Assembly: GCA_937924525.1 (NCBI GenBank)
Contig: CALDSU010000001.1
Span: forward strand, 372,001 to 436,000
From: an uncultured Bryobacteraceae bacterium
Lineage (GTDB): Bacteria; Acidobacteriota; Terriglobia; Bryobacterales; Bryobacteraceae
DNA length: 64,000 bases
Direction: 5' to 3'
The notes beneath the pieces were generated by a model. The model worked only from the letters and a program-made list of their open reading frames with translations. It did no database searches and was not told the DNA's origin. Position 1 is the stretch's first letter; each line of letters begins with the position of its first letter. A program made the position numbers and the translations under genes. Shown here in pieces: positions 1 to 64,000 of this stretch.

Positions 1-85
1 AAGCGGTATCGGTTTGAGCCCAAGCGGCGGGACGGAAACTCGCCGCGGCGGACAAACCCACGAGAAGAAAGAGAGCCTTGCGCAT
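1..85 (-). CDS. Exported protein, N-terminal fragment (cut by window edge)
   Basis: An ATG at 85-83 opens a leftward frame that runs off the window after 28 codons. The visible peptide begins MRKALFLLVGLSAAASFR and continues to AWAQTDTA. It has a basic start, a hydrophobic core and an AWA-Q site, which is a standard Sec signal peptide. The rest of the protein is outside the window, so its function is unknown. It diverges from the uridine-kinase-like gene across about 130 bp. No strong Shine-Dalgarno site precedes it. Confidence 0.6.
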   Translation of the reverse strand, partial: MRKALFLLVGLSAAASFRPAAWAQTDTA

Positions 86-219
86 AGAAGCAGACTGTCA
101 GGTTAGCCAGAGGCCGTTACAATGGCGTAACATATGTGTAAATATTTGGTTGCGGGGAGGCTTGCAGCGGGACGTCTGCCCTGCCATGCTGGATCGCGGG
201 GAGACAGAGGCGCGAACTC

Positions 220-852
220 ATGTCTGAGGTTTACCTGGTCGGCGTAGCGGGGCGCTCGGGCTCCGGCAAGTCGGAACTGGCCTACTACCTGGCGGCGAGA
301 CTGGGCGGGACGGTCCTCTCGCTGGACCATTACTATCGCGATTTGGCCCATTTGCCGTTCGAAGAGCGCGCCCGCCAGAATTTCGATCACCCGGACAGCA
401 TCGATTTCGATCTCGCCGCAAGCCAGTTGGCGCAGCTTAAGGAGGGCGCCGCCGTCTGGCGTCCGGACTACGATTTCGCGACTCACACTCGCCGCGCCGC
501 GCGGCGGCGCGTGCAGCCGGGAGCGTTGCTGCTAGTGGACGGGATCTTCGCTCTTCACCCGCGCCTGCTTCGGTTGTATGACACGCGGGTTTTTGTGGAC
601 CTGGAAGAGGCGGCTTGTCTGGAACGGCGTCTGGCGCGCGACACTCGCGAGCGGGGCCGCACGGAAGAATCGGTGCGGGCGCAGTGGCGGGAAACGGTCG
701 AGCCGATGAGCCGCGCGTACGTGCTGCCCTGCCGCGACAGCGCCGATGTGGTAGTCCGCGGCGATGGGCCGCTGGCCCGCTCGGCGGCCGCGGTCGCTGC
801 CCACCTGGCCGCGCGGCGCGAGGCCAGAATGATGGAAACCGCCCGCGGCTGA
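220..852 (+). CDS. udk: Uridine kinase-like P-loop kinase
   Basis: This 210-residue protein resembles uridine/cytidine kinase, which phosphorylates uridine to UMP in cytosolic pyrimidine salvage. A Walker A motif GRSGSGKS lies at residues 11-18. It is followed by SLDHYYRD and NFDHPDSIDFD, matching the family's catalytic Asp and substrate-binding segments, then by LLVDGIFAL and the RDTRERGRT lid arginines. Length fits the family (about 210). Phosphoribulokinase-type relatives share the fold, so the substrate is inferred. The gene converges on purF, leaving a 16-bp gap. Confidence 0.75.
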   Translation: MSEVYLVGVAGRSGSGKSELAYYLAARLGGTVLSLDHYYRDLAHLPFEERARQNFDHPDSIDFDLAASQLAQLKEGAAVWRPDYDFATHTRRAARRRVQPGALLLVDGIFALHPRLLRLYDTRVFVDLEEAACLERRLARDTRERGRTEESVRAQWRETVEPMSRAYVLPCRDSADVVVRGDGPLARSAAAVAAHLAARREARMMETARG

Positions 853-868
853 CGCCGCGTTTCCCGCC

Positions 869-2284
869 TCAGCCGCGCCGCTTTTTGGCGCTCATCAGCT
901 CTTCGATGTTGACGAGGTCGGTGGGATACACCCCGCTGTAGCAGGCGTAACAGTACTCCTGATCGAGGTCGTTGACGGCGCGGCGCAGCGACGCCATCGA
1001 CAGGTAGGCCAGCGAGTCCGCTTCCACAAACCGCCGGATCTCCTCGATCGAATGATTGGCCGCAATCAATTCACTGCGCAGCGGCGTGTCGACGCCATAG
1101 AAACAGGGCGACAGGGTGGGGGGGCAGGAGATGCGCAGGTGCACCTCGCGCGCGCCCGCCTGGCGCACCATGCGGACAATCTTCCGGCTGGTGGTGCCGC
1201 GCACGATCGAATCGTCCACCAGCACCACGCTGCGGCCCTCCAGCAAATGCCGGACCGGGTTCAGCTTCAACTTGACGCCGAAGTCGCGGATCGCCTGCGA
1301 CGGCTCGATGAAGGTTCGCCCGACATAGTGATTGCGGATGAGCGCCTGGCGGAAGGGCAGGCCCGATTCGGCCGCGTAGCCGATGGCCGCGGAGACGCCG
1401 GAGTCGGGCACCGGCACCACGAGGTCGGCATCGGCCGGGGCTTCGCGCGCCAGCAGGCGGCCCAGCATCTCGCGCGACTCCTGTACCGGCCGGCCAAACA
1501 CCAGCGAGTCAGGCCGCGAGAAATACACGTGCTCGAACACGCACTGCGCGCGGTCGCGCGCGGGCGCGAACTGCTGGCGGATAACGCCTTCGGGGCCGAC
1601 AATCGCCATTTCGCCAGGCTCGACGTCATTCAGGTACACCGCGTTGATCAGGTCGAACGCACAGGTTTCCGACGCGAACACGTACGCGTGGCGGCCACCG
1701 GAAAGCTCCATCTGGCCCATGGCCAGGGGGCGGAAGCCGTGTGGATCGCGGGCCACGATGACGCGGTCCCGGGCCAGAAAGACCAGCGAATACGCCCCTT
1801 CCAGTTGCAGCAGGGCGTCGCGCAGCGCGGCGGGCAGGGTGCGTTCCCGCGATTTCGCCACCAGGTGCAAAATCACCTCCGTGTCGCTGGAAGCCTGAAA
1901 GATGGACCCCTCGCTTTCCAGTTCCGCGCGCAATTCGGCGGCGTTGGTGATGTTGCCGTTGTGCGCCACCGCCACTTGGCCCTTGTTGCACGCCACCGCG
2001 AACGGCTGGGCGTTTAGCAGCACGGTGTCGCCCGCCGTGGAGTAGCGGGTGTGGCCAATGGCGGCCACCCCATCCAGCCCCGCCAGCACCGGCGGCGTGA
2101 AGATCTCCGCCACATGCCCCATCGACTTGTGACACCGGATTTCCTTGCCGTCCGAGGCGGCGATGCCGGCGCTCTCCTGGCCCCGGTGCTGAAGGGCGTA
2201 GAGGCCGAGATAGCTCAGCTTGGCGGCTTCGGGATGGCCGTAGATTGCGAAGACGCCGCATTCGTCGCGGAATTTGTCGAACAT
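869..2284 (-). CDS. purF: Amidophosphoribosyltransferase
   Basis: PurF makes 5-phosphoribosylamine from PRPP and glutamine, the first committed step of purine synthesis in the cytosol. At 471 residues it has the family length. The N-terminal Ntn glutaminase begins after a short propeptide at Cys9 (MFDKFRDEC). The PRPP loop reads VLVDDSIVRGTTS. Cysteines in AQCVFEH, SCPPTLSPC and YCYACYSG match those binding the 4Fe-4S cluster in Bacillus-type enzymes, so this is probably the oxygen-sensitive Fe-S form. It is the last gene of purQ-purL-purF, 12 bp after purL. Confidence 0.96.
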   Translation of the reverse strand: MFDKFRDECGVFAIYGHPEAAKLSYLGLYALQHRGQESAGIAASDGKEIRCHKSMGHVAEIFTPPVLAGLDGVAAIGHTRYSTAGDTVLLNAQPFAVACNKGQVAVAHNGNITNAAELRAELESEGSIFQASSDTEVILHLVAKSRERTLPAALRDALLQLEGAYSLVFLARDRVIVARDPHGFRPLAMGQMELSGGRHAYVFASETCAFDLINAVYLNDVEPGEMAIVGPEGVIRQQFAPARDRAQCVFEHVYFSRPDSLVFGRPVQESREMLGRLLAREAPADADLVVPVPDSGVSAAIGYAAESGLPFRQALIRNHYVGRTFIEPSQAIRDFGVKLKLNPVRHLLEGRSVVLVDDSIVRGTTSRKIVRMVRQAGAREVHLRISCPPTLSPCFYGVDTPLRSELIAANHSIEEIRRFVEADSLAYLSMASLRRAVNDLDQEYCYACYSGVYPTDLVNIEELMSAKKRRG

Positions 2285-2296
2285 CCCCCGTCCTCC

Positions 2297-4537
2297 TCAG
2301 CTGGTCTCGTGCGCCGGGCGAAGCGCGCGCTCCAGAGCGCGGTCCCAGGCGACGTACAACCTGGCGGTTTCGGCATCCACCAGCGTCTCGCCCCGCAAGC
2401 GGATGGTCAGCCGGCCCGGCTGCGTCCGGCCGATTACGCTGGCTTCCACCTGGTGCGCCCGCGCGACGGCCAGCGCCCGCTCGGGATCAGCCGTGGAGAT
2501 CAGCACGCGGGAAGGCCCCTCGTGGAACAAAAGGAATTCGGGCCGCAGATCCGCGTCCAGGTCAATAGCTGCTCCGGTTTGGGACGGCCCGAAGCACGCT
2601 TCCGCCAAGGCGACCGCCAGGCCGCCGTCGCTCAAATCGTGCGCCGAGTCCGCCAGGCCGGCCCGGGCCAGCTCGCGGGCCGCCGCGTGCACCCGTTTCT
2701 CGCGGGCCATATCCAACTCCGGCGGCAGGCCCCAGAGGCCTCTCAGGACGGCCTTCACATACTGCGTGCCGCCGAACCGTACCGCGTCGCAGTCTCCATA
2801 ACCGCCCAGCAGAATCACCGCGCGCTCCGGCTGCTTGAAATCCACGGTCACCGGCGGGCCGGTGGGCAGCAGGCCGACAATCCCGACCACGGGCGAAGGG
2901 AAAATGCCTTCGCCCAGCGTTTCGTTATACAGGCTCACGTTGCCGCCCGTAATGGGCGTTTCGAAAAACGCGCACGCCTCGCCCATCCCCTCGATGGCGG
3001 CGACCAACTGCGCCATGATTTCCGGCCGCTCCGGATTGCCGAAGTTCAGATTGTTGGTCGCCGCTACCGGCTCGGCGCCCACCACCGAGAGGTTGCGGCA
3101 GCACTCGGCGACAATCAGGCGAGCTCCCTGGCGCGGGTCGAGATAGCAGAAACGGCCGTTGCCGTCGAGCGCCATGGCGACCGACGCGCCGGTTTCCTTG
3201 ATGCGGACGATGGCCGCGTCGCCGCCGGGACCGGCCAGCGTGTTGGTCCGCACCATGTAGTCGTACTGCCGCCAGATCCAGCGCTTGGAACAGACATCGC
3301 CGGAAGCCAGCACCGTCAACAGATCGCGCGTCAGGTCCGGCGAGGCCGGGATGTGCGGCGCCTCGAGAGGGGCGCGCCGGAAAGGCTGAGCATACGGCCG
3401 GTCGTACAGCGGCGCTTCGTCGGCCAGCAAGCGATTGGGGATTTCCGCCACCACCCGCCCATGATCCTTCACCCGCAACAGGCCGTCCCCGGTCACCTGG
3501 CCAATGGTCGCCGCGTCCAGGCCCCACTTGCGGAATACCGCGAAGACTTCCTGTTCCCGGCCTTTCTCGGCCACCAGGAGCATGCGTTCCTGCGACTCCG
3601 ACAGCATGATCTCGTAAGGGCTCATGCCGGTTTCCCGCTGCGGCACGTGTTGCAAATCGATCTCGATGCCGGTCCCGCCGCGCGAACCCATTTCGCAGGT
3701 GGAGCAGGTGAGGCCGGCCGCGCCCATATCCTGGATGCCCACGATGGCGCCCGTCTTCATCGCCTCCAGACAGGCTTCCAACAGAAGCTTTTCCATGAAC
3801 GGATCACCCACCTGCACATTCGGGCGTTTCTGCTTGGATTCCTCGGAGAATTCGGCCGAGGCCATCGACGCGCCGTGGATGCCGTCGCGGCCGGTCTTGG
3901 CGCCGACATAAATGACCGGATTGCCGACCCCCGCCGCCCGGGCGTAAAACACCTCGTCCTGCCGAAAGACGCCCAGCGCGAACACGTTGACCAGCGGATT
4001 GCCGTTATAGGCCTGTTCGAACACGCACTCGCCGCCGATGGTGGGCACCCCGAAACAATTTCCATAGTGCGCGATGCCGGAGACCACGCCCTCCAGAATC
4101 CGCCGGTTCCGCCTGCCGTGCTCCGGGTCGTCCAGCGGACCGAACCGCAGCGCATTCAGCACCGCGATCGGCCGGGCGCCCATGGTAAAAATGTCGCGCA
4201 GGATGCCGCCGACCCCGGTGGCCGCGCCCTGGAACGGCTCGATGAAACTCGGGTGGTTGTGCGATTCGATCTTGAACGCGATGGCGTACCCGCCGCCGAT
4301 ATCGATGATGCCCGCGTTCTCGCCGGGACCTTGCAGCACCCGGGGGCTTCGCGTCGGCAGCTTTTTCAAATGCAGCCGCGAGCTTTTGTAGGAGCAGTGC
4401 TCGCTCCACATCACCGAAAAGATGCCCAGTTCGGTGAGGGTGGGCTCGCGGCCCAGCGTGGCGACAATCTTCGCGTACTCCTCGCCGGTAAGCTGGTGCT
4501 GCGCGATCAGGTCGGGGGTGATCGTGGAGGCGCTCAT
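2297..4537 (-). CDS. purL: Phosphoribosylformylglycinamidine synthase subunit PurL
   Basis: PurL is the ATP-dependent synthetase that converts FGAR to FGAM, using ammonia delivered by PurQ. At 746 residues this is the small Bacillus-type subunit, which works with PurQ and PurS. Recognisable segments are [18 protein letters not shown] (substrate and Mg-ATP binding), DIFTMGARP and the second-half [14 protein letters not shown]. Its ATG overlaps the purQ stop (ATGA at 4534-4537), so translation is probably coupled. No purS is visible beside purQ. Confidence 0.96.
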
Positions 4538-5217
4538 GACCGGGCCGATGCCACGCGGGCGAACGACTGCACCATGGACTGAAAGACGCCGAGTCCATCA
4601 GTCGACCCCATCAGCGGGTCCGCGGCGCGCTCGGGATGCGGCATCATCCCGAGCACGTTGCGCTCCCGGTTGAGGATGCCGGCGATATCGCCCAGCGAGC
4701 CGTTGGGGTTCTCCACGTAGCGGAAGACGATGCGGTCCTCGGCGGCGAGTTCGTCAAGCGTCCGCGGATCGGCAACGTAGCAACCTTCCCCATGGGCGAT
4801 CGGCACGCGCAGGATCTGGCCCTTGGCGTAGGTGGAAGTGAACCCGCAGGCGGTCGTTTCACAGCGCAGCTGGACCGGCTCGCAGATGAATTTCAAACCG
4901 CGATTCCTGACCAGCGCGCCGGGCAGCAGACCAGCCTCCACCAGAATCTGGAATCCGTTGCAAATGCCGAGCACGGGACCGCCCGCCGCCGCGAAAGCCC
5001 GCACCGCGTTCATTACCGGCGAAAATTTGGCGATGGCCCCGCAGCGAAGATAATCGCCGTAAGAAAATCCGCCGGGCAGGATCACGGCGTCGGCATCGCC
5101 TAACCGGGTCGAGTCGTGCCAGATGAACTCCGCCTGGTGTCCCAGATTATGCTGGACCGCGAACCAGGCATCGTGGTCACAGTTGCTGCCAGGAAAGACA
5201 ACCACTCCGAATTTCAT
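4534..5217 (-). CDS. purQ: Phosphoribosylformylglycinamidine synthase subunit PurQ
   Basis: PurQ is the class I glutaminase that supplies ammonia to PurL. The 227-residue protein starts [16 protein letters not shown], has the oxyanion segment [12 protein letters not shown], the nucleophile Cys86 in LGICNGFQ and the C-terminal MMPHPERA segment with the catalytic His and Glu. It is the first gene of the leftward operon. The region upstream is shared with the divergent glycosyltransferase gene. Confidence 0.96.
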
Positions 5218-5283
5218 GCGCGCCGCATCGTCCAGGTGGGGAGGTATCTAAAGTGTAGCAGTTTCAGACGCCGCGCCGGCGCG

Positions 5284-5292
5284 TGGTATAAC
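5284..5292 (+). promoter_or_regulatory. Extended -10 promoter, probably giving a leaderless mRNA
   Basis: TGGTATAAC fits the extended -10 pattern TGnTATAAT. It ends 6 nt before the TTG chosen as the glycosyltransferase start, so transcription would begin at or next to the start codon. No Shine-Dalgarno site lies in between. Confidence 0.45.
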
Positions 5293-5298
5293 AGCGCC

Positions 5299-6579
5299 TT
5301 GACCTTCTTCGCGACCATCTTCGCCAAGAATTATCTGGCTCACGCCCGGACGCTGATGGATTCGGTCGCCAGGTTTCATCCGGAAGCGCGGCGCGTGGCG
5401 CTGCTGGTCGACGAACCCGAGGGTTGTTTCCGCCCGGAGGCCGAAGACTTCGAAATCTTCGGGTCCGGCCGCCTGCCGGTACCCCAGCGCGCTCACTTCT
5501 TTTTCAAATACACCCGGCTGGAGGCCTCGACCGCGCTCAAGCCGCTGTTCTTGTCCTGGCTGCTGGAGCGCGAAGGGGCCCGCCGGGTGATCTATCTCGA
5601 CCCGGATATTGAATTGTATGCGCGCCTGGACCCCGTCGAGGAGGCGCTCGAGCGGCGCCCGTATGTGCTGACGCCGCACCTGCTCCGCCCGGACAGCCCC
5701 GGCCAGAGCGAGATTCTGCGTTGCGGGGCGTTCAACCTTGGTTTCTTCGCCGCCCGTCCGGCCCCGGTGACCGAGGCGTTGCTCGGCTGGTGGGCGCAGA
5801 AGACCTGCGCTGAGGGCTTCGTGGATTTCGAGCGCGGGTTGTTCGTGGATCAGCGCTGGATGGACCTGGCGCCCGCGCTGTTTCCCGAGGCCGGGATTTT
5901 GCGCGATGCCGGCTGTAACGTCGCGTGGTGGAACCTTGCCGAGCGCAATCTTTCGGCGGAGGCGGGTGGCTTTCGCGCGGGGGGCGCCGTCCTCCGCTTT
6001 TTTCACTTCAGCGGCTACCAGCCGGGCCGCCCGGACGAGGTTTCGCGGTTCGCGCCGGGGTTGGAAACCGGCCGCGAAGGACCCCGTCGCGCGCTGTTCG
6101 ACGCCCATCGCCGCGCCCTATTGGAAAACGGCTACCAGAAGGTGTCCTCCTGGGACTATACTTATTCCCGGTTCGCCAACGGAGAGCCGGTGACCGATTT
6201 CTGCCGCCGGATTGCAAGGCAGGACGGCCGCTGGCTCGATTTCCCCGATCCCTGGTCGGAACCATCCGCCCAACGTTACTTCGCCTATTGGACCGCTCCG
6301 GAAGGTCCGCTGGGCATGTCTCGCCTGATGGGACGAATCTATCTGGAGCGCGAAGATTTGCAGAAAGCCTTTCCGCGCGTTCCCGGCGCGGACGAACGGC
6401 GGTTCCGCGATTGGTTCTGGATCCACGGGCGGCGGGAGTACGCCATTCCGGAAAAACTGGCGGAGGGGGCGGTCGTGCCCATGCGCGGGGATAGGGTGAA
6501 ACCCTTGGGGGGATATTCCCTAAGCCGTCTCCGCTATATGCTCGATGTCCTGGATAAGAGACTGAAAAAAAACAGCTAA
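5299..6579 (+). CDS. Glycosyltransferase of a nucleotide-sugar (GT-A-like) type
   Basis: This is a 426-residue cytosolic glycosyltransferase-like protein. The TTG start at 5299 gives MTFFATIFAKNYLAHARTL, which matches how such enzymes begin (TxFxxNYLxxARxL). The open frame upstream overlaps purQ and looks non-coding. A DxD-type metal and nucleotide-sugar motif appears in YLDPDIELY. NLGFFAARP and a conserved VDQRWMDLAP follow, common in hexosyltransferases acting on cell-surface glycans. The acceptor cannot be told. The C-terminus ends in a lysine-rich tail. No partner glycan genes flank it. Confidence 0.7.
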   Translation: MTFFATIFAKNYLAHARTLMDSVARFHPEARRVALLVDEPEGCFRPEAEDFEIFGSGRLPVPQRAHFFFKYTRLEASTALKPLFLSWLLEREGARRVIYLDPDIELYARLDPVEEALERRPYVLTPHLLRPDSPGQSEILRCGAFNLGFFAARPAPVTEALLGWWAQKTCAEGFVDFERGLFVDQRWMDLAPALFPEAGILRDAGCNVAWWNLAERNLSAEAGGFRAGGAVLRFFHFSGYQPGRPDEVSRFAPGLETGREGPRRALFDAHRRALLENGYQKVSSWDYTYSRFANGEPVTDFCRRIARQDGRWLDFPDPWSEPSAQRYFAYWTAPEGPLGMSRLMGRIYLEREDLQKAFPRVPGADERRFRDWFWIHGRREYAIPEKLAEGAVVPMRGDRVKPLGGYSLSRLRYMLDVLDKRLKKNS

Positions 6580-6617
6580 GAAGTCTTCCGGGTGGGTCGC
6601 TTCAGACAGAAAAGCCG

Positions 6618-6646
6618 TTGACAGATGGCGAGGACACTGGTAACCT
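6618..6646 (+). promoter_or_regulatory. Sigma-70-like promoter for the PEP-CTERM gene
   Basis: TTGACA at 6618-6623 is a perfect -35 box. A 17-bp spacer separates it from TAACCT at 6641-6646. The PEP-CTERM gene starts 45 bp downstream behind a strong Shine-Dalgarno site (GGAGGAGAGG, 6678-6687). Confidence 0.55.
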
Positions 6647-6690
6647 CGATTCTTGAGGTGGGGAGTCTCGCCTCACGGAGGAGAGGATTC

Positions 6691-7437
6691 ATGGTACGGT
6701 TCGCGAGCCGCAGTGGAGTAATGTTTTTGGCGCTGGTTTTTGTGCCGGTGCTGATGGCTATTCCGATTCCCTTTGTGAATACGGGCTTGAACGGGGTGTA
6801 TAGCCCGATCGCAGGGGGAGATGTTGATCCGGATTGGATCATCACGCAGATCATCAACCCGAATCCGGCGGGCGCCATTCCCTCGAACTGCCCGCCAAAC
6901 ACCTCGTCCTGCGCGGCATCCATCGTGATTGACTCCGTGGTGACTTCCTCGGGTTGGCTTGCGAACACCGGAAACGACATCACGCAGACTGGCTCCCGCT
7001 GGATTTGGGTGAATCCGGTGGCTCAGCCCACCGGATTTGGCCCGGGCTCCCCCGTCCAGGTTTTGATCCACACCGAATTTACTCTCCCGGTCGCCTTTGA
7101 TCCCGCCACTGTCGTGATTTCGGGTCGCATGGCATCCGACGATGCGGTCACGCAGGTGAGCGTCAATGGCGTGACGGTTCCCGGGTTGAACCAGGCGGGG
7201 TTCGGCGCTTTCGGTCCCACGTTTACCATCAACTTGGGCAGCTTCGGTGGACCCAATCCCTTTGTGGCGGGCACTAACCGGCTTTTCTTCCTTCTGAACG
7301 ACAATATCGCCGTGGGCGGTTTCCGCGCCGAATTGACGGGCGAGTACCAGTTGATCCCGGAACCGGCGACGTGGCTGCTCATGGGCGCGGGGCTGGTCGG
7401 GTTCGCGGCGTATCGCCGGCGCAAGGCGAGAGTGTAA
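6691..7437 (+). CDS. PEP-CTERM sorted exported protein
   Basis: The ATG at 6691 was chosen for the GGAGGAGAGG just upstream and because it opens a signal peptide (VRFASRSGVMFLALVF). The 248-residue protein ends in IPEPATWLLMGAGLVGFAAYRRR: a PEP motif, one membrane helix and a basic cluster. That is the tripartite PEP-CTERM signal recognised by exosortase and removed at the surface. The middle is rich in Asn, Gly, Thr and Pro and predicted beta-rich, with one Cys pair (NCPPNTSSC). Such proteins are usually surface or extracellular-matrix components. No exosortase gene is in the window. Confidence 0.85.
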   Translation: MVRFASRSGVMFLALVFVPVLMAIPIPFVNTGLNGVYSPIAGGDVDPDWIITQIINPNPAGAIPSNCPPNTSSCAASIVIDSVVTSSGWLANTGNDITQTGSRWIWVNPVAQPTGFGPGSPVQVLIHTEFTLPVAFDPATVVISGRMASDDAVTQVSVNGVTVPGLNQAGFGAFGPTFTINLGSFGGPNPFVAGTNRLFFLLNDNIAVGGFRAELTGEYQLIPEPATWLLMGAGLVGFAAYRRRKARV

Positions 7438-7462
7438 TCGTCTGGTCTCTTCCGTTTTGCTG

Positions 7463-7497
7463 AACCCCCGTGGCCGCTGGGCCTGGGGGTTTTTTGT
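7463..7497 (+). terminator. Intrinsic terminator after the PEP-CTERM gene
   Basis: AACCCCC at 7463-7469 pairs with GGGGGTT at 7485-7491 and runs straight into TTTTTTG. It lies between two convergent genes, so it may also slow transcription coming from ybdD on the other strand. Confidence 0.8.
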
Positions 7498-7507
7498 TAT
7501 GCGCCGC

Positions 7508-7681
7508 TCAGCAGCAGCGCGCTCGCCGGTATTTTTGGCGAAAGCGGCATTCGCTAAACTTCCTCCATTCCTCGGGGGAATGCGTTCTGCCTTCCCTGGC
7601 TAAGTGGCGCGCGTAGGCCCCCTCATCGGACAACTCCTTCAAGACCGCCCATACGAGGCGCAGGAACCGGCGCATCCACAT
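7508..7681 (-). CDS. ybdD: YbdD/YjiX family small protein (DUF466)
   Basis: A 57-residue frame starts at 7681, where the A of its ATG is the last base of the cstA stop (TGATG), so the two are translationally coupled. It begins [17 protein letters not shown], continues with GAYARHLAREG and SPEEWRKF, and ends RARCC followed by TGA. The family (YbdD, YjiX) is about 60-70 residues, typically ends in R-C-C and usually follows cstA or yjiY genes. Its role is not well defined but is probably tied to the CstA transporter. The terminal TGA is read here as a plain stop. Confidence 0.88.
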   Translation of the reverse strand: MWMRRFLRLVWAVLKELSDEGAYARHLAREGRTHSPEEWRKFSECRFRQKYRRARCC

Positions 7682-9747
7682 CAGATTTCCTCCGGCCGCA
7701 GTTGCGACAGCACGAACGGCGCTTCATGGGTTTTCACTTCGCGCGTGCCGCGCAGCATTCCCACCCACTGCCGCACCGAATCCACCAGGATGGTGGCGAC
7801 CAGCACGATGAAAATGGCGCAAACGGCGGCGTCGAGGCGCGCGTTGAAGATCATCGCCTGGGTCTCGGCGATCTGGCCCGCCTCGATGGCCCCATTGCGC
7901 AGCGCCTCGCTCAGTGCGCTGGCCTGCGCCAGGAATCCCACCCGTGGCAAGGGTGAAAAGATCTTCTGGTAGGAAGCCGTGAACGTCACCGTGATCAGCC
8001 AGGCCAGCGGCACGCAGGTGATCCACATAAAACGTGCGCGATGCATCTTGATCAGGATGGTGGTGGCGACGCACAGCGCGATGGTGGCCAGCAACTGGTT
8101 GGCGATGCCGAACAGGGGCCATAAAGAATTGATGCCGCCCAGCGGATCCCGGACCCCCTGATACAGGAAATAGCCCCACGCCAGCACCACCGCGGCGCTC
8201 GAAAGGATGACGCCCGGCATCCAACTGGTGCGGCCCAGCGGGGTCCAGACATGGCCCAGCAGGTCCTGGAGCATAAACCGCCCCACGCGAGTGCCCGCGT
8301 CGATGATCGTCAGAATGAACAGCGCCTCGAACATGATGGCGAAGTGATACCAGAAGCCCAGGATCGCTTCGCCGCCTCCGCCCGAGGCGAAAATGTGCGC
8401 CATGCCCAGCGCCAGCGACGGGGCGCCGCCCGTCCGGTAAAACAGCGTCTCCTCTCCCACCTGCCGGGCGAGCGTTTCCATGGTGGCCACGTCCACCGGG
8501 TATCCCCAGGACGAGATGGTGGCGACCGCCGCCGCCGGAGTCGCACCCACCACGCCCGCCGGCGAGTTTACGGCGAAAAACACGCCCGGTTGCAGCACGC
8601 AAGCGGCGACGATCGCCATCACCGCGACGAAGCCCTCAAGCAGCATCGACCCGTAGCCCACCGGCCACGCGTGCCACTCCTTGGCGATCATCTTCGGGGT
8701 GGTGCCCGAGGAAATGAGGGAGTGAAATCCGCTGATGGCGCCGCAGGCGATGGTGATGAAGCAAAACGGAAAGATTTTGCCGGCGAAGATGGGGCCGGTG
8801 CCGTCGACGAACCGCGTGAACGCCGGCAGTTCCAGTTGCGGCCGCACGAACACGATGCCGACGCCCAGCAACAGCACCACGCCGAGTTTCACAAACGTAC
8901 TGAGGTAATCGCGCGGCGCCAGCAACAGCCAGACCGGCAGGGCGCTGGCGAAAAATCCATAGATGATGATGGCGAACGCCAGCGTCACCGCCGAAAGGTT
9001 GAAAATAGGGGCCCAGACCGGCGAATGCGCGATCCACTCCCCGAGGAAAATGCTCGCCATGACCAGCGCGAAGCCGATGACGGAGATCTCGAGCACCTTG
9101 CCGGGACGCCAGTAGCGAAGGTACAAACCCATGAAGACCGCGATCGGCATGGTGGCGGCGATGGTGAACGTGCCCCACGGGCTCCCCTTGAGCGCGTTGA
9201 CCACCACCAGCGCCACCACCGCCAGCAGAATGATCATGATGAGCAGCACGGTCACCAGCGCCGTGAATCCGCCGACGCGCCCGATCTCCTCTCGCGCCAT
9301 CTGCCCGAGCGACTTGCCGTCGCGCCGCATGGACGCAAACAGGATGATGAAATCCTGCACCGCGCCGCCCAGCACCGCGCCGATGATGATCCACAGCGTT
9401 CCCGGAAGGTAGCCGAACTGGGCCGCCAGGGTCGGTCCCACCAGCGGACCGGGGCCGGCGATGGCCGCGAAGTGATGCCCGAAGACGATCCATTTGTTGG
9501 TGGGCTCGAAGTCGTGCCCGTTGCGCAACCGCTCGGCGGGAGTGGCGCGGTCGTCGTTGAGCAGCATCACGCGGGCCGCGATGAATTTCGCGTAGAAGCG
9601 ATATCCAATCAGGAAAATGCAACTCGACGCCACGATCAGCCACAGGCTGTTCACCGGTTCGCCGCGGTTCAGGGCAATGCCCGCCAGCGCTCCCGCGCCG
9701 AGTATCGAGATCAGGGCCCACAGCGCGCGCCCCGCGAATGTTCTCAT
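7681..9747 (-). CDS. cstA: Carbon starvation protein A, peptide/pyruvate transporter family
   Basis: This 688-residue, many-helix inner-membrane protein belongs to the CstA family, whose members import peptides or pyruvate under carbon limitation. Signature segments are [25 protein letters not shown] near residues 80-105, [21 protein letters not shown] and the later [19 protein letters not shown]. The start follows a GGGAGAAG ribosome site and a short hairpin (9764-9788). ybdD follows with a 1-bp overlap, the usual partner. Confidence 0.95.
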
Positions 9748-9763
9748 GGACAGCTTCTCCCGT

Positions 9764-9788
9764 GGGCGGCCCCGGTGCGGCGCCGCCC
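9764..9788 (-). promoter_or_regulatory. Leader hairpin next to the cstA ribosome site
   Basis: GGGCGGC (9764-9770) pairs with GCCGCCC (9782-9788) around an 11-nt loop. In the cstA transcript the hairpin would end just before the GGGAGAAG ribosome site. It could modulate translation, but GC-rich stems arise easily here. Confidence 0.3.
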
Positions 9789-9890
9789 CGCCAGATGGGG
9801 AATCAACTTCTCAGGCTACACGAAACGCGCAGACCCGGGCATTGCCGGCGTTCGGGAGAGCCGCGTCCGCTGGCCGCGGGCGGTTGGGTA

Positions 9891-9899
9891 TGGAATACT
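9891..9899 (+). promoter_or_regulatory. Extended -10 promoter, probably giving a leaderless mRNA
   Basis: TGGAATACT fits TGnTATAAT loosely and ends 6 nt before the ATG of the Gfo/Idh/MocA gene at 9906. There is no Shine-Dalgarno site, so initiation is probably leaderless. Confidence 0.4.
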
Positions 9900-9905
9900 C
9901 GGGGC

Positions 9906-11036
9906 ATGAACCGCAAAGAGCCTACGTTTGATGGGATCCGCCGCCGCGACTTCCTCGCCGTGCCTGCCGCCTCCGTGGCGGCGCCGGCGGTGCTCCGCGC
10001 GCAATCCTCCAGCCGGGAAATCCGGGTCGCGATGGTCGGGGTCGGAAACCGCGGATCGCACCTGATGCGCCACGCGCTGCAAGTTCCCGGGGTGAAAGTG
10101 GTGGCGGTGTGCGACCTGTTGCCGGAGCGCGCCGAAGCCGCCGCCGCGCTGGTCGCCAAAGCAGGCGGCTCCGCGAGGACCTATACCGATTTCCGCAAAA
10201 TGCTGGACGAGCGGAAGGACATTGACGCGGTGATCGCCGCGACGCCGGACTACACGCACCGCGACGTGTATCCCGCGGTGCTGGAGGTAGGCCGCCACTT
10301 GTACGGCGAGAAGCCGCTGGCCTTGACCGCCGCCGACGCCCGCATGATCGTCAACGCCTCCAAGACCGCCAAGGGCCGATTTCAGGTCGGCTTCCAACTC
10401 CGCCATGACCCGGCGCGCAACGCCGCCGAGAAGTTTATCCATGCCGGCGGGATTGGCAAGGTGCTGATGTGCCACGGCATCCGCCACGGCAGCGACTTGC
10501 CGCGCGCCATTCCCTGGTATTTCGACAAGAACAAGTGCGGCGACATCATGGTCGACCAGGGCATTCACATCCTCGATCTGTTCACCTGGGCGATTGGCAC
10601 GCATCCGGAGCGGGCGATGGGCTCGGGCGGCACGGACCTGTTCATCGACGATCCGCCGGGCCGCACGGTGATGGACAACTACAGCGTCATCTTCGAGTAC
10701 CCGGGCGGGGTCCGCGTGAACTTCAGCCATCATTACTTTGACCCGCCGCGGTTCACCGGCATTCAGGAGCGCGTATTCGGTTCGAAGGGCGCCATCGATC
10801 TGCCGGCCGCGACGTGGCAGCCGCGGGAAGGCAAGGAGACGATCAAACTGGAGGTGCCGAACGAGGGTAAGGACTCGACGTACATGGCGCTGGCCCACTT
10901 CGCCGATTGCGTCCGCGATAACCGGCAGCCGATGAGCGACGCCGAATCGGCCTGGGTGTCCACGGTGGTTCCCATCATGGGCACGAAGGCCATCTACGAA
11001 AAACGCATCGTGACCTGGGAAGAGGTGGCGGGTTAA
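9906..11036 (+). CDS. Tat-exported Gfo/Idh/MocA family oxidoreductase
   Basis: This 376-residue NAD(P)-dependent dehydrogenase belongs to the Gfo/Idh/MocA family, which acts on sugars, inositols or their acids. A twin-arginine signal (GIRRRDFLAVPAA, residues 10-22) indicates folded export. The Rossmann motif VGVGNRGSH follows at about residue 42. EKPLALT carries the family's conserved Lys, and DQGIHILDLF the His. The ATG at 9906 was chosen because it starts the Tat signal. The next gene begins immediately after its TAA, and a ThuA gene follows, a frequent partner in sugar catabolism. Confidence 0.88.
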   Translation: MNRKEPTFDGIRRRDFLAVPAASVAAPAVLRAQSSSREIRVAMVGVGNRGSHLMRHALQVPGVKVVAVCDLLPERAEAAAALVAKAGGSARTYTDFRKMLDERKDIDAVIAATPDYTHRDVYPAVLEVGRHLYGEKPLALTAADARMIVNASKTAKGRFQVGFQLRHDPARNAAEKFIHAGGIGKVLMCHGIRHGSDLPRAIPWYFDKNKCGDIMVDQGIHILDLFTWAIGTHPERAMGSGGTDLFIDDPPGRTVMDNYSVIFEYPGGVRVNFSHHYFDPPRFTGIQERVFGSKGAIDLPAATWQPREGKETIKLEVPNEGKDSTYMALAHFADCVRDNRQPMSDAESAWVSTVVPIMGTKAIYEKRIVTWEEVAG

Positions 11037-12737
11037 ATGCGGCCCGCTTGGGGGCTCCTGCTGGCTTGCGCGGTCCCGGCCGGGTGGGCGCAAGCGCCGG
11101 TGCAGATCGAAAAGGACGCCGTGGCCGTCATGCGGGACGGAGTCAAACTGAAAGCGGACATCTACCGCCCGGCGGGTCCCGGCCCGTTTCCGGTGATGCT
11201 GGCGCGGACGCCCTACGGCAAGGGCGGAGCGAACGGGCGCGGCTTGGCCGAGCGGGGCTATCTCGCCGTGATTCAGGACACTCGCGGACGTGGTCAAAGC
11301 GAAGGCGTCTTCCGTCCTTTTCTCGACGATGAGCGGGATGGCTACGACACCGTGGAGTGGGCCGCGGCGCTGCCGGGTTCCAATGGCAAGGTGGGCATGT
11401 TCGGCGGTTCCTACGGCGGGGCGACGCAACTGCTGGCCGCCGCGGCCGCGCCGCCGCATCTGGTGGCGGTCTTCGCCGTGGTGCCGGCGGTCACGTTCGG
11501 CGCGCACGGCGTCGCGCATGAGGGCGGGGCGTTTCGTCTGCTGCTCGGCGGAAGCTGGGGAGCGATGCAGCTCGTGCAGATGCATCGTCTGAAACTCGGC
11601 CCGTGGGCCGCGAGCGGCGAAAAGTTCAGCGAAGTGGCGCGGGCCGGGCCGCCCTTAGGCCTGATGGACCGCCTGTTCGGCAAAGCCCCCGCCTCGTTCT
11701 GGCCGGACTGGGTCGCCGAGCCGCCGCTCGGCGAATACTGGCAGCCCACGGATCTGGTCTCCAAAATCGACAAGATTCGCGTGCCCGTCTGCCTGGTCGG
11801 CGGGAGCTTCGACCCCTTCGCCGGCGCGACCGTGGGCGTTTTCGCGGCGCTCCGGAAGCGTGCGGCTACGCCCGAGGCGCGCCAGGGCGCGCAGCTCTGG
11901 TTTGGTCCGTGGACGCACGGCGGGTCGAAGTTCCCCGCGGGCGATGTCCAGTTTGGACCCGACGCCGCGGTGAGTTTCGGTGAATACGAACGCAAGTGGC
12001 AGGACCACTGGCTGAAGGGCGAAGCGAACGAAGTGCCCCGCACGCCGCCCGCGCGGGTCTACCTGACCGGTGAACAGCGCTGGCAGGGTTGGAACGACTG
12101 GCCTCCCGCCGAAAGCCGGGCGCGCGCGTTCGCGCTGGGTGCGGAGACGATCGTCATGGCGGGCAAAGCCGCGGGGGGAGTAGCGGTGATCGAGACCAAC
12201 CCCGCGGACCCGGCGCCGACCCGCGGCGGCAAGCTGTGCTGTCACCCCGGCTTTCTCCCCGGGAGCTTCGATCATTCGGCGCTGTTCGGGCGCGCGGGCG
12301 TAGCGGTCTTTCGCAGCACGCCGCTGACCGCGCCGCTGACCGTGATCGGCGATGGCGCGCTCGAGGCGGACCTGATCGCCGACCAGCCCGACGGCGACCT
12401 GGTGGCCAAACTGTTTGAGGTGCGGGACGGCAAGACGGTGCTGATCGCCGACGGCGTCACGCGCCTGCGCCATGCCCGCGCGCTCGATCGCGCCGATCCA
12501 GTCGCGGTAGGGAAATCGGTCCGCATCCGCGTGGACCTGGGTCCGCTCTCGCACCGTTTCTTGCCCGGCGGCCAGATGGCGCTCCTGCTCGCCGGCGCCG
12601 ACTTCCCGAACTACGACTTGAACCCCGCCGCCGGTCCCGCGAGGCTGCGCATCCGTTTGGGCGGTCGAACGCTCTTGCGGCTGCCGGTGGTGGAGACTCT
12701 GCCCGCGCCCTACGTGCCGGAAAAGGCGAACCGGTAG
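11037..12737 (+). CDS. Exported CocE/NonD family alpha/beta hydrolase
   Basis: This 566-residue protein resembles the CocE/NonD acyl esterases and X-Pro dipeptidyl-peptidases (S15). A signal peptide (RPAWGLLLACAVPAGWAQ) comes first. The hydrolase domain has DTRGRGQSEG and the nucleophile elbow GGSYGG with Ser125. The likely acid lies in GGSFDPF and the likely His in GPWTHGG. A C-terminal jelly-roll domain ends the protein. The ATG directly abuts the preceding TAA, so the pair is surely co-transcribed. The natural substrate (ester, amide or acylated sugar) is unknown. Confidence 0.85.
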   Translation: MRPAWGLLLACAVPAGWAQAPVQIEKDAVAVMRDGVKLKADIYRPAGPGPFPVMLARTPYGKGGANGRGLAERGYLAVIQDTRGRGQSEGVFRPFLDDERDGYDTVEWAAALPGSNGKVGMFGGSYGGATQLLAAAAAPPHLVAVFAVVPAVTFGAHGVAHEGGAFRLLLGGSWGAMQLVQMHRLKLGPWAASGEKFSEVARAGPPLGLMDRLFGKAPASFWPDWVAEPPLGEYWQPTDLVSKIDKIRVPVCLVGGSFDPFAGATVGVFAALRKRAATPEARQGAQLWFGPWTHGGSKFPAGDVQFGPDAAVSFGEYERKWQDHWLKGEANEVPRTPPARVYLTGEQRWQGWNDWPPAESRARAFALGAETIVMAGKAAGGVAVIETNPADPAPTRGGKLCCHPGFLPGSFDHSALFGRAGVAVFRSTPLTAPLTVIGDGALEADLIADQPDGDLVAKLFEVRDGKTVLIADGVTRLRHARALDRADPVAVGKSVRIRVDLGPLSHRFLPGGQMALLLAGADFPNYDLNPAAGPARLRIRLGGRTLLRLPVVETLPAPYVPEKANR

Positions 12738-13028
12738 CCGGCCGTTCTGCGGGAACCAGCCCGGAGGTGCGGGGGCGGCGGGCACGACCCGCTCTGGCAC
12801 GCTCGCTCCCGAGGCCGCGAAAAAAAGAGAGGGACCGCCTTTTTCGACCAGCGAGCCGTGCGGCGTCCAACGAAGCGTGGCTTGAAAAACGTGTTTGTCC
12901 CCCTTTTTTCCCACACCCCGCCGCTCGTGGCTCTGGTGATCCGTTACGGATAGGCGTTCGCTCGCGACCGACGGTACCCTCCCGCGCGCGGCTTTGTTAA
13001 GATCCGAACGTCCTTCGAGGAGGATCTG
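12738..13028. other. Intergenic region without a recognisable gene
   Basis: About 290 bp separate the CocE-type and ThuA genes. There are A- and T-rich patches (around 12819-12845 and 12895-12912) but no convincing reading frame. A possible -10 (TAAGAT, 12998-13003) precedes the ThuA gene, so that gene may have its own promoter. Confidence 0.4.
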
Positions 13029-13841
13029 ATGCGGCTTCTTTTTTCCGGAGCGGTTCTGCTGGCGGCGCTGCGCGTGGCGGCCCAACCCGCAGCCGCGCCC
13101 CCGAAGATTCAGACGTTGATCATCACCGGCCAGAACGGCCACGACTGGCGCGCGGTGACGCCCGTGTTGCGCAAACAACTCGAAGACACCGGGCGGTTCG
13201 AGGTGCGGGTCACCGAGGAATTCCGCGGCGCCAGCGCCGACACGCTGGTCCGGTACGACCTGGTGGTGCTGAACTACTTCGACCGCAACCTGCCCGAATG
13301 GCGTTGGGGCCCCACCGCCGAAAAGGCGCTGCTCGACTTTGTCCGCGGGGGCAAAGGCGTGGTGGTGTATCACTTCTCGGTGGCGGCCTTTAACGGCTGG
13401 GAGGAGTACGAAAAGATGTGCGGCGGCAACTGGCGGCCGAACCAGGGGCATCACTCGGCGCGGCACGATTTCGTGGTCGAAGTGAAGGACCCGGAACATC
13501 CGGTGTTGCGCGGAATGAAGAAGCGCCTGCCGCAGTATAACGACGAACTTTATGCCAATCTGCGGTGGCAACCGGCGGGGGCTTATCACGTACTGGCCAC
13601 CGCGTGGGACGATCACGCCCTGTATTACGGTAAGGCGCGGCAGCCGACGCCCGGCAAGGGTTTGGATCACCCCATGCTGTGGACGGTCCCCTACGGCGCG
13701 GGGCGCGTTTACGTAACGGCGCTCGGCCACGACGCCGAGGCCGTGAAGTCGGCGACGTTTCTGGCGACCTTCACGCGCGGCGCCGAGTGGGCGGCTACGG
13801 GGCAGGTGACCATCCCGCCGCCAGCGGAATTACGCGAGTGA
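13029..13841 (+). CDS. Exported ThuA domain protein (trehalose-utilisation type)
   Basis: The 270-residue protein has a signal peptide (RLLFSGAVLLAALRVAAQ) and a single ThuA domain, a class I glutamine-amidotransferase-like fold. Typical segments are ITGQNGHDW near residue 38, VVLNYFDRNLP, GGKGVVVYHFSVAAF, and the C-terminal PMLWTVPYGAGRVYVTALGHD. ThuA proteins are linked to uptake and oxidation of trehalose and similar sugars, though the reaction is not established. GAGGAGGATCT precedes the ATG. The end overlaps the thiL end by 12 bp, tail to tail. Confidence 0.88.
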   Translation: MRLLFSGAVLLAALRVAAQPAAAPPKIQTLIITGQNGHDWRAVTPVLRKQLEDTGRFEVRVTEEFRGASADTLVRYDLVVLNYFDRNLPEWRWGPTAEKALLDFVRGGKGVVVYHFSVAAFNGWEEYEKMCGGNWRPNQGHHSARHDFVVEVKDPEHPVLRGMKKRLPQYNDELYANLRWQPAGAYHVLATAWDDHALYYGKARQPTPGKGLDHPMLWTVPYGAGRVYVTALGHDAEAVKSATFLATFTRGAEWAATGQVTIPPPAELRE

Positions 13842-14762
13842 CGCGCCGCCGCGCGGCGTGGCGAAATGGTCGTACCCTCCGGGCGGCAGCGGCTGGCCGC
13901 GGAAGGTAATCACCGCCGGCGGGCCACCGCCGATCGCGCCGATGCGCGTCAGGGGCACGTCCTGGAATGCAGACGGGATGCGCCGACCGGGCGGGACGGT
14001 GAACAGCAGTTCGTAGTCCTCCCCGCCGTGGAGCGCCTGGGCCAGGGTTGCACCCGGAAAGACGGGCGCGGTGTCGAGCGTGGCGGAGACGCCGGACGCC
14101 TGGCACAAGCGCCACAGGTCCAGCGACAAGCCGTCGCTCAGATCCATGGCGGCCGAGGCGCGTGCGCGCAGGTAAAGACCAAGGGCCACCCGCGGTTCTG
14201 GGCGCAGGTGCCGCCGCCAGGCCGCGCCGCGCGCACAGGCCAATCCGTAAGCCGATCCGCCCAGCCGGCCGGAGACATAGATCCGGTCGCCCGGCCGCGC
14301 TCCCGATCGCAGCAGCGCCGCGCCACGCGGCGCGGACCCGCAGACCACGACATCACATGCGATCTTGTCCGCGCGCGCCAGGTCGCCTCCCAGCAGCGGC
14401 ATCTGGTGTCGCGACGCCAACTTAAGAAACCCCGTGTAAAAGGCGTCAATCCAGCGCTGCGGGAGGGCAGGGGAGACCGCCAGGGACAAGAGGCAAAACA
14501 AGGGCTTGCCTCCCATGGCCGCGATGTCGCTGAGACCCCGCGCCAGCGTCTTGTGCCCCAAGTCCGCCGGGGAATGAGTGCTCCGGCGGAAGTGAACGTC
14601 CTCCAGCAGCAGGTCTGTCGTGAACAGCCAGTCCTCGACCGCGCCGCGGGGACGGACGATGGCGCAATCGTCGCCAATGCCGAGCACCGCGTGCCGCCCC
14701 GCAGGCAGTCCGGCGCGGCGGGCGATCCGGGCGATGAGGTCCGTTTCGCGGGAGGCCGTCAC
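13830..14762 (-). CDS. thiL: Thiamine-monophosphate kinase
   Basis: ThiL phosphorylates thiamine monophosphate to the active cofactor TPP in the cytosol. The 310-residue protein contains LGIGDDCAIV and FTTDLLLEDVHFRR (Mg and ATP ligands), GGDLAR, and DLSDGLSLDLWRLC in the C-terminal half. A GTG start at 14762 overlaps the stop of the upstream gene (GTGA) and gives the usual ThiL beginning (TASRETDLIARI). The longer open frame upstream is a shadow of the propeller gene. Confidence 0.93.
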   Translation of the reverse strand: MTASRETDLIARIARRAGLPAGRHAVLGIGDDCAIVRPRGAVEDWLFTTDLLLEDVHFRRSTHSPADLGHKTLARGLSDIAAMGGKPLFCLLSLAVSPALPQRWIDAFYTGFLKLASRHQMPLLGGDLARADKIACDVVVCGSAPRGAALLRSGARPGDRIYVSGRLGGSAYGLACARGAAWRRHLRPEPRVALGLYLRARASAAMDLSDGLSLDLWRLCQASGVSATLDTAPVFPGATLAQALHGGEDYELLFTVPPGRRIPSAFQDVPLTRIGAIGGGPPAVITFRGQPLPPGGYDHFATPRGGASLA

Positions 14763-16660
14763 GGCGCCAAGTAGATGCGCACGCGGTTGCTCTCCTGGCC
14801 GTTCGCGGTCAGATACAATTCGGCGGGTCCCGCGTTCACGATGGCAGGCAGCTCGATTTCCACCAGGTAGAAGCCAATGTAGCCAGGGGCCAAAGTGGCG
14901 CGGGTCACCGGAACCGCGACGCGGTCCAGGAACACGGCGACGTCCGCCCGGACCCGCGGAGCGCCTTCCAGGGGCGCGGCCAACCCGGTCGGCCAGTCCG
15001 GCGAGACGCGTCCCAATCCGGTAGCCAGAATCTGCACGCGTCCGCCGCCGCGGGCGACGTTCGCCGCATCCAGCAGCAAACCGGATTCGCCATCGACCAG
15101 CAGCGGCGCGCCATCGGCGTCCACGAAAATCGCCGGCGAGACCGGCTGCATGGGGATGCCGACCGATAGTTGCCGCCCGGGAATGGAGAGCGAGAGCGGC
15201 AGCCACTCGCCCGCCGCTTCGAACGGGACCTGGATCTGGGATTCGCCTGGGGAAGACGCCAGCACCGGAACGCTCAGCAGGCCTGCCTGGGCGCGCGTAA
15301 CCGCCGCGCCTTGCAAGCTGACCAGCGATCCGGGCGCGGCAGGCCGCCTGCTCAGGTCAGCCGCATTCAGCCAGCGCAGCACTCCCGCCCGATGCGGGGC
15401 AGGAGCGGCAAAGACGCCCATCTCATCCAGTACGGCGAACAACTGGCCTTTGATCGGGTCGAGCCGGACGTCCCAGGCGCGGTTGGCGTCCAGACCCGGA
15501 ACCGGAGCCCAGGGTTCGGGAGGCCCGGCGGCGTTCAGATCGGTGCGGCTGAGGAACACGCCGCGGTCGGTGGCGGCGTACAGCGCCCTGGCCGCGCGGT
15601 CAAAGGCGACGCCGTGGGCCGAACCCGGCGGCAGGTTGGCGGACAAATCGTCCCAGAACAATCCACCGTTGGTCGTACGCAGGATGCGCGGCCCCGGTCC
15701 GGCGATGGCCGCCACCGCGACCCGTGGCTCGTCGGCGTCCACCACGATCGCCTCCACCGGGCCGCGGCCTCGCTGCGCGGCCTCCACCCAGTTCCGCCCG
15801 CGGTCCCGGGAAGTCCAGATCCGCCCGTCCGACGAACCAGCGTGGAGCAACTCGCCGCCGGCGGCGGTCGCGGTAATCTCCGCTTCCAGGATGGCCGACA
15901 AAGTCCGGCGCCGTTCCAGTTCCTGGGAAAACGCGGCATCACGGGTGGGATGCCACCCCGAGCCCAAACCAGGGCGTAGTTCCAGAACGCCCCCGGTGGG
16001 CGCCCAGACGCGAAGCGGTTCGGCGCCGCGCGGCGGGGACAGCACCTTCCGGATCGCGCTGTTGGCCAGCCCTTCGTTCAGGCCAATCCAGGTTCTTCCT
16101 CCATCGGAGCTACGCCAGACGCCAAAGTCGGTTCCCGCGATCAGCACGTCAGGATCGGCGGGCGACACGGCCACATCGCGGATGCGGCTGCCGATGACGG
16201 ATCGCGCCCCCGAGGCTGTGAGATTCAGCCAGGCGCGACCCCCGTCGTCGGAGCGGTAGATGTGGTCGCCCCACGCATAAAGCCGGCCATCCCGCGCCGA
16301 GTCCGCCCTGATGGCCGAGATCCGTGCCGGGAGGCGGGACGCGGCGGGGCGCTCGGGCGCCGGCGACGGCGGCGGCTCGGCCGCAGCGGCGGTCCAGGTT
16401 TCAAAGTCGCTGGTCGCAAAGACCCTCCCGGCGGCGGTGCGAACAAAGAGTCTTTGCGCTTGCTCGCCGAACCAGACCCGCTCCACCGGGCCCCCGCCTG
16501 GCGACGCCAAACCAAACTCGAACGCCGGTCCGCCGACACGCCGCCATTCCCACGGAACCACCTGTCCGTTCAACCCGCTGGCGGCAAACAGGAGCGGCAC
16601 GGCGGCCAAGGCCGCCCATCTCCACCCCGACGTGGCAATCCGACACATCCGCTGCTTCAT
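14759..16660 (-). CDS. Secreted Asp-box propeller protein with TIGR03437-type C-terminal domain
   Basis: This 633-residue exported protein starts with a signal peptide (GWRWAALAAVPLLFAAS). Several Asp-box repeats follow (RSDDGGRAWLNL, RSSDGGRTWIGL, TSRDRGRNWVEA, RTTNGGLFWDDL), giving a sialidase/Ycf48-like propeller to about residue 410. The last 200 residues (NAADLSRRPAAPGSLVSLQG through AGPAELYLTANGQ) match the TIGR03437 domain, which is abundant in Solibacter-like acidobacteria. The function of that domain is unknown. The stop overlaps the thiL start, an odd pairing for a secreted protein. Confidence 0.82.
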   Translation of the reverse strand: MKQRMCRIATSGWRWAALAAVPLLFAASGLNGQVVPWEWRRVGGPAFEFGLASPGGGPVERVWFGEQAQRLFVRTAAGRVFATSDFETWTAAAAEPPPSPAPERPAASRLPARISAIRADSARDGRLYAWGDHIYRSDDGGRAWLNLTASGARSVIGSRIRDVAVSPADPDVLIAGTDFGVWRSSDGGRTWIGLNEGLANSAIRKVLSPPRGAEPLRVWAPTGGVLELRPGLGSGWHPTRDAAFSQELERRRTLSAILEAEITATAAGGELLHAGSSDGRIWTSRDRGRNWVEAAQRGRGPVEAIVVDADEPRVAVAAIAGPGPRILRTTNGGLFWDDLSANLPPGSAHGVAFDRAARALYAATDRGVFLSRTDLNAAGPPEPWAPVPGLDANRAWDVRLDPIKGQLFAVLDEMGVFAAPAPHRAGVLRWLNAADLSRRPAAPGSLVSLQGAAVTRAQAGLLSVPVLASSPGESQIQVPFEAAGEWLPLSLSIPGRQLSVGIPMQPVSPAIFVDADGAPLLVDGESGLLLDAANVARGGGRVQILATGLGRVSPDWPTGLAAPLEGAPRVRADVAVFLDRVAVPVTRATLAPGYIGFYLVEIELPAIVNAGPAELYLTANGQESNRVRIYLAP

Positions 16661-16767
16661 TGTAGCCCACCGGCGTGCGCGGCTGAGAGCGCAAATGTCT
16701 GATTCCCGGTAGCCTGGAGACCTGATTGCAACTACGGAACCAAACTTGCAGGATCGGTTTAACGGGC

Positions 16768-16796
16768 TGGACGCCGGATCAAGCTTCGGGTATAGT
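16768..16796 (+). promoter_or_regulatory. Sigma-70-like promoter for the FecR gene
   Basis: TGGACG (16768-16773) and TATAGT (16791-16796) are separated by exactly 17 bp. The FecR gene starts 31 bp downstream. Confidence 0.5.
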
Positions 16797-16827
16797 TGGT
16801 CTTTGATCGGCGTTCGCTGAGAACGTT

Positions 16828-17637
16828 ATGGCTAGACGGGGAGCAGGCCGGTGGGTGACCGCGCGCATTGGCGCGCTCGGCGTCGTGTTGGCCTTCTCGG
16901 TGTCCGGATTCGCGCAGAGCCCGGATGGTTCCGCAACCCTGATCTTCGCCGAAGGCCGGGTCGATTTGCTCCGGGACGGGTCGGCTTGGGCTCTGGAAAC
17001 CGGCGATGTGGTGAAACCTCGCCAAGTCGTCACCACCGGGCCGGATGGGTACGCGCAATTCCGCCTTGCCGACGGAAGCACCTTCGAGGTTTTTCCGAAT
17101 TCCCGCGTGACGTTCCGCGCCAACCTGGGGGACTGGACCGATCTGATCGATGTCTGGATCGGAAAGGTGAAGGTCCACATCCAGAAATTGGGCGGAAAAC
17201 CGAACCACAACCGGGTCCGCACGCCTACGGCGCTGATCTCCGTGCGCGGCACCGTCTTCCATGTGGATGTGGAAGACGAAGGCGGCACCACGCTGGTCGC
17301 CGTGGAGGAAGGCCTAGTTGAGGTCGGGCATCTTCTGCTGGGAGGCCGGAGCATCCCGCTCGCCGCCGGAGAGTCGGTGCGGGTGTACCGGACGCAACCC
17401 TTGGCGGTGCGGCTGATTGACCGCGGTTCCATGGCGAAGACTGTCGCCCGTTCCGCGGCGCAGGCCTTAGCGGAGATTCTTTACCGCCGGCAGGTGGGCG
17501 GCGGTTCGCCCGGTGGAGGTGGCATCCCCGTTCCGGGCGGCGGCGGTGGCGGAGGTTTGCCCGGCGATGAACGTGCTCCGGATGCTGGCGCGCCGCCTCC
17601 GCCGCCTCCTCCCCCTCCTCCCCCGCCGGCGCCGTAA
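16828..17637 (+). CDS. Exported FecR domain protein with polyproline tail
   Basis: The 269-residue protein has a signal peptide (IGALGVVLAFSVSGFAQS) and a periplasmic FecR beta domain at roughly residues 30-190. Within it are RVDLLRDG, FRLADGSTFEVFPNSRV and RTPTALISVRGTVFHV. After a Gly-rich linker, it ends in a run of about 12 prolines. FecR domains elsewhere relay signals to sigma factors, but no sigma factor or TonB receptor is adjacent. Many acidobacterial versions stand alone, so signalling cannot be assumed. Confidence 0.83.
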   Translation: MARRGAGRWVTARIGALGVVLAFSVSGFAQSPDGSATLIFAEGRVDLLRDGSAWALETGDVVKPRQVVTTGPDGYAQFRLADGSTFEVFPNSRVTFRANLGDWTDLIDVWIGKVKVHIQKLGGKPNHNRVRTPTALISVRGTVFHVDVEDEGGTTLVAVEEGLVEVGHLLLGGRSIPLAAGESVRVYRTQPLAVRLIDRGSMAKTVARSAAQALAEILYRRQVGGGSPGGGGIPVPGGGGGGGLPGDERAPDAGAPPPPPPPPPPPPAP

Positions 17638-17700
17638 AGAGAGCGTCGCACGGCCGGCTCGCCAGGGAGTCCGAGAACGTCATCCGTCTGCTTGGAGAAG

Positions 17701-18813
17701 TTAGAGGGCGAGTTCCGCGACGTAGACCTGCGGATGGCCGCTGCGGTCGCTGGCGAACGTCACCAGGCGTTCGTCGGCGGAAAAGGACGGGTGGGGATGC
17801 GTCCACTGCGGCCCGTAGACCGTATCGGTGGAAACCTCCATCCAACTGAGCGCGCCTGCCGCCGCGCCGCCGCGTGCCGCGGCGAAGTCCTCGGCCAGGG
17901 CGTAGCGGGACTGCCGCCACTGCGTTCCCTGGTTGCTGGACTCGGACAGGCAAACCAGGCGGCGCTCCCCGGTGGCTGCGTCGATGACGAAGATGCCGAG
18001 ATCCGGATGATTGGTGTCGCAGAGCACCCGCCTGCCGGCGCGGTCCGGCGCGGGGTGCCAGGCATGGAATCGCGTGATCTCCCGGATCGCGCGGGTGGTC
18101 CAATCCATCCGGGCCAGGACGCCGGGCCAGACCGTGAAGACGATGTCGCCGGTGCGCCCGAGGAATGTCTCGTGCACCACGAATTCTTCGTTGCCGTGGT
18201 CGTACAGGCATTCGAGGCCTGTGCCGTCGCGCCGGACGCGGTGCATGCGCGGCGCGGGATCGCCGGCGAATTCGATCCAGTCCGGTTCCAGCGGGTGAAA
18301 TTGCGGATGAATCACCGTGCGGGGAAAGGGAATCCGCCGCCAGTCGCGGCCGTCGAGGCGGCCCACCGCGACGCAGTGCCGGCCGTCCTGTTTGAGCGCC
18401 GCGGCGATCCACTCGCCGTCCGCCGCGAGCGAGCATTCGCCCAGTTGCCCCCCGGCGAAGTCCACCACGCGCGTCTCCTCCAGCGTCTCGCGGTCCAGCA
18501 TCCAGATGGCGCCGCCGCGCACAAAAAAGATCCGGCGCCCGTCCGGATGGATGGCCGGCGAAAAGGCGTGTAGGGGCGGCCCGTCGGTCAACTGTCGGAT
18601 CTCCCCGTCCGGAAACTCCGCTTCATACAGTTGCGCTCGTCCGCTGCGGTACGAAATGAAGACCAGGAAGCGATTGTCCGGCGTAAACGAACACTGAAGG
18701 AAATACGTGGCGTGATGGATGGACGGGTGTGCGGTCATCTGGTGCACCCGCGCGCCCGTGACGGGGTCGGCGAAGTCGCGATGCTCGGAGGGAAAGCGGC
18801 TGCCTTTCGCCAC
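17701..18813 (-). CDS. Oligogalacturonate lyase-like (PL22-type) beta-propeller protein
   Basis: This 370-residue protein has repeated propeller blades such as FTPDNRFLVFISYRSG, AIHPDGRRIFFVRGG and SFSADERLVTFASDR. The overall pattern fits the Pectate_lyase22/TolB-like family, which includes enzymes cleaving unsaturated oligogalacturonides. The GTG at 18813 gives MAKGSRFPSEHRDF and starts 5 nt after the MetE-like stop, so the two form an operon. There is no signal peptide, so it is probably cytosolic. Lyase activity is inferred from family resemblance only; a plain PD40 protein is possible. Confidence 0.65.
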   Translation of the reverse strand: MAKGSRFPSEHRDFADPVTGARVHQMTAHPSIHHATYFLQCSFTPDNRFLVFISYRSGRAQLYEAEFPDGEIRQLTDGPPLHAFSPAIHPDGRRIFFVRGGAIWMLDRETLEETRVVDFAGGQLGECSLAADGEWIAAALKQDGRHCVAVGRLDGRDWRRIPFPRTVIHPQFHPLEPDWIEFAGDPAPRMHRVRRDGTGLECLYDHGNEEFVVHETFLGRTGDIVFTVWPGVLARMDWTTRAIREITRFHAWHPAPDRAGRRVLCDTNHPDLGIFVIDAATGERRLVCLSESSNQGTQWRQSRYALAEDFAAARGGAAAGALSWMEVSTDTVYGPQWTHPHPSFSADERLVTFASDRSGHPQVYVAELAL

Positions 18814-18818
18814 GCGCG

Positions 18819-19826
18819 TCAGATCCCCAGATAACGGTTGCGCCCTTCCACCAGGGCGTGAATCTTGCGGTCGGCCACCGAGCGTTTGAGCATCCAGAAG
18901 CCGCAATCGGGGTGGATCCAGCCCACGCGGCCCGCGCCGGCCTTGCGCTCGGCCCGTTCGATCCGCGCCGCGATCTCGTCGGCCGTCTCCACGTGGTTGC
19001 TCTTGATGTCGACCACGCCGATTCCCAGCTTGATGCGCGGATCCACGTCCTTCAACGCGTCCAGGTCGCTCTCGGGCCGGATCGCCAGTTCCAGCACCAC
19101 GTGATCGACTTGCAGGGCGTTCAGGAACCGGACCAACTGCGCCCACTCTCCCTGCTGGATGGTCTGCCCGCCGTAGTTGCCGAAGCAGAGGTGCACCGCG
19201 CGCTTCACGGTGACGCCTTCGAGGACGCGATTGATGGCCTGCGCGGCCAGAGGCCAGTCGGCAGGGTTGCCGGTGATGTTGGCTTCGTCCACCTGCACGC
19301 ACTCGCAGGGCAAGCCGGCCGCCTGGTCGCCGAGCACGTCGGCGATCGCCAGGGTGAGCGCCGCGAAGTCGCCGTAGTGGTTGTCCAGCAGGGTGCGCGA
19401 CAGCATATAGGGGCTGGTCAGCGTGAACTTGAAGGGACCGCCCGCCACGGCCGCGGCCCGCTGACAGTCGGCGTACAAGTTCAGGCCGCCTTCCGAAAGG
19501 GCGCCGGTCACCACCCCGGCCGGCTTGCGCCGGAAGCCCATGGGGCGGTGGCGGTTGAACGCCTCCCAGTCCGAGCGGCCCAGCACCGCCCGCACGCCGC
19601 CCATGGGCCGGACGAAGTAATCGATCATGCCGTTGGTGTCGGGGTGGTTGATGTCGAACCGGTACAGTTCTCCGTCTGTCGGCAGATCAATGCCGGCCTG
19701 GCGCTGAATATCAAAGACGACCCGCGTCGCGTCGATCAGCGCCTGCTCGCTGGGCAGGGCCGCGAGCCAGTCGGGAACGGGGTAGGAACCTACCGTGGTG
19801 GTCAAGATCCGGGGAGTATTTGGCAT
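18819..19826 (-). CDS. MetE-like (cobalamin-independent) methyltransferase, single barrel
   Basis: The 335-residue protein resembles the C-terminal barrel of cobalamin-independent methionine synthase. It begins RILTTTVGSYPVPDW, a family hallmark. Candidate zinc ligands are present: His and Cys in HLCFGNY, Glu in VVLELA and Cys in HPDCGFW. It lacks the N-terminal half needed for folate-dependent MetE activity, so it may move a methyl group between other donors and a thiol. It is the first gene of the pair with the PL22-like propeller and diverges from the aldolase. Confidence 0.8.
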   Translation of the reverse strand: MPNTPRILTTTVGSYPVPDWLAALPSEQALIDATRVVFDIQRQAGIDLPTDGELYRFDINHPDTNGMIDYFVRPMGGVRAVLGRSDWEAFNRHRPMGFRRKPAGVVTGALSEGGLNLYADCQRAAAVAGGPFKFTLTSPYMLSRTLLDNHYGDFAALTLAIADVLGDQAAGLPCECVQVDEANITGNPADWPLAAQAINRVLEGVTVKRAVHLCFGNYGGQTIQQGEWAQLVRFLNALQVDHVVLELAIRPESDLDALKDVDPRIKLGIGVVDIKSNHVETADEIAARIERAERKAGAGRVGWIHPDCGFWMLKRSVADRKIHALVEGRNRYLGI

Positions 19827-19939
19827 CGGGACTTCAAGAATCGAGTGGGGTAGGCTCTCAGTTTAGCATCGGCAGTCCGCGCCGCCGGCTTCGGCTGCCG
19901 CACCGGCGCCGGGAAACGACCCGCTGGCGCGCGGCCCTT

Positions 19940-19969
19940 TTGACGGCGGCTTCCCAAGTCGGCTATAGT
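19940..19969 (+). promoter_or_regulatory. Sigma-70-like promoter for the HpcH/HpaI aldolase
   Basis: TTGACG (19940-19945) and TATAGT (19964-19969) are spaced by 18 bp. The ribosome site GGAGGAAG (20019-20026) and the ATG at 20036 follow. Confidence 0.6.
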
Positions 19970-20035
19970 GCCGAAGGTCCCCGCGAGCCCGATCGCGTCC
20001 ACATCTTCAGATTTGACCGGAGGAAGAACTTACCA

Positions 20036-20881
20036 ATGCCCAATCATGTCCCGTCTGGCGCGGAGTTCAAGGAGCAACTCCGCGGCGGCGCCCCCAAGCT
20101 GGGGCTGTTCATCAACTCGCATAGCCCAACCGTGGCCGAGCAACTCGCGCACAGCGGCTACGACTGGCTGTTGGTGGACACCCAGCACGGCCCCATGGGC
20201 TACGAACAGCTTTCCGCGATGATCTGCGGCATCTCGAGCGGCGGCGCCAAAGCTCTGGTGCGCGTGGCCGGTTTCGGCGACCGGGGCGGCATCCAGCAGG
20301 CGCTCGACCTGGGAGCCGACGGCGTGCTGGTGCCCTACATCAACAGCGCCGAGGAAGCCCGCCAGGCGGTTAGTTGCGCCCGCTATCCCACCGCCGGCAC
20401 GCGCTCGGTCTATTTTCCGCAGCGCAGCATGAACAAGGCCGGCCTGCTGGGCTACGCGGGCAACGCCAACGCCAACGTCATCGTGGCGTTGCAGGTGGAG
20501 ACCGCCTCCTGCATCGAGCACATCGAGGAGATAGCCGCGGTGCCCGGCGTGGATATCCTCTTCCTGGGCCAGAATGATTTGTGCATGTCGATGGGACTGT
20601 ACGAAAAGTATGAGTTTCCGCACATGTACACCTCTCCGGAACTCCAGGACGCGACCAACCGCCTGATCGCCGCCGCGCAGCGGAACCACGTCATCCTGGG
20701 CCTGTTCCTGTTTGGTACGGCGCGGGTCGGCGAGTTTCTGGAGAAGGGCTTCACCTTCATCAGCATCGGCAACGACCTGCACCACGTGCTGACGCAGGCC
20801 GCAGCGTATGTGAAAGACATGGAATCCATCGCTCCGGCGAAGGGGAAGACCTGGACCCGGCGTCCGACGGCGCTGTTCTGA
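20036..20881 (+). CDS. HpcH/HpaI family aldolase
   Basis: This 281-residue class II aldolase-like protein has the HpcH/HpaI pattern. WLLVDTQHGPMGYEQ carries the catalytic His, ALVRVAG the Arg, VALQVET the metal Glu and FLGQNDLCMSMG the metal Asp. The family cleaves or forms 2-keto-3-deoxy sugar acids and 4-hydroxy-2-oxo acids, often in aromatic or sugar acid breakdown. The ATG at 20036 sits 9 nt after a strong GGAGGAAG. A second family member begins at 63465. Confidence 0.87.
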   Translation: MPNHVPSGAEFKEQLRGGAPKLGLFINSHSPTVAEQLAHSGYDWLLVDTQHGPMGYEQLSAMICGISSGGAKALVRVAGFGDRGGIQQALDLGADGVLVPYINSAEEARQAVSCARYPTAGTRSVYFPQRSMNKAGLLGYAGNANANVIVALQVETASCIEHIEEIAAVPGVDILFLGQNDLCMSMGLYEKYEFPHMYTSPELQDATNRLIAAAQRNHVILGLFLFGTARVGEFLEKGFTFISIGNDLHHVLTQAAAYVKDMESIAPAKGKTWTRRPTALF

Positions 20882-20895
20882 GATCCCGGCCGGCG

Positions 20896-21137
20896 TGGTA
20901 CTTCCGCGCTGACCTGGGGCGCCGGCCTACCTCCACCACCTGGAACCTGGCGGTTTCCAAGGCGCTGCCGGCCAGTTTCGTGCTGGACCTGACCTGCACG
21001 CGCGGGAGGCGTTTGACCTGGTCAATCATCACACCTGGAGTCTGCCACCGCTCGACCTGTCCAATTTGCAGTTTGGCAGGGTCAGCAACGCCTTCGGCAA
21101 CCGGACGATGCCACTTGGTCTGAGGCTGATCTGGTGA
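20896..21137 (+). pseudogene. Decayed C-terminal tail of a TonB-dependent receptor (carboxypeptidase-regulatory type)
   Basis: Translation from 20896 gives WYFRADLGRRPTSTTWNLAV, then SKALPASFVLDL. A frame change follows, after which HAREAFDLVNHHTW and NLQFGRVSNAFGNRTMPLG lead to a TGA at 21135-21137. This mirrors the end of the large acidobacterial receptors (the FNLFNH...FGR...QLGLRLxF pattern, with a terminal aromatic residue). The distance from 20896 to the stop is not a multiple of three, so the frame is broken, and the remaining ~900 residues are absent. It is probably a relic left by a deletion. Confidence 0.6.
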
Positions 21138-21152
21138 GCCGCGAATCGGGGG

Positions 21153-21171
21153 GGACCGCGCTGCGCGGTCC
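21153..21171. repeat. Short perfect hairpin after the receptor relic
   Basis: GGACCGCG and CGCGGTCC form an 8-bp perfect stem with a 3-nt loop, with no T-tract. It may be an old terminator of the lost receptor gene or a REP-like element. Confidence 0.4.
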
Positions 21172-21360
21172 TCCTGGCAAGTCTCCGTTGCCCGTCGGCG
21201 GCTTGAATTGGGCAGTTCCCGGGATAGCCGGAACGTGGGAACCGCCCCCTTCTCTTGCGTCTTCCACGGGCGTATAGTGCCGAGTAGCGATCATCGTTCC
21301 CGATCACGGCGCCTGCCCGGGCGCGTCCTGTCGCCACCGGACCGGCGTCAGGAGGCTGTC

Positions 21361-22755
21361 ATGAACGTTCCCTCTTCCGTGTTTACCCGCCGCGAATTCG
21401 GCTTTGCCCTGAGCGGCTGGGCCATGGCCGCACGCCTGTTCGGCGCCGAATCCAGCGCGCCCTGGATGCAGCCGGCTACCGTGCGTAAAGTCTTTCTCGC
21501 GGTGAAGACTCCTTCCTGGCCGCGGCCCGACCTCGATGTCGCCGCCGAGAAGGCCATGGTCGACCAGCACATTCTCGATGCGGCGCGCCGGAATCCCGAC
21601 ACCGTGAAATTCACCGGCGGCGAACTGATTCGCTCCGCCGAAGACGCCGAGGCGCTGGTGCGCAGCCTCGGCGATGAAGACGCGATCCTGATCGCGGATC
21701 TCACCTCCGGCACGGGCCCCCTGCTCAAGCCTTTCCGTGAGGTGAGCAAACCCATGCTGCTGTATTCGCGTCCTTACTCCGGCTGGTCGTACACCGAGGT
21801 CGCGCAGTGGGCCCAGAGCGGCAAGAAAGCCGATCTGATCAGCTCGAGCGACCCGGGCGAGCTGGATCCCTATTTCGGCATGTTCCGCACGGTTCACCAC
21901 CTGCGGACCAGCAGGATCCTGGTGTTGTCTCCCGCCATGGGGAGCGCGATGGCGGACGGCTTCACCAAGCAATTCGGAACCGCCTTCGCGTTTCCGGGTT
22001 TCGGCCCGCTCAAGGACGCTTACCACTCGGCCGACGCCGCCCGCGCGGAGAAGGAAGCCGCCGCGTTCGTCCGCCGAGCGCTCCAGATCGTCGAGCCCAG
22101 CGCCCGGGAGGTCGCCGATTCCTTCCGCCTTTATCGCGCCATCACGAAAATGCTCGAAAGCGAACGGGCGAACGCCATCGCCATCGACTGCCTCGGCGGA
22201 TTCCGGCGCGCCGACCTTCCGGCTTATCCCTGTATTGCCTTCACCTTGCTGAACGACGCCGGCATGTACGGCGTTTGCGAGGCGGACATCCCCTCCACCA
22301 TGACGCAGTTGCTCATCACGTCCCTGACGCGGAAGCCGGGCTTCGTCTCGGATCCGGTCTTTGATACGGCGCGCAATGAAATCATTCACGCGCACTGTGT
22401 TTCGGCCACCAGGTTGAAGGGGCTGGATGGTCCGATGGCGCCGTACGTGGTCCGGTCGCACATGGAGGACAACAAAGGCGTGTCGCTCCAGGTGATCGTT
22501 CCCGTCAACGAAACCGTGACGGTAGCCAAGTTCCTGAAGCCGGATGTGTTCGGCGTGTCGCTGGGCCAGGTGACCGAGAACGTCGACGAAGCGCGCGGTT
22601 GCCGCACCAAGTTCCGCACCAAGGTGGCGGACGCGCGGAAGATGCTGGAGGGCTACACGGGCGGGTTGCACCGCGTGGTGTTCTATGGCGACTACCTGAA
22701 GCCCGTGCAGCGCATGGGCCGGCTCATGGGCTTCCAGGTGGTGCAAGAAACCTAA
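21361..22755 (+). CDS. Tat-exported L-fucose isomerase-like protein
   Basis: The ATG at 21361 follows AGGAGGCTGTC and opens a twin-arginine signal (FTRREFGFALSGWAMAAR). The mature part of the 464-residue protein resembles the L-fucose/D-arabinose isomerase fold (COG2407). Pieces include CLGGFRRADLPAYPCIAF, with the Asp and Cys typical of the middle domain, and GMYGVCEADIPS, with a metal-ligand Glu/Asp pair. Most relatives are cytosolic, so an exported copy is unusual. Its substrate, and whether it isomerises sugars at all, is unknown. Confidence 0.68.
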   Translation: MNVPSSVFTRREFGFALSGWAMAARLFGAESSAPWMQPATVRKVFLAVKTPSWPRPDLDVAAEKAMVDQHILDAARRNPDTVKFTGGELIRSAEDAEALVRSLGDEDAILIADLTSGTGPLLKPFREVSKPMLLYSRPYSGWSYTEVAQWAQSGKKADLISSSDPGELDPYFGMFRTVHHLRTSRILVLSPAMGSAMADGFTKQFGTAFAFPGFGPLKDAYHSADAARAEKEAAAFVRRALQIVEPSAREVADSFRLYRAITKMLESERANAIAIDCLGGFRRADLPAYPCIAFTLLNDAGMYGVCEADIPSTMTQLLITSLTRKPGFVSDPVFDTARNEIIHAHCVSATRLKGLDGPMAPYVVRSHMEDNKGVSLQVIVPVNETVTVAKFLKPDVFGVSLGQVTENVDEARGCRTKFRTKVADARKMLEGYTGGLHRVVFYGDYLKPVQRMGRLMGFQVVQET

Positions 22756-22786
22756 AGGACCGGCCCTGCCGTCGGGGCCAGCGAGC

Positions 22787-24640
22787 TCAATCCACGCGAA
22801 TCGTGACGTCGTCGACGTAGAACAAGGCTTCTGGCGCCGGCTCGTCGGCGCCGGGAAGGTCTTTCAAAGTTGGGTCGTAGCGGTCGAGTTGGCGGGAGGG
22901 ATCGTTCCGGTAGGGGCCCGTGCGGAACGACAGGCGCTCGACGCTCAGCACGGCCTCGGCGAACTGCGCGCCGGGCAAGGCGGAGGCGCCGTCCAGCGTC
23001 AGATCGAACCGGCCTCTGCTCGCGTCCACGGCGATGTGGAGATCATGCCAGTGCCCGGGACGGACGCGGCGCACCGGGGTGAGCGCGCCGCCGTTCACCG
23101 CGCGGACCCAGCCATCGGTGGCGAAGACGATGCGCACGGGACGGTTGCCATACCGGTCCATCACCTCGATCTCGAACGGATCCGCGCCGGCGGCTCTCGG
23201 CAGCACGCGGCAGCGCACTCGGGCCCGCTTGCCTTCGGGGAACACGCGGACCGCGCGGGCGTAATCGTACGGATCGCGGTCGCGCAGCGCCAGGCTCTTG
23301 TTGGCGCGGCTCGGAAACTCTTCCACCGCCACCGGGGCCCATTGCGGGGAGTAGAGATTCCAAGCGGGCGCCTCGCCGCCCGCGGGGAGATCGTCGAACC
23401 GGTCCTCTACCGGTCCGCCCACGCGCTCGCGAATCGGGACGGGAATCCGGCTGACCCAGATGTCCTCTTTGTTCATGCTGTAGGCGACCCAGAACGCCGG
23501 TTCGCCGGGGTCGCCGTTGCCCTCCGCAAGGCCGCGCACATATTGCGAGCCGAAATCCTTGGCGCGGCCTACAAAGCGCCGCGCCGGGACCTCGCCATGC
23601 ACGAGGTTGAGCGAAGTAAACACGATCCCGTCGTCACCGGCGGCGACCGCCAGCGGCCAGCGTTGCACGCCATACGGAACCGGATTGTAGACCAGCGCAT
23701 AGCGTCCGTCCGGAGTGCGCTGTCCCCACATCTTGGCGTTGTTGGTGATGAAGGTGGAGGAACGCACGGGCGCCGACCAGGATGCGCCTTCGTCGGTGGA
23801 AAGCGCCGCGAAGGCCTGCTTGCACACCCCGGCCACCACGCCGTCCGGCCGGTGAAAGAACGAGAGCGAGGAGCACGGCCCGCGCATGACGGCCGCGTCC
23901 GGGTCTTCGTCGCGCCATTGCTCAACCATCAGCCGGTTGCGGAGCAGCGCCTCGCAGGCGGCCACGAAATCCGGGTCCGGGGAGCGCGTGTGAAACGGAA
24001 ACGCGGTGTTCTGCTCCCGCCAGGGCGTGGCCGTGTTGTAACGGAGGAAATAGATCGGCCCCATTTTCCCGTCGCGGTACATCTCGCGGACCACCCGGCC
24101 GATGCCGCTCTGACGAAACGGATGCGGCGCATGGCCGTAAAAAGCCAGCAGCAGGAGACGGCCGTTGGGCGCCACGAAAAAGCCCATCCGCTGGTGCATT
24201 ATGTAGCCGGTGCTGCCGGGTGGCGGCGCGATTCCCGGCGGAGGCTGGTAAGGCGGGAACGCCACCACCGGCCTGCCCCAGTGGCGCCCATCAGCCGAAG
24301 AAACCACCAGGGTCTGGCCGGGAGGCTCGTGCTCACCGACGGGGTTGCTCAGGTACTCGACGTGGAAGTTGCCGTTCCAGTACGCCAGCATCGGCGCGTG
24401 GCTATAGGTCCAGCCGGAGCCGTCGCCCAGTTCCGGGCGTGTCCGGTTGGCGCGCATCACCTGGAAACTGGACGCGCCGACTACCGGCCGCAACCGGCCG
24501 TCGTGGACATTCTCGTCGACGTACACGCCACCCAGGTAGCGAACCGGTTCGCGGGCGCTGCCGGTCTGCGCGAGGCACGCCGCCCCGCACGCAACCAGCC
24601 CGCACCCTGCCCCACCAAGCCGCCACGCCAGTCTTCTCAT
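22787..24640 (-). CDS. Secreted sialidase-like propeller protein with C-terminal jelly roll
   Basis: The 617-residue protein has a signal peptide (GAGCGLVACGAACLAQ). A six-bladed propeller-like region follows, with LVVSSADGRHWGRPVV and ALSTDEGASWSAPVR as Asp-box-type repeats. A lectin-like jelly-roll domain makes up roughly the last 200 residues (WHDLHIAVDASRGRFDLTLDG). This layout resembles exo-sialidase and related BNR glycoside hydrolases. The full arginine triad of true sialidases was not confirmed, so the substrate is open. It has its own promoter (24662-24690). Confidence 0.6.
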   Translation of the reverse strand: MRRLAWRLGGAGCGLVACGAACLAQTGSAREPVRYLGGVYVDENVHDGRLRPVVGASSFQVMRANRTRPELGDGSGWTYSHAPMLAYWNGNFHVEYLSNPVGEHEPPGQTLVVSSADGRHWGRPVVAFPPYQPPPGIAPPPGSTGYIMHQRMGFFVAPNGRLLLLAFYGHAPHPFRQSGIGRVVREMYRDGKMGPIYFLRYNTATPWREQNTAFPFHTRSPDPDFVAACEALLRNRLMVEQWRDEDPDAAVMRGPCSSLSFFHRPDGVVAGVCKQAFAALSTDEGASWSAPVRSSTFITNNAKMWGQRTPDGRYALVYNPVPYGVQRWPLAVAAGDDGIVFTSLNLVHGEVPARRFVGRAKDFGSQYVRGLAEGNGDPGEPAFWVAYSMNKEDIWVSRIPVPIRERVGGPVEDRFDDLPAGGEAPAWNLYSPQWAPVAVEEFPSRANKSLALRDRDPYDYARAVRVFPEGKRARVRCRVLPRAAGADPFEIEVMDRYGNRPVRIVFATDGWVRAVNGGALTPVRRVRPGHWHDLHIAVDASRGRFDLTLDGASALPGAQFAEAVLSVERLSFRTGPYRNDPSRQLDRYDPTLKDLPGADEPAPEALFYVDDVTIRVD

Positions 24641-24661
24641 GAGCGCACCCCGGAAGTGGGC

Positions 24662-24690
24662 AGTATAGAGGGGAAGGACGCGGGCCGCAA
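24662..24690 (-). promoter_or_regulatory. Sigma-70-like promoter for the sialidase-like gene
   Basis: On the minus strand TTGCGG (24690-24685) and TATACT (24667-24662) are spaced by 17 bp. The gene starts at 24640, about 20 bp after the -10 box. Confidence 0.6.
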
Positions 24691-24841
24691 CGGGCGTCCC
24701 GCGCCCTGCCGCGAGCGCAGGGATCCCCGTTCCCGATGGGGTTCGCGATGCGGCGCGGCCACTCGCGTTGATGGCCAGTCTCTGACGATTGGTTGCTGCG
24801 CCCCGGGGCGGCGCCGCCCGTCCCGGTTTCGCACCCGGCTC

Positions 24842-26815
24842 CTAAAACTGGCGCCGCTCCCGTTCGTAGGGCTTCGCCAGATACTTGTTCGCCTCTTCCA
24901 GCGCGCCCTGCGTATTGTCTTTCGTCCGCAACGCCTGCTTGTATTCGTTCACCGCCCGCTCCCGCTGGCCGGTGATGTCGAAAATCTTACCCAGGTTGAT
25001 GTGCGACCACACTTCCGTCCACTGGGGCTGCAAATCCCCGTTGAGCGCTTCCCGGAACTCATTGGCCGCGGACTGGTAATTGTTTTGCAGGAAGAACACC
25101 TCGGCGATACGGTAGTGCGCCAGCGAACTGGCGCGGTTCACTTCCAGGGCTTTCTGGTATTCCTTCAGCGCCTCGCCGAACTCGCTGATCTCGGCGAACT
25201 GCTCGCCGCGGCGGATGGCGACGGCGATCCGCATCTGGTTGGAGAAGCGCAGCACCTTGTTGTTCGGGTCGAGAATGACGCGGCGAGGTTTGCCGAAAGT
25301 GTCGACCGAGAATTCGCTGGACGTGCCGACCACCTCGATGCGGGTTTCCTCCGGATTGCCCTCGGTTTCAATTCTCAGGTCCACCGGCATGCGGAACGTG
25401 TCGAGGTCCTGGGACACTTTCCCCACAGCGCGGAAGCCTTTCTGCGTGCGGAAAATCGTGTATTCGAGTTTGAATTCCGGGGCGCCGCTGGATTCCACCC
25501 ATTGGATGAAGAAATAGCCAAGATCCTGTTTGGCGCTCAGCTCCATGGCGCGGCGGAAATCATCGGTCGAGGCGGGTTGACCGGCCTTCGACGCCGCGAA
25601 ATTCTTCAATCCCTCAAAGAACGCCTCGTCGCCCACCACGTAACGCAGCATATGCGCGGTCACGGCGCCCTTGGCTCCGGAGAGAGCATTCAACTCAGGC
25701 GAGTAGTCCTCGAGCCGCCCCGCCTGGCTTTGCGGAATATTCTCGATCGTCAAGGCCTCGACTTGTGCGTCGCGCATCTCCCGCTCGAGGGCCTCCGGTC
25801 CGTTGATCTGCTCCTGGTAAAGCGCTTCCGCATAGCTGGCCAGTCCGTTGGCCAGCCACAGGTGGTTCCGCGTGACGGGCGAAATCTGCAGCCCCCACCA
25901 CTGGCGGGACACCTGATTGGCGAGCAGGCGGAGGTTGGGCTGCTGGCCGATGCCGCGCGGGCTCAGGAACAGCAACCCGGGCGCGGCGTAGCCGTTCGCG
26001 GCGCCCGCCTCGGTTTGGACCAAAGCCAGGTTCGCGTAGGGTGGGGTCCCGAACTTGGCCGCAAAGTGCGCAACCACCTTGCCCGTCTCTTCCCCATAAG
26101 CCTGCGCCACCGCCTGCTCAGCGTCGCGGAAGTAGACAAAGGTCGTCACGCCCGCCGAGCTTACCCGCGTGGGCTCCCCCTTGACGACCGCAAGGCTGCC
26201 GGGAAAACCGGGCTTGTCAAACTGAAATTGATAGGCGACCTTGCCGCCAGACTCTTCCTTGGTTTCCAGCCCGCTGGCCAGGACGCGCTCGCCGGGAGCC
26301 ACGGTCACCCGCATCTCCATGGTGAACCGGTCGGTGGTGTAGCCGCTGACGGGAAACCAGCGCGAGGGATACAGCAGGTACGCGTACTCGTTTTGAATGG
26401 CGGCGAAACGGATGCCGTACACCGGAGACTCTTCCTGCCCGGTCAGCTTGCCGTCGTAATAAAACATCACGGTCTGCGGCTGGTCCTTGGGAAGATTCTC
26501 GGGGAAGGTCAGGCGGATGGTGAAGTCATCCTGGTTCCGCGAGGCGGAGATCGGTTCGCCTTTTTCGTTGACCACCTTAGAGACGTTGAGGGCGTTGTTC
26601 AGCTCGAAGGTGACGGAATTGTTGCGGTCGTCCAGCGAGACGAAGCGGATGGCCGCCACGGCATTGATCGACTGGGTCCGCAGGTTCACGTCCGCCACCA
26701 GCCGGTACGCCTCCACGTCGATCCGGGCGCGGCGCTCGCCGGTTTGCGCCAGCAGCGCCGGGCTCCCGGCCAGCAGCGCGATCAGACTAAATTTCCACGC
26801 GTTTCGCATTCGCAT
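24842..26815 (-). CDS. M1 peptidase-like protein lacking zinc ligands, with C-terminal TPR-like repeats
   Basis: This exported 657-residue protein (signal ALLAGSPALLAQ) follows the M1 aminopeptidase plan. The zinc motif HExxHxW is replaced by NQVSRQWWG (residues 300-308). The distal Glu of WLNEG is Asn323 (WLANG), and the GAMEN substrate motif is AGAANG (270-275). The flanking fold signatures remain (RQWWGLQISP, FFIQWVESSGAPEF). It is therefore probably a non-catalytic relative. From about residue 540, TPR-like repeats follow (FGEALKEYQKALEVN, YQSAANEFREAL, ERAVNEYKQAL), suggesting a binding role. Its start overlaps the lpxB end by 29 bp. Confidence 0.8.
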   Translation of the reverse strand: MRMRNAWKFSLIALLAGSPALLAQTGERRARIDVEAYRLVADVNLRTQSINAVAAIRFVSLDDRNNSVTFELNNALNVSKVVNEKGEPISASRNQDDFTIRLTFPENLPKDQPQTVMFYYDGKLTGQEESPVYGIRFAAIQNEYAYLLYPSRWFPVSGYTTDRFTMEMRVTVAPGERVLASGLETKEESGGKVAYQFQFDKPGFPGSLAVVKGEPTRVSSAGVTTFVYFRDAEQAVAQAYGEETGKVVAHFAAKFGTPPYANLALVQTEAGAANGYAAPGLLFLSPRGIGQQPNLRLLANQVSRQWWGLQISPVTRNHLWLANGLASYAEALYQEQINGPEALEREMRDAQVEALTIENIPQSQAGRLEDYSPELNALSGAKGAVTAHMLRYVVGDEAFFEGLKNFAASKAGQPASTDDFRRAMELSAKQDLGYFFIQWVESSGAPEFKLEYTIFRTQKGFRAVGKVSQDLDTFRMPVDLRIETEGNPEETRIEVVGTSSEFSVDTFGKPRRVILDPNNKVLRFSNQMRIAVAIRRGEQFAEISEFGEALKEYQKALEVNRASSLAHYRIAEVFFLQNNYQSAANEFREALNGDLQPQWTEVWSHINLGKIFDITGQRERAVNEYKQALRTKDNTQGALEEANKYLAKPYERERRQF

Positions 26816-27938
26816 CGAGATACTCTTCCACTACCTCCGCGGCGCGCGCCATCGGGTCCTGCGCGACCGTCAAGCGGGCCGCCACCTCCCGCAAATCCTG
26901 CTTCATCCGGGCGCGGGCCGCGGGGTCGCGCAGCAGCCGAACCGTCTCGCGGGCCAGGTTTTCGCCCGTCATGGCATGCTGCATCCATTCGGTCACCACC
27001 GGGCGTCCCGCCACCAGATTTACCATACAGTAAAACGGCACCCGCACCAGCGCCTGGCCGGCCAGCCAGCTCGGCCAAGTAACCCGGTAAAACGTCACCA
27101 GGGGAGTTCCCAGCAACGCCGCCTCCACGGTCACGGTGCCGGATGCGGCCAGCGCCACGTCGGCGTGCCCGAGGGCCTCCCAGGTTTCACCCTCAATCAC
27201 TTGGATGGGCGCCGCGCCCAGGCGTTCCCGAAAAAAATCGGCGCCGGTGTGCGCCGACGCCGGGAGCAGGAAATGGACCGCTTGTTCCCGGTAAATCCGG
27301 GCCACGGCGTCGAGCAGCCCGGGAAGATGCCGTTTCGCTTCGCCCCGCCGGCTGCCGGGCAACACTACCACTAGAGGACGATCCAGCGCCATCCGGTGTT
27401 TCCGGAAAAACTCTTCGCGCGAGCAAGTCACGCCAATCGCGTGCGCCAGCGGATGCCCGATGTAAGTGGCCCGCACCCCCCGCCGCCGGAAGTAGGGTTC
27501 TTCAAACGGGAAAATGCACAGCAGGTGATCGACCACCCGGCGGATGGTCTTGACCCGTCCTTCCCTCCACGCCCAGACTTGAGGCGCCACCAGATAGATG
27601 ACCGGGATCCCCTGGCGCTTCAGCCTGGCCGCCACGCGAAGGTGGAAATCCGGCGAGTCGGTGAGCACCGCCACGTCCGGGCGCGCGCGTTCGGCTTCCC
27701 GCAATAGCTTGCGGTATTCGCCGTAGACGCGCGGCAAATGCAGAACTACTTCCAGCAACCCCACTACGGCCAAGCTACTGGAGTCCACCACGGTTCGCAC
27801 CCCGGCGGCGCGCATGAGGGGGCCGGTGCACCCATACAGGTCCGCGTCCGGAAAACGGGCGCGCAGGCGGGAGGCGACCGCAGCCGCGTACCGGTCGCCG
27901 GAAGCCTCGCCGGCCGAAATCAGGATCCGAAGGGGCAC
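26787..27938 (-). CDS. lpxB: Lipid-A-disaccharide synthase
   Basis: LpxB (GT19) joins UDP-diacylglucosamine to lipid X, making the lipid A disaccharide at the inner face of the cytoplasmic membrane. The GTG at 27938 gives MPLRILISAGEASGD, the family start; the longer frame upstream is not conserved. Other signatures are LTDSPDFHLRVA, YLVAPQVWAWREGR, GHPLAH and VLPGSRRGEAKRHLP. At 383 residues it has full length. No other lpx genes are adjacent, while the pseudo-M1 gene overlaps its end. Confidence 0.94.
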   Translation of the reverse strand: MPLRILISAGEASGDRYAAAVASRLRARFPDADLYGCTGPLMRAAGVRTVVDSSSLAVVGLLEVVLHLPRVYGEYRKLLREAERARPDVAVLTDSPDFHLRVAARLKRQGIPVIYLVAPQVWAWREGRVKTIRRVVDHLLCIFPFEEPYFRRRGVRATYIGHPLAHAIGVTCSREEFFRKHRMALDRPLVVVLPGSRRGEAKRHLPGLLDAVARIYREQAVHFLLPASAHTGADFFRERLGAAPIQVIEGETWEALGHADVALAASGTVTVEAALLGTPLVTFYRVTWPSWLAGQALVRVPFYCMVNLVAGRPVVTEWMQHAMTGENLARETVRLLRDPAARARMKQDLREVAARLTVAQDPMARAAEVVEEYLDANAKRVEI

Positions 27939-28365
27939 TTCCGTCAGTCTAGCCTGCGGCGCCCAACCCCGGGCGCGGCAATCTGCGCCGCCCCTCCCTG
28001 TTCCCTGTCGGGAAGAGAGATGGCGGCTGCGACAATTTGCCGCAAGACAGCCGTACAGAAATCCCGTAAACTCATAGCCGGGAGAAGCCAACGGGCTTTT
28101 CCTTCATGCACCTTTAGGCAATCCTGAGACGGGCCGGTTCCGCGGGGTTCAACCTCCTCCTCAAGCCGAAGCGGAACCGGCCTTTGTGCGTTTTGGGAGC
28201 CCTCACATTCCGAAATCCCCTCCGCCCTGCCAGGTTCCGCTGCTTAAGGTTGCGCGGCAGCGCGGGAGCTCCGCTTGCGGAGTGCGATTTGTCCCTTGCG
28301 CGCGTCGTCGAGGGCGGCAGTGAGCACCCGCATCGACTCCAGCGGAGCGTGGAATCCGGGAAGCG
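27939..28365. other. Gene-free region between lpxB and the GNAT gene
   Basis: This 427-bp stretch has no convincing gene. It contains a GCGCCC/GGGCGC mini-hairpin near 27960, the 12-bp perfect hairpin at 28132-28182, and a short leftward frame around 28260-28350. That frame could encode about 29 residues starting MRVLTAALDDARKGQIAL, with only a poorly placed ribosome site. The frame may be a relic; coding is not supported. Confidence 0.4.
28132..28182 (+). terminator. Terminator-like hairpin or structured RNA end
   Basis: GGCCGGTTCCGC (28132-28143) pairs perfectly with GCGGAACCGGCC (28171-28182) across a 27-nt loop and is followed by TTTGTGCGTTTT. The T-rich side is on the plus strand, where no upstream gene is visible, so it may end an unannotated RNA. 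Confidence 0.4.
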
Positions 28366-29199
28366 TTAACCAAACTCCAAGCCCGCCAGGGCCCAGACGA
28401 GGCGCGCCGGCGCGCCGTAGTCCTCCAGCGGCGGGCCGCGGCGCATGCGCAGCAACCGACGCACAGGCTGGAAGCCAAGTTCGGCCGCCAGCGCAGCGGC
28501 CGGGGCGTGCTCAGGAGGCAGGTCCCAGAGCGCGGGTTCAGCCCCGTGGCGGCTGCGGAAATCGAAGGCCAGCCGGCGGGCGGTTTCCTCGCCGCGCGCG
28601 ACGCAGGGTCCGAAGTGACGCCAGCGGCGGCCAGGGCGATCGAGCGCGTAGCCGTCCGCGCCGCGGCAGCCTTCGCCGGCGGGGCGCAGCAGGCTGAGCA
28701 GGGTGGTGCGATCGGCGCCGAACGCCTCACGGTCGAGCGGCAGCAGATCGTCGATGGGTGGCGCCGGGCGCGGCGCCGGCGGCGGGGCGGCGCCGGGTTC
28801 GCCTTCCCGCGCCCAGCGTTCCACGAGGTACTCGCCGCGAAACCCCAGCCGCTCATAAAGCGGCCGGCCGGCGTCCGTCGCGTCCAGCTTGACGCAGGCG
28901 ACGCCGGCTTGCTCGAGATGGTCGAGCGCGCGGCGCATCAGGCGGGTGGCGAAGCCGCGCCCGCGAAACGGCTCACGGGTCAGCACCATGCCAATCCAGG
29001 CCAGACGCCCGCCGTAGCGGACTGCGGTGGTGGTGGCGGCCACTTCGCCGCCGCACTCCACGGCGAAGCACCCGGCCGGCTCCAGGGCCAGGAGCCTGAG
29101 CCAGTCGCTCGGTGTCTGGTTCCAACCGGCCTCGGTGGAAAGCCGCACTGCTTGCGGGAGATCGGCCGGCGTCAGCAGACGGATCCTTGCGTCAGGCAT
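28366..29199 (-). CDS. GNAT family N-acetyltransferase with extra C-terminal domain
   Basis: This 277-residue cytosolic acyl-CoA-dependent acetyltransferase has its GNAT core in the first 140 residues. It shows the acetyl-CoA loop REPFRGRGFATRLM (Q/R-x-x-G-x-G/A) and the closing YERLGFRGE. A Pro-rich linker leads to a second domain (PALWDLPPEHAPAAALAAEL then LGFQPVRRLLRM) typical of two-domain YitH-like acetyltransferases. The ATG at 29199 was preferred to a TTG two codons earlier. The acceptor is unknown. Confidence 0.85.
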   Translation of the reverse strand: MPDARIRLLTPADLPQAVRLSTEAGWNQTPSDWLRLLALEPAGCFAVECGGEVAATTTAVRYGGRLAWIGMVLTREPFRGRGFATRLMRRALDHLEQAGVACVKLDATDAGRPLYERLGFRGEYLVERWAREGEPGAAPPPAPRPAPPIDDLLPLDREAFGADRTTLLSLLRPAGEGCRGADGYALDRPGRRWRHFGPCVARGEETARRLAFDFRSRHGAEPALWDLPPEHAPAAALAAELGFQPVRRLLRMRRGPPLEDYGAPARLVWALAGLEFG

Positions 29200-29281
29200 G
29201 CGCAATTCCTATCTTGCGCCGGTTTTTTTGGCCGCAACAACCTTCCCCGTCCGATGAGCAGGAAGCAGGGAGGTCCTGATC

Positions 29282-32200
29282 GTGACCCGCCTTCGGTTCA
29301 TGGCGTTCGTCTTCTTCCTGTTGTTTGGTTTCCTGCCGGGTAGCCTCTGTGCGGCGGAGACGCCGGAGGAGTTGCTCTGGCCGCCGTCGGGAAAGGCGCC
29401 GGAGCAGGCAGCCCGCCCTGCGGACCCGGCGGGATTGACGGTGTTGCGGAGCCAGACTTGGCAAGTCAATAGGGCGGCTCTGCTCGGCCAGCCCGTGGTC
29501 TCCCTGGCGCCGTTCGCGGACCGCCGGTTCCGGGTGATCCGCACCCGCGTCAGTGAATCGGCCGACGGAAAGACGCTGTTGTGGTTCGGATCGCTGGCCG
29601 GGGAGCGGCCGGGCGGAGTGGTGCTCGCCGTGACGGGGGAGGTAATCTCGGGAAGCCTGCAACTGGCGACCGGGGAGTTCGTTGAGCTGCGGACCGCAGG
29701 TCCGGGCCTGGTCGAGGCGCGCGAGGTAGCGTTTGAAGAAACGTCATCGCCGGAAGACGTGCGCACGGTGAGCCTGCCCGCCACGCCGCCGCCCTTGAGC
29801 CATTCCGCGGGCACGGCTCAGATCGACGTCATGATCCTCTATACCGCGACGGCGCGGCAAGCCGCCGGGGGAGAGACGGCCATCCAGAACAAGATTCAGC
29901 TGGCGGTGGCGGAGATCAACCAGAGTTACCAAAACAGCGGCATCCCCATCGAGATGCGTTTGGTCCACGCCCGGGAAGTGGTTTACAACGAATCAAGCGG
30001 CATCGACCTGGCGCTGAGCCGGTTGACGGACAAAACGGACGGTGTCCTAGACGAGGCGCACACCTGGCGGAACCAGTACGGGGCCGACCTGGTGCAGTTG
30101 TGGATTCATGGCCCGGGCGCCGGCGGCGGAGTGGTTGGACTGGCGTGGCTGATGAGCCCGCCCTCGAGCTGGTTTTCCGAATATGGCTTCAGCGTCGTGG
30201 AATGGAACTTCGCTACCGGGCCCTACTTTACCTCGGGTCACGAATTCGGCCACAACCAGGGAGCGCACCACAACCGCGCGAACGCTGCCGGCGCCGGCGC
30301 GTACTCCTATTCGTACGGCTATCAGCTCAGCGGGGTCGCCTACCCGTTCCGAACCATCATGTCCTATGCGTGTCCCACGTACTGCCCGAAAATCAACTAC
30401 TGGTCGAATCCGGAGGTGCTCTACCAGAATCAGCCGATCGGCAAGCCGGCAGGGGACCCGGCATCGGCCGACAACCGGGCCACGCTGACCAACACCCGCA
30501 GCTACGTCGCAGCGTTTCGCGACGCGGCGCCTCCCCCCGCGCCGCAGCCGCCCGTTCCGGGCGCCCTGTCACCTTCCTCGGGCAGCGGCGCCGCGCAGAC
30601 CTTTGTGGCGACGTACACGGACGCCAACGGAGCGGCCGACATCGTGGGCGCATACCTGTTGGTGAACTCACAGATCCGGGCGGATCAAGGTTGCTTTCTC
30701 CACTACAGCCGCGCCGCCGGCACGTTTCAACTGCTCCACGACAGCGGCCAATGGTCTTCCCCCGCCGCCGCCGGATCCGGCACGCTGGCCAACTCCCGCT
30801 GCGTGTTGAACCTGGCCGGCGCCGGGGCGTCTGCCTCCGGAAACACGCTGACGGTGACCTTTCCGCTCACGTTCACCAGTCAGTTCGCCGGGGCGCAGAA
30901 TCTCTACCTGCTGGCGATTGACGCGAGCGGGCACAACAGCAACTGGTCGCTCAAGGGCGCCTGGACCGTGCCGGTTGGTCCTTCGCCGCCGATTCCGGGG
31001 ACGGTGACGCCCGCCTCCGGAACGGGCCTGTCCGCCTCCTTCTCGGCTACTTACTCCGACGCTAACGGCGCCACGGACATCGTCGGGGCGTACCTGATGG
31101 TTCATAGCCAGATCCGCCCCGACGGGGGCTGTTTCGTCTATTACCACCGGCCCGGCCACACCGTGTACCTGCTCAACGACGCGGGCACGTCCTGGTCGCC
31201 GGGTGTCCCGGCGGGCTCGGGCAGTCTGGCCAACGGCGCCTGCACGGTGAACACGGCAGCGCTGACCGCATCGACCAACGGCAACACGCTGACGGTGACA
31301 TTCCCGCTGGCATTCCAGGCGGCGTTTGCCGGAAGCAAAAACGTCTACCTGCTGGCGATCGATGCGGCGGGACACAACAGCAACTGGTCGGCCAAGGGGG
31401 GCTGGACGGTTCCGGCCGCGAATCAGCCGCCCGTGCCGGGCGCCATCTCCCCGGCCAGCGGAACCGGGACGGCTCAGACCTTCACCGCCACCTATTCGGA
31501 CGCGAATGGCGCGGCGGACATCGTGGGAGCGTACCTGCTGGTGCATTCCCAGATCCGGCCGGACGCCGGTTGTTTCGTCTATTACAATCGACCAGCGAAC
31601 ACGGTGCAGTTGGTCAACGACGCGGGCACGCTCTGGTCCGCGCCGGTCACGGCGGGCGCCGGATCGGTCGCCAACGGCTCTTGCTCGGTCAATGTCGCAG
31701 GGGTCAGCGCTTCCACGTCGGGCAATACCCTGACTTGGGTGGTTCCTTTGACATTCACGCCCACGTTTGGCGGCGAAAAGAATCTCTACCTGCTGGCGAT
31801 CGACGCCGCCGGCGCCAACAGCAACTGGTCGCTGAAAGGAAGCTGGACCGTGCCGTTCGGTCCCCGAACGCCGGCGCCGCAGTCGGTGTCGCCCAACTCG
31901 GGCGCCGGACTTGCGCAGACGTTCACGGCAACCTACTCCGACGCCAACGGCGCCACCGACATCGCCGGCGCCTATTTCCTGTTCCACTCGCAAATCCGGC
32001 CCGACGCCGGTTGCTTCGTCTACTACAACCGCGCCGCCAACACCGTGCAACTTGTCAACGACGCCGGGCTGCTCTGGTCCGCGCCCATTCCCGCGGGCTC
32101 CGGCACGCTGGCGAACTCGCAATGCGCCATCAGCGGCGTGGGCGTGTCCGGTTCGGCTGCCGGCGACACGCTCACCGTGACGCTGCCGGTGACGTTCTCT

Positions 32201-32299
32201 CCCACCTTCGCGGGAACAAAGAACATCTACCTCCTCGCCATCGACGCCAGCGGCGCCAACAGCAACTGGCACCTGAAGGGCGCCTGGGTGGTGCCGTAG
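29282..32299 (+). CDS. Secreted metzincin protease with four long tandem repeats
   Basis: A GTG start at 29282 follows GGGAGG. The 1005-residue protein has a signal peptide (FVFFLLFGFLPGSLCAA), a propeptide-like region and a reprolysin/M12B-like catalytic domain at about residues 185-415. The zinc motif HExxHxxGxxH reads HEFGHNQGAHH, with ligands H320, H324 and H330 and base E321. A Met-turn follows in IMSYACP. Residues 424 to the end are four repeats of 142-147 residues (30551-32296). An extracellular protease with surface- or glycan-binding repeats is the simplest reading. Confidence 0.85.
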   Translation: MTRLRFMAFVFFLLFGFLPGSLCAAETPEELLWPPSGKAPEQAARPADPAGLTVLRSQTWQVNRAALLGQPVVSLAPFADRRFRVIRTRVSESADGKTLLWFGSLAGERPGGVVLAVTGEVISGSLQLATGEFVELRTAGPGLVEAREVAFEETSSPEDVRTVSLPATPPPLSHSAGTAQIDVMILYTATARQAAGGETAIQNKIQLAVAEINQSYQNSGIPIEMRLVHAREVVYNESSGIDLALSRLTDKTDGVLDEAHTWRNQYGADLVQLWIHGPGAGGGVVGLAWLMSPPSSWFSEYGFSVVEWNFATGPYFTSGHEFGHNQGAHHNRANAAGAGAYSYSYGYQLSGVAYPFRTIMSYACPTYCPKINYWSNPEVLYQNQPIGKPAGDPASADNRATLTNTRSYVAAFRDAAPPPAPQPPVPGALSPSSGSGAAQTFVATYTDANGAADIVGAYLLVNSQIRADQGCFLHYSRAAGTFQLLHDSGQWSSPAAAGSGTLANSRCVLNLAGAGASASGNTLTVTFPLTFTSQFAGAQNLYLLAIDASGHNSNWSLKGAWTVPVGPSPPIPGTVTPASGTGLSASFSATYSDANGATDIVGAYLMVHSQIRPDGGCFVYYHRPGHTVYLLNDAGTSWSPGVPAGSGSLANGACTVNTAALTASTNGNTLTVTFPLAFQAAFAGSKNVYLLAIDAAGHNSNWSAKGGWTVPAANQPPVPGAISPASGTGTAQTFTATYSDANGAADIVGAYLLVHSQIRPDAGCFVYYNRPANTVQLVNDAGTLWSAPVTAGAGSVANGSCSVNVAGVSASTSGNTLTWVVPLTFTPTFGGEKNLYLLAIDAAGANSNWSLKGSWTVPFGPRTPAPQSVSPNSGAGLAQTFTATYSDANGATDIAGAYFLFHSQIRPDAGCFVYYNRAANTVQLVNDAGLLWSAPIPAGSGTLANSQCAISGVGVSGSAAGDTLTVTLPVTFSPTFAGTKNIYLLAIDASGANSNWHLKGAWVVP
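30551..32296 (+). repeat. Four tandem 146-residue repeats inside the metzincin gene
   Basis: Repeat starts are 30551, 30989, 31430 and 31871. Each unit runs from PxPGxxxPxSGxG through ATYxDANGAxDIVGAYLLV, SQIRPDxGCFVYY and TFPLTF to LYLLAIDAxGxNSNWSLKG and ends WTVP. Each unit holds two cysteines, one in GCF and one near the LANxxC segment, which may form a disulfide. The units look like beta-sandwich modules. I do not recognise a named family. Confidence 0.85.
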
Positions 32300-32342
32300 T
32301 ACTGGACTGTGCGGCCCTTCCTCATGCCCTCGCAGGACGATG

Positions 32343-32449
32343 CCTTAGTACCTTAGTCCTCCGGGTAGGGTGCCGTAGGTGATCCTTCTGCGCAGAACCT
32401 CCTAAAATTCCTATTCCAACTTCTGTACTAGTACGTCTACCCTGAGGAC
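32343..32449 (+). promoter_or_regulatory. Repeat-rich control region upstream of the DUF1800 gene
   Basis: The gap holds CCTTAGT twice in tandem (32343-32349 and 32351-32357). It also has a 13-bp inverted repeat matching at 12 of 13 positions (GTCCTCCGGGTAG 32356-32368, CTACCCTGAGGAC 32437-32449) and a perfect palindrome GTACTAGTAC (32425-32434). Together these look like operator sites or a structured leader. Confidence 0.45.
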
Positions 32450-32472
32450 CTGAGGAGCCACTACACGACCAC

Positions 32473-34584
32473 ATGCCACTGCACACCCTGTTGAGAGGAA
32501 TCGGGTGGTCGTTGCTGCTGGGCGGGAGTCTGGCGCACGGTGCGGTCACCGTGACGCTGACTCCGAGCAGCGCCACCCTGCGAGTCGGAAGCCAACAAAA
32601 GTTTGATGCCAAAGTAGACGGGGCGACAACCACTTACTCCCTTGTCTGGAGCGTAAACTCGATCGTGGGGGGAAACGCCACGCTGGGAACCATCGCCGGC
32701 GACGGGCTGTACACCACCCCCGCCGTTCCCAACTCCCCGGACAACAAGGTCACGGTACGGGTGCAGGTGATGCGCCCCCCGAAACCGCCGGAAACCGCGC
32801 CGGTGCAGATCGCCGCCAAGTCGGCGACCGTCTATTTGCAGAACCCGATGCCGGTGGTTTCGGCGCTGGTCCCGGCCGTCATCAAGCCCGGCCCGTACGT
32901 GTTGCGGATTCTGGGCAGCGGTTTCCTGCCGACCACCCGGCTGTACATCAACCAGAAGCTCACGGAATTCTCTTTTGTCTCGGGCGGGGAGTTGAGGGTG
33001 AGTGGGACCGCCACGGAACAACAGGTCGGAGACCTGCTGGTGGTGAAATTGACCAATCCCAGCCCGGGTTCGGCGACCTCCGCGTTGGCCCTCGCCGAAA
33101 TCCGGACGTTTGACCAGATGAAAACCACGGTTGCCGAGGCCCACCGGATGCTGCGTGTGGCCACGTGGGGGCCCTCTCCGGCGGCGATGGACCGTGTGCT
33201 CGCGTTGGGTGTTCCGGCCTGGCTGGACGAGCAATTCGCGCAGCCGCCCTCTTCGTTTCCGGACACCTTGCTGACGAAGCCGCTGGAATACACGCAGGAA
33301 TACGCTTACAAACTGGCGCTGGAGGGCCCGGATCAGCTCCGGCAGCGAGTGGCGTTCGCCTTGCACCAGATTTGGGTCGTCTCGGGCGTAGAGGTGGATT
33401 GCGCCGAAGCGTACATTCCTTACTACCGGATTCTTCTCAACCGGGCATTCGGCAACTACTACGAGTTGATGAAAGACATGGCGTTGAACGTGGCCATGGG
33501 CGAGTACCTCGACATGGTCAACAACGCGAAAGCGGCCAACGGCCGGCTTCCCAATGAGAACTGGGCGCGCGAGTTGATGCAACTGTTCACCATCGGTCTT
33601 GTCAAGCTGAACCTGGACGGGACTCCGGTGACGGACGCGGCGGGGAATCCCGTGCCCACCTACGGCCAGGAAGAGGTGATGGCGGTGACCCGGGCGTTCA
33701 CCGGCTGGACCTATCCGGACAAACGTCCGGGCAATCCCACGCGGTTCAATCCGGCCTATTACGTCGGACCGATGGAGCCGGTGCAGGACCTGCATGACAC
33801 CGGGGAAAAGATTCTGCTGGACGGCTACCGGCTGCCCGCCGGCCAGAGCGCGGAGAAGGACCTGGAGGATACGCTCCAGCACATTTTCCGGCACCCCAAC
33901 GTCGGCCCGTTCGTCAGCCGGCAGTTGATCCAGCGCCTTGTCACCAGCAATCCCAGCCCGGCTTATATCGGTCGGGTGGCGGCCGTGTTCAACAACAACG
34001 GGCAGGGAGTGCGGGGCGATCTGAAGGCGGTGGTGCGGGCGATTCTCACCGACCCGGCGGCTTCCAGCGCGACGATGAACGCGTCGCAGCGGGCGATCTT
34101 CGGCAAGCTGCAAGAGCCGGCCCTGTTCGTCGTGTCGATGTTGCGGGCGCTCAAGGCGCGGGTCACCGACCACCCCTTCGTGGCGGACCTTTCTTCGGAA
34201 ATGGGGCAGCGGGTGTTCTACTCGCCGAGCGTCTTCAACTACTTCTCTCCCAACTACCGGATTCCGGGCACGACGCTGTACGGGCCGGAGTTCCAGGTTC
34301 TCTCGGCGGCCACCGCGATGAATCGCGCCAACTTCGTCGCGACGCTGGTGACCGGCGGATTCGGCAGCAGTTGCAAGCTCGATCTGACCAGCCTCCGCGC
34401 GCTGGCTGACGAACCGCCTCTGTTGATCGACCGGGTCAACAGAATTCTCTTCGGCGGCAGGATGCCTAAGGCCTTGGCCGACCAGATTCTGCCGGCCGTC
34501 CAGAAGGCGCCCAGCCGGGACGAGAAAGTGCAGACCGCGCTCTACCTGGCGCTGGCTACCGGGCATTACCAGGTGGACAAGTAG
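32473..34584 (+). CDS. Exported DUF1800 protein with Ig-like and IPT/TIG-like domains
   Basis: The 703-residue protein has a signal peptide (GIGWSLLLGGSLAHGA). A bacterial Ig-like domain follows (TLTPSSATLRVGSQQKF, then TPAVPNSPDNKV), then an IPT/TIG-like domain (ALVPAVIKPGPYVLRILGSG). From about residue 210 comes a DUF1800 domain (RVAFALHQIWVVSG, LPNENWARELMQLFTIGL, TRAFTGWTYP, FNYFSPNYR). DUF1800 proteins are widespread in Planctomycetes and Acidobacteria, their activity is unknown, and they almost always sit next to a DUF1501 gene, as here. Confidence 0.88.
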   Translation: MPLHTLLRGIGWSLLLGGSLAHGAVTVTLTPSSATLRVGSQQKFDAKVDGATTTYSLVWSVNSIVGGNATLGTIAGDGLYTTPAVPNSPDNKVTVRVQVMRPPKPPETAPVQIAAKSATVYLQNPMPVVSALVPAVIKPGPYVLRILGSGFLPTTRLYINQKLTEFSFVSGGELRVSGTATEQQVGDLLVVKLTNPSPGSATSALALAEIRTFDQMKTTVAEAHRMLRVATWGPSPAAMDRVLALGVPAWLDEQFAQPPSSFPDTLLTKPLEYTQEYAYKLALEGPDQLRQRVAFALHQIWVVSGVEVDCAEAYIPYYRILLNRAFGNYYELMKDMALNVAMGEYLDMVNNAKAANGRLPNENWARELMQLFTIGLVKLNLDGTPVTDAAGNPVPTYGQEEVMAVTRAFTGWTYPDKRPGNPTRFNPAYYVGPMEPVQDLHDTGEKILLDGYRLPAGQSAEKDLEDTLQHIFRHPNVGPFVSRQLIQRLVTSNPSPAYIGRVAAVFNNNGQGVRGDLKAVVRAILTDPAASSATMNASQRAIFGKLQEPALFVVSMLRALKARVTDHPFVADLSSEMGQRVFYSPSVFNYFSPNYRIPGTTLYGPEFQVLSAATAMNRANFVATLVTGGFGSSCKLDLTSLRALADEPPLLIDRVNRILFGGRMPKALADQILPAVQKAPSRDEKVQTALYLALATGHYQVDK

Positions 34585-34605
34585 GGAACGAGGAGGACAG
34601 TCATC

Positions 34606-35949
34606 ATGCGAACGCGACGCGAATTCTTGAAGCAGTGCTGTACGCTGGGCGCCGCCGGCGCTTCGGTGAACCTGACGCGCCTGGGCCTGATCAGCGCGAA
34701 CGCGCAGAGCGCCAGCGGCTACCGGGCTTTGGTGTGCGTGTTCCTGTTTGGCGGCAACGACAGCAACAACACGCTGGTTCCCACCGACGCGGCGAATTAC
34801 CAGGATTACGTACGCGGGCGAGGGCCTCTGGCCTTGCCGGCCCAGTCGCTGCTGCCCGTCGCCGACCGGGCGGGACAGCGCACCTTCGGGCTGCACCCGC
34901 AGTTGGCGGGGCTTCATCAGCTTTATGGCGAAGGCCGGGTAGCGGCGGTTCTGAACGTGGGCATGCTGGTGCGGCCCACCACCAAGGAACTCATCCGCGC
35001 CCGGCAAGTGCCGCTGCCGCGCAATCTCTATTCTCATTCGGACCAGGTGCAGCAGTGGCAGACCTCGAACCCGCTCGGCGGCGGCTCCGGCTGGGGCGGC
35101 CGCGCCGCCGACCTGGTCCAGTTCATGAACTCCGCGTACGGGTTCCCCACCGGCATTTCGGTGAACGGCAATACGGCGTTCCTGAACGGCAACACCAGCC
35201 GCCCGCTCAACGTGAACCCGGGATCCCGGTTTGGCCTGGACGGCTTCGGCGACCCCGAAGCGGCCAAGGTGCGTCAGGCGGCGCTTCAGCAAATCCTGAC
35301 GTTCGACTCCGGCGCACAAATGATCGCCGCCGCCAATGGCATCCTGAACCAGGGCGTCGCCAACGCGCAGGCGATCAGCGACGCCATCAATGGAGGCACG
35401 CCCTTCGCCACGGCGTTCCCGAATACCGGCATCGGCAACCAGCTCCGCCAGGTGGCCCGCATCATCGCGGCGCGGAACAACCTCGGCATGAATCGGCAGA
35501 TCTTCTTCTGCGGCATGGGCGGCTATGACAACCACAACGACCTGCTGCCGAGCCAGACGAACCTGTTCGGGCTACTGGCGCCCGCCCTCACCGCGTTCTA
35601 CCGCGCCACCGAGGAGTTGGGCGTGGCCCAGTCCGTGACCACGTTCACGGAGTCCGAGTTCAACCGCACATTCAACAGCAACACCGGCCTGGGCTCAGAC
35701 CACGCCTGGGGCGGCCATCACTTCGTGATTGGCGGAGCGGTTCGCCGGGATATCTACGGCAGGCTGCCCGTGCTGCACTTGCAGGGTCCGGACGACGCCG
35801 GCGACCGGGGACTCTGGATTCCGACGATCTCGCTCGACCAGTACGCCGCGACCCTGGCGAAGTGGTTCGGGGTGCAACCGATGGACCTCAATACGATCTT
35901 CCCGAACCTGACGAACTTCTCAACGCCCGATCTCGGTTTCTTGTCCTGA
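34606..35949 (+). CDS. Tat-exported DUF1501 protein
   Basis: The 447-residue protein starts with a twin-arginine signal (MRTRREFLKQCCTLGAAG). The DUF1501 body resembles the sulfatase/alkaline phosphatase fold: VCVFLFGGNDSNNTLVP near residue 45, GMGGYDNHNDLLPSQ, and TTFTESEFNRTFNSN with GSDHAWGGHHFVIGG near the C-terminus. Asp and His residues in these segments could bind metal, but activity is not established. GAGGAGGACAG precedes the ATG, 21 bp after the DUF1800 stop, so the two genes form an operon. Confidence 0.9.
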   Translation: MRTRREFLKQCCTLGAAGASVNLTRLGLISANAQSASGYRALVCVFLFGGNDSNNTLVPTDAANYQDYVRGRGPLALPAQSLLPVADRAGQRTFGLHPQLAGLHQLYGEGRVAAVLNVGMLVRPTTKELIRARQVPLPRNLYSHSDQVQQWQTSNPLGGGSGWGGRAADLVQFMNSAYGFPTGISVNGNTAFLNGNTSRPLNVNPGSRFGLDGFGDPEAAKVRQAALQQILTFDSGAQMIAAANGILNQGVANAQAISDAINGGTPFATAFPNTGIGNQLRQVARIIAARNNLGMNRQIFFCGMGGYDNHNDLLPSQTNLFGLLAPALTAFYRATEELGVAQSVTTFTESEFNRTFNSNTGLGSDHAWGGHHFVIGGAVRRDIYGRLPVLHLQGPDDAGDRGLWIPTISLDQYAATLAKWFGVQPMDLNTIFPNLTNFSTPDLGFLS

Positions 35950-35974
35950 GCCGACCGGCTGACGGAACGCGTGC

Positions 35975-36020
35975 GCCGCCGCGGGGGAGGGCCCTGTTCG
36001 CCCCCGCGGCGGCAGTCTCC
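35975..36020 (+). terminator. Strong hairpin after the DUF1501 gene
   Basis: GCCGCCGCGGGGG (35975-35987) pairs perfectly with CCCCCGCGGCGGC (36001-36013), a 13-bp stem with a 13-nt loop. Only a weak pyrimidine stretch (AGTCTCCTTTCG) follows, so termination is likely but not classical. Confidence 0.6.
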
Positions 36021-36072
36021 TTTCGTATGCACGCCGGGCCCGCACGGCGCGTCATAGAATGAGAGAAAAGCC

Positions 36073-36549
36073 ATGTCGATTCTTGCCCGTTCGCTCCGCC
36101 GACAGCGCGGCTTCTCCCTGATCGAGCTGCTGATCGTCATCGCCATCATCCTGATCATCGCGGCCATGGCCCTCCCGCGGCTGAACAAGGCGCGCATGCA
36201 GGCCCAGGAAACGGGCGCGATCAAGGCCATCACCACGATCCATACCGCGCAGGCTCAGTACTACTCTCAATTCGGCCGCTATGCGCAGACGCTGCAGGAG
36301 CTGGGACCGCCCGCCAGCGGCAACCCAGGTCCGAATGGCGCAGACCTGATCTCTGAGGATCTCGCCCAGGGCGAAAAGGGCGGTTACAAGTTCCGCCTGC
36401 AAGGTGACCCCACCGGTTACACCATCAACGCCGATCCCGTGGCTTTCAACAACACCGGAGGCCGGACGTTCTTCTCCGATCAATCGCTCACTATTCGCCA
36501 GAATTTCACCAACGAACCCGCCACCGCGCAAAGCCCGGAGATCAAGTAG
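36073..36549 (+). CDS. Type IV pilin-like (prepilin) protein
   Basis: This 158-residue protein has a class III signal: a basic leader RRQRG, then FSLIELLIVIAIILIIAAMA, cleaved after Gly by prepilin peptidase and N-methylated at Phe. Glu5 of the mature form is present. The C-terminal globular part (ITTIHTAQAQYYSQFGRYA, FRLQGDPTGYTINADP) resembles major pilins and pseudopilins of acidobacteria. No pilus assembly genes are nearby, so this may be an orphan pilin using machinery encoded elsewhere. Confidence 0.88.
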   Translation: MSILARSLRRQRGFSLIELLIVIAIILIIAAMALPRLNKARMQAQETGAIKAITTIHTAQAQYYSQFGRYAQTLQELGPPASGNPGPNGADLISEDLAQGEKGGYKFRLQGDPTGYTINADPVAFNNTGGRTFFSDQSLTIRQNFTNEPATAQSPEIK

Positions 36550-36902
36550 AGCCCAGCCGTCCTCGGATCAGCCTGCTGAACGCGCGAGCCCCGGTTCTCG
36601 CTTGGGACCGCCAGAGCAGTCAGGGTGCGTTTTGCCGCGTCCTGTCGCATCTGCCTGAATTCACAGCCTGAATCTCACGGCCGTCCAGATGACGGGGGCG
36701 GTTGGATACCGCCGCGAAACACTTTTGATCTCGTCTGATGCTATCGCACAACTGGGACGCGATCTAAATGGATTCGCATTGACGAATCCCTCCTGAAGGC
36801 CTGGGCGCGACGAGTTCTTGAGGTAAAGCGGGCGGTCGGCTCCGCTTTGGCATGGGAAGAACTGATCGAGGCGCAAGCGTAGCTGTGTTACGTTGACGGG
36901 TT
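36550..36902. other. Gene-free region before purH
   Basis: About 350 bp hold no supported gene. A start-less open stretch at 36739-36882 on the plus strand reads IRIDESLLKAWARRVLEV, then ALAWEELIEAQA before TAG. It has no start codon or ribosome site and may be a relic. No clear purH promoter or purine riboswitch was recognised. Confidence 0.4.
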
Positions 36903-38432
36903 ATGGCGAAAATCCATCGGGCCCTCCTCAGCGTCACCGACAAGACCGGCTTGGCTGACCTGGCGCGCGCGCTAGCCGCACACGGCGTGGAACTGATCTC
37001 GACCGGGGGTACGGCCAAGGCGCTCCGCGACGCCGGGTTGACCGTGCGCGACGTGGCGGAGGTGACCGGCTTTCCCGAAATGCTGGACGGGCGCGTGAAA
37101 ACGATGCACCCGCGCATCACGGGGGGCATTCTCGCGCGGCGCGACCATCCCGATCACCTGGCGGCTCTGGCCGCGCACGGCATCCCCGCCATTGACATGG
37201 TGGTCGTCAATTTGTACCCGTTCGAGAAGGTGGCCGCCCGGCCCGACGCTTCGCTGGCGGACCTGATCGAGAACATCGATATCGGCGGTCCCACCATGAT
37301 CCGGTCCGCCGCCAAGAACTATCAGGACGTGGCTGTGGTCGTGTCGCCCGCCGACTATCCGGCGCTGATCGACGAGTTGCAAAGGCTGGGCGGCGAATTA
37401 TCCCCGGAGACCCATTGGAAGCTGGCTTGCGCGGCGTTCGAGGCCACCGCGGCCTATGACCGCGCCATTAGCGCCCGCCTGGCCCGGATCGATCATCCGG
37501 GTCCCCTGCCTGCCGTGCTCGACGTCCGCGCGCCGATGCTCATGAATCTGCGCTACGGCGAAAACCCGCACCAGTCCGCCGCGCTGTACGGCGCCGCCGG
37601 AGAGGGGATCGCGGGCGCGCGCCAACTCCACGGCAAGGAACTTTCCTACAACAACCTGGTGGACCTGGACGCCGCCTGGCAACTGGTCTGCGAATTCGAT
37701 CAGCCCGCCTCGGCGATCATCAAGCACACCAATCCTTGCGGCTGCGCCGAGCAGTCTACGCTGGCCGAGAGCTACCGGCAGGCGTTCGCGGTGGATCCTG
37801 TCTCCGCGTTCGGCGGGGTCCTGGCGTTCAACCGCGCCGTCGACCAGGAAACCGCGCAGGAGATCGCCAAGACGTTCATCGAGGCCATCGCCGCCCCGGA
37901 CTATTCCGCCGAGGCGCTCGAGATCCTCGCCGCCAAGAAGAACCTTCGGCTGATGAAGGTGCAGCCGGCGACGCCGGGGCTGGTCGTGAAGAGCATCACG
38001 GGCGGCTACCTGGCGCAAACACCGGACCTGCACCGCCTCGACCGGGCGCAATGCCAGGTGAAAACACAGCGGCCGCCGAGCGAGGCGGAATGGATCGCGC
38101 TCGAGTTCGCCTGGAAGGTCTGCAAACACGTCAAGTCCAACGCGATTGTTTACGCGCGCCCCGGACAGGTGGCGGGCGTCGGCGCGGGGCAGATGAGCCG
38201 GGTGGATTCGGTGAAGATCGGCGCGGCCAAGGCCGTCCTGCCGCTCGGGGGGACCGTGGTCGCCTCCGATGCGTTCTTTCCGTTCCCGGACGGGGTCGAG
38301 GAAGCGGCGCGGCACGGCGTCACGGCCGTGATTCAGCCCGGCGGCAGCGTTCGCGACGCGGAAGTGATCGCGGCCGCGGACCGTCTGGGGCTGGCCATGG
38401 TGTTCACCGGCGTGCGGCACTTTCGGCACTGA
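36903..38432 (+). CDS. purH: Bifunctional AICAR transformylase / IMP cyclohydrolase
   Basis: PurH catalyses the last two steps of IMP synthesis. The 509-residue cytosolic protein has an N-terminal cyclohydrolase domain ([36 protein letters not shown]-like [11 protein letters not shown]). Its C-terminal transformylase domain includes [11 protein letters not shown], whose Lys-His is catalytic, [10 protein letters not shown] and [10 protein letters not shown]. It stands apart from purQLF, converging on the FG-GAP gene with a 14-bp gap. Confidence 0.97.
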
Positions 38433-38446
38433 TTTCAGCTTGACGG

Positions 38447-40201
38447 CTATCCGGCGGAAGACTTGCCCCACCGCTCGCGCTTCACGATGCCGGCGCCCTC
38501 TTTGATCGTCACCAGGTGATTGGCGGGGACGTTGCGGTAGACGCTGGATTCGCCGTTCGGCCAGCGTACGGTCAGATCGGCGGCGTCCGCCGCGCCCAGT
38601 CCGAAATGCAACCGCAGATCATTCACCGAATAAAAACTGGCCTGGGACAGCACCGCCTGCGCCTGCCGCTTTCCGCCATACTCGGCCACCACGGTGGCCC
38701 CGATGGCGGTGCGATTGGACACGGTTCCCAGCAGCTTGACCTTCAACCAGTTCCCGCCGCCAGTCAGGTCGTTCCGCAGCAGCGAGGGTGGCTCGTTCAT
38801 GTTCATCACGAGGATGTCGAGGTCGCCGTCGTTGTCGAAGTCTCCAAAGGCGCACCCGCGGCTGGAGTGCGCCGCGGCGATGCCGGGCCCCGCCTGCTCA
38901 ATCAGTTCCTCGAACTTGCCGCCGCCCAGGTTGCGGAAGATGACCCGCGGCGTCTTGTACGGGTAGGCGGGCACCTTCTTCTCCACTTCCGGGTAAACGC
39001 TGCCGCTCACGAAGAACAGATCGGGCAAGCCGTTGTTGTTCAGGTCGTGAATGCCCGCTCCCCAATTGATAAACCGGGTTTCCACACCGAGGCCGCTGCG
39101 AATGGTGACGTCTTCGAAGATGGCCTTGCCGTTGTTGCGGTAGAGCACGTTGGTGTCGTCGGCGAAGTGGGTCTTGAAGATGTCCAGGTGCCCGTCCAGG
39201 TCGTAGTCCCCCACGCCGATGCCCATGCCGGCCTGTTCCATGCCATCTTCGTTGAGCGCCGCGCCGCTCTCCAGGCCCATCTCGGTGAAGGTGCCGTCGT
39301 GGTTGTTGCGGAACAGAAAACTGGGCGTGGAGTCGCAGGCGAGGTAAATGTCCGGCCAGCCGTCGCCGTCAAAATCGGCGGCCACGGCGGTCATGCCGTA
39401 ACTGCCACGGGCCTGGTCGACACCGGCCTCGCGGCTGACCTCGGTGAAGGTGCCGTCACCGTTGTTCCGGTAGAGGGAGTGCCGCGCCGGCGGCAGCCCG
39501 CGCGGCCCGCAGTTCACCGGCACGCCTTTCCAATTGCAGTTGCCCGTCTCGCCGGGTTTCGGAACCTCATCCAGCCGGAAATCGATGTAGTTGGAGACGA
39601 ACAGGTCCAGGTAGCCGTCGCGGTTGTAGTCGAGAAAGGTGCAGCCGGCGCCCCAGCGGCGCGGACCGGTTTCGAGCAGGCCCGCTTTCTTTGTAACGTC
39701 CGTAAAGGTGCCGTCGCCGTTGTTGCGGTAGAGCACGTTCTGGCCCCAGTACGTGATGAACAGGTCGTCGAAACCGTCGTTGTCGAAATCGCCTATGCAG
39801 CAGGCTGACGCCCAACCGCGCCGGACCAGGCCGGCCTGGGCGGTGACGTCCGTGAAGGTGCCGTCGCGGTTGTTCTTGTAGAGGCGGTTGGTGGCTTCGG
39901 GCGGATCTGCTTCGAGCCGCGTGCCGCTCAACACCAGGATGTCGAGCCAGCCGTCGTGATCGTAGTCGTAGAACGCGACGCCGCAGCCGATCGCTTCCAG
40001 GATGTACGTTTTCCGGTCCACGCCGCCATAGATGACCGGCGCGGTCAGCCCGGCGGCCTTGGCGACATCGGTAAAGCGGGCGTGAAACGGCAGCCCGGAC
40101 GGCTTGCCTCGCGGTGTGGGCTGGACCCCGCGCGACGCGACGCCCTGCCCCAGCAGTCGCGCCGCCGGAAAGAGACTCAACAGCGCCCGGCGGGATACCA
40201 T
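38447..40201 (-). CDS. FG-GAP/VCBS repeat protein with ASPIC/UnbV domain (CRTAC1-like)
   Basis: The 584-residue exported protein has a possible Tat-type start (VSRRALLSLFPAARLLG). At least six FG-GAP calcium-binding repeats follow, such as DYDHDGWLDILVLSGT, DFDNDGFDDLFITYWG, DYNRDGYLDLFVSNY and DFDNDGDLDILVMNMN. They form an integrin-alpha-like propeller. The C-terminal 70 residues (LRLHFGLGAADAADLTVRWP) are an ASPIC/UnbV domain. Such proteins are numerous in acidobacteria and have no established function. Confidence 0.9.
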   Translation of the reverse strand: MVSRRALLSLFPAARLLGQGVASRGVQPTPRGKPSGLPFHARFTDVAKAAGLTAPVIYGGVDRKTYILEAIGCGVAFYDYDHDGWLDILVLSGTRLEADPPEATNRLYKNNRDGTFTDVTAQAGLVRRGWASACCIGDFDNDGFDDLFITYWGQNVLYRNNGDGTFTDVTKKAGLLETGPRRWGAGCTFLDYNRDGYLDLFVSNYIDFRLDEVPKPGETGNCNWKGVPVNCGPRGLPPARHSLYRNNGDGTFTEVSREAGVDQARGSYGMTAVAADFDGDGWPDIYLACDSTPSFLFRNNHDGTFTEMGLESGAALNEDGMEQAGMGIGVGDYDLDGHLDIFKTHFADDTNVLYRNNGKAIFEDVTIRSGLGVETRFINWGAGIHDLNNNGLPDLFFVSGSVYPEVEKKVPAYPYKTPRVIFRNLGGGKFEELIEQAGPGIAAAHSSRGCAFGDFDNDGDLDILVMNMNEPPSLLRNDLTGGGNWLKVKLLGTVSNRTAIGATVVAEYGGKRQAQAVLSQASFYSVNDLRLHFGLGAADAADLTVRWPNGESSVYRNVPANHLVTIKEGAGIVKRERWGKSSAG

Positions 40202-40238
40202 ACCCTCATTATTGCGGACGCCGCGGGTCTGGCGAGGT

Positions 40239-41009
40239 TCAACCTGCCGCCGGACGCACGTACCCGGCCAGCAGCTCCTGGAGCAGCGGCGTTTGCGGAT
40301 ACGGGTGCCCTTTGTAGAGGCGGAATCCCTCGGCGTAGGCGACGCCGCAGGCTTCTCCTTGCTTGCGGGTCCAGGCTTCCATCTGGAGCAGGTAGTCGTC
40401 CATGCCGTGGTGTTTCAGCAACCACTCGCGCTGGCTGCGGTGCGCCGCCAGCATGTCGCGCTTGGTCGCGAACGTTTCCGTCACATCGATGCGGAAATCC
40501 GGCGGGATGGGCCGGTCGTCGCGATCCACGCCCCCGATCGGGTCCATGAAATAGAGGTGCGGGATCTTCAGCAAGGGCGGCGCGGGTTCCGCGGCCAGCG
40601 TCCGGTAATTCCGGGCGGGCGCGCCGAACGCGGCGTCGCGCACCAGTTGGCTGGTGGCCTCGTGATCGTGCATGTAGTCGATCGGCGAGGCGGTGAGGAT
40701 CACGTCCGGACGGACCTGCCGCAACAACTCGGCAATCCGCCGCCGCGAGGCGTCATCGCTGAAGATCGCCAGATCCCGGAACTCGGCGCAGCGGTATGCG
40801 GCGCCAATCAGGCGGGCGGAAGCGGCGGCTTCCTGCCGGCGGATGGCGGCGATTTCGTCCGGCTCCAGTTCCGCCGAACCGCAATCGCCCGGGGTCATCG
40901 TCACGATGGTGATCCGGTGACCATGTTTCGCGAGCAGGGCCAGGGTGCCCCCCGCCAGAATCTCCACGTCGTCCGGATGCGCGTGGATCGCCAGGATGTT
41001 TTGCGTCAT
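40239..41009 (-). CDS. PIG-L family (LmbE-like) deacetylase
   Basis: The 256-residue protein begins MTQNILAIHAHPDDVEILAGG. AHPDD is the zinc motif of PIG-L/LmbE N-deacetylases, which remove acetyl groups from N-acetylglucosamine conjugates such as mycothiol and bacillithiol precursors. TASPIDYMHDHEATSQL supplies the distal His ligand. No signal peptide is seen. Here the substrate is unknown; thiol-cofactor partner genes are not nearby. Confidence 0.87.
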   Translation of the reverse strand: MTQNILAIHAHPDDVEILAGGTLALLAKHGHRITIVTMTPGDCGSAELEPDEIAAIRRQEAAASARLIGAAYRCAEFRDLAIFSDDASRRRIAELLRQVRPDVILTASPIDYMHDHEATSQLVRDAAFGAPARNYRTLAAEPAPPLLKIPHLYFMDPIGGVDRDDRPIPPDFRIDVTETFATKRDMLAAHRSQREWLLKHHGMDDYLLQMEAWTRKQGEACGVAYAEGFRLYKGHPYPQTPLLQELLAGYVRPAAG

Positions 41010-41044
41010 GCCGTGGTTTCAGTTCGCCGGGCGTGCGCCGCGCG

Positions 41045-41293
41045 CTATGGCTCGGCGTCCATTTCGACGATGGCCTCCATCAGTTCGCCTTCCACGGTAT
41101 CATCCAAGGGTTCCACCGGTTCCACCGCGGAGGTGAGGTCCGCCAGACCGTCCCACCGAAGCAGTTGGTTTCCCGCGCGCAACCCTTCCGGGTCCACGCC
41201 GTTCAGTTCCTGCACCGGCAGGGTTTCGCCCTCGGCCAGCAGGATCTCCACCGCATGTCCGACCAGTGGAAAGGCTTTCTCACTCAGAGTCAT
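41045..41293 (-). CDS. Small acidic hypothetical protein
   Basis: The ATG at 41293 opens an 82-residue acidic protein starting MTLSEKAFPLVGHAVEILL and rich in Glu and Asp toward the end (EGELMEAIVEMDAEP). I do not recognise a family. The open frame extends 20 codons further upstream, but that part looks random. It sits downstream of the divergent lipoprotein start and upstream of the PIG-L gene in the same direction, so it may be cotranscribed with it. No obvious ribosome site is present. Confidence 0.45.
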   Translation of the reverse strand: MTLSEKAFPLVGHAVEILLAEGETLPVQELNGVDPEGLRAGNQLLRWDGLADLTSAVEPVEPLDDTVEGELMEAIVEMDAEP

Positions 41294-41382
41294 CGTAGCA
41301 GTCCTCGACGACGGAAATCCGTCATGGCAAATCAGGTGCAAGATAAATGCCAAAGAGCCTGCTCCGCGAAGGAGGGAAACGA

Positions 41383-42222
41383 GTGAAGAGCACGAGACTT
41401 GCGCCGTTGCTGCTGCTGTGCATCCTGCTGACCGCCTGTTCCACCGGACCCACGCCTCCGGCCAAAGGCACGCCCGCGTTCGGGTGGCTGGCCGCGCAGG
41501 AGAACATGAAGACCGGCGACTACGTAAAGACGTTGGATCACCTAGAGTTAGTCGCCAAGACGGACAATGAGTATGCCGCCAAAGCCAGGCCCTGGCAGTT
41601 GGTGTTGCTGGCGGGCACCGCCGAAGGGTATATGGAAGTGGCCGACTATTACGAATATGGCGCGCGAGCCAACAAGGCCAACCCCGCCCCGTTTCGTAAG
41701 CAGGTGAGCGACTTACGATCCCTTGCTTCCCGGCGGGCGTTGCAGTTTGCCGAAAGCTTTGAGCGGTACGAGAAGGGGTTCGCCGCCGCCGAACAGATCC
41801 CGGTCTTCTTTGGGACGCTGCGCGGCAGCGCGCTCCAGCCGCCGGCGCTGACCAAGGTGGGCAGCGGTATCCTGCTGGCGGACGCTGAGTTCGACGCGCT
41901 CCAGCGAGCCGCGTTAGACCGCGGAATCCTGCTGGCCGCCGGCCGCGCGTTGGGTACCGGCGACGATGCCGCCAAAACCCGGGAAGTGTTAAAGGGTGAA
42001 AATGCGCAGGTCCCCCGGGCTACATTCCTCATGGGGATGGCCGAAACGCTCGTCAAGCTGGCCGACCTGTTCTCCCCCATGAAACTCGACCTGCCCGATC
42101 GCCGGCAGTATTTCCTCACCCATGCCCTGGAAGCCGTCGAGGGACTGCCCGATTCCAAGGAACTCAAGGAATTCCGGAAAAAGACGGAAGCCGAGCTAAA
42201 GAAGATCAAGACCAGGAAGTAG
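41383..42222 (+). CDS. Lipoprotein of unknown function
   Basis: A GTG at 41383, 6 nt after GGAGGG, starts a 279-residue protein with a lipoprotein signal (LAPLLLLCILLTACS; lipobox LTAC, lipid-modified Cys). The mature helix-rich part has GWLAAQENMKTGDYVKTLDH and repeated Ala-rich amphipathic stretches, reminiscent of TPR-like adaptors such as outer-membrane assembly partners. I do not recognise a named family. It ends in a basic tail (KTEAELKKIKTRK) and converges on the GH106 gene. Confidence 0.65.
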   Translation: MKSTRLAPLLLLCILLTACSTGPTPPAKGTPAFGWLAAQENMKTGDYVKTLDHLELVAKTDNEYAAKARPWQLVLLAGTAEGYMEVADYYEYGARANKANPAPFRKQVSDLRSLASRRALQFAESFERYEKGFAAAEQIPVFFGTLRGSALQPPALTKVGSGILLADAEFDALQRAALDRGILLAAGRALGTGDDAAKTREVLKGENAQVPRATFLMGMAETLVKLADLFSPMKLDLPDRRQYFLTHALEAVEGLPDSKELKEFRKKTEAELKKIKTRK

Positions 42223-42237
42223 CGCCGTGGTGGCGGA

Positions 42238-45200
42238 CTACCGGGCTACGCTCAGCGCGGGCGGCGCCATCAGTCCGTAGTCCAGAAGGTCATACTCCGC
42301 TCCGCCCGGCTGCCGCGCGGGGAACTCGGCCCAGGCGGCAGGCCAAGCGCGCATGCGGGGCTTGGCCGGATTGTGGTACGGCCCAAAGACGTTCCGCGGC
42401 GTCGACACCACGCGCACGGCCACCTCGCGCGGGCCGGGGGTCACGTCCACCACGGCCTCAAAGGGCCGCCAGCCAATGGTGGCGGCCGGCTTGCCGTCCA
42501 CCAGCACCGCCGCGACGCTGCCCGACCAGTGGGGAAGCTCGACTCTCAGACGCCGTGCTGCGGGAGGCACGGTAACCCGGGCCGTGTACGTCACCGCGTC
42601 GCTGTAGAAGGGATACCCTTGCGTGCGCCACGGACCGAATCCCAGCTCGCGCGGCGCGGCGATACGGAACCCTTGCGCGGCGGTCTCCACCGCGAAGCGG
42701 CCACGCAGGTAGATGTTCTCAAGCTCCATCTTCACGTCGAACGGTTCGCCCGCGATCGTCACTTCATTGACGCCGGTGCGAGCCAGTTTCTCCACCTTCG
42801 CGCTGCGCAGGTGCGGATCCATCCACGGCGCGGCCGCCGCGAAACTGACCGGCTGGCCGTTCAGCGAAACCCGGTACAGTTCGGGCGCCTCCACCGCCAG
42901 TTCCAGCCCGGCGAGCGCCGCCGCGGCGGCCACTTCGAACCGGAAAGTCGCGGAGAAGCCTGAGCCGGGGCCGAACCGGTTCCGGTCGAACACGCGAGTG
43001 CGGAACTGCACGGCGTTATCCCACGCGGGTCTTTCAAAGCCGTGCTTTTGCCAGATGTCCCAATTCGCCGCCCACGTGTTGGCGTCCTTCACTTCGACGC
43101 CTTGCACGCGGTAATCGCAGTAGTCCAGGACCATCACGTTGGGCGCGTCGGCGCGCGCCTGCCAGGCGTCCGCCGCCAGCGGCCGGAAGGTCTCGGGCGC
43201 TCTCCGGCCCGGTGTGCCGTTGTTGGAAATGAAGAGCACCAGCGAGCCCGCGGGCGCCAGATCCACCTCGAAGGCAACCTGGCCAGGGGCGGCAGCCTGA
43301 AACGGCACGGGCGTCATCGCCCCGGTCTCCGTGTTCCACTCCTCCACGGCGCCGCCGGCGAGCGTGGCGCGCGTGCGAACATGCGTGAGGCCGGTGTTGG
43401 CTAGCATCACCCAGCGGTCGCCATTGGAGAAGGCTCGGTCGGAGAAGCCGATGCCGCCTGGCACGGCGGGAGAAAACTGGATGCGGGGCGGCAAACGCCG
43501 CTGTACCTCAGCGAGGAATCCGGCTAACGATCCTGGTTCCTGCCACTGCGTCGCGTACCTGGTCCGCAGGCGCTTCACCGCGTCGCTCGGCCGGCCGTCC
43601 ACATACTCGGCGGGCGGAGATAGCGCCAGGATCTCGCCGCCGCCGGCCAGATACTGTTCGAGCAGCGGCAGGGTCTCCTTGCGAAAGTTGGTCAGGTCGG
43701 GCGGCAGCGCCACCAGGTCATAGGACGCTTTGCCGATTGTGAACTTCCGTCCACCCGCTTTGCCGAACCACTCGATCATGTACTCGTCGCCCAGATCGAA
43801 GTCGATCTGGCGGTCGGCCAGCGCCTGATTCAAGTCGGCGTTGTTTGCCCGCATCTTCTCCATTTCGGGCGTCGGTCCCGCGCGGCGCGCCAGTAGGTAA
43901 CCACTGGTTGTCTGCTGGAGCACCAGCAGGCGATTCTTCGGCAGGCTGACGCTGGAGAGGTAGGAAACGCGGCCCAGGTGGTCGCCGTGGAGCTTGTAAT
44001 ACGGCCACCAGGCGGAGACGTCGCTGAAGCTCTGCGGGTGGTCCCGCTTGCGAGCGCCGCGGACGGTGGTGAACGACAGGTGCTGGTTCATGAAGTTGAC
44101 GCCGTGCACCATCAGCCAGTCGCCGAAGCGCTTGTAGTGTTCAAAGGTGCTGTCCCAGCCCGCCACGCCGTAGGCTTCGCAGAACACGCGGCGCTCGAGT
44201 TGATGGGACACGCTGGCCACCTGCTTAATAGTGAACAACAGATGCGGGTCTTTGCCCTCCAACCGCAAGCGGGTTCCTTCCAGCATGTCGATGCCGGGCA
44301 CGTGCTGGTAGGCGTACAGGTTGGCGTCCGCGGGTGTAATCCAGGGGTACGGCCACTCGTGCTCCATCCAGTGGCCGGTGAACTGAAGGTTGTTCCGGTC
44401 GCACCACTCGAACATGGGCTTCATGAAGTTCTCTTTCCAGAGGTCATGCAGCGTCTGCCAGTAGTCGAAGCGCACTTTGCGGAAATCGCCGGTGTCCCAG
44501 TATAGAGAAGGAAGCTGCCCGGCCAGGTCGTAGCCGTTGCGTCTGTGGAATTCGGCCAGCGTATGGTAGCTGAGCGGCAGCGCCAGGGGCGCGGCGTCAT
44601 ACGCCCCGCCGGTCGCGATCAGCGGTTCGTCGGTGAAAGCCCACTTCACCGTGCGGCCGAATTCATGGCCGACGTGCGTTTTATAGGGCTCGTACGTCGT
44701 CTCGAGGAACGCGCCCGCGGTCTGTGGATTCGTCAGGTCGACATAGGGGAACTCGCCGGTCCACGGGTTGCCGCTGGCCCGGCGCAGGCGGAACACCAGC
44801 AGCGTCCAGCCCTCGGCGGGCTTTTCGCCAGCCTCCAGGCGGCGTGCCTCCACCACCGCCCCGGCCGCGTCCTTCCGCACGGCGAACGCCGCCACGTACG
44901 TGCCCAGCCGGAGATTGGCGGTGCGCGCGACTTCCTGCGCCTGCACGAACTGGGCTGCGGTGTCGGGGTAGCGCGAGGGCACGTGTCCGCCCGCGAACCC
45001 GGAAGGATAGCTGTTCTCGTCGTAGATATTCACGAGCAGGCCCAAGCGCTTGCCCTCTTCGAGCGCCGTCTTCCACAACCCGAACCACTCCGGGCTGAGG
45101 TAGTCGGTCATCAGGCCGGGACGCGGATGGATGAACGCTCCGCCCATGCCGGCGTCCTTGAACTGCCGGAGCATCTGTTTCAACCGGCCGGGTTCATGCA

Positions 45201-45402
45201 GGTCGTTCCAGACCCACAACGGCATGGAGCGGTATGCGGGGGCCGGGTCGCGGAATCCCTGGCGGAGTGCGTTTTCCGTTACCGGCGCGGCCTTGGGCAA
45301 GGCTTTCGGATTCAGCAGGAGTTCCTTCTCGGCGGGCGTCTGGGCCGCCCACAGCGGCGCCAGTATCAGCAGGAGCGCGGGTCGGGTCATGGTTCTGAAC
45401 AT
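42238..45402 (-). CDS. Secreted GH106-type alpha-L-rhamnosidase-like protein
   Basis: The ATG at 45402 gives a signal peptide (TRPALLLILAPLWAAQ) and a 1054-residue protein; the longer open frame upstream overlaps the divergent gene and is not coding. The N-terminal barrel carries AGMGGAFIHPRPGL, NIYDENSYPSGFAGGH and WAFTDEPLIATGG, typical of GH106 rhamnosidases and related enzymes acting on rhamnose-containing glycans. C-terminal beta-sandwich domains (ELYRVSLNGQPVSF, YTARVTVPPAARRLRVELP) follow. The exact sugar is not settled. Confidence 0.8.
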   Translation of the reverse strand: MFRTMTRPALLLILAPLWAAQTPAEKELLLNPKALPKAAPVTENALRQGFRDPAPAYRSMPLWVWNDLHEPGRLKQMLRQFKDAGMGGAFIHPRPGLMTDYLSPEWFGLWKTALEEGKRLGLLVNIYDENSYPSGFAGGHVPSRYPDTAAQFVQAQEVARTANLRLGTYVAAFAVRKDAAGAVVEARRLEAGEKPAEGWTLLVFRLRRASGNPWTGEFPYVDLTNPQTAGAFLETTYEPYKTHVGHEFGRTVKWAFTDEPLIATGGAYDAAPLALPLSYHTLAEFHRRNGYDLAGQLPSLYWDTGDFRKVRFDYWQTLHDLWKENFMKPMFEWCDRNNLQFTGHWMEHEWPYPWITPADANLYAYQHVPGIDMLEGTRLRLEGKDPHLLFTIKQVASVSHQLERRVFCEAYGVAGWDSTFEHYKRFGDWLMVHGVNFMNQHLSFTTVRGARKRDHPQSFSDVSAWWPYYKLHGDHLGRVSYLSSVSLPKNRLLVLQQTTSGYLLARRAGPTPEMEKMRANNADLNQALADRQIDFDLGDEYMIEWFGKAGGRKFTIGKASYDLVALPPDLTNFRKETLPLLEQYLAGGGEILALSPPAEYVDGRPSDAVKRLRTRYATQWQEPGSLAGFLAEVQRRLPPRIQFSPAVPGGIGFSDRAFSNGDRWVMLANTGLTHVRTRATLAGGAVEEWNTETGAMTPVPFQAAAPGQVAFEVDLAPAGSLVLFISNNGTPGRRAPETFRPLAADAWQARADAPNVMVLDYCDYRVQGVEVKDANTWAANWDIWQKHGFERPAWDNAVQFRTRVFDRNRFGPGSGFSATFRFEVAAAAALAGLELAVEAPELYRVSLNGQPVSFAAAAPWMDPHLRSAKVEKLARTGVNEVTIAGEPFDVKMELENIYLRGRFAVETAAQGFRIAAPRELGFGPWRTQGYPFYSDAVTYTARVTVPPAARRLRVELPHWSGSVAAVLVDGKPAATIGWRPFEAVVDVTPGPREVAVRVVSTPRNVFGPYHNPAKPRMRAWPAAWAEFPARQPGGAEYDLLDYGLMAPPALSVAR

Positions 45403-45558
45403 GAGTATTCGTCGTGCGAGGCCCGGTGGCAAGCCTCGCGGATGCCCTCGGGGGAATCCCCCAGCCGCGCGGCGAACTTTGCTGATGCCGGCGGCGGGAG
45501 AGTCCTTGATTGTGCCGCGCACGCGGGAACCCCTATGCTGAAGGAAGCGAAGAGTTGC

Positions 45559-47103
45559 ATGGGCACGCCGAACGCGCATTCCGCGGCGAGCGCGGAACAG
45601 CCTTATTACGTCTGGGAGGTTCCCGGCAAGGCCGCCGTGCGTCTGTATTTCGATGTGATCGACCGGGTGCTGCCGGAGATCATGCGAGGTTTCGGCGCGC
45701 TGCCGAGGCGCGGCGCGGAGGTGGGCGGCTTGCTGCTGGGGCGCGTGCTCGAGTCCGCTCCGCTCGTGGTGAGCGTCGAGGAATTCGAGCCGGTGCCGTG
45801 CGAGTACCTGTCCGGACCTTCCTACCGGTTGTCCGCCGCCGACCGCGAGCGGTTGGAACAGACGCTGGCGCTCTGGCAGGACCGGCCGCTGCGCGTGGTG
45901 GGTTTCTATCGCAGCCACACCCGCAAGGACCTGTTTCTGGACGCCGAGGACGTCGACTTGTTCCGGCGCTATTTCGCGGGTCCGGAGCACGTCTTCCTGC
46001 TGGTAAAACCGTTCGCCACGCGGGCGAGCGTAGCGGGTTTCTTCTTCTGGGAAGACGGGCGGATTGAGATGGAAGCCCCGTACGCGCAGTTCCCCTTCAG
46101 CCGGCGGGAATTAGGCGGGGGGGCGGCGCATCCGCCGCTGCCTCTGCGGCAGGCGGAAGCGCCGGCGCCGAACCTGCCGCCTCCCCGCGCGCGGATGCAG
46201 CCGATTCCCATGCCACAGGCCGGCGAGATACGCCGTCCGGCGCGGCAGGAGCCGTTTGCCGAGGACCTGGAGGATCGTTACGTGCCCGCGCTGGAAGAGG
46301 CGGAAACGATTCCGGCGGAACTGCCGCCTCCCCCTGACTTGGGGCCGGCGGAGGGGGGATATGCGTTGCCGCCTCCGCCGGGGCGGGAAGCAGCGCCCGA
46401 GCGGCCGCCGGCGCGCCGCGGGCGATGGCTCGCCGCGGCGGTTCTCCTGTTGGGGGCCGCGTTCGCCGGGTACCGCTATTGGCCGCAGATGGACGCGAGC
46501 CGCGGCGGTGCGCCCGCGGATGCGCTCCGCCTGGCAGTGAACGTCGCCGGGCCGCAATTGGAGATCACCTGGGACCGGGAGGCCCCGGCGATCCTGCGCG
46601 CGCAGCGGGGAATGCTGGTCATTACCGATGGCGCGCACCGCGAGCGGGTGCCGCTGAGCGCCCTTCAATTGCGGCAAGGGCGGGTGCTTTACACGCGGGT
46701 CACGCGCGAGGTGGCCCTGCGGCTAGAGGTGACCGCCGCGGACACGCCGGCCACGAGCGAATCCACGCGAGTGCTGATTGCGGAACTGGGGAACGCGGCT
46801 GCGACTCCTCCTCCGCCGCCTGCCGTGCCCAAGGAAACCGGTCCGGTGAAAGAGCAGGAAGCGGCGCCGGAACCGGCCAGCGCCGCCCCACCGCCGGAGA
46901 GGGCCGCAGCCCCGGAGCCGCAGGCGGCGAAAACGGCCCGCGCCACTCGAACGGCGCGACGCCAGGCCGCGCGGCCGGCTCCTCCCGTAACGTCTTCCGT
47001 CAGGGAAGCGCCCCCGCCGCCGGAACCGTCCCCCGCCGCCGAGCCGGCGTCACCGCCTGCCGAAGCGCCCCGGGAGGTCGCCCGCCCGCCTCGCCGCCGA
47101 TAG
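45559..47103 (+). CDS. Membrane-anchored protein with a JAMM/MPN-like domain lacking one zinc His
   Basis: From the ATG at 45559 (GGAAG nearby) this is a 514-residue protein. Residues 25-170 resemble a JAB1/MPN domain. E54 of EVGGLLLGR and H120 and D131 match the JAMM pattern ExnHxHx7SxxD, but the first His is Arg118 (VGFYRSHTRKD) and the Ser is Asp128. Zinc-dependent isopeptidase activity is therefore doubtful. A Pro-rich linker leads to one membrane helix (WLAAAVLLLGAAFAGYRYW), a beta domain and a Pro/Ala-rich tail ending in PRRR. The JAMM domain is probably cytosolic. Confidence 0.68.
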   Translation: MGTPNAHSAASAEQPYYVWEVPGKAAVRLYFDVIDRVLPEIMRGFGALPRRGAEVGGLLLGRVLESAPLVVSVEEFEPVPCEYLSGPSYRLSAADRERLEQTLALWQDRPLRVVGFYRSHTRKDLFLDAEDVDLFRRYFAGPEHVFLLVKPFATRASVAGFFFWEDGRIEMEAPYAQFPFSRRELGGGAAHPPLPLRQAEAPAPNLPPPRARMQPIPMPQAGEIRRPARQEPFAEDLEDRYVPALEEAETIPAELPPPPDLGPAEGGYALPPPPGREAAPERPPARRGRWLAAAVLLLGAAFAGYRYWPQMDASRGGAPADALRLAVNVAGPQLEITWDREAPAILRAQRGMLVITDGAHRERVPLSALQLRQGRVLYTRVTREVALRLEVTAADTPATSESTRVLIAELGNAAATPPPPPAVPKETGPVKEQEAAPEPASAAPPPERAAAPEPQAAKTARATRTARRQAARPAPPVTSSVREAPPPPEPSPAAEPASPPAEAPREVARPPRRR

Positions 47104-47119
47104 AGAGCGCCCCGCCGAA

Positions 47120-48046
47120 TTATGGATTCCCGGCGGGATTGGCGCTGGCCAGTCCTTCCACCAGCAGGACCGACACAGCGGAGATCAGGTGCAGTCCGGG
47201 ATTCTCGGGCGTGTAGTTCGGACCGGGGATGTCCTCGCAGGTAATCGCCATGGCCACCTTCCCCGACTTTGCGTACACGATGCCGATGTCGGCGCGGAGG
47301 TGATCGAGCGCCCCGGATTTACTGGCGATCTCCGCGTCCGGCAGGGTGCGGCCAATGCCGTCGGCGTACTGCTCGCGCTTCAGAATCGCGATCATCTCGG
47401 CGGAGGCGGCGGGACTGACGGCTCTGCCCTGATCCAGCAACTCCAAGAGCCGTACCATCTCGCGCGGGGTAGACACGCCGATGCCGAAACGCTGGTATTC
47501 CTCCCGGCGGCCTTCGCGGCTGTGGCCGCTCGCTACCGCTTTGAGTTTCTTGCCGTCGCCCAGAATCTTGCGCAGGGAACGCGTCTGTTTCAACCCCAGC
47601 GCGTCCATGCGGGCATTCACCGCGTCGGCGGTAATGCGGTCGAGCACCAGATTGGTGGCGGTGTTGTCGCTGACAACGATCATCAGCCGCACCAGGTCGC
47701 GCAGGGGAATCCGCAGCCCGGGCGACATCTCGCGGAGAACGCCGGAGCCGGAAACCATGTCTTCTTCCGTCAGCGTCATGGTGTCCTGCCAGCGGAACTT
47801 GCCTGCTTCGGCCTGTGCGAACGCTTCCACCATGATCGGAACCTTAATGGTGCTGGCGGTGCGCAACCGCTCGTCCCCGCCGATGGAGTAGGTGACGCCC
47901 GTGTCCAGGTTTTTGGCGAACAGGAAGACCTTGCCGGGGAACCGCGCGATGCGCTCCCGGATCTTGCGGTCCATTTCGTCCAGCCGGGGAGCAGCGCAGA
48001 GGGGCAGGGAACTCAGCAGCAAGCTTGCAACAGCGAGGTGGCGCAT
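47120..48046 (-). CDS. Exported class A beta-lactamase-like serine hydrolase
   Basis: The ATG at 48046 gives a signal peptide (AVASLLLSSLPLCAAP). The 308-residue protein has the three penicilloyl-serine motifs: SxxK as S65-T-I-K68, SDN as 126-128 and K-S-G at 243-245. The omega-loop E-x-x-L-N containing the deacylating Glu was not found between SDN and KSG; that stretch reads KILGDGKKLKAVASGHS. It may be a divergent beta-lactamase with a relocated base, or a slow penicillin-binding or esterase-type relative. Drug resistance should not be assumed. Confidence 0.8.
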   Translation of the reverse strand: MRHLAVASLLLSSLPLCAAPRLDEMDRKIRERIARFPGKVFLFAKNLDTGVTYSIGGDERLRTASTIKVPIMVEAFAQAEAGKFRWQDTMTLTEEDMVSGSGVLREMSPGLRIPLRDLVRLMIVVSDNTATNLVLDRITADAVNARMDALGLKQTRSLRKILGDGKKLKAVASGHSREGRREEYQRFGIGVSTPREMVRLLELLDQGRAVSPAASAEMIAILKREQYADGIGRTLPDAEIASKSGALDHLRADIGIVYAKSGKVAMAITCEDIPGPNYTPENPGLHLISAVSVLLVEGLASANPAGNP

Positions 48047-48148
48047 GGCGCCCCTATTTTCGCACCCGTGGCCGGCGCGCGAGGAGGCGAAGGAGTTCGC
48101 GAAATCAGGATGGGCGCGGTGGGACAAGTCTCCGATTGGTCCAGGGCT

Positions 48149-48170
48149 GGTCGGAGACCGGTCTCCGACC
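48149..48170. repeat. Perfect 22-bp palindrome, REP-like
   Basis: GGTCGGAGACCGGTCTCCGACC reads identically on both strands. A degenerate arm AGTCTCCGATTGGTCC lies just before it (48128-48142). The element sits in the 258-bp gap between the beta-lactamase-like and six-hairpin genes, which otherwise holds no gene. Confidence 0.6.
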
Positions 48171-48304
48171 GGCGCACACGGGCTTACCGCCGGGGGAGGA
48201 ACGTAGAAACTCGAAGGGCAGCTCTCCGGCTAGCCCGTGTCCAGGAGCAAACCTGTCCAAACTCCAGAGGGGCAAGTCGGAGCGTTGCTCCATGTTTCCG
48301 GAAC

Positions 48305-49489
48305 TCAGTACTTGAGCCGGCGCGCCGCAGCCAGCGGATTGCACGCGCTGACCACATAACTGGGCAACTGCCGGTAGCCTTCGTTGACGCACTCGCAGAT
48401 CCCGCCGCCGCGGAAGTCGGCGAGCAGGTCCTGCCAAACCTGGCGCGCCAGACGGGCATCCGTCCGCGCCAGAGCGTACATCAACCACCCGCTCGCCGTC
48501 GCCCAGTACGCCCCGTTCTGATAGCGCTCTGGCGGCACCGGCGCCAGCAGGCGCTGCCAGTATTCGCCCTTGAGCAGATGGCGCACCTGGCCGCGCCAGA
48601 CGAAATCCTGGCGCCTGCGGAGCAGGAAGTCGAGGACTTTGGCTCGCCTCGAACCCAAGGGAAACTCCAGCCAGACCGCGTAGGCGTTGCCCCAGACGTC
48701 GATTTGGCGGCAATCCCGGCTGGCCGCCAGGAACGCGCCGGCCGCCTCGTCCCACAACTCGCCGAGATGGCGCTCCACCAGCGCCGCCCGCCGGCGGTAT
48801 CGCGCCGCAGCCTCGCGACTGCCGGTGCGTCCGTGCCAGCGCTCCATCCTGCGGCTGGCCGTCCAGTCCAGCAGCGATTCGAAAAACAACGCGCCGGTCT
48901 TGCCGACGGTGTCGGTAAAGCCATAAGGCGAGTGGGGCTTGGCCGGGTCATTCCAAACGAGGCCCATCGCGTTGCGGGGAGTCCAATCCATCGTCCGGTC
49001 CAATCGCAACGCCCACTCCCGGAACAACGCCCGCGCCGGTCCGCGCGGCAGACGGCGCAGGTGGGAATCCACCGCGATCACCAGAAAGGCCGGGTTGTCG
49101 AGATTGGGTTCGCCGAGCGGCCGGTTCACAGGACCGCCGCTGTAGACGGCGAGCCCGTCCGGTTGCACACGATCGGGCGCGGCTCCGTCGGCCCGTATGC
49201 CCCGCAGCAGGTAACGCAAACCCGCTTCGACTTCGGCGGGCGGCATCAGGTCGCCCGCGTTCTCGACCATGTAGGCGAAATCCCGCGTCCAGAGCGCGCG
49301 GTAGCTGCCCTTGCCGTCCGGCGTGTAGAGCCACGTGCCCTCTCGCGCTTGCACCCGGGAACCGGCGAGTAACTCCCGGGTCCGGGCGGTCAGCCACTCG
49401 ACGTCAGGATCGGCGGCGGCCGCCGTCCCGAGCAGGGTCAGGCACCACCCCAGCGCCGCCCAAACACGAACGCCCGCGCGCGAAAACAC
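48305..49489 (-). CDS. Exported six-hairpin (alpha/alpha)6 glycosidase-like protein
   Basis: This 394-residue protein has a signal peptide (VWAALGWCLTLLGTAAA). Its helical pattern resembles GH15/GH63-like (alpha/alpha)6 barrels: GSYRALWTRDFAYMVENAG near residue 60, with a W-x-R-D-F/A substrate-site motif seen in glucoamylases, then MDWTPRNAMGLVWNDP and ERYQNGAYWATASGWLMYAL. Its substrate is not known. It is the last gene of the leftward exported run that begins at 52718, 33 bp after the sugar isomerase-like gene. Confidence 0.65.
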   Translation of the reverse strand: MFSRAGVRVWAALGWCLTLLGTAAAADPDVEWLTARTRELLAGSRVQAREGTWLYTPDGKGSYRALWTRDFAYMVENAGDLMPPAEVEAGLRYLLRGIRADGAAPDRVQPDGLAVYSGGPVNRPLGEPNLDNPAFLVIAVDSHLRRLPRGPARALFREWALRLDRTMDWTPRNAMGLVWNDPAKPHSPYGFTDTVGKTGALFFESLLDWTASRRMERWHGRTGSREAAARYRRRAALVERHLGELWDEAAGAFLAASRDCRQIDVWGNAYAVWLEFPLGSRRAKVLDFLLRRRQDFVWRGQVRHLLKGEYWQRLLAPVPPERYQNGAYWATASGWLMYALARTDARLARQVWQDLLADFRGGGICECVNEGYRQLPSYVVSACNPLAAARRLKY

Positions 49490-49522
49490 CCTTCATTATA
49501 GATAGGAGCGCCGCCGCCGGCG

Positions 49523-50362
49523 TTACGCGGCCGCCAGCCCCGCCAGCACGCCGCGCATGTACGCGAACGATTGCATCATGCCCGGCACGGGGTTGTCGGC
49601 GTGGATCTCGTATTCCAGCATGACCCCGCCCGTGTACTTCATGCGGATCAGTTGCCGGAAGATCGCGGGGATCGGCATCGCGCCTTCCCCGACCGCGCAC
49701 TGGCTGTCCCGGTCGCGCAGGTCGCGCAGATCCTTGACATGCAGGTCGAACAGGCGTGCTCCCGCGGCGCGGATGGACTCGACGACATCCGCGCCCGTGC
49801 GCGTCGTGTGCCCGATGTCAATACACAGTCCCACGCGTGCGTCCATGCCCTTGATCGCGTCGAGCACGCTCTGCGGCGACGGGAAATGTTTGTCTTCGGG
49901 ACCGTGATTGTGAATCGCCACGCGAATGTCGTAGTGCCTGACGAATTTTTCGATGCGCGGCAGGGTCTGGTGGGTCGGCGCGATCACCAGCATGGGCATG
50001 CCGCACCCTTTCGCGTAGTCGAAAAAGAAACGAACGGCCTCGTCGGTATCCTCGCGGATGTTGTTGTTCCCGCCGCTCAGGATCTGGAGTCCCGCCGCTT
50101 CAAACGCCCGCCGGCCTGCCGCCCACTCCTCCGGCGTGCCTTTGTAGGGCAAGTGAAACTCCTTGATGCTGACGTAGGAAACGCCCATCTGACGGATGGC
50201 GGCGATGGCCTGCGCGCGGTCGAGTTTCCGCAGCGAGTAAGTGGCGACGCCCAGTTTCAGCGGCGGCGCGGAAGACGGGGCGGCCACGGCGGAACTGGCG
50301 GCAAACGGAGCCACGGCGGACGCCGCCAGCATCCGCCTCCGGCCGAGGGGGTGCTTGTGCAT
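49523..50362 (-). CDS. Tat-exported sugar phosphate isomerase/epimerase-like protein
   Basis: The 279-residue protein starts with a twin-arginine signal (LGRRRMLAASAVAPFAASS). A xylose-isomerase-like TIM barrel follows, with LKLGVATYSLRKL, VSIKEFHLPYKG, VAIHNHGPEDKHFPSP, VGLCIDIGHTTRTG and GVMLEYEIHADNP. The Glu, Asp and His residues in these strands are the usual divalent-metal ligands. Such exported proteins are common in acidobacteria and planctomycetes; substrates are mostly unknown. It lies 35 bp downstream of the triple RidA gene. Confidence 0.85.
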   Translation of the reverse strand: MHKHPLGRRRMLAASAVAPFAASSAVAAPSSAPPLKLGVATYSLRKLDRAQAIAAIRQMGVSYVSIKEFHLPYKGTPEEWAAGRRAFEAAGLQILSGGNNNIREDTDEAVRFFFDYAKGCGMPMLVIAPTHQTLPRIEKFVRHYDIRVAIHNHGPEDKHFPSPQSVLDAIKGMDARVGLCIDIGHTTRTGADVVESIRAAGARLFDLHVKDLRDLRDRDSQCAVGEGAMPIPAIFRQLIRMKYTGGVMLEYEIHADNPVPGMMQSFAYMRGVLAGLAAA

Positions 50363-50397
50363 ACCCTCCTATTCTGCCCAAACCGCGCGGACGGCCG

Positions 50398-51600
50398 CTA
50401 TTCCTTCACCGCCACCATGGAGATTTCCTCGAGTTTGGGAGAGCGCCCGTCCGGCAGCGGCTTCCGCTCGACCGGCGGCAGCGGCTGCACCGTGGTGCGC
50501 GTCGGCGGCGCGGCCGTGAAATACCTGGCGTACACGGCGTTCATCTTGCCGAATTCGTCCAGGTTGTCCACGTAGACGTTGCTCTGCACGGCGTGGGAAA
50601 AATCCAGGCCGGCTTCTTCGAGGCCGTCGAGCAGGTTACGCATGCTCTGCCGGACCTGATTTTCGACATCGCTGGCCCAGATGCCGCCGTTCGGTCCGGG
50701 AATAAACCCCGCTTTCGCCGAGCAGTAATACGTATCGCCAGCCCAGACACAAGGGCTCGCGGTCGGACTGGGCGGCATATTCTTGGGGCGGACCGCCCGC
50801 CGCTGGGCAAGATCCCGGATGCCGACGCCCGTGAATTCAATGTGTGCGCCGCCCGGCAGGCTGTTCACGACAATCGTAGCCCGCGCCGGCGTGTTGCCGA
50901 ATTCAAAGTGTTTGGCGTACACGTCGTTCATCGTCCCCAGGGGCATTTCCCGCGTCAGGTAGGGGTTGATGAACACCATGTGGCGAAAGTCCATGCCTGC
51001 GGCCTTCAGCGTTTCCCGCATCTGGTCGAGCGCCAGTTGCACCTGCGCCGCTGGGTCCGCGGGTTGCCGGCCGGTGCGCGGGTCCTTGCCGTACGCGGCG
51101 GAGACGTACAACTTGTCGCCGCCGAACACCGCCGCGGGCACGCCGTTGCGCATCCCGCCCACCGCCTTCTTTTTGGTCAGATCCACCACGGCCACGGCGT
51201 TGATCTCCACCTGCGTGTCCGTTGGCATGCGGTAGACGCCCAGCAGCGCGCGGGCCGGGGGATTGCGGGCGAAGTATTGGGCCCAGACCTTCTCGAACTC
51301 GGCTTCCTTCGCCATGTCGGCCAGATAGACCTGCGAGTAGACGATGTGCTCGAGCGTCAGTCCTCCCGCCTCGATGATGGCCTTGACGTTCTCGATGCAC
51401 TGGCGGGTCTGCTCGGCAAACTCGCTGGGCACGGTGCCGTCCGGGCGACGCATTCCCTGCCCGGAGACGTACAGCATCCCGCCCGCGCGAATGCCCGGGC
51501 TGTACGGGCCCACCGGTTTGGGGCCGATTTTCGGAACCACCACGTCGCGGCCCCAGAGCGGCGCCGCCGCCAGCATCCAAAACGCCAGAGTACGATTCAT
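50398..51600 (-). CDS. Exported protein with three fused RidA (YjgF) domains
   Basis: RidA proteins hydrolyse reactive enamine/imine intermediates such as 2-aminoacrylate released by PLP enzymes, and normally assemble as homotrimers of about 130 residues per chain. This 400-residue protein has three such domains in one chain, about residues 22-143, 148-266 and 276-398, after a likely signal peptide (LAFWMLAAAPLWGR). Each keeps the active-site Arg and Glu: R117 in NPPARALL and E132; R240 in NTPARATI and E255; R368 in APPTRTTV with Glu at 391-392. The ATG overlaps the aminotransferase stop (ATGA). Confidence 0.85.
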   Translation of the reverse strand: MNRTLAFWMLAAAPLWGRDVVVPKIGPKPVGPYSPGIRAGGMLYVSGQGMRRPDGTVPSEFAEQTRQCIENVKAIIEAGGLTLEHIVYSQVYLADMAKEAEFEKVWAQYFARNPPARALLGVYRMPTDTQVEINAVAVVDLTKKKAVGGMRNGVPAAVFGGDKLYVSAAYGKDPRTGRQPADPAAQVQLALDQMRETLKAAGMDFRHMVFINPYLTREMPLGTMNDVYAKHFEFGNTPARATIVVNSLPGGAHIEFTGVGIRDLAQRRAVRPKNMPPSPTASPCVWAGDTYYCSAKAGFIPGPNGGIWASDVENQVRQSMRNLLDGLEEAGLDFSHAVQSNVYVDNLDEFGKMNAVYARYFTAAPPTRTTVQPLPPVERKPLPDGRSPKLEEISMVAVKE

Positions 51601-52718
51601 GCTTGATATACGCTCCAGAAAACTTCACGGAACTTCGCCATGTCGGCGTCCGTGCCGATCGACACCCGCAGATAGTTGGTGTACGGCGGGAAGGGCCGCC
51701 CGACGGCCACGCCCCGCCGCGGCATGGCAAAGATCAACGGCCGGGCGTCCCGCCGCACATCGATCATGACGAAGTTCGCATGCGATTCCAGGTAGTTCAG
51801 CCCCTTCTCCTTGAGCCAGGCGCAAAGTTCGGCCCGCGCCCGCAGAACGCGCGCCCGGCGGCCCGGCAGAAACCGCGACCGGTCCGCGAGGGCCGCCAGC
51901 ACCGCCTGCGCCGTCACGTACGAGATCACATTATTGCGAAACGGGCTCATGGCGGCAATCAGGTCGGGCCGCGCGCACGCAAAGCCCGCCCGCAACCCGG
52001 CCATGCCGTAAATCTTCGAGAACGTCCGCGCCACCACCACCGGTCTTCCCTGGCGCACAAATTCCAACGCACTGGCGAAAGCGGGTGTGTCGGCGAAGTC
52101 GTGATACGCCTCGTCCACCAGCAGGACCGTCCGCGGCGGCAGGTTCGCCACCAGCCAGGCCAGGTCCGCTTTCGGGGTGACCGCGCCGGTCGGATTGTTG
52201 GGGTTGCACAAATACAGCAGCGCGCCCGAGTGACCCGCCGCCGCTTCCGCCATTTTGCGCACGTCAGCGCTATGCGAAGCGGTCAACGGGACGCGCACTA
52301 CCTTCCGGCCGAGCGCCGTGGCGACCTCGAGCGGGCCCTCGAAAGTGGGCGTCATGGTAATCAGGGGCTTCTCCGGCGCCGTGAACGCGTCCACCGCGGC
52401 ATGCAACACCTCGCTGGAGCCGGCGCCCACCAGCACCTGATCGCCGGCCAAGTCCTCGCTGCTGGCCACGGCGGCGTAGAACTCGCGAAATTCCTGGTAG
52501 TGGTACCGGCCGGCGGCAGGCAGGCTGCGGACGGCCCCTTCGATCGCCACCGGCGGCGGACCTTCGGGATTTTCATTGGCGTTCAGCCACACCATACCGT
52601 CCGGCGCCTCGCGGAGCGGTACGGCCGCGCGTTGCGCGTAGGCCATTTCGTTCAGCATCCGCCCGCCTCCCAGGCTGGCGGCGGCGCCCCAGGCGAACTT
52701 TCGGCGCGAGATTGGCAC
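51597..52718 (-). CDS. Tat-exported histidinol-phosphate-aminotransferase-like PLP enzyme
   Basis: This fold-type-I aminotransferase resembles HisC. After a twin-arginine signal (PISRRKFAWGAAASLGGG) come LNANENPEGPP, YLCNPNNPTGAV, LVDEAYHDF and the PLP lysine in TFSKIYGMAGLRAGF. The GTG at 52718, 8 nt after GAGGAGGGGG, gives a 373-residue protein with a proper Tat signal; a longer frame exists. Periplasmic location is unusual for a cofactor-dependent aminotransferase, though Tat can export folded holoenzymes. The stop overlaps the start of the triple RidA gene. The amino donor and acceptor are unknown. Confidence 0.85.
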   Translation of the reverse strand: MPISRRKFAWGAAASLGGGRMLNEMAYAQRAAVPLREAPDGMVWLNANENPEGPPPVAIEGAVRSLPAAGRYHYQEFREFYAAVASSEDLAGDQVLVGAGSSEVLHAAVDAFTAPEKPLITMTPTFEGPLEVATALGRKVVRVPLTASHSADVRKMAEAAAGHSGALLYLCNPNNPTGAVTPKADLAWLVANLPPRTVLLVDEAYHDFADTPAFASALEFVRQGRPVVVARTFSKIYGMAGLRAGFACARPDLIAAMSPFRNNVISYVTAQAVLAALADRSRFLPGRRARVLRARAELCAWLKEKGLNYLESHANFVMIDVRRDARPLIFAMPRRGVAVGRPFPPYTNYLRVSIGTDADMAKFREVFWSVYQA

Positions 52719-52795
52719 GGGTCCCCCTCCTCGAACGCCCTTCATCATATCGCCGCTCCCCGGATCCGCCATAGCGCCGGCGGCGCTCAATCATT

Positions 52796-52813
52796 CGAAA
52801 ATTTCGATATATT
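52796..52813 (+). promoter_or_regulatory. Candidate LysR operator and -10 box
   Basis: CGAAAATTTCG (52796-52806) is an inverted repeat with arms CGAAA/TTTCG. TATATT (52808-52813) is a good -10 box, 8 nt before the LysR-type ATG. The site lies between divergent genes, the usual place for LysR autoregulation and target control. Confidence 0.45.
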
Positions 52814-52821
52814 GAGAGCAA

Positions 52822-53754
52822 ATGGAATGGCTGAACTATCATCACCTGCTCTACTTCTGGGTGGTGGCGCGGGAGGGCAGCATCGCGCGAGCCAGTGAAA
52901 CCCTGCGGCTGGCGCAGCCCACCATCAGCGGCCAGATTCACGCTCTGGAGGACTCGCTGGGCGAAAAACTCTTTCACCGTTCCGGCCGCAACCTGGTGCT
53001 GACGGACGTAGGGCGCCTGGTCTACGGCTACGCCGAGGACATTTTCAGCCTCGGCCGGGAGATGATGGACGTGCTGCGCGGCCGTCCCACGGGCCGTCCG
53101 ATGCGTCTGCTGGTCGGCGTGGCCGACGTGGTGCCCAAACTGATCGCGTTCCGCCTGCTTGAACCCGCGCTGCGCATGAAGGAGCCCTTGCAGATTGTCT
53201 GTCAGGAGAACCGCTCAGAGCAACTCTTCGCCGACCTCGCCAAGCACGCGCTGGATCTGGTGATCACCGACGCGCCCCTGCAGCCCGGCATGCGCGTGCG
53301 CGCTTACAACCACCTGCTCGGCGAGTGCGCGGCGACCGTCTTCGCCAAGCCATCCCTGGCCAACAAACTCCGGCGAAACTTCCCGCAGTCGCTGGACGGG
53401 ACGCCTTTTCTGTTGCCCAGCGCCGGTTCGACACTGCGGCTGTCCCTCGATCACTGGTTCGAGACGCAGGGCATCCGGCCCAACGTGCGCGGGGAGTTCC
53501 AGGACAGCGCGTTGATGAAAGTCTTCGGCCAGGAGGGTCATGGTTGTTTTGTGGCGCCGTCAGTGATCGAAGACGAGATCCGTCACCTGTACCACGTCGC
53601 CGTGGTCGGCCGGGTGGAGGAGCTGGTCGAGCGGTTCTTTGCGGTGTCCGTCGAGCGGAAACTGAAACATCCGGCGGTGGTCGCCATTTCCAACGCCGCC
53701 CGCGAAGGACTGTTTACCGGCGGCGCGCTGCGGCGCACGGCGGCGGCTGATTGA
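52822..53754 (+). CDS. LysR family transcriptional regulator (NhaR-like)
   Basis: The 310-residue DNA-binding protein opens MEWLNYHHLLYFWVVAREGS, close to NhaR and related LysR regulators. An N-terminal winged helix-turn-helix is present (ASETLRLAQPTISGQIHALE) to about residue 60. The substrate-binding domain spans residues 90-300 (LLVGVADVVPKLIAFRLLEP, DLVITDAPLQPG). It diverges from the aminotransferase-RidA operon across about 100 bp, so it probably controls that operon. NhaR proteins elsewhere sense sodium, and a ClC transporter gene lies downstream. Confidence 0.9.
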   Translation: MEWLNYHHLLYFWVVAREGSIARASETLRLAQPTISGQIHALEDSLGEKLFHRSGRNLVLTDVGRLVYGYAEDIFSLGREMMDVLRGRPTGRPMRLLVGVADVVPKLIAFRLLEPALRMKEPLQIVCQENRSEQLFADLAKHALDLVITDAPLQPGMRVRAYNHLLGECAATVFAKPSLANKLRRNFPQSLDGTPFLLPSAGSTLRLSLDHWFETQGIRPNVRGEFQDSALMKVFGQEGHGCFVAPSVIEDEIRHLYHVAVVGRVEELVERFFAVSVERKLKHPAVVAISNAAREGLFTGGALRRTAAAD

Positions 53755-53764
53755 TACTAGAGGA

Positions 53765-54424
53765 ATGCTTGCCGCGTTGACGGCCCGGCAGACGCAGGTC
53801 CGGGTGGCCGCCATCTTCGGGGGAATCGCCGCCCTGTTCGCGGCCACCGGATTCGCGGTGCGCTGGGAACATGCCGAACGCCACGGCCGCGCGGCGCGGC
53901 ATTTCGCGCGCGCGAACGCCCTGGACCGCCAGCTCCGGCTCGACGACGCCTTGCTCGAGTACCGGACGGCGGTTCTGATTGACCGCGAGCGCGAAGAATA
54001 CCAGCTCGGTTTGGCGGACGCGCTGCGCCGCGCCGGCCGGCTCGCGGAAGCCGAGGCGTATTTGCGGTCGATGTTGGAACGCAACCCGGCGCACGGCCGC
54101 GCCAACCTGGCGCTGGCGCGCATCCGCGCGCGCCAGGCCGCGGCCGGCAAAGAGCACGCCGCCGCGGCCGATGACGCTTACCGGCGGGCGATCGCGGGCG
54201 ACTGGCCTCCGCCGGGGCCCGGGCCGGCCCCGCGGCTGGAATGGGTCGCCTTCTTGGGGGAAACCAGCCGGTCGTCGCTGCAAACCGCCCAACTGCTGAT
54301 CCTGGCCCAGGAACTGCCTGGTCCCGAACCGCGACGTTTGGCCGCGGCTGCGGCCCTGGCGCCCGCGGCTTCCGAGGAACGCCGGCAACTGATCGATCGG
54401 TTGCGCGCCGTAGTGCAACCATGA
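53765..54424 (+). CDS. Membrane-anchored TPR-type hypothetical protein
   Basis: The 219-residue protein has an N-terminal membrane helix (VAAIFGGIAALFAATGFAV). TPR-like helical repeats follow (HFARANALDRQLRLDDALLEY, YQLGLADALRRAGRLAEAEAY, RSMLERNPAHGRANLALARI). The C-terminal third is Ala/Pro-rich and unassigned. It starts 10 bp after the LysR stop, and its TGA overlaps the ClC start (ATGA), so the three rightward genes are likely cotranscribed. A scaffold or partner role for the ClC protein is an inference. Confidence 0.7.
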   Translation: MLAALTARQTQVRVAAIFGGIAALFAATGFAVRWEHAERHGRAARHFARANALDRQLRLDDALLEYRTAVLIDREREEYQLGLADALRRAGRLAEAEAYLRSMLERNPAHGRANLALARIRARQAAAGKEHAAAADDAYRRAIAGDWPPPGPGPAPRLEWVAFLGETSRSSLQTAQLLILAQELPGPEPRRLAAAAALAPAASEERRQLIDRLRAVVQP

Positions 54425-56142
54425 CCCCGCCGCCTTTGCTCTCCCGCTTGCGCCTGAACGAGGACCAGCGGGCCCTGTTGCTGTCGGTGCTGATCGGCGT
54501 GGTGACCGGCCTGTTGATCGTATGCTTCCATGTCGCCATCGAGCTGATCGGCTGGTACTCGCGCGGCACCCCCGTCGGCGCGCAACCCTGGCGGACGATT
54601 CTGTCTCCCGTGCTCGGCTGCACCGCCGCCGCGCTCCTGGTGATGCACGTGTTCCCCCGCGGGCGCGGCAGCGGCGTCATTCAGACGAAAGCGGCGCTGT
54701 ACATCTCCGACGGCTACGTGCCGGCCAGCGCGGTGGTGGGCAAATTCTCCGCCTGCGCGATCTCGCTGGGTTCGGGCGCGGCCCTGGGTCCGGAGGACCC
54801 GGCCCTGCACATCGGTTCCGGAATCGCTTCCTATCTGGGACGCTTGTTCCGGCTCAGCCGGTCGCATTTGCGCACCATCTCGCCCGTGGGTGCGGCGGCG
54901 GGCATCGGCGCCGCGTTCAACACGCCGATCACCGCGGTGCTGTTCGTGGTGGAGGAGATCATCGGCGCGTGGAACGCTTCGGTGCTCGGCGCGACGGTCC
55001 TGGCGGCGGTCTCCGCGGTGGTCACCGCGCGCGCTTTTTTGGGCGATTCGCCCCTGTTCCGCATCCCCCCCTTCGAATTGCGCCACCCCGCTGAATTGCT
55101 GGTCTACGGCGCGACCGGGCTGATCGTCGGCGCCCTGTCCGCGGTGTTTATCCAGGCGATTCGCTGGCTACGCCGGCAGAATGAGAAGCAGCCTCCCTGG
55201 ATGGCCTACGTCCGCCCGGCGGGCGCAGGATTGCTGGTGGGCGTCATCGGCGTGTGGATGCCGCAGATCATGGGCCCCAGCTACGATGCGGTAGACGAGG
55301 CGCTGCACGGGTATTACGGCTGGCAATGGATGCTGGCCTTCGGTCTGGTGAAGCTCTGCTGCACGGTGTTCTGCTTCGCGTCGGGAACACCCGGCGGCAT
55401 GTTCGCGCCCACCTTGTTCATCGGCGCCACCGTGGGCGGAGGACTCGGGGCGCTGGCGTCGCTGTACTCGCCGATCCCCATGAGCGGCGTAGGCTCCTTC
55501 GTGCTGGTGGGCATCGGCACCTTTTTCGCGGGCGTGTTCCGCGCGCCGATCACCTCCATCTTCATGGCGTTCGAGGTTTCCGGCAACTACCGGATTCTGC
55601 TGCCGGTGATGGTGGCCAATCTCGCGGCGTACTACGTCTCGCGGAAGCTGGAGCCGGCCGGCTTCTTCGACATGGTAGCCCGGCTGGAGGGGATGGACCT
55701 GCCATCGGCCGAGCAACTCCGCGAGCGGGCCCCGCTGCGGGTGGAGCACGCCTTCGAGCCCGGCCCGGCTTTCGCTTTCCCTCCCGGCGCCGCCGCGGAA
55801 GCCGCGCTGGCCGATTTGCGCCGCTGTGGCCAGACGCGGCGTCTGGCGATGCGACGCCGAGGCGGTTGGAGCTGGGTCTCCGCCGCGCAGCTGGAGGACT
55901 TCTGCCGCCGCGGATTCGGGACCGAGAGTCTGGACGATTTGCTGCCGCAGGGCCGCCTCCCGCACCTGTACCCGGACATGCCGCTCGACACCGCCCTGCG
56001 GCTGTACGAAGAAGAGGACACGCTGCCGGTCGCCAGCCGGGCGCATTCCGACCAGTTGCTTGGCGTGCTGCCCCTCGCCAGTATCCTGGCGGCCTATGGC
56101 TTGTCCCCCAAGGTGACGCGCGCTTCGGGCGGGCGAAGTTGA
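54421..56142 (+). CDS. ClC-type chloride channel/antiporter with degenerate C-terminal domain
   Basis: This 573-residue inner-membrane protein has the ClC core. Compared with the classic motifs, GSGIP reads GSGVI (RGRGSGVIQTKAAL), and GREGP, with the gating Glu, reads GPEDP (GPEDPALHIG). GxFxP is intact (GGMFAP). LFVVEEIIG retains the paired Glu that marks proton-coupled antiporters, so chloride/proton exchange is possible. After about residue 420, a CBS-like but poorly conserved domain follows. The ATG at 54421 overlaps the TPR gene. Confidence 0.88.
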   Translation: MTPPPLLSRLRLNEDQRALLLSVLIGVVTGLLIVCFHVAIELIGWYSRGTPVGAQPWRTILSPVLGCTAAALLVMHVFPRGRGSGVIQTKAALYISDGYVPASAVVGKFSACAISLGSGAALGPEDPALHIGSGIASYLGRLFRLSRSHLRTISPVGAAAGIGAAFNTPITAVLFVVEEIIGAWNASVLGATVLAAVSAVVTARAFLGDSPLFRIPPFELRHPAELLVYGATGLIVGALSAVFIQAIRWLRRQNEKQPPWMAYVRPAGAGLLVGVIGVWMPQIMGPSYDAVDEALHGYYGWQWMLAFGLVKLCCTVFCFASGTPGGMFAPTLFIGATVGGGLGALASLYSPIPMSGVGSFVLVGIGTFFAGVFRAPITSIFMAFEVSGNYRILLPVMVANLAAYYVSRKLEPAGFFDMVARLEGMDLPSAEQLRERAPLRVEHAFEPGPAFAFPPGAAAEAALADLRRCGQTRRLAMRRRGGWSWVSAAQLEDFCRRGFGTESLDDLLPQGRLPHLYPDMPLDTALRLYEEEDTLPVASRAHSDQLLGVLPLASILAAYGLSPKVTRASGGRS

Positions 56143-56206
56143 TACACTACATCCTTGTTGCAGCGGGCGGCGCTGGCGCCCGCGCCTCGGAGTCGGCGCA
56201 CCACCG

Positions 56207-58663
56207 ATGGACCAGTTCATTTGCATCCACGGCCACTTTTACCAGCCGCCCCGTGAAAACCCCTGGCTGGAGAGCATCGAGCGACAGGATTCGGCGTTTC
56301 CCTACCACGATTGGAACGAGCGGGTCACCGCCGAATGCTACGCGCCCAACGCGCGCTCGCGGATCCTGGACGAGTCCGGCGCCATCGTCGGGATCGTCAA
56401 CAACTATGCCCGGATCAGCTTCAACTTCGGACCCACCCTGCTGAGCTGGCTGGCGGCGCGGACTCCCGCGGTGTACGAAGCCATCCTGCAAGCCGACCGG
56501 GAGAGCGCCGAAAGGTACTCGAGACATGGCTCCGCTCTCGCGCAGGGGTATAACCACGCGATCCTGCCGCTGGCCAATGCCCGCGATCTGCGTACGCAGG
56601 TGGCGTGGGGCGTCCGGGACTTCGAGCTCCGCTTCGGGCGCAAGCCGGAGGGATTCTGGCTTCCGGAGACCGCGGTGGACCTGGCGACGCTGCGCGAGTT
56701 GGCCGGTCACGGCATCCGGTTTACGATCCTTGCCCAGAGCCAGGCCCATCGCGTGCGCGCCTTGCACGGACGCCATTGGAAGGACGTTTCCGGCGGCCGC
56801 ATCGATCCCAGCCGGCCCTATCTGGTGCAACTGGGTCCGCACGCATCGATCGCGGTGTTCTTCTACGACGCTGCGGTCTCCCGGGCCGTCGCTTTCGAGC
56901 GGCTGTTGGACCAAGGCGAGCATTTCGCCGGACGTTTGGCATCCGCCTTCTCCGCCGAGCGCTCCTGGGCGCAATTGGTCAATATCGCAACCGACGGAGA
57001 AAGCTACGGGCACCATCACCCGCAGGGCGACATGGGATTAGCCTATGCGCTGCATCACATCGAATCCGAAGGCATCGCCCGGCTAACCAACTACGGAGAG
57101 TTTCTCGCGCGCTTCCCTCCAACGCACGAGGTGCAGATCTTCGAGAATTCTTCCTGGAGTTGCGTCCACGGCGTGGAACGCTGGCGCGCGAACTGTGGCT
57201 GTAACTCCGGCCGCCGGGAAGCCGGCCATCAGCTTTGGCGCGCGCCGCTGCGCGAGGCGCTGGACTGGCTGCGCGACCAGGTCGCCGACCCGTTCGAGTG
57301 GCTGGGCTCGCGCCTGTTCAAAGATCCCTGGGCCGCGCGCGACGCCTACGTCGATGTGATTCTGGACCGTTCCCCGGAGCGCGTGCGGGCCTTTCTGGCG
57401 GCGCAGGGGCGGCACGAGTTGACCCGCGATGAAACCGTCGCGGCCCTCAAGCTCATGGAACTCCAGCGGCACGCGCTGCTGATGTACACCAGTTGCGGCT
57501 GGTTCTTCGACGACATCTCGGGCCTGGAGACCGTCCAGGTGATCGCGTACGCGGGACGGGTGATTCAGTTGGCGGAGGATCTGCTGGGGCTCTCGCTGAC
57601 CTCCGGCTTTCTTCGCCGTCTGGAAGCAGCCAGGAGCAACCTGCCCGAGTTCGGCGACGGCCGCCAGATCTACGAGCGTTTCGTCACCCCGGCGCGGACG
57701 GATCTGCGGAAGGTGGGCGCGCACTACGCCGTGACTTCCCTGTTCAACGGTAAGGAGCCGCTCCGGTCCATCTATTGCTACGAGGCCGCCCGCAAGGATT
57801 ACCGCATCTACACTCAGGGCCGCGTCCGGCTGGCGCTCGGCCGGGCGGTGATCCGTTCGAAGGTGACGCTGGAGACCGCCGACGTCAGTTATGGGGTCCT
57901 GCATATGGGCGATCACAACGTCACTGGCGGCGTACGCCCCTATCCCGGCGAGGAGGCGTACGGCCGGATCGTGGGCGAAGTCACGGAGGTCTTCGAACGC
58001 GGCGAGTTCCCCGAACTGATCCGCACCGTGGACCGGCACTTCGAGTCGGGCGCCTTGACCTTGAAATTGCTGTTCCGCGAAGAGCGCGACGAGATCCTGC
58101 GCACGATTTTGGACTCGACCATGGTCGAAGCCGAGGGACTCTACCGCCGCTTCTATCGCGATCACGCCCCGTTGCTGCGCTTCATTACCAGCATGGGGCA
58201 CGCCGTGCCTGCGCCCATCAAGACGGCGGCGGAGATCGTGTTGAACATCGACCTGCGCCGGGCTTTCGAAGATCCGGACGGCTTGGACAGCCACTGGGTG
58301 CAGTCGCTGCTCGACGAGAGCCTCCGGGCGGGCATCCGGCTCGACGTCACGGGTTTGGAATTCGCCTTGCGGCGGACCCTGGAGAAACTCTCCGATGCGT
58401 TCCACCGGCAACCGGACCGGCTGGCCTTGTTGCGCCGCCTGGAGTCCGCCGTGCGCCTGACCACCCAGACGCCGTTTGTGACCAACGTGCGCAGCCTGCA
58501 AGACCAGTTCTTCGATGTGCTCCAAACCACGCACCCGCGGATGACCGCCCGGGCGGCCGAGGGAGACGCCACGGCCTTCCAGTGGCTGGTGCACTTCCGC
58601 GCCTTGGGCGAACTGCTCCGCGTGTCGACGCCGCCCGTCCCTTCCCTGGAGCAGGCGCTCTGA
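56207..58663 (+). CDS. GH57-type glycoside hydrolase with DUF3536 domain
   Basis: This 818-residue protein begins DQFICIHGHFYQPPRENPW, the hallmark of GH57 (alpha-glucan-active retaining enzymes such as amylopullulanases and branching enzymes). The N-terminal barrel includes FWLPETAVDL (candidate nucleophile Glu) and NIATDGESYGHHHP (candidate acid Asp). From about residue 310, a DUF3536 helical region follows. No signal peptide is present, so it is probably cytosolic and acts on glycogen-like glucan. No partner glycogen genes are nearby. Confidence 0.88.
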   Translation: MDQFICIHGHFYQPPRENPWLESIERQDSAFPYHDWNERVTAECYAPNARSRILDESGAIVGIVNNYARISFNFGPTLLSWLAARTPAVYEAILQADRESAERYSRHGSALAQGYNHAILPLANARDLRTQVAWGVRDFELRFGRKPEGFWLPETAVDLATLRELAGHGIRFTILAQSQAHRVRALHGRHWKDVSGGRIDPSRPYLVQLGPHASIAVFFYDAAVSRAVAFERLLDQGEHFAGRLASAFSAERSWAQLVNIATDGESYGHHHPQGDMGLAYALHHIESEGIARLTNYGEFLARFPPTHEVQIFENSSWSCVHGVERWRANCGCNSGRREAGHQLWRAPLREALDWLRDQVADPFEWLGSRLFKDPWAARDAYVDVILDRSPERVRAFLAAQGRHELTRDETVAALKLMELQRHALLMYTSCGWFFDDISGLETVQVIAYAGRVIQLAEDLLGLSLTSGFLRRLEAARSNLPEFGDGRQIYERFVTPARTDLRKVGAHYAVTSLFNGKEPLRSIYCYEAARKDYRIYTQGRVRLALGRAVIRSKVTLETADVSYGVLHMGDHNVTGGVRPYPGEEAYGRIVGEVTEVFERGEFPELIRTVDRHFESGALTLKLLFREERDEILRTILDSTMVEAEGLYRRFYRDHAPLLRFITSMGHAVPAPIKTAAEIVLNIDLRRAFEDPDGLDSHWVQSLLDESLRAGIRLDVTGLEFALRRTLEKLSDAFHRQPDRLALLRRLESAVRLTTQTPFVTNVRSLQDQFFDVLQTTHPRMTARAAEGDATAFQWLVHFRALGELLRVSTPPVPSLEQAL

Positions 58664-58695
58664 ACTGTGGCGTTGAGTTATCAGCAGGAACGGGC

Positions 58696-60465
58696 ATGAA
58701 CCATCCGACGGTGGCGCGCGGCGCAACCCAGCGACGCCGCAACGCGTGCGCGCCGGTGTTCCGGCTGGCTTTGGCGGTGGCCGCGGGCTGTGGCGCCGCC
58801 GCGGGGGACGAACCGCCGCTGAAAATCAGCGTCTTTGCCACCGCGCCGGACATTCGCGAGCACCTCGCCACTCCCGCGTCGCGGGAGCGGACCGCCGCGG
58901 CCCTCCGCCCCTTCCGCATCACCCGCATTTTTCTGCAAGGCCGCCTGGAGGACGATGCCATTGCCGCTTCCCAAATGCGGGAAATCCGGGATGACCTGGC
59001 CGCCCGGGGTTTCCAGACGGCGGGCGGACTCGACTTCCAGCCCGGCAAACAATTCGGCGTCCGGCACAACGGCAAACTGAACTGGATGAACTACGAGAGC
59101 GCCAAGACCCGGGCGGATCTGGCGGCCTTCTTCCAGGAACAGGCGCCCTTGTTCGAAGAGATCATCCTGGACGACTCGTTGTGCACGGAGGATTCCAGTC
59201 CCGCTTCCGCCAAGGCGCGGGGGAACCGGACGTGGGGCCCATACCGCCAAGACCTGCTGGTCCGTGTGTTGCGCGACAACCTGCGCGCCACGGCGCAGCG
59301 GGCGCGTCCGGGCGCCGGACTGATCGTCAAGTTTCCCCAGTGGTACGACCGTTTCCATCTGTTTGGCTACGATCCGCCGCGGATGAGCGCGCTCGCCAGC
59401 CGGGTCTGGGTGGGCACGGAGACCCGCGACCGCACGACCCGGCGGCTGGGCTTCGTCGAGCCCACGCAGGGCTACATCGTGTTTCGCTGGCTCCAGTCCG
59501 TGGCAGGGGAAAAGGTGGAGGGCGCCTGGTTCGACCACCTCGACTGCCCGGCGCAATGCTTCGTTGACCAAGCCTACCAGAGCGTGCTGGGAGGTGCGCG
59601 GGAGATTACCGTTTGGCGCCTCGGTCCGCTATTGGAAGGGCATCCCGGGCACGCGCGGTTCCAGCGGGCGCTGCCGGAACTCACGGAACTGGCCGCCAGG
59701 CTGCGAGGACGCAAGCCCGGCGGCGTGGCATTCTACAAGCCGGCGGGCAGCGCCGGCGGCGACAACATGTTCCTCCCCGACTACCTGGCGATGGCAGGAC
59801 TGCCGGTCGCTCCGGTAGCCCACTATCCTGACGAATTCCAGACGGCCTTCCTCGGAGTCCAGTCCGCGGCCGATCCCCGCCTGATGGAGAAAATGCGGCA
59901 TCACCTGTCCCGCGGCGCGACCCTGATGGTGACGCCGGCGCTGCTTCGGGAACTGGGCCGGGCCGGCGCCGCCCTGGCGGGCGCGTCCGTCAGCGCGGCA
60001 TCCCAGCCCGCCCAGGCCGTGGAAGTGGAATGGGACCGACGCGCGGTGACCCTGGAGGTCGCCCTCGACGTGGACCTGGGACTGGAGGCGGGGGACAGCC
60101 AGCCGCTGGCCTGGGTAACCGTAGAGGAAAAACGCGCGCCGCTGGTCACGCTCCGGGAAGCGGGAAAAGGCCGCATCATGGTGTGGAACCTGCGCACCTT
60201 CTCCGAGCAGGACTTCGACGCGGTGGAAGAACGGCTGCTGCCGCCGCGCCCGCTGGGACTCGGCGAAATCCCCCGCGAACTGGCTGGCGTCTTGCGCCAC
60301 TGGGCCACCGGGCGTGCGGGTCCCAGCGTGGATGCGCCCGCGGGCGTGGCGTATTACCGGTTTGGCGATGACCACCTCTTCTACAGCTTTCTCAGCCGGG
60401 ACGTGGAAATCGCGGTCAACGGCGTCTCCCGCAAACTGGCGGCGAATCGTCTGTTGTGGTGGTAA
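58696..60465 (+). CDS. Exported hypothetical protein, possibly glycoside-hydrolase-like
   Basis: The ATG at 58696, just after AGGAACGG, gives a 589-residue protein with an N-terminal signal (VFRLALAVAAGCGAAAG). Residues 45-350 look like a TIM barrel (ISVFATAPDIREH, QGRLEDDAIAASQM, EIILDDSLCTED with acidic residues that could be catalytic, FPQWYDRFHLFGY). The C-terminal half has a glutamine-amidotransferase-like stretch (DNMFLPDYLAMAGLPV, RGATLMVTPALLREL), as in GH42-like proteins, then a beta domain. No family is certain. Confidence 0.55.
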   Translation: MNHPTVARGATQRRRNACAPVFRLALAVAAGCGAAAGDEPPLKISVFATAPDIREHLATPASRERTAAALRPFRITRIFLQGRLEDDAIAASQMREIRDDLAARGFQTAGGLDFQPGKQFGVRHNGKLNWMNYESAKTRADLAAFFQEQAPLFEEIILDDSLCTEDSSPASAKARGNRTWGPYRQDLLVRVLRDNLRATAQRARPGAGLIVKFPQWYDRFHLFGYDPPRMSALASRVWVGTETRDRTTRRLGFVEPTQGYIVFRWLQSVAGEKVEGAWFDHLDCPAQCFVDQAYQSVLGGAREITVWRLGPLLEGHPGHARFQRALPELTELAARLRGRKPGGVAFYKPAGSAGGDNMFLPDYLAMAGLPVAPVAHYPDEFQTAFLGVQSAADPRLMEKMRHHLSRGATLMVTPALLRELGRAGAALAGASVSAASQPAQAVEVEWDRRAVTLEVALDVDLGLEAGDSQPLAWVTVEEKRAPLVTLREAGKGRIMVWNLRTFSEQDFDAVEERLLPPRPLGLGEIPRELAGVLRHWATGRAGPSVDAPAGVAYYRFGDDHLFYSFLSRDVEIAVNGVSRKLAANRLLWW

Positions 60466-60521
60466 GCCAACCAGACCGGAAAGCGCCTTTCCCGTTTCCG
60501 TCCCGAGTTCCCGACTTCTGC

Positions 60522-61118
60522 TCATCCGCTAGAAACTCTTCCATTTCGGCAGCCCGGCTGCGCGGCCGGGCTTCGTTTGGCGAGCCGGATGCGGCGATTG
60601 AACAGCTCCGCGAAGTACAACTGGTCCTCGGCGCGGTTGAGCGCGAGCGCGAACGTGCCGTGGAACCTGGCCGCGACCGCCGGCCCCCCGTCTCCGGCAA
60701 AACCTGGCTGACCGTCTCCCGCGAGGGTTGACACCAGACGGCTCGCCAGGTCAATCCGGCGAATGACGTGGTTCAGCGTATCCGCCACGTACCTCTGGCG
60801 GGTTCGCGTGATGACGATGCCGTGCGGATCCCTGAACGCGGCGGCGGCCGGCCCGCCGTCGCCGGAGCAGCCCGCCTCGCCGGAGCCCGCCGGGAGGGCG
60901 GTCGCGCCTCCGCGCGTAACGCGCACGATGCGCTCGCCCCTAGGCTCACAGACGAACCAATCGCCGCCGCGCGGGTCGCAGGCGACGGCGAACGGCTCGA
61001 CCAACTTCACTTGCCGCGCGGCCGCTCGCGCCGGGGAATCGCCGCCGCCGGCCACCCACTCGACGTTCGCGGCGGACAGCGTCAAAACCGCGGCAAGGGC
61101 CGCGCCGGCGGCGCGCAC
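60522..61118 (-). CDS. Truncated NHL-repeat propeller protein
   Basis: A GTG at 61118 begins 1 nt after the preceding stop and follows GGAGGTG. The 198-residue exported protein (signal AGAALAAVLTLSAANVEW) has NHL blades (VEPFAVACDPRGGDWFVCEP, FRDPHGIVITRTRQRYVADT, YFAELFNRRIRL), about three of the five or six needed for a closed propeller. After RIRL, where VD...G would follow, it reads AKRSPAAQPGCRNG and stops. That stretch is encoded by a hairpin (60551-60572), so the gene is probably cut short by a deletion. Confidence 0.7.
   Translation of the reverse strand: MRAAGAALAAVLTLSAANVEWVAGGGDSPARAAARQVKLVEPFAVACDPRGGDWFVCEPRGERIVRVTRGGATALPAGSGEAGCSGDGGPAAAAFRDPHGIVITRTRQRYVADTLNHVIRRIDLASRLVSTLAGDGQPGFAGDGGPAVAARFHGTFALALNRAEDQLYFAELFNRRIRLAKRSPAAQPGCRNGRVSSG
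60551..60580 (+). terminator. Hairpin after the exported hypothetical gene
   Basis: AGCCCGGC (60551-60558) pairs with GCCGGGCT (60565-60572) around a 6-nt loop, followed by TCGTTTGG. It can end the rightward gene at 60465 and lies inside the last codons of the truncated NHL gene. Confidence 0.5.
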
Positions 61119-61119
61119 C

Positions 61120-62643
61120 TCAATACACCTCCGCGGGCACGTTGCCGTAATCCCACGGTTTGCCGGGCGGCGCCAGCGGCCGTCTGGGCGCGACGCCGGG
61201 TTTCAGCAGCTCGGCCAGTTCCACGCAGGCATCGGCGATCTTCCGCCCGGCGCGCGCCTCCAGGTTGCTGTAGCTGGTCAGGCGCGTCTCGTAGCCCCCG
61301 CCGGTTTCGCTCAGCGCCTCCTCGGTGGGGACATAGCCGACGCAGCCGTTGGCTAGTTGCACGGGAAAAGTGTAGGGGAAAGGACTGCGTTTCTTTATCT
61401 CCAGCGCGAACTCGACAAAATACTCGGCCGGGTTGGCCAGAAACACCGCCGGTCCCACTTGCACGGCTTGTACTTCGACATCGGCCACGGGCCACTTCGC
61501 CAGCAGCGCGTCCAGCATCAGGGTTTCCTTGGCGAAGGTCCACTCGGTGCGGCCTGCCTTTTCCGGGCCCTGCTGGACCAGTTCCCACGCCCGCTGGACG
61601 CGCTCGCGGCTGGGCGCCCGCCGGGGAATTTGCAGCACCTGCTGGCGGGCGTCGACGGGTCCGAAAGGACCGGGATACATCGCCAGCATGACCTTGACAG
61701 CCTCGGCGCCGACGCGCCCGCCGACCAGCCGCGCCCACTCCTCGGCTCCGGGATTGGCCTCGGGATTCAGGTTATCGACCTGCGTGACATCGCCGTTGGG
61801 GTTCGCCAGAAACACCACGGGCACGTGCGCGTCCATGCCGCCGCGAATGACCTGCTCCAGGTAGTAAATCCAGTTCGCCGAAATCCCGCCGGGACTGGTG
61901 GTGGCATGGCACGAGAAATTGACGAGGCAGCCCAGCAGCCGGTCCCGCGTATCCCACGCCGCCAACACGCCCACCTGCGGATCGACTGGCCCCGCGTATC
62001 CCAGGCTTTCCGGGTTGCGCTTGCCGGGATGCGTGAACGTGCGGCCGTTGCGCATGCGGACCCGGCGGTTGAACGCAACCTTGTCCTCCACGCCGAACCC
62101 CGCCGCGCAGCGCGCCGGCTGGCGGGATTCATAGGCCAACCCCAGCGCTCGCACCAACTGTTGCGTCACCCGCTGGGCGTAGCCGGGATCTTCCATGCTC
62201 GAGTGCTCATACGCCAGCTTCTGGACCAGCGGCGACGCGTGATCATACTGGTGTGGCTCCACCATGGCGAGCGGGCCCGAAGAATGGGAATGCGACGCGC
62301 CGATCAGCACCGCCTCCTCGCCGATGCCGCAGACGTCGCGAATCCGGCGGCGCACCTCCAGCACCATGCGGCGGGAGATGGCCAGGCTGTCGATTCCCAC
62401 CAGCGCCACGGCCTTGCGCCCGTCATCGAAGACCGCGGCCCGCACCTTGCAAGGATCGTGAAAGGTCTTATGAAACACCTTGCCGTAACCGCCGGGCTGC
62501 TCCATCCCGATATCCGGCGTGATGTCCGTTTCGGCGAATCCGGCTTGGAGCAGGGTTTGTTCCTGAGGCCAAAGGCGGGGGACCAGGGCCAAGGGGCCGA
62601 AGGCGGCGCTGAGCGTGCTGCGGAAAAACGTACGTCGGTTCAT
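61120..62643 (-). CDS. Exported neutral/alkaline ceramidase-like protein
   Basis: The ATG at 62643 opens a Tat-type signal (MNRRTFFRSTLSAAFGPLAL) on a 507-residue protein. It resembles the N-terminal domain of neutral/alkaline non-lysosomal ceramidases, zinc amidases that split ceramide. It has AGFAETDITPD, GASHSHSSGP, whose His residues would bind zinc, and VNFSCHATTSPGG. It is shorter than true ceramidases (about 650-750) because the C-terminal domain is largely missing. Many acidobacterial relatives have unknown substrates. The NHL gene follows within 2 bp. Confidence 0.8.
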   Translation of the reverse strand: MNRRTFFRSTLSAAFGPLALVPRLWPQEQTLLQAGFAETDITPDIGMEQPGGYGKVFHKTFHDPCKVRAAVFDDGRKAVALVGIDSLAISRRMVLEVRRRIRDVCGIGEEAVLIGASHSHSSGPLAMVEPHQYDHASPLVQKLAYEHSSMEDPGYAQRVTQQLVRALGLAYESRQPARCAAGFGVEDKVAFNRRVRMRNGRTFTHPGKRNPESLGYAGPVDPQVGVLAAWDTRDRLLGCLVNFSCHATTSPGGISANWIYYLEQVIRGGMDAHVPVVFLANPNGDVTQVDNLNPEANPGAEEWARLVGGRVGAEAVKVMLAMYPGPFGPVDARQQVLQIPRRAPSRERVQRAWELVQQGPEKAGRTEWTFAKETLMLDALLAKWPVADVEVQAVQVGPAVFLANPAEYFVEFALEIKKRSPFPYTFPVQLANGCVGYVPTEEALSETGGGYETRLTSYSNLEARAGRKIADACVELAELLKPGVAPRRPLAPPGKPWDYGNVPAEVY

Positions 62644-62671
62644 GGTTTGCTCGCTGCGTGCAGAAGTTTCC

Positions 62672-63289
62672 TTACTGGTCCGGGTCCGAGGGCGCCTCGG
62701 GTGAAGCAACCTCGTAAGTAACCGTCGCGGTGACCAGGAGACTGAGCCCGCTGCTGACGACCTCCGGCGCGGAGATGGCTTGCACCCCGCCAAGTTTCTT
62801 TTCCAGTTGCGCGGCCAGGACTTCCGCTTTTGCCCGGGCTCTTTCCATCAGGCCAGGCATGGCCTCCCGTACGGCGTTTGCCAGGTCCTCGTCTCCCGGC
62901 GTGTACACGGTGCTCCAGCCCACCGCCCGCGAGGTGGAATTCTGGAGGCTGCGCTGAATGGCGAGCAGCCGGTCCCGCGTCGCGGCGAATTCGGACGCCG
63001 GCACGCGCACGGAGAAGTTGTACTGCGTGAGGATCAACCCCTGGCTGACGGAGACCACGATCCCGGTCAGCGTAGAGGCCGACGCTCCGGTGTCCTGAAG
63101 CGCGCTCAGCGCGCCGTCCAGATTGGCCGTCAAACTGGCGTCGAGCAGCTGGATGGTGAACGTGGCGGCGCCCGCTGTCGCGGGCACGGTCGTGGAAACC
63201 GTCGCCGCCACCGTACGGGGTGGGGACGCGGCGAACCCGGATGTGGCGATGAACCCGAGCAGCGCCGCGGACATACCAAGTTTTGTCAT
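62672..63289 (-). CDS. Exported SIMPL domain (DUF541) protein
   Basis: The 205-residue protein has a signal peptide (GMSAALLGFIATSGFAAS). Its body matches the SIMPL/DUF541 pattern: a beta region ending NFSVRVPASEFAATRD, then the amphipathic ARAKAEVLAAQLEKKLGGVQ helix typical of the second half. The first strand block (TVAATVSTTVPATAG) is divergent. SIMPL proteins form oligomeric periplasmic assemblies in other bacteria and have no clear enzymatic role. It precedes the ceramidase-like gene by 28 bp. Confidence 0.8.
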   Translation of the reverse strand: MTKLGMSAALLGFIATSGFAASPPRTVAATVSTTVPATAGAATFTIQLLDASLTANLDGALSALQDTGASASTLTGIVVSVSQGLILTQYNFSVRVPASEFAATRDRLLAIQRSLQNSTSRAVGWSTVYTPGDEDLANAVREAMPGLMERARAKAEVLAAQLEKKLGGVQAISAPEVVSSGLSLLVTATVTYEVASPEAPSDPDQ

Positions 63290-63445
63290 GAGGTTCTCCG
63301 GAGCGGAGCCGCCGGGCCGAGCGCCGGGATGGGGCGGCCCGCTCTTTTCGGATTCTACCGTTGTCCCACGCTGCTGCGGGACGGTTTTCCTCTTCGTTAG
63401 ATGTCGCGCGGCCCGCCCTGCTCATTGTCATCACCCCGCCGAACG

Positions 63446-63454
63446 TGCTATCAA
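63446..63454 (+). promoter_or_regulatory. Extended -10 box for the right-end aldolase
   Basis: TGCTATCAA fits TGnTATAAT and ends 10 nt before the ATG at 63465, leaving a leader of only a few bases. No Shine-Dalgarno site is present. Confidence 0.4.
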
Positions 63455-63464
63455 TGCAAGTTTC

Positions 63465-64000
63465 ATGGTAAAAAGCAGGGTTCTTCAAAAACTCAGGACC
63501 GGCGAGTTCGTGCAGGCGGTCGGCGTCAGCCGCGTCACGGATCCGTGGCTGATCGAGGTGATTGGCAAAACCGGGTTTGATGTGATTTGGTTTGATCTCG
63601 AACACCGCTCGTTCGGCTACGACAAAATCGATCCGGTCTCGCTGGCCTGCCGCGCCACGGGCATCGACTTGATGGTGCGCATCCGCAAACACGGCTATGA
63701 CAGCCCGATGCGGGCGCTGGAATTCGGGGCCAATGGCATCATGGTGCCCCACTGCCGCAGCGCCGCGGAAGCGCGGCAATGGGTGGAGTGGGTGCGCTTT
63801 CCCCCGGCCGGCCGGCGCGGCCTGGACGGCGCGGGCGCGGACGCCGACTGGGGACTGGCCGACGCCCGGGAACACATCCGCCACGCCAATGAAGAGGTGT
63901 TCCTGGTGCTTCAGATCGAGGACCGCGAAGCGGTCGAGGCCATCGATGAGATCGCCGCGGTGCCGGGCTTCGATGTCCTGTTTGTGGGCCCCGGGGACCT
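63465..64000 (+). CDS. HpcH/HpaI family aldolase, N-terminal part (cut by window edge)
   Basis: From the ATG at 63465 an open frame runs past the window end without a stop, giving 178 codons. It begins MVKSRVLQKLRTGEFVQAVG and contains IWFDLEHRSFGYDKID (catalytic His), DLMVRIRKHGYDSP (Arg), GIMVPHCRSAAEA, LQIEDREAVEAID (metal Glu) and LFVGPGDL (metal Asp). All are diagnostic of HpcH/HpaI aldolases. The last part, including the C-terminal helix that completes the trimer, is missing. It is a separate subfamily from the copy at 20036. Confidence 0.85.
   Translation, partial: MVKSRVLQKLRTGEFVQAVGVSRVTDPWLIEVIGKTGFDVIWFDLEHRSFGYDKIDPVSLACRATGIDLMVRIRKHGYDSPMRALEFGANGIMVPHCRSAAEARQWVEWVRFPPAGRRGLDGAGADADWGLADAREHIRHANEEVFLVLQIEDREAVEAIDEIAAVPGFDVLFVGPGD

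Follow-up and report, generated by a model that had tools for sequence, protein, structure and literature searches.

The gene at 24842..26815 (minus strand, ATG start) of the window, i.e., the whole 64,000-nucleotide stretch of Bryobacteraceae DNA analyzed here, encodes a 657-residue protein with the predicted fold of peptidase family M1 and a C-terminal TPR domain, and to judge from the alignments its zinc ligands, GxMEN motif, and catalytic tyrosine have all been replaced. On balance, we favor the reading that this apparently exported pseudo-peptidase serves outer-membrane/LPS biogenesis as an adaptor or assembly factor without catalytic activity and is co-expressed with lpxB. Acidobacteria are abundant in soil and their envelope biology is little studied; a nearly universal, putatively exported protein beside lpxB across most of the class Terriglobia is a good candidate for an outer-membrane/LPS assembly factor. 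Moreover, the orthologs, which often occupy one locus, span intact to fully replaced zinc sites, which makes the change from enzyme to binding protein directly testable.

The Pfam family Peptidase_M1 matches residues 298-439 of the protein with 46.7 bits (cut-off, 27.7), and the Pfam matches to TPR families start at residue 537. The AlphaFold2 model, for which 40 family sequences were used as input, has a mean pLDDT of 85.8 and a pTM of 0.81. When this model was compared with solved structures by VIA-align, the 50 matches shown were M1 enzymes (Z = 34.9-37.6), and the predicted fold is therefore M1. The best match is Tricorn factor F3 (1z1w; Z = 37.6, rmsd = 5.2, 504 aligned residues), and ERAP1 (2yd0; Z = 36.8, rmsd = 3.2, 478 aligned) and the Deinococcus two-domain M1 enzyme (6koy; Z = 36.1, rmsd = 3.8, 399 aligned) are also among the matches. 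With the Pfam score above its cut-off and the structural match, the protein is assigned to family M1 as a homologous fold. The catalytic-like part is followed by a strongly conserved β-sandwich domain (25250..25480, minus strand; residues 446-522) and by the TPR domain (24866..25249, minus strand; residues 523-650), whose mean entropy is the lowest in the deep alignment described below. The earlier note had described an M1-like fold to which TPR-like repeats were added at the C terminus. The fold and the repeats are both borne out; since residues 32-641 of the model are covered by the top structural match, however, it is possible, on weaker evidence than that for the other assignments, that the TPRs substitute for the C-terminal helical domain found in larger M1 enzymes and are not an addition.

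The genome of the window also encodes an ordinary LTA4H-like M1 protein (L003, approximately C15:172495-173088) with all of the motifs and the LTA4H C-terminal domain, and its sequences GGMENP, HELAHSW, WLNEG, and YEKG were used as the reference for the catalytic sites. In the window protein, the HExxH equivalent is NQVSR (25904..25918, minus strand; residues 300-304), with RQWWG retained next to it, and the distal zinc-binding glutamate aligns, across other M1 rows, with Asn323 in WLANG (25847..25849, minus strand), as the earlier note had read them. That note had placed the lost GAMEN motif at AGAANG (residues 270-275), which is 3-4 residues too early: the equivalent site is NGYAA (25982..25996, minus strand; residues 274-278), and in the alignment of NGYAAP with GGMENP of L003 the glutamate and asparagine are replaced by Ala277 and Ala278, respectively. 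The claim that every catalytic motif is replaced is sound and can be extended to the catalytic tyrosine, which it did not mention. The column expected to hold this tyrosine in M1 enzymes contains Tyr in all 14 ordinary M1 rows, Gly380 (25676..25678, minus strand; aligned with the ordinary M1 rows) in the window protein, and Ala, Gly, or Ser throughout the 129 rows of its family. The GxMEN glutamate is missing from all 97 ortholog rows of the deep alignment, and glutamate occupies this column in 1 of 203 distinct ortholog rows (L111). The window protein thus lacks each of the features of an active M1 zinc aminopeptidase (HExxH...E, GxMEN, and the catalytic tyrosine) and, having the predicted M1 fold together with a conserved loss of the catalytic residues, is classed by sequence and fold as a probable M1 pseudo-peptidase.

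The loss is fixed in the family. We collected 129 family loci, 80 of which came from a pattern-seeded scan (the best 80 of 101 relatives) and 49 of which (29 plus 20 fetched) came from whole-protein searches of the genomes of the class. Because NQVSRQWW was one of the six seeds of the scan, the first group is biased toward motif loss; the second was obtained without motif seeding, and 22 of its members share a core sequence with a pattern-seeded locus and 27 are new. The two collections share some genomes, and the 129 loci reduce to 107 distinct core sequences. The M1 alignment recommended in the earlier note gives a clear answer, as the HExxH+E triad is found in 0/107 distinct family sequences and likewise in 0/49 loci from the whole-protein searches, and the pattern NQ..R N occupies the zinc site in 90 of the 107. 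In the 108 rows that include the query, the mean frequency of the major residue is 0.956 for the four zinc-site columns versus 0.684 for the domain, and 0.5% of random four-column sets match the conservation of the zinc site; when the zinc, GxMEN, and tyrosine columns are taken together, the excess of conservation is non-significant (0.0557). Since the zinc-site columns exceed the domain in conservation, the site has been replaced and is not drifting, i.e., it has been fixed again with new, nearly invariant residues (Asn300, Arg304, and Asn323). Recent decay and sequencing error, to which intact close homologues would have pointed, are ruled out by the fixation of the replacements across the distinct family sequences. 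None of the 107 distinct family sequences has intact HExxH/GAMEN motifs; L136, an ortholog from another family, carries HELAH...E and lacks GxMEN, and the loss is therefore not one recent event.

The near invariance of the pocket residues also bears on whether the protein is still an enzyme, with a pocket formed by Asn300, Arg304, Arg316, Asn317, His318, and Asn323 that catalyzes another reaction or uses another metal. These residues are conserved at 0.95-1.0 in the family and the fold is kept, and peptidase duty in the same genome is covered by the ordinary, active-type L003. The pockets of the sister families, however, differ from one another (NQ..R N, NT..H N/D, DE..Q Y, and RE..Y Q), and conservation is greater outside the pocket domain, so that continued catalysis seems distinctly unlikely. 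In the deep alignment, which comprises 97 rows from several classes with the query included, the mean entropy per column falls from 2.35 in the first β domain and 2.15 in the catalytic-like domain to 1.69 in the β-sandwich and 1.53 in the TPR domain; Ser564, Trp599, Gly609, Asp613, Arg618, Ala621, and Tyr625 are invariant among the rows with a residue at the position. Selection has been strongest on the C-terminal half, namely the β-sandwich and the TPRs, as would suit the binding role that we favor.

Outside the family, a few orthologs retain the zinc site. The ortholog set contains 225 rows, 203 of which are distinct; L178 is a duplicate of L136, and the very divergent L164 (genome G479; RS..Y Q) was excluded from the ortholog counts and included among the 24 outside-class loci of the adjacency count given below. 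The zinc triad is retained in 6 of the 203 distinct orthologs: L131, L183, and L187 in family f5, L135 and L181 in family f9, and L136 in family f11, another family of the class, the last with 53% identity to the query. None of the six has GxMEN, in place of which GGYSA or NGYSA is found; the catalytic tyrosine is retained by L131 and L183, and the three that were scanned by Pfam (L131, L135, and L136) have both M1 and TPR matches. For comparison, the triad and the tyrosine are present in 14/14 ordinary M1 rows and the GxMEN glutamate in 13/14. The ancestor probably had a zinc site and lacked the GxMEN of aminopeptidases. A protein in genome G473 (L172, 1518-4103, plus strand) has HEIAH, the glutamate, and the tyrosine intact, with GGQSS replacing GxMEN; Pfam finds nothing in its long N-terminal stretch and no TPR in the protein. 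It may be related to the ancestor from which the pseudo-peptidase family arose.

Two trees were calculated without the motif columns, a quick one of 112 rows and a careful one of 65 rows. The six intact orthologs occupy three separate positions with partial states around them, and intact and eroded forms coexist within single families; in family f5 (support of 100/100 in the careful tree), the intact triad, HE..R, HE..H with Asp or Asn, and TE..H E are found together. Given an intact ancestor and no regain, the number of zinc-site losses is at least 9 in both trees when forks with support below 80 are collapsed, and it is 9 and 11 in the uncollapsed trees. When the second tree was collapsed at 95, the outgroup was drawn in as well and the lower bound fell to 7; the other five settings gave 9 or 11. 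With equal costs, parsimony requires 4 changes of the zinc state among the orthologs, which formally favors regains. Losses are nevertheless preferred because the regain of four residues is unlikely, and the zinc site, if it cannot be regained, would have been lost about nine or more times. The converse history, in which the site was lost early and the six triads were restored by point reversion or by recombination with ordinary M1 genes, draws its support from this parsimony count. It would require any restored patch to end within approximately 22 residues, since the six lack GxMEN and 13 of the 14 ordinary M1 rows have its glutamate; in addition, the partial states (HE..R, HE..H D/N, TE..H E, and HE..Q) neighbor intact ones within the same families, as stepwise loss predicts. 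We regard restoration as highly improbable and continue with repeated loss.

The protein is widespread in the class. Any match at E ≤ 1e-6 was found in 398 of 399 class genomes, the weak ones probably being ordinary M1 genes or fragments, and about 383 of the 399 (hand tally) have a best E value of 1.2e-60 or lower, which suggests that the protein is near-universal in the class. Of the 395 genomes sampled across the phylum, 132 (hand tally) have a match at E ≤ 1.1e-47, and the 13 fetched phylum hits with E values of 1.4e-43 to 4.6e-34 (L165-L177) all have HExxH and the glutamate. Two class genomes with 99-100% completeness, G151 and G171, contain LpxB and show a weak match (3.7e-8) to the protein; they are possible natural losses of the gene.

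Directly upstream of the pseudo-peptidase gene on the same strand lies an lpxB open frame (26787..28091, minus strand, putative start; PF02684, E = 7.6e-82). Its 3' end overlaps the start of the M1/TPR gene by 29 bp (26787..26815, minus strand), with the lpxB stop at 26787 and the ATG at 26815, in agreement with the overlap given in the earlier note. A Shine-Dalgarno-like GGAAGAG, as read from the sequence, is located within lpxB 7 nt before the ATG (26823..26829, minus strand). Of the 129 family loci, 128 have lpxB as the immediate upstream gene on the same strand (the exception is L081), and the same neighbor is found in 20/20 loci of family f10, in 46/53 of the remaining class loci, where a long open frame hides it in a 47th (L119), and in 12/24 loci outside the class. 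On the other hand, lpxB was upstream of none of the 12 ordinary M1 loci counted; two of the 14, L174 and L003, were left out as below the score limit or outside the set. A scan of neighbors at 66 family loci, the window included, recovered the M1/TPR family in 62 and lpxB at the expected position in 59; a divergent gene beside lpxB, encoding approximately 250 residues, was seen in 26, and each other family in at most 8. The lpxB pair is thus not the sole conserved arrangement, and it stands far above the divergent gene. Where the pair is broken, lpxB was found elsewhere in the genome in all six cases checked. The pairing is both genuine and old.

Co-occurrence, the check that the earlier note had suggested for acidobacteria, gives LpxB in 131 of the 132 genomes in which the ortholog is strongly matched (hand tally; the exception is G524), which is weak evidence at the level of the phylum because LpxB is present in 367 of 395 genomes (93%) of the sample; the informative feature is adjacency. 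As 236 of the 367 LpxB genomes (hand tally) have no strong ortholog match, general lipid A synthesis does not need the pseudo-peptidase. The genome of the window also encodes LpxK and LptD.

Between the stop of lpxB and codon 25 of the pseudo-peptidase gene, the median distance is 63 nt in the family (128 loci); it is below 60 nt in 50 loci, in which a signal peptide would therefore have to overlap lpxB. In family f10, the same distance ranges over 101-280 nt (25 loci), and this family and most of the other measured class loci have a gap to lpxB and no overlap. The overlap is accordingly common in the family and not in the class, and tight translational coupling is therefore not a general feature.

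Several neighboring genes were noted. The divergent gene (e.g., L013:3978-4727, minus strand) lies beside lpxB in the 26 loci mentioned above, and the two to four members tested gave no Pfam, NCBIfam, or PDB-sequence match. In the genome of the window it is located on another contig (C15:59196-59930, L251, 54% identity), so that it is not part of the window locus and a wider conserved operon was rejected for this locus; the rest of the opposite-strand neighbor cluster consists mostly of antisense open reading frames. In the window, the gene upstream of lpxB on the same strand (28366-29205, minus strand) encodes two GNAT acetyltransferase domains, the next gene downstream of the pseudo-peptidase (22787-24640, minus strand) encodes a BT_1020-like β-propeller and a sialidase-like CBM domain, and 29282-32299 (plus strand) encodes a long protein with the metzincin-type sequence HEFGHNQGAHH, after which come four repeats that resemble one another, each approximately 150 residues long.

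The N terminus of the window protein resembles a signal peptide (26744..26815, minus strand; residues 1-24), and residues 1-28 of the AlphaFold2 model have a pLDDT below 50. Among the distinct orthologs whose open frame continues upstream for 45 residues or more, 131/131 have a hydrophobic decamer ahead of the mature domain, versus 14/393 control windows. A lipobox-like word is found in 10 of 203 distinct orthologs, and the N terminus of the query has no Cys. The signal-like segment is consistent with the assignment to the cell envelope in the earlier note.

In the mechanism that we propose, the protein would be synthesized together with LpxB through translational coupling and would reside in the periplasm, where the face formed by the TPRs and the β-sandwich would bind a partner and the remodeled pocket might hold a ligand as well; descendants would have dropped the zinc site repeatedly as selection kept the binding role. 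LpxB is cytoplasmic and the pseudo-peptidase is apparently exported, and the two therefore probably make no contact, the link being one of pathway or expression. The proposal in the earlier note of a protease fold turned into a binding or chaperone protein is consistent with the M1 fold and the lost active site, chaperone activity itself being conjectural; a direct part in lipid A production, which that note linked to the overlap with lpxB, is likewise conjectural.

The gene could also be a passenger of lpxB, kept expressed by shared transcription and with a function unrelated to the envelope. The overlap in the window is what such a gene might show, and the gap that takes the place of the overlap in many class members beyond the family also suits this explanation. 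An unrelated passenger, however, would be expected to shuffle like most of the other neighbors, and the protein is near-universal in the class and carries an export signal; we therefore consider a mere passenger unlikely and retain the envelope adaptor. A broader account, which we hold as a tentative possibility rather than as the expected outcome, is that the protein is a Terriglobia-characteristic envelope factor, usually at the lpxB locus, that passed from enzyme to adaptor some nine or more times in parallel from an ancestor of the kind described above, with binding by the TPRs and the β-sandwich under selection and the order of losses varying by lineage.

One of the nearest known systems is peptidase family M1 itself. 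The N-terminal β domain, the catalytic-like domain, and the β-sandwich are all present in the window protein, and most ordinary M1 rows share Gln305, Trp306, Gly324, Lys382, Gly383, and Trp439 with it. Compared with the M1 enzymes (aminopeptidase N, ERAP, LTA4H, Tricorn factor F3, and the Deinococcus two-domain M1), it lacks HExxH, the distal glutamate, GxMEN, and the tyrosine, and it differs further in its C-terminal TPRs, its signal-like N terminus, and its pairing with lpxB. LapB/YciM is a TPR protein tied to LPS that acts on LpxC turnover and is not M1-fold. It shares TPRs with the window protein and differs in lacking the M1 fold, and the LapB model matches the window protein weakly and at the level of TPRs, with 16.3 bits (E = 0.0038) versus a cut-off of 474. 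Among the titles and abstracts listed by our search of the open-licence literature, none dealt with a pseudo-peptidase of this M1/TPR kind linked to lpxB in bacteria. TAF2 is a eukaryotic M1-fold protein with a binding role. A further eukaryotic M1-fold protein, Tma108, binds nascent chains and is described as missing one active-site residue and keeping all of the others (PMC11266112). Both resemble the window protein in that an M1 fold serves binding, which in the window protein is a predicted function, and both differ from it in being eukaryotic; in the literature consulted, neither a link to lpxB nor a TPR tail is described for them. M1-fold binding proteins are thus already known in eukaryotes.
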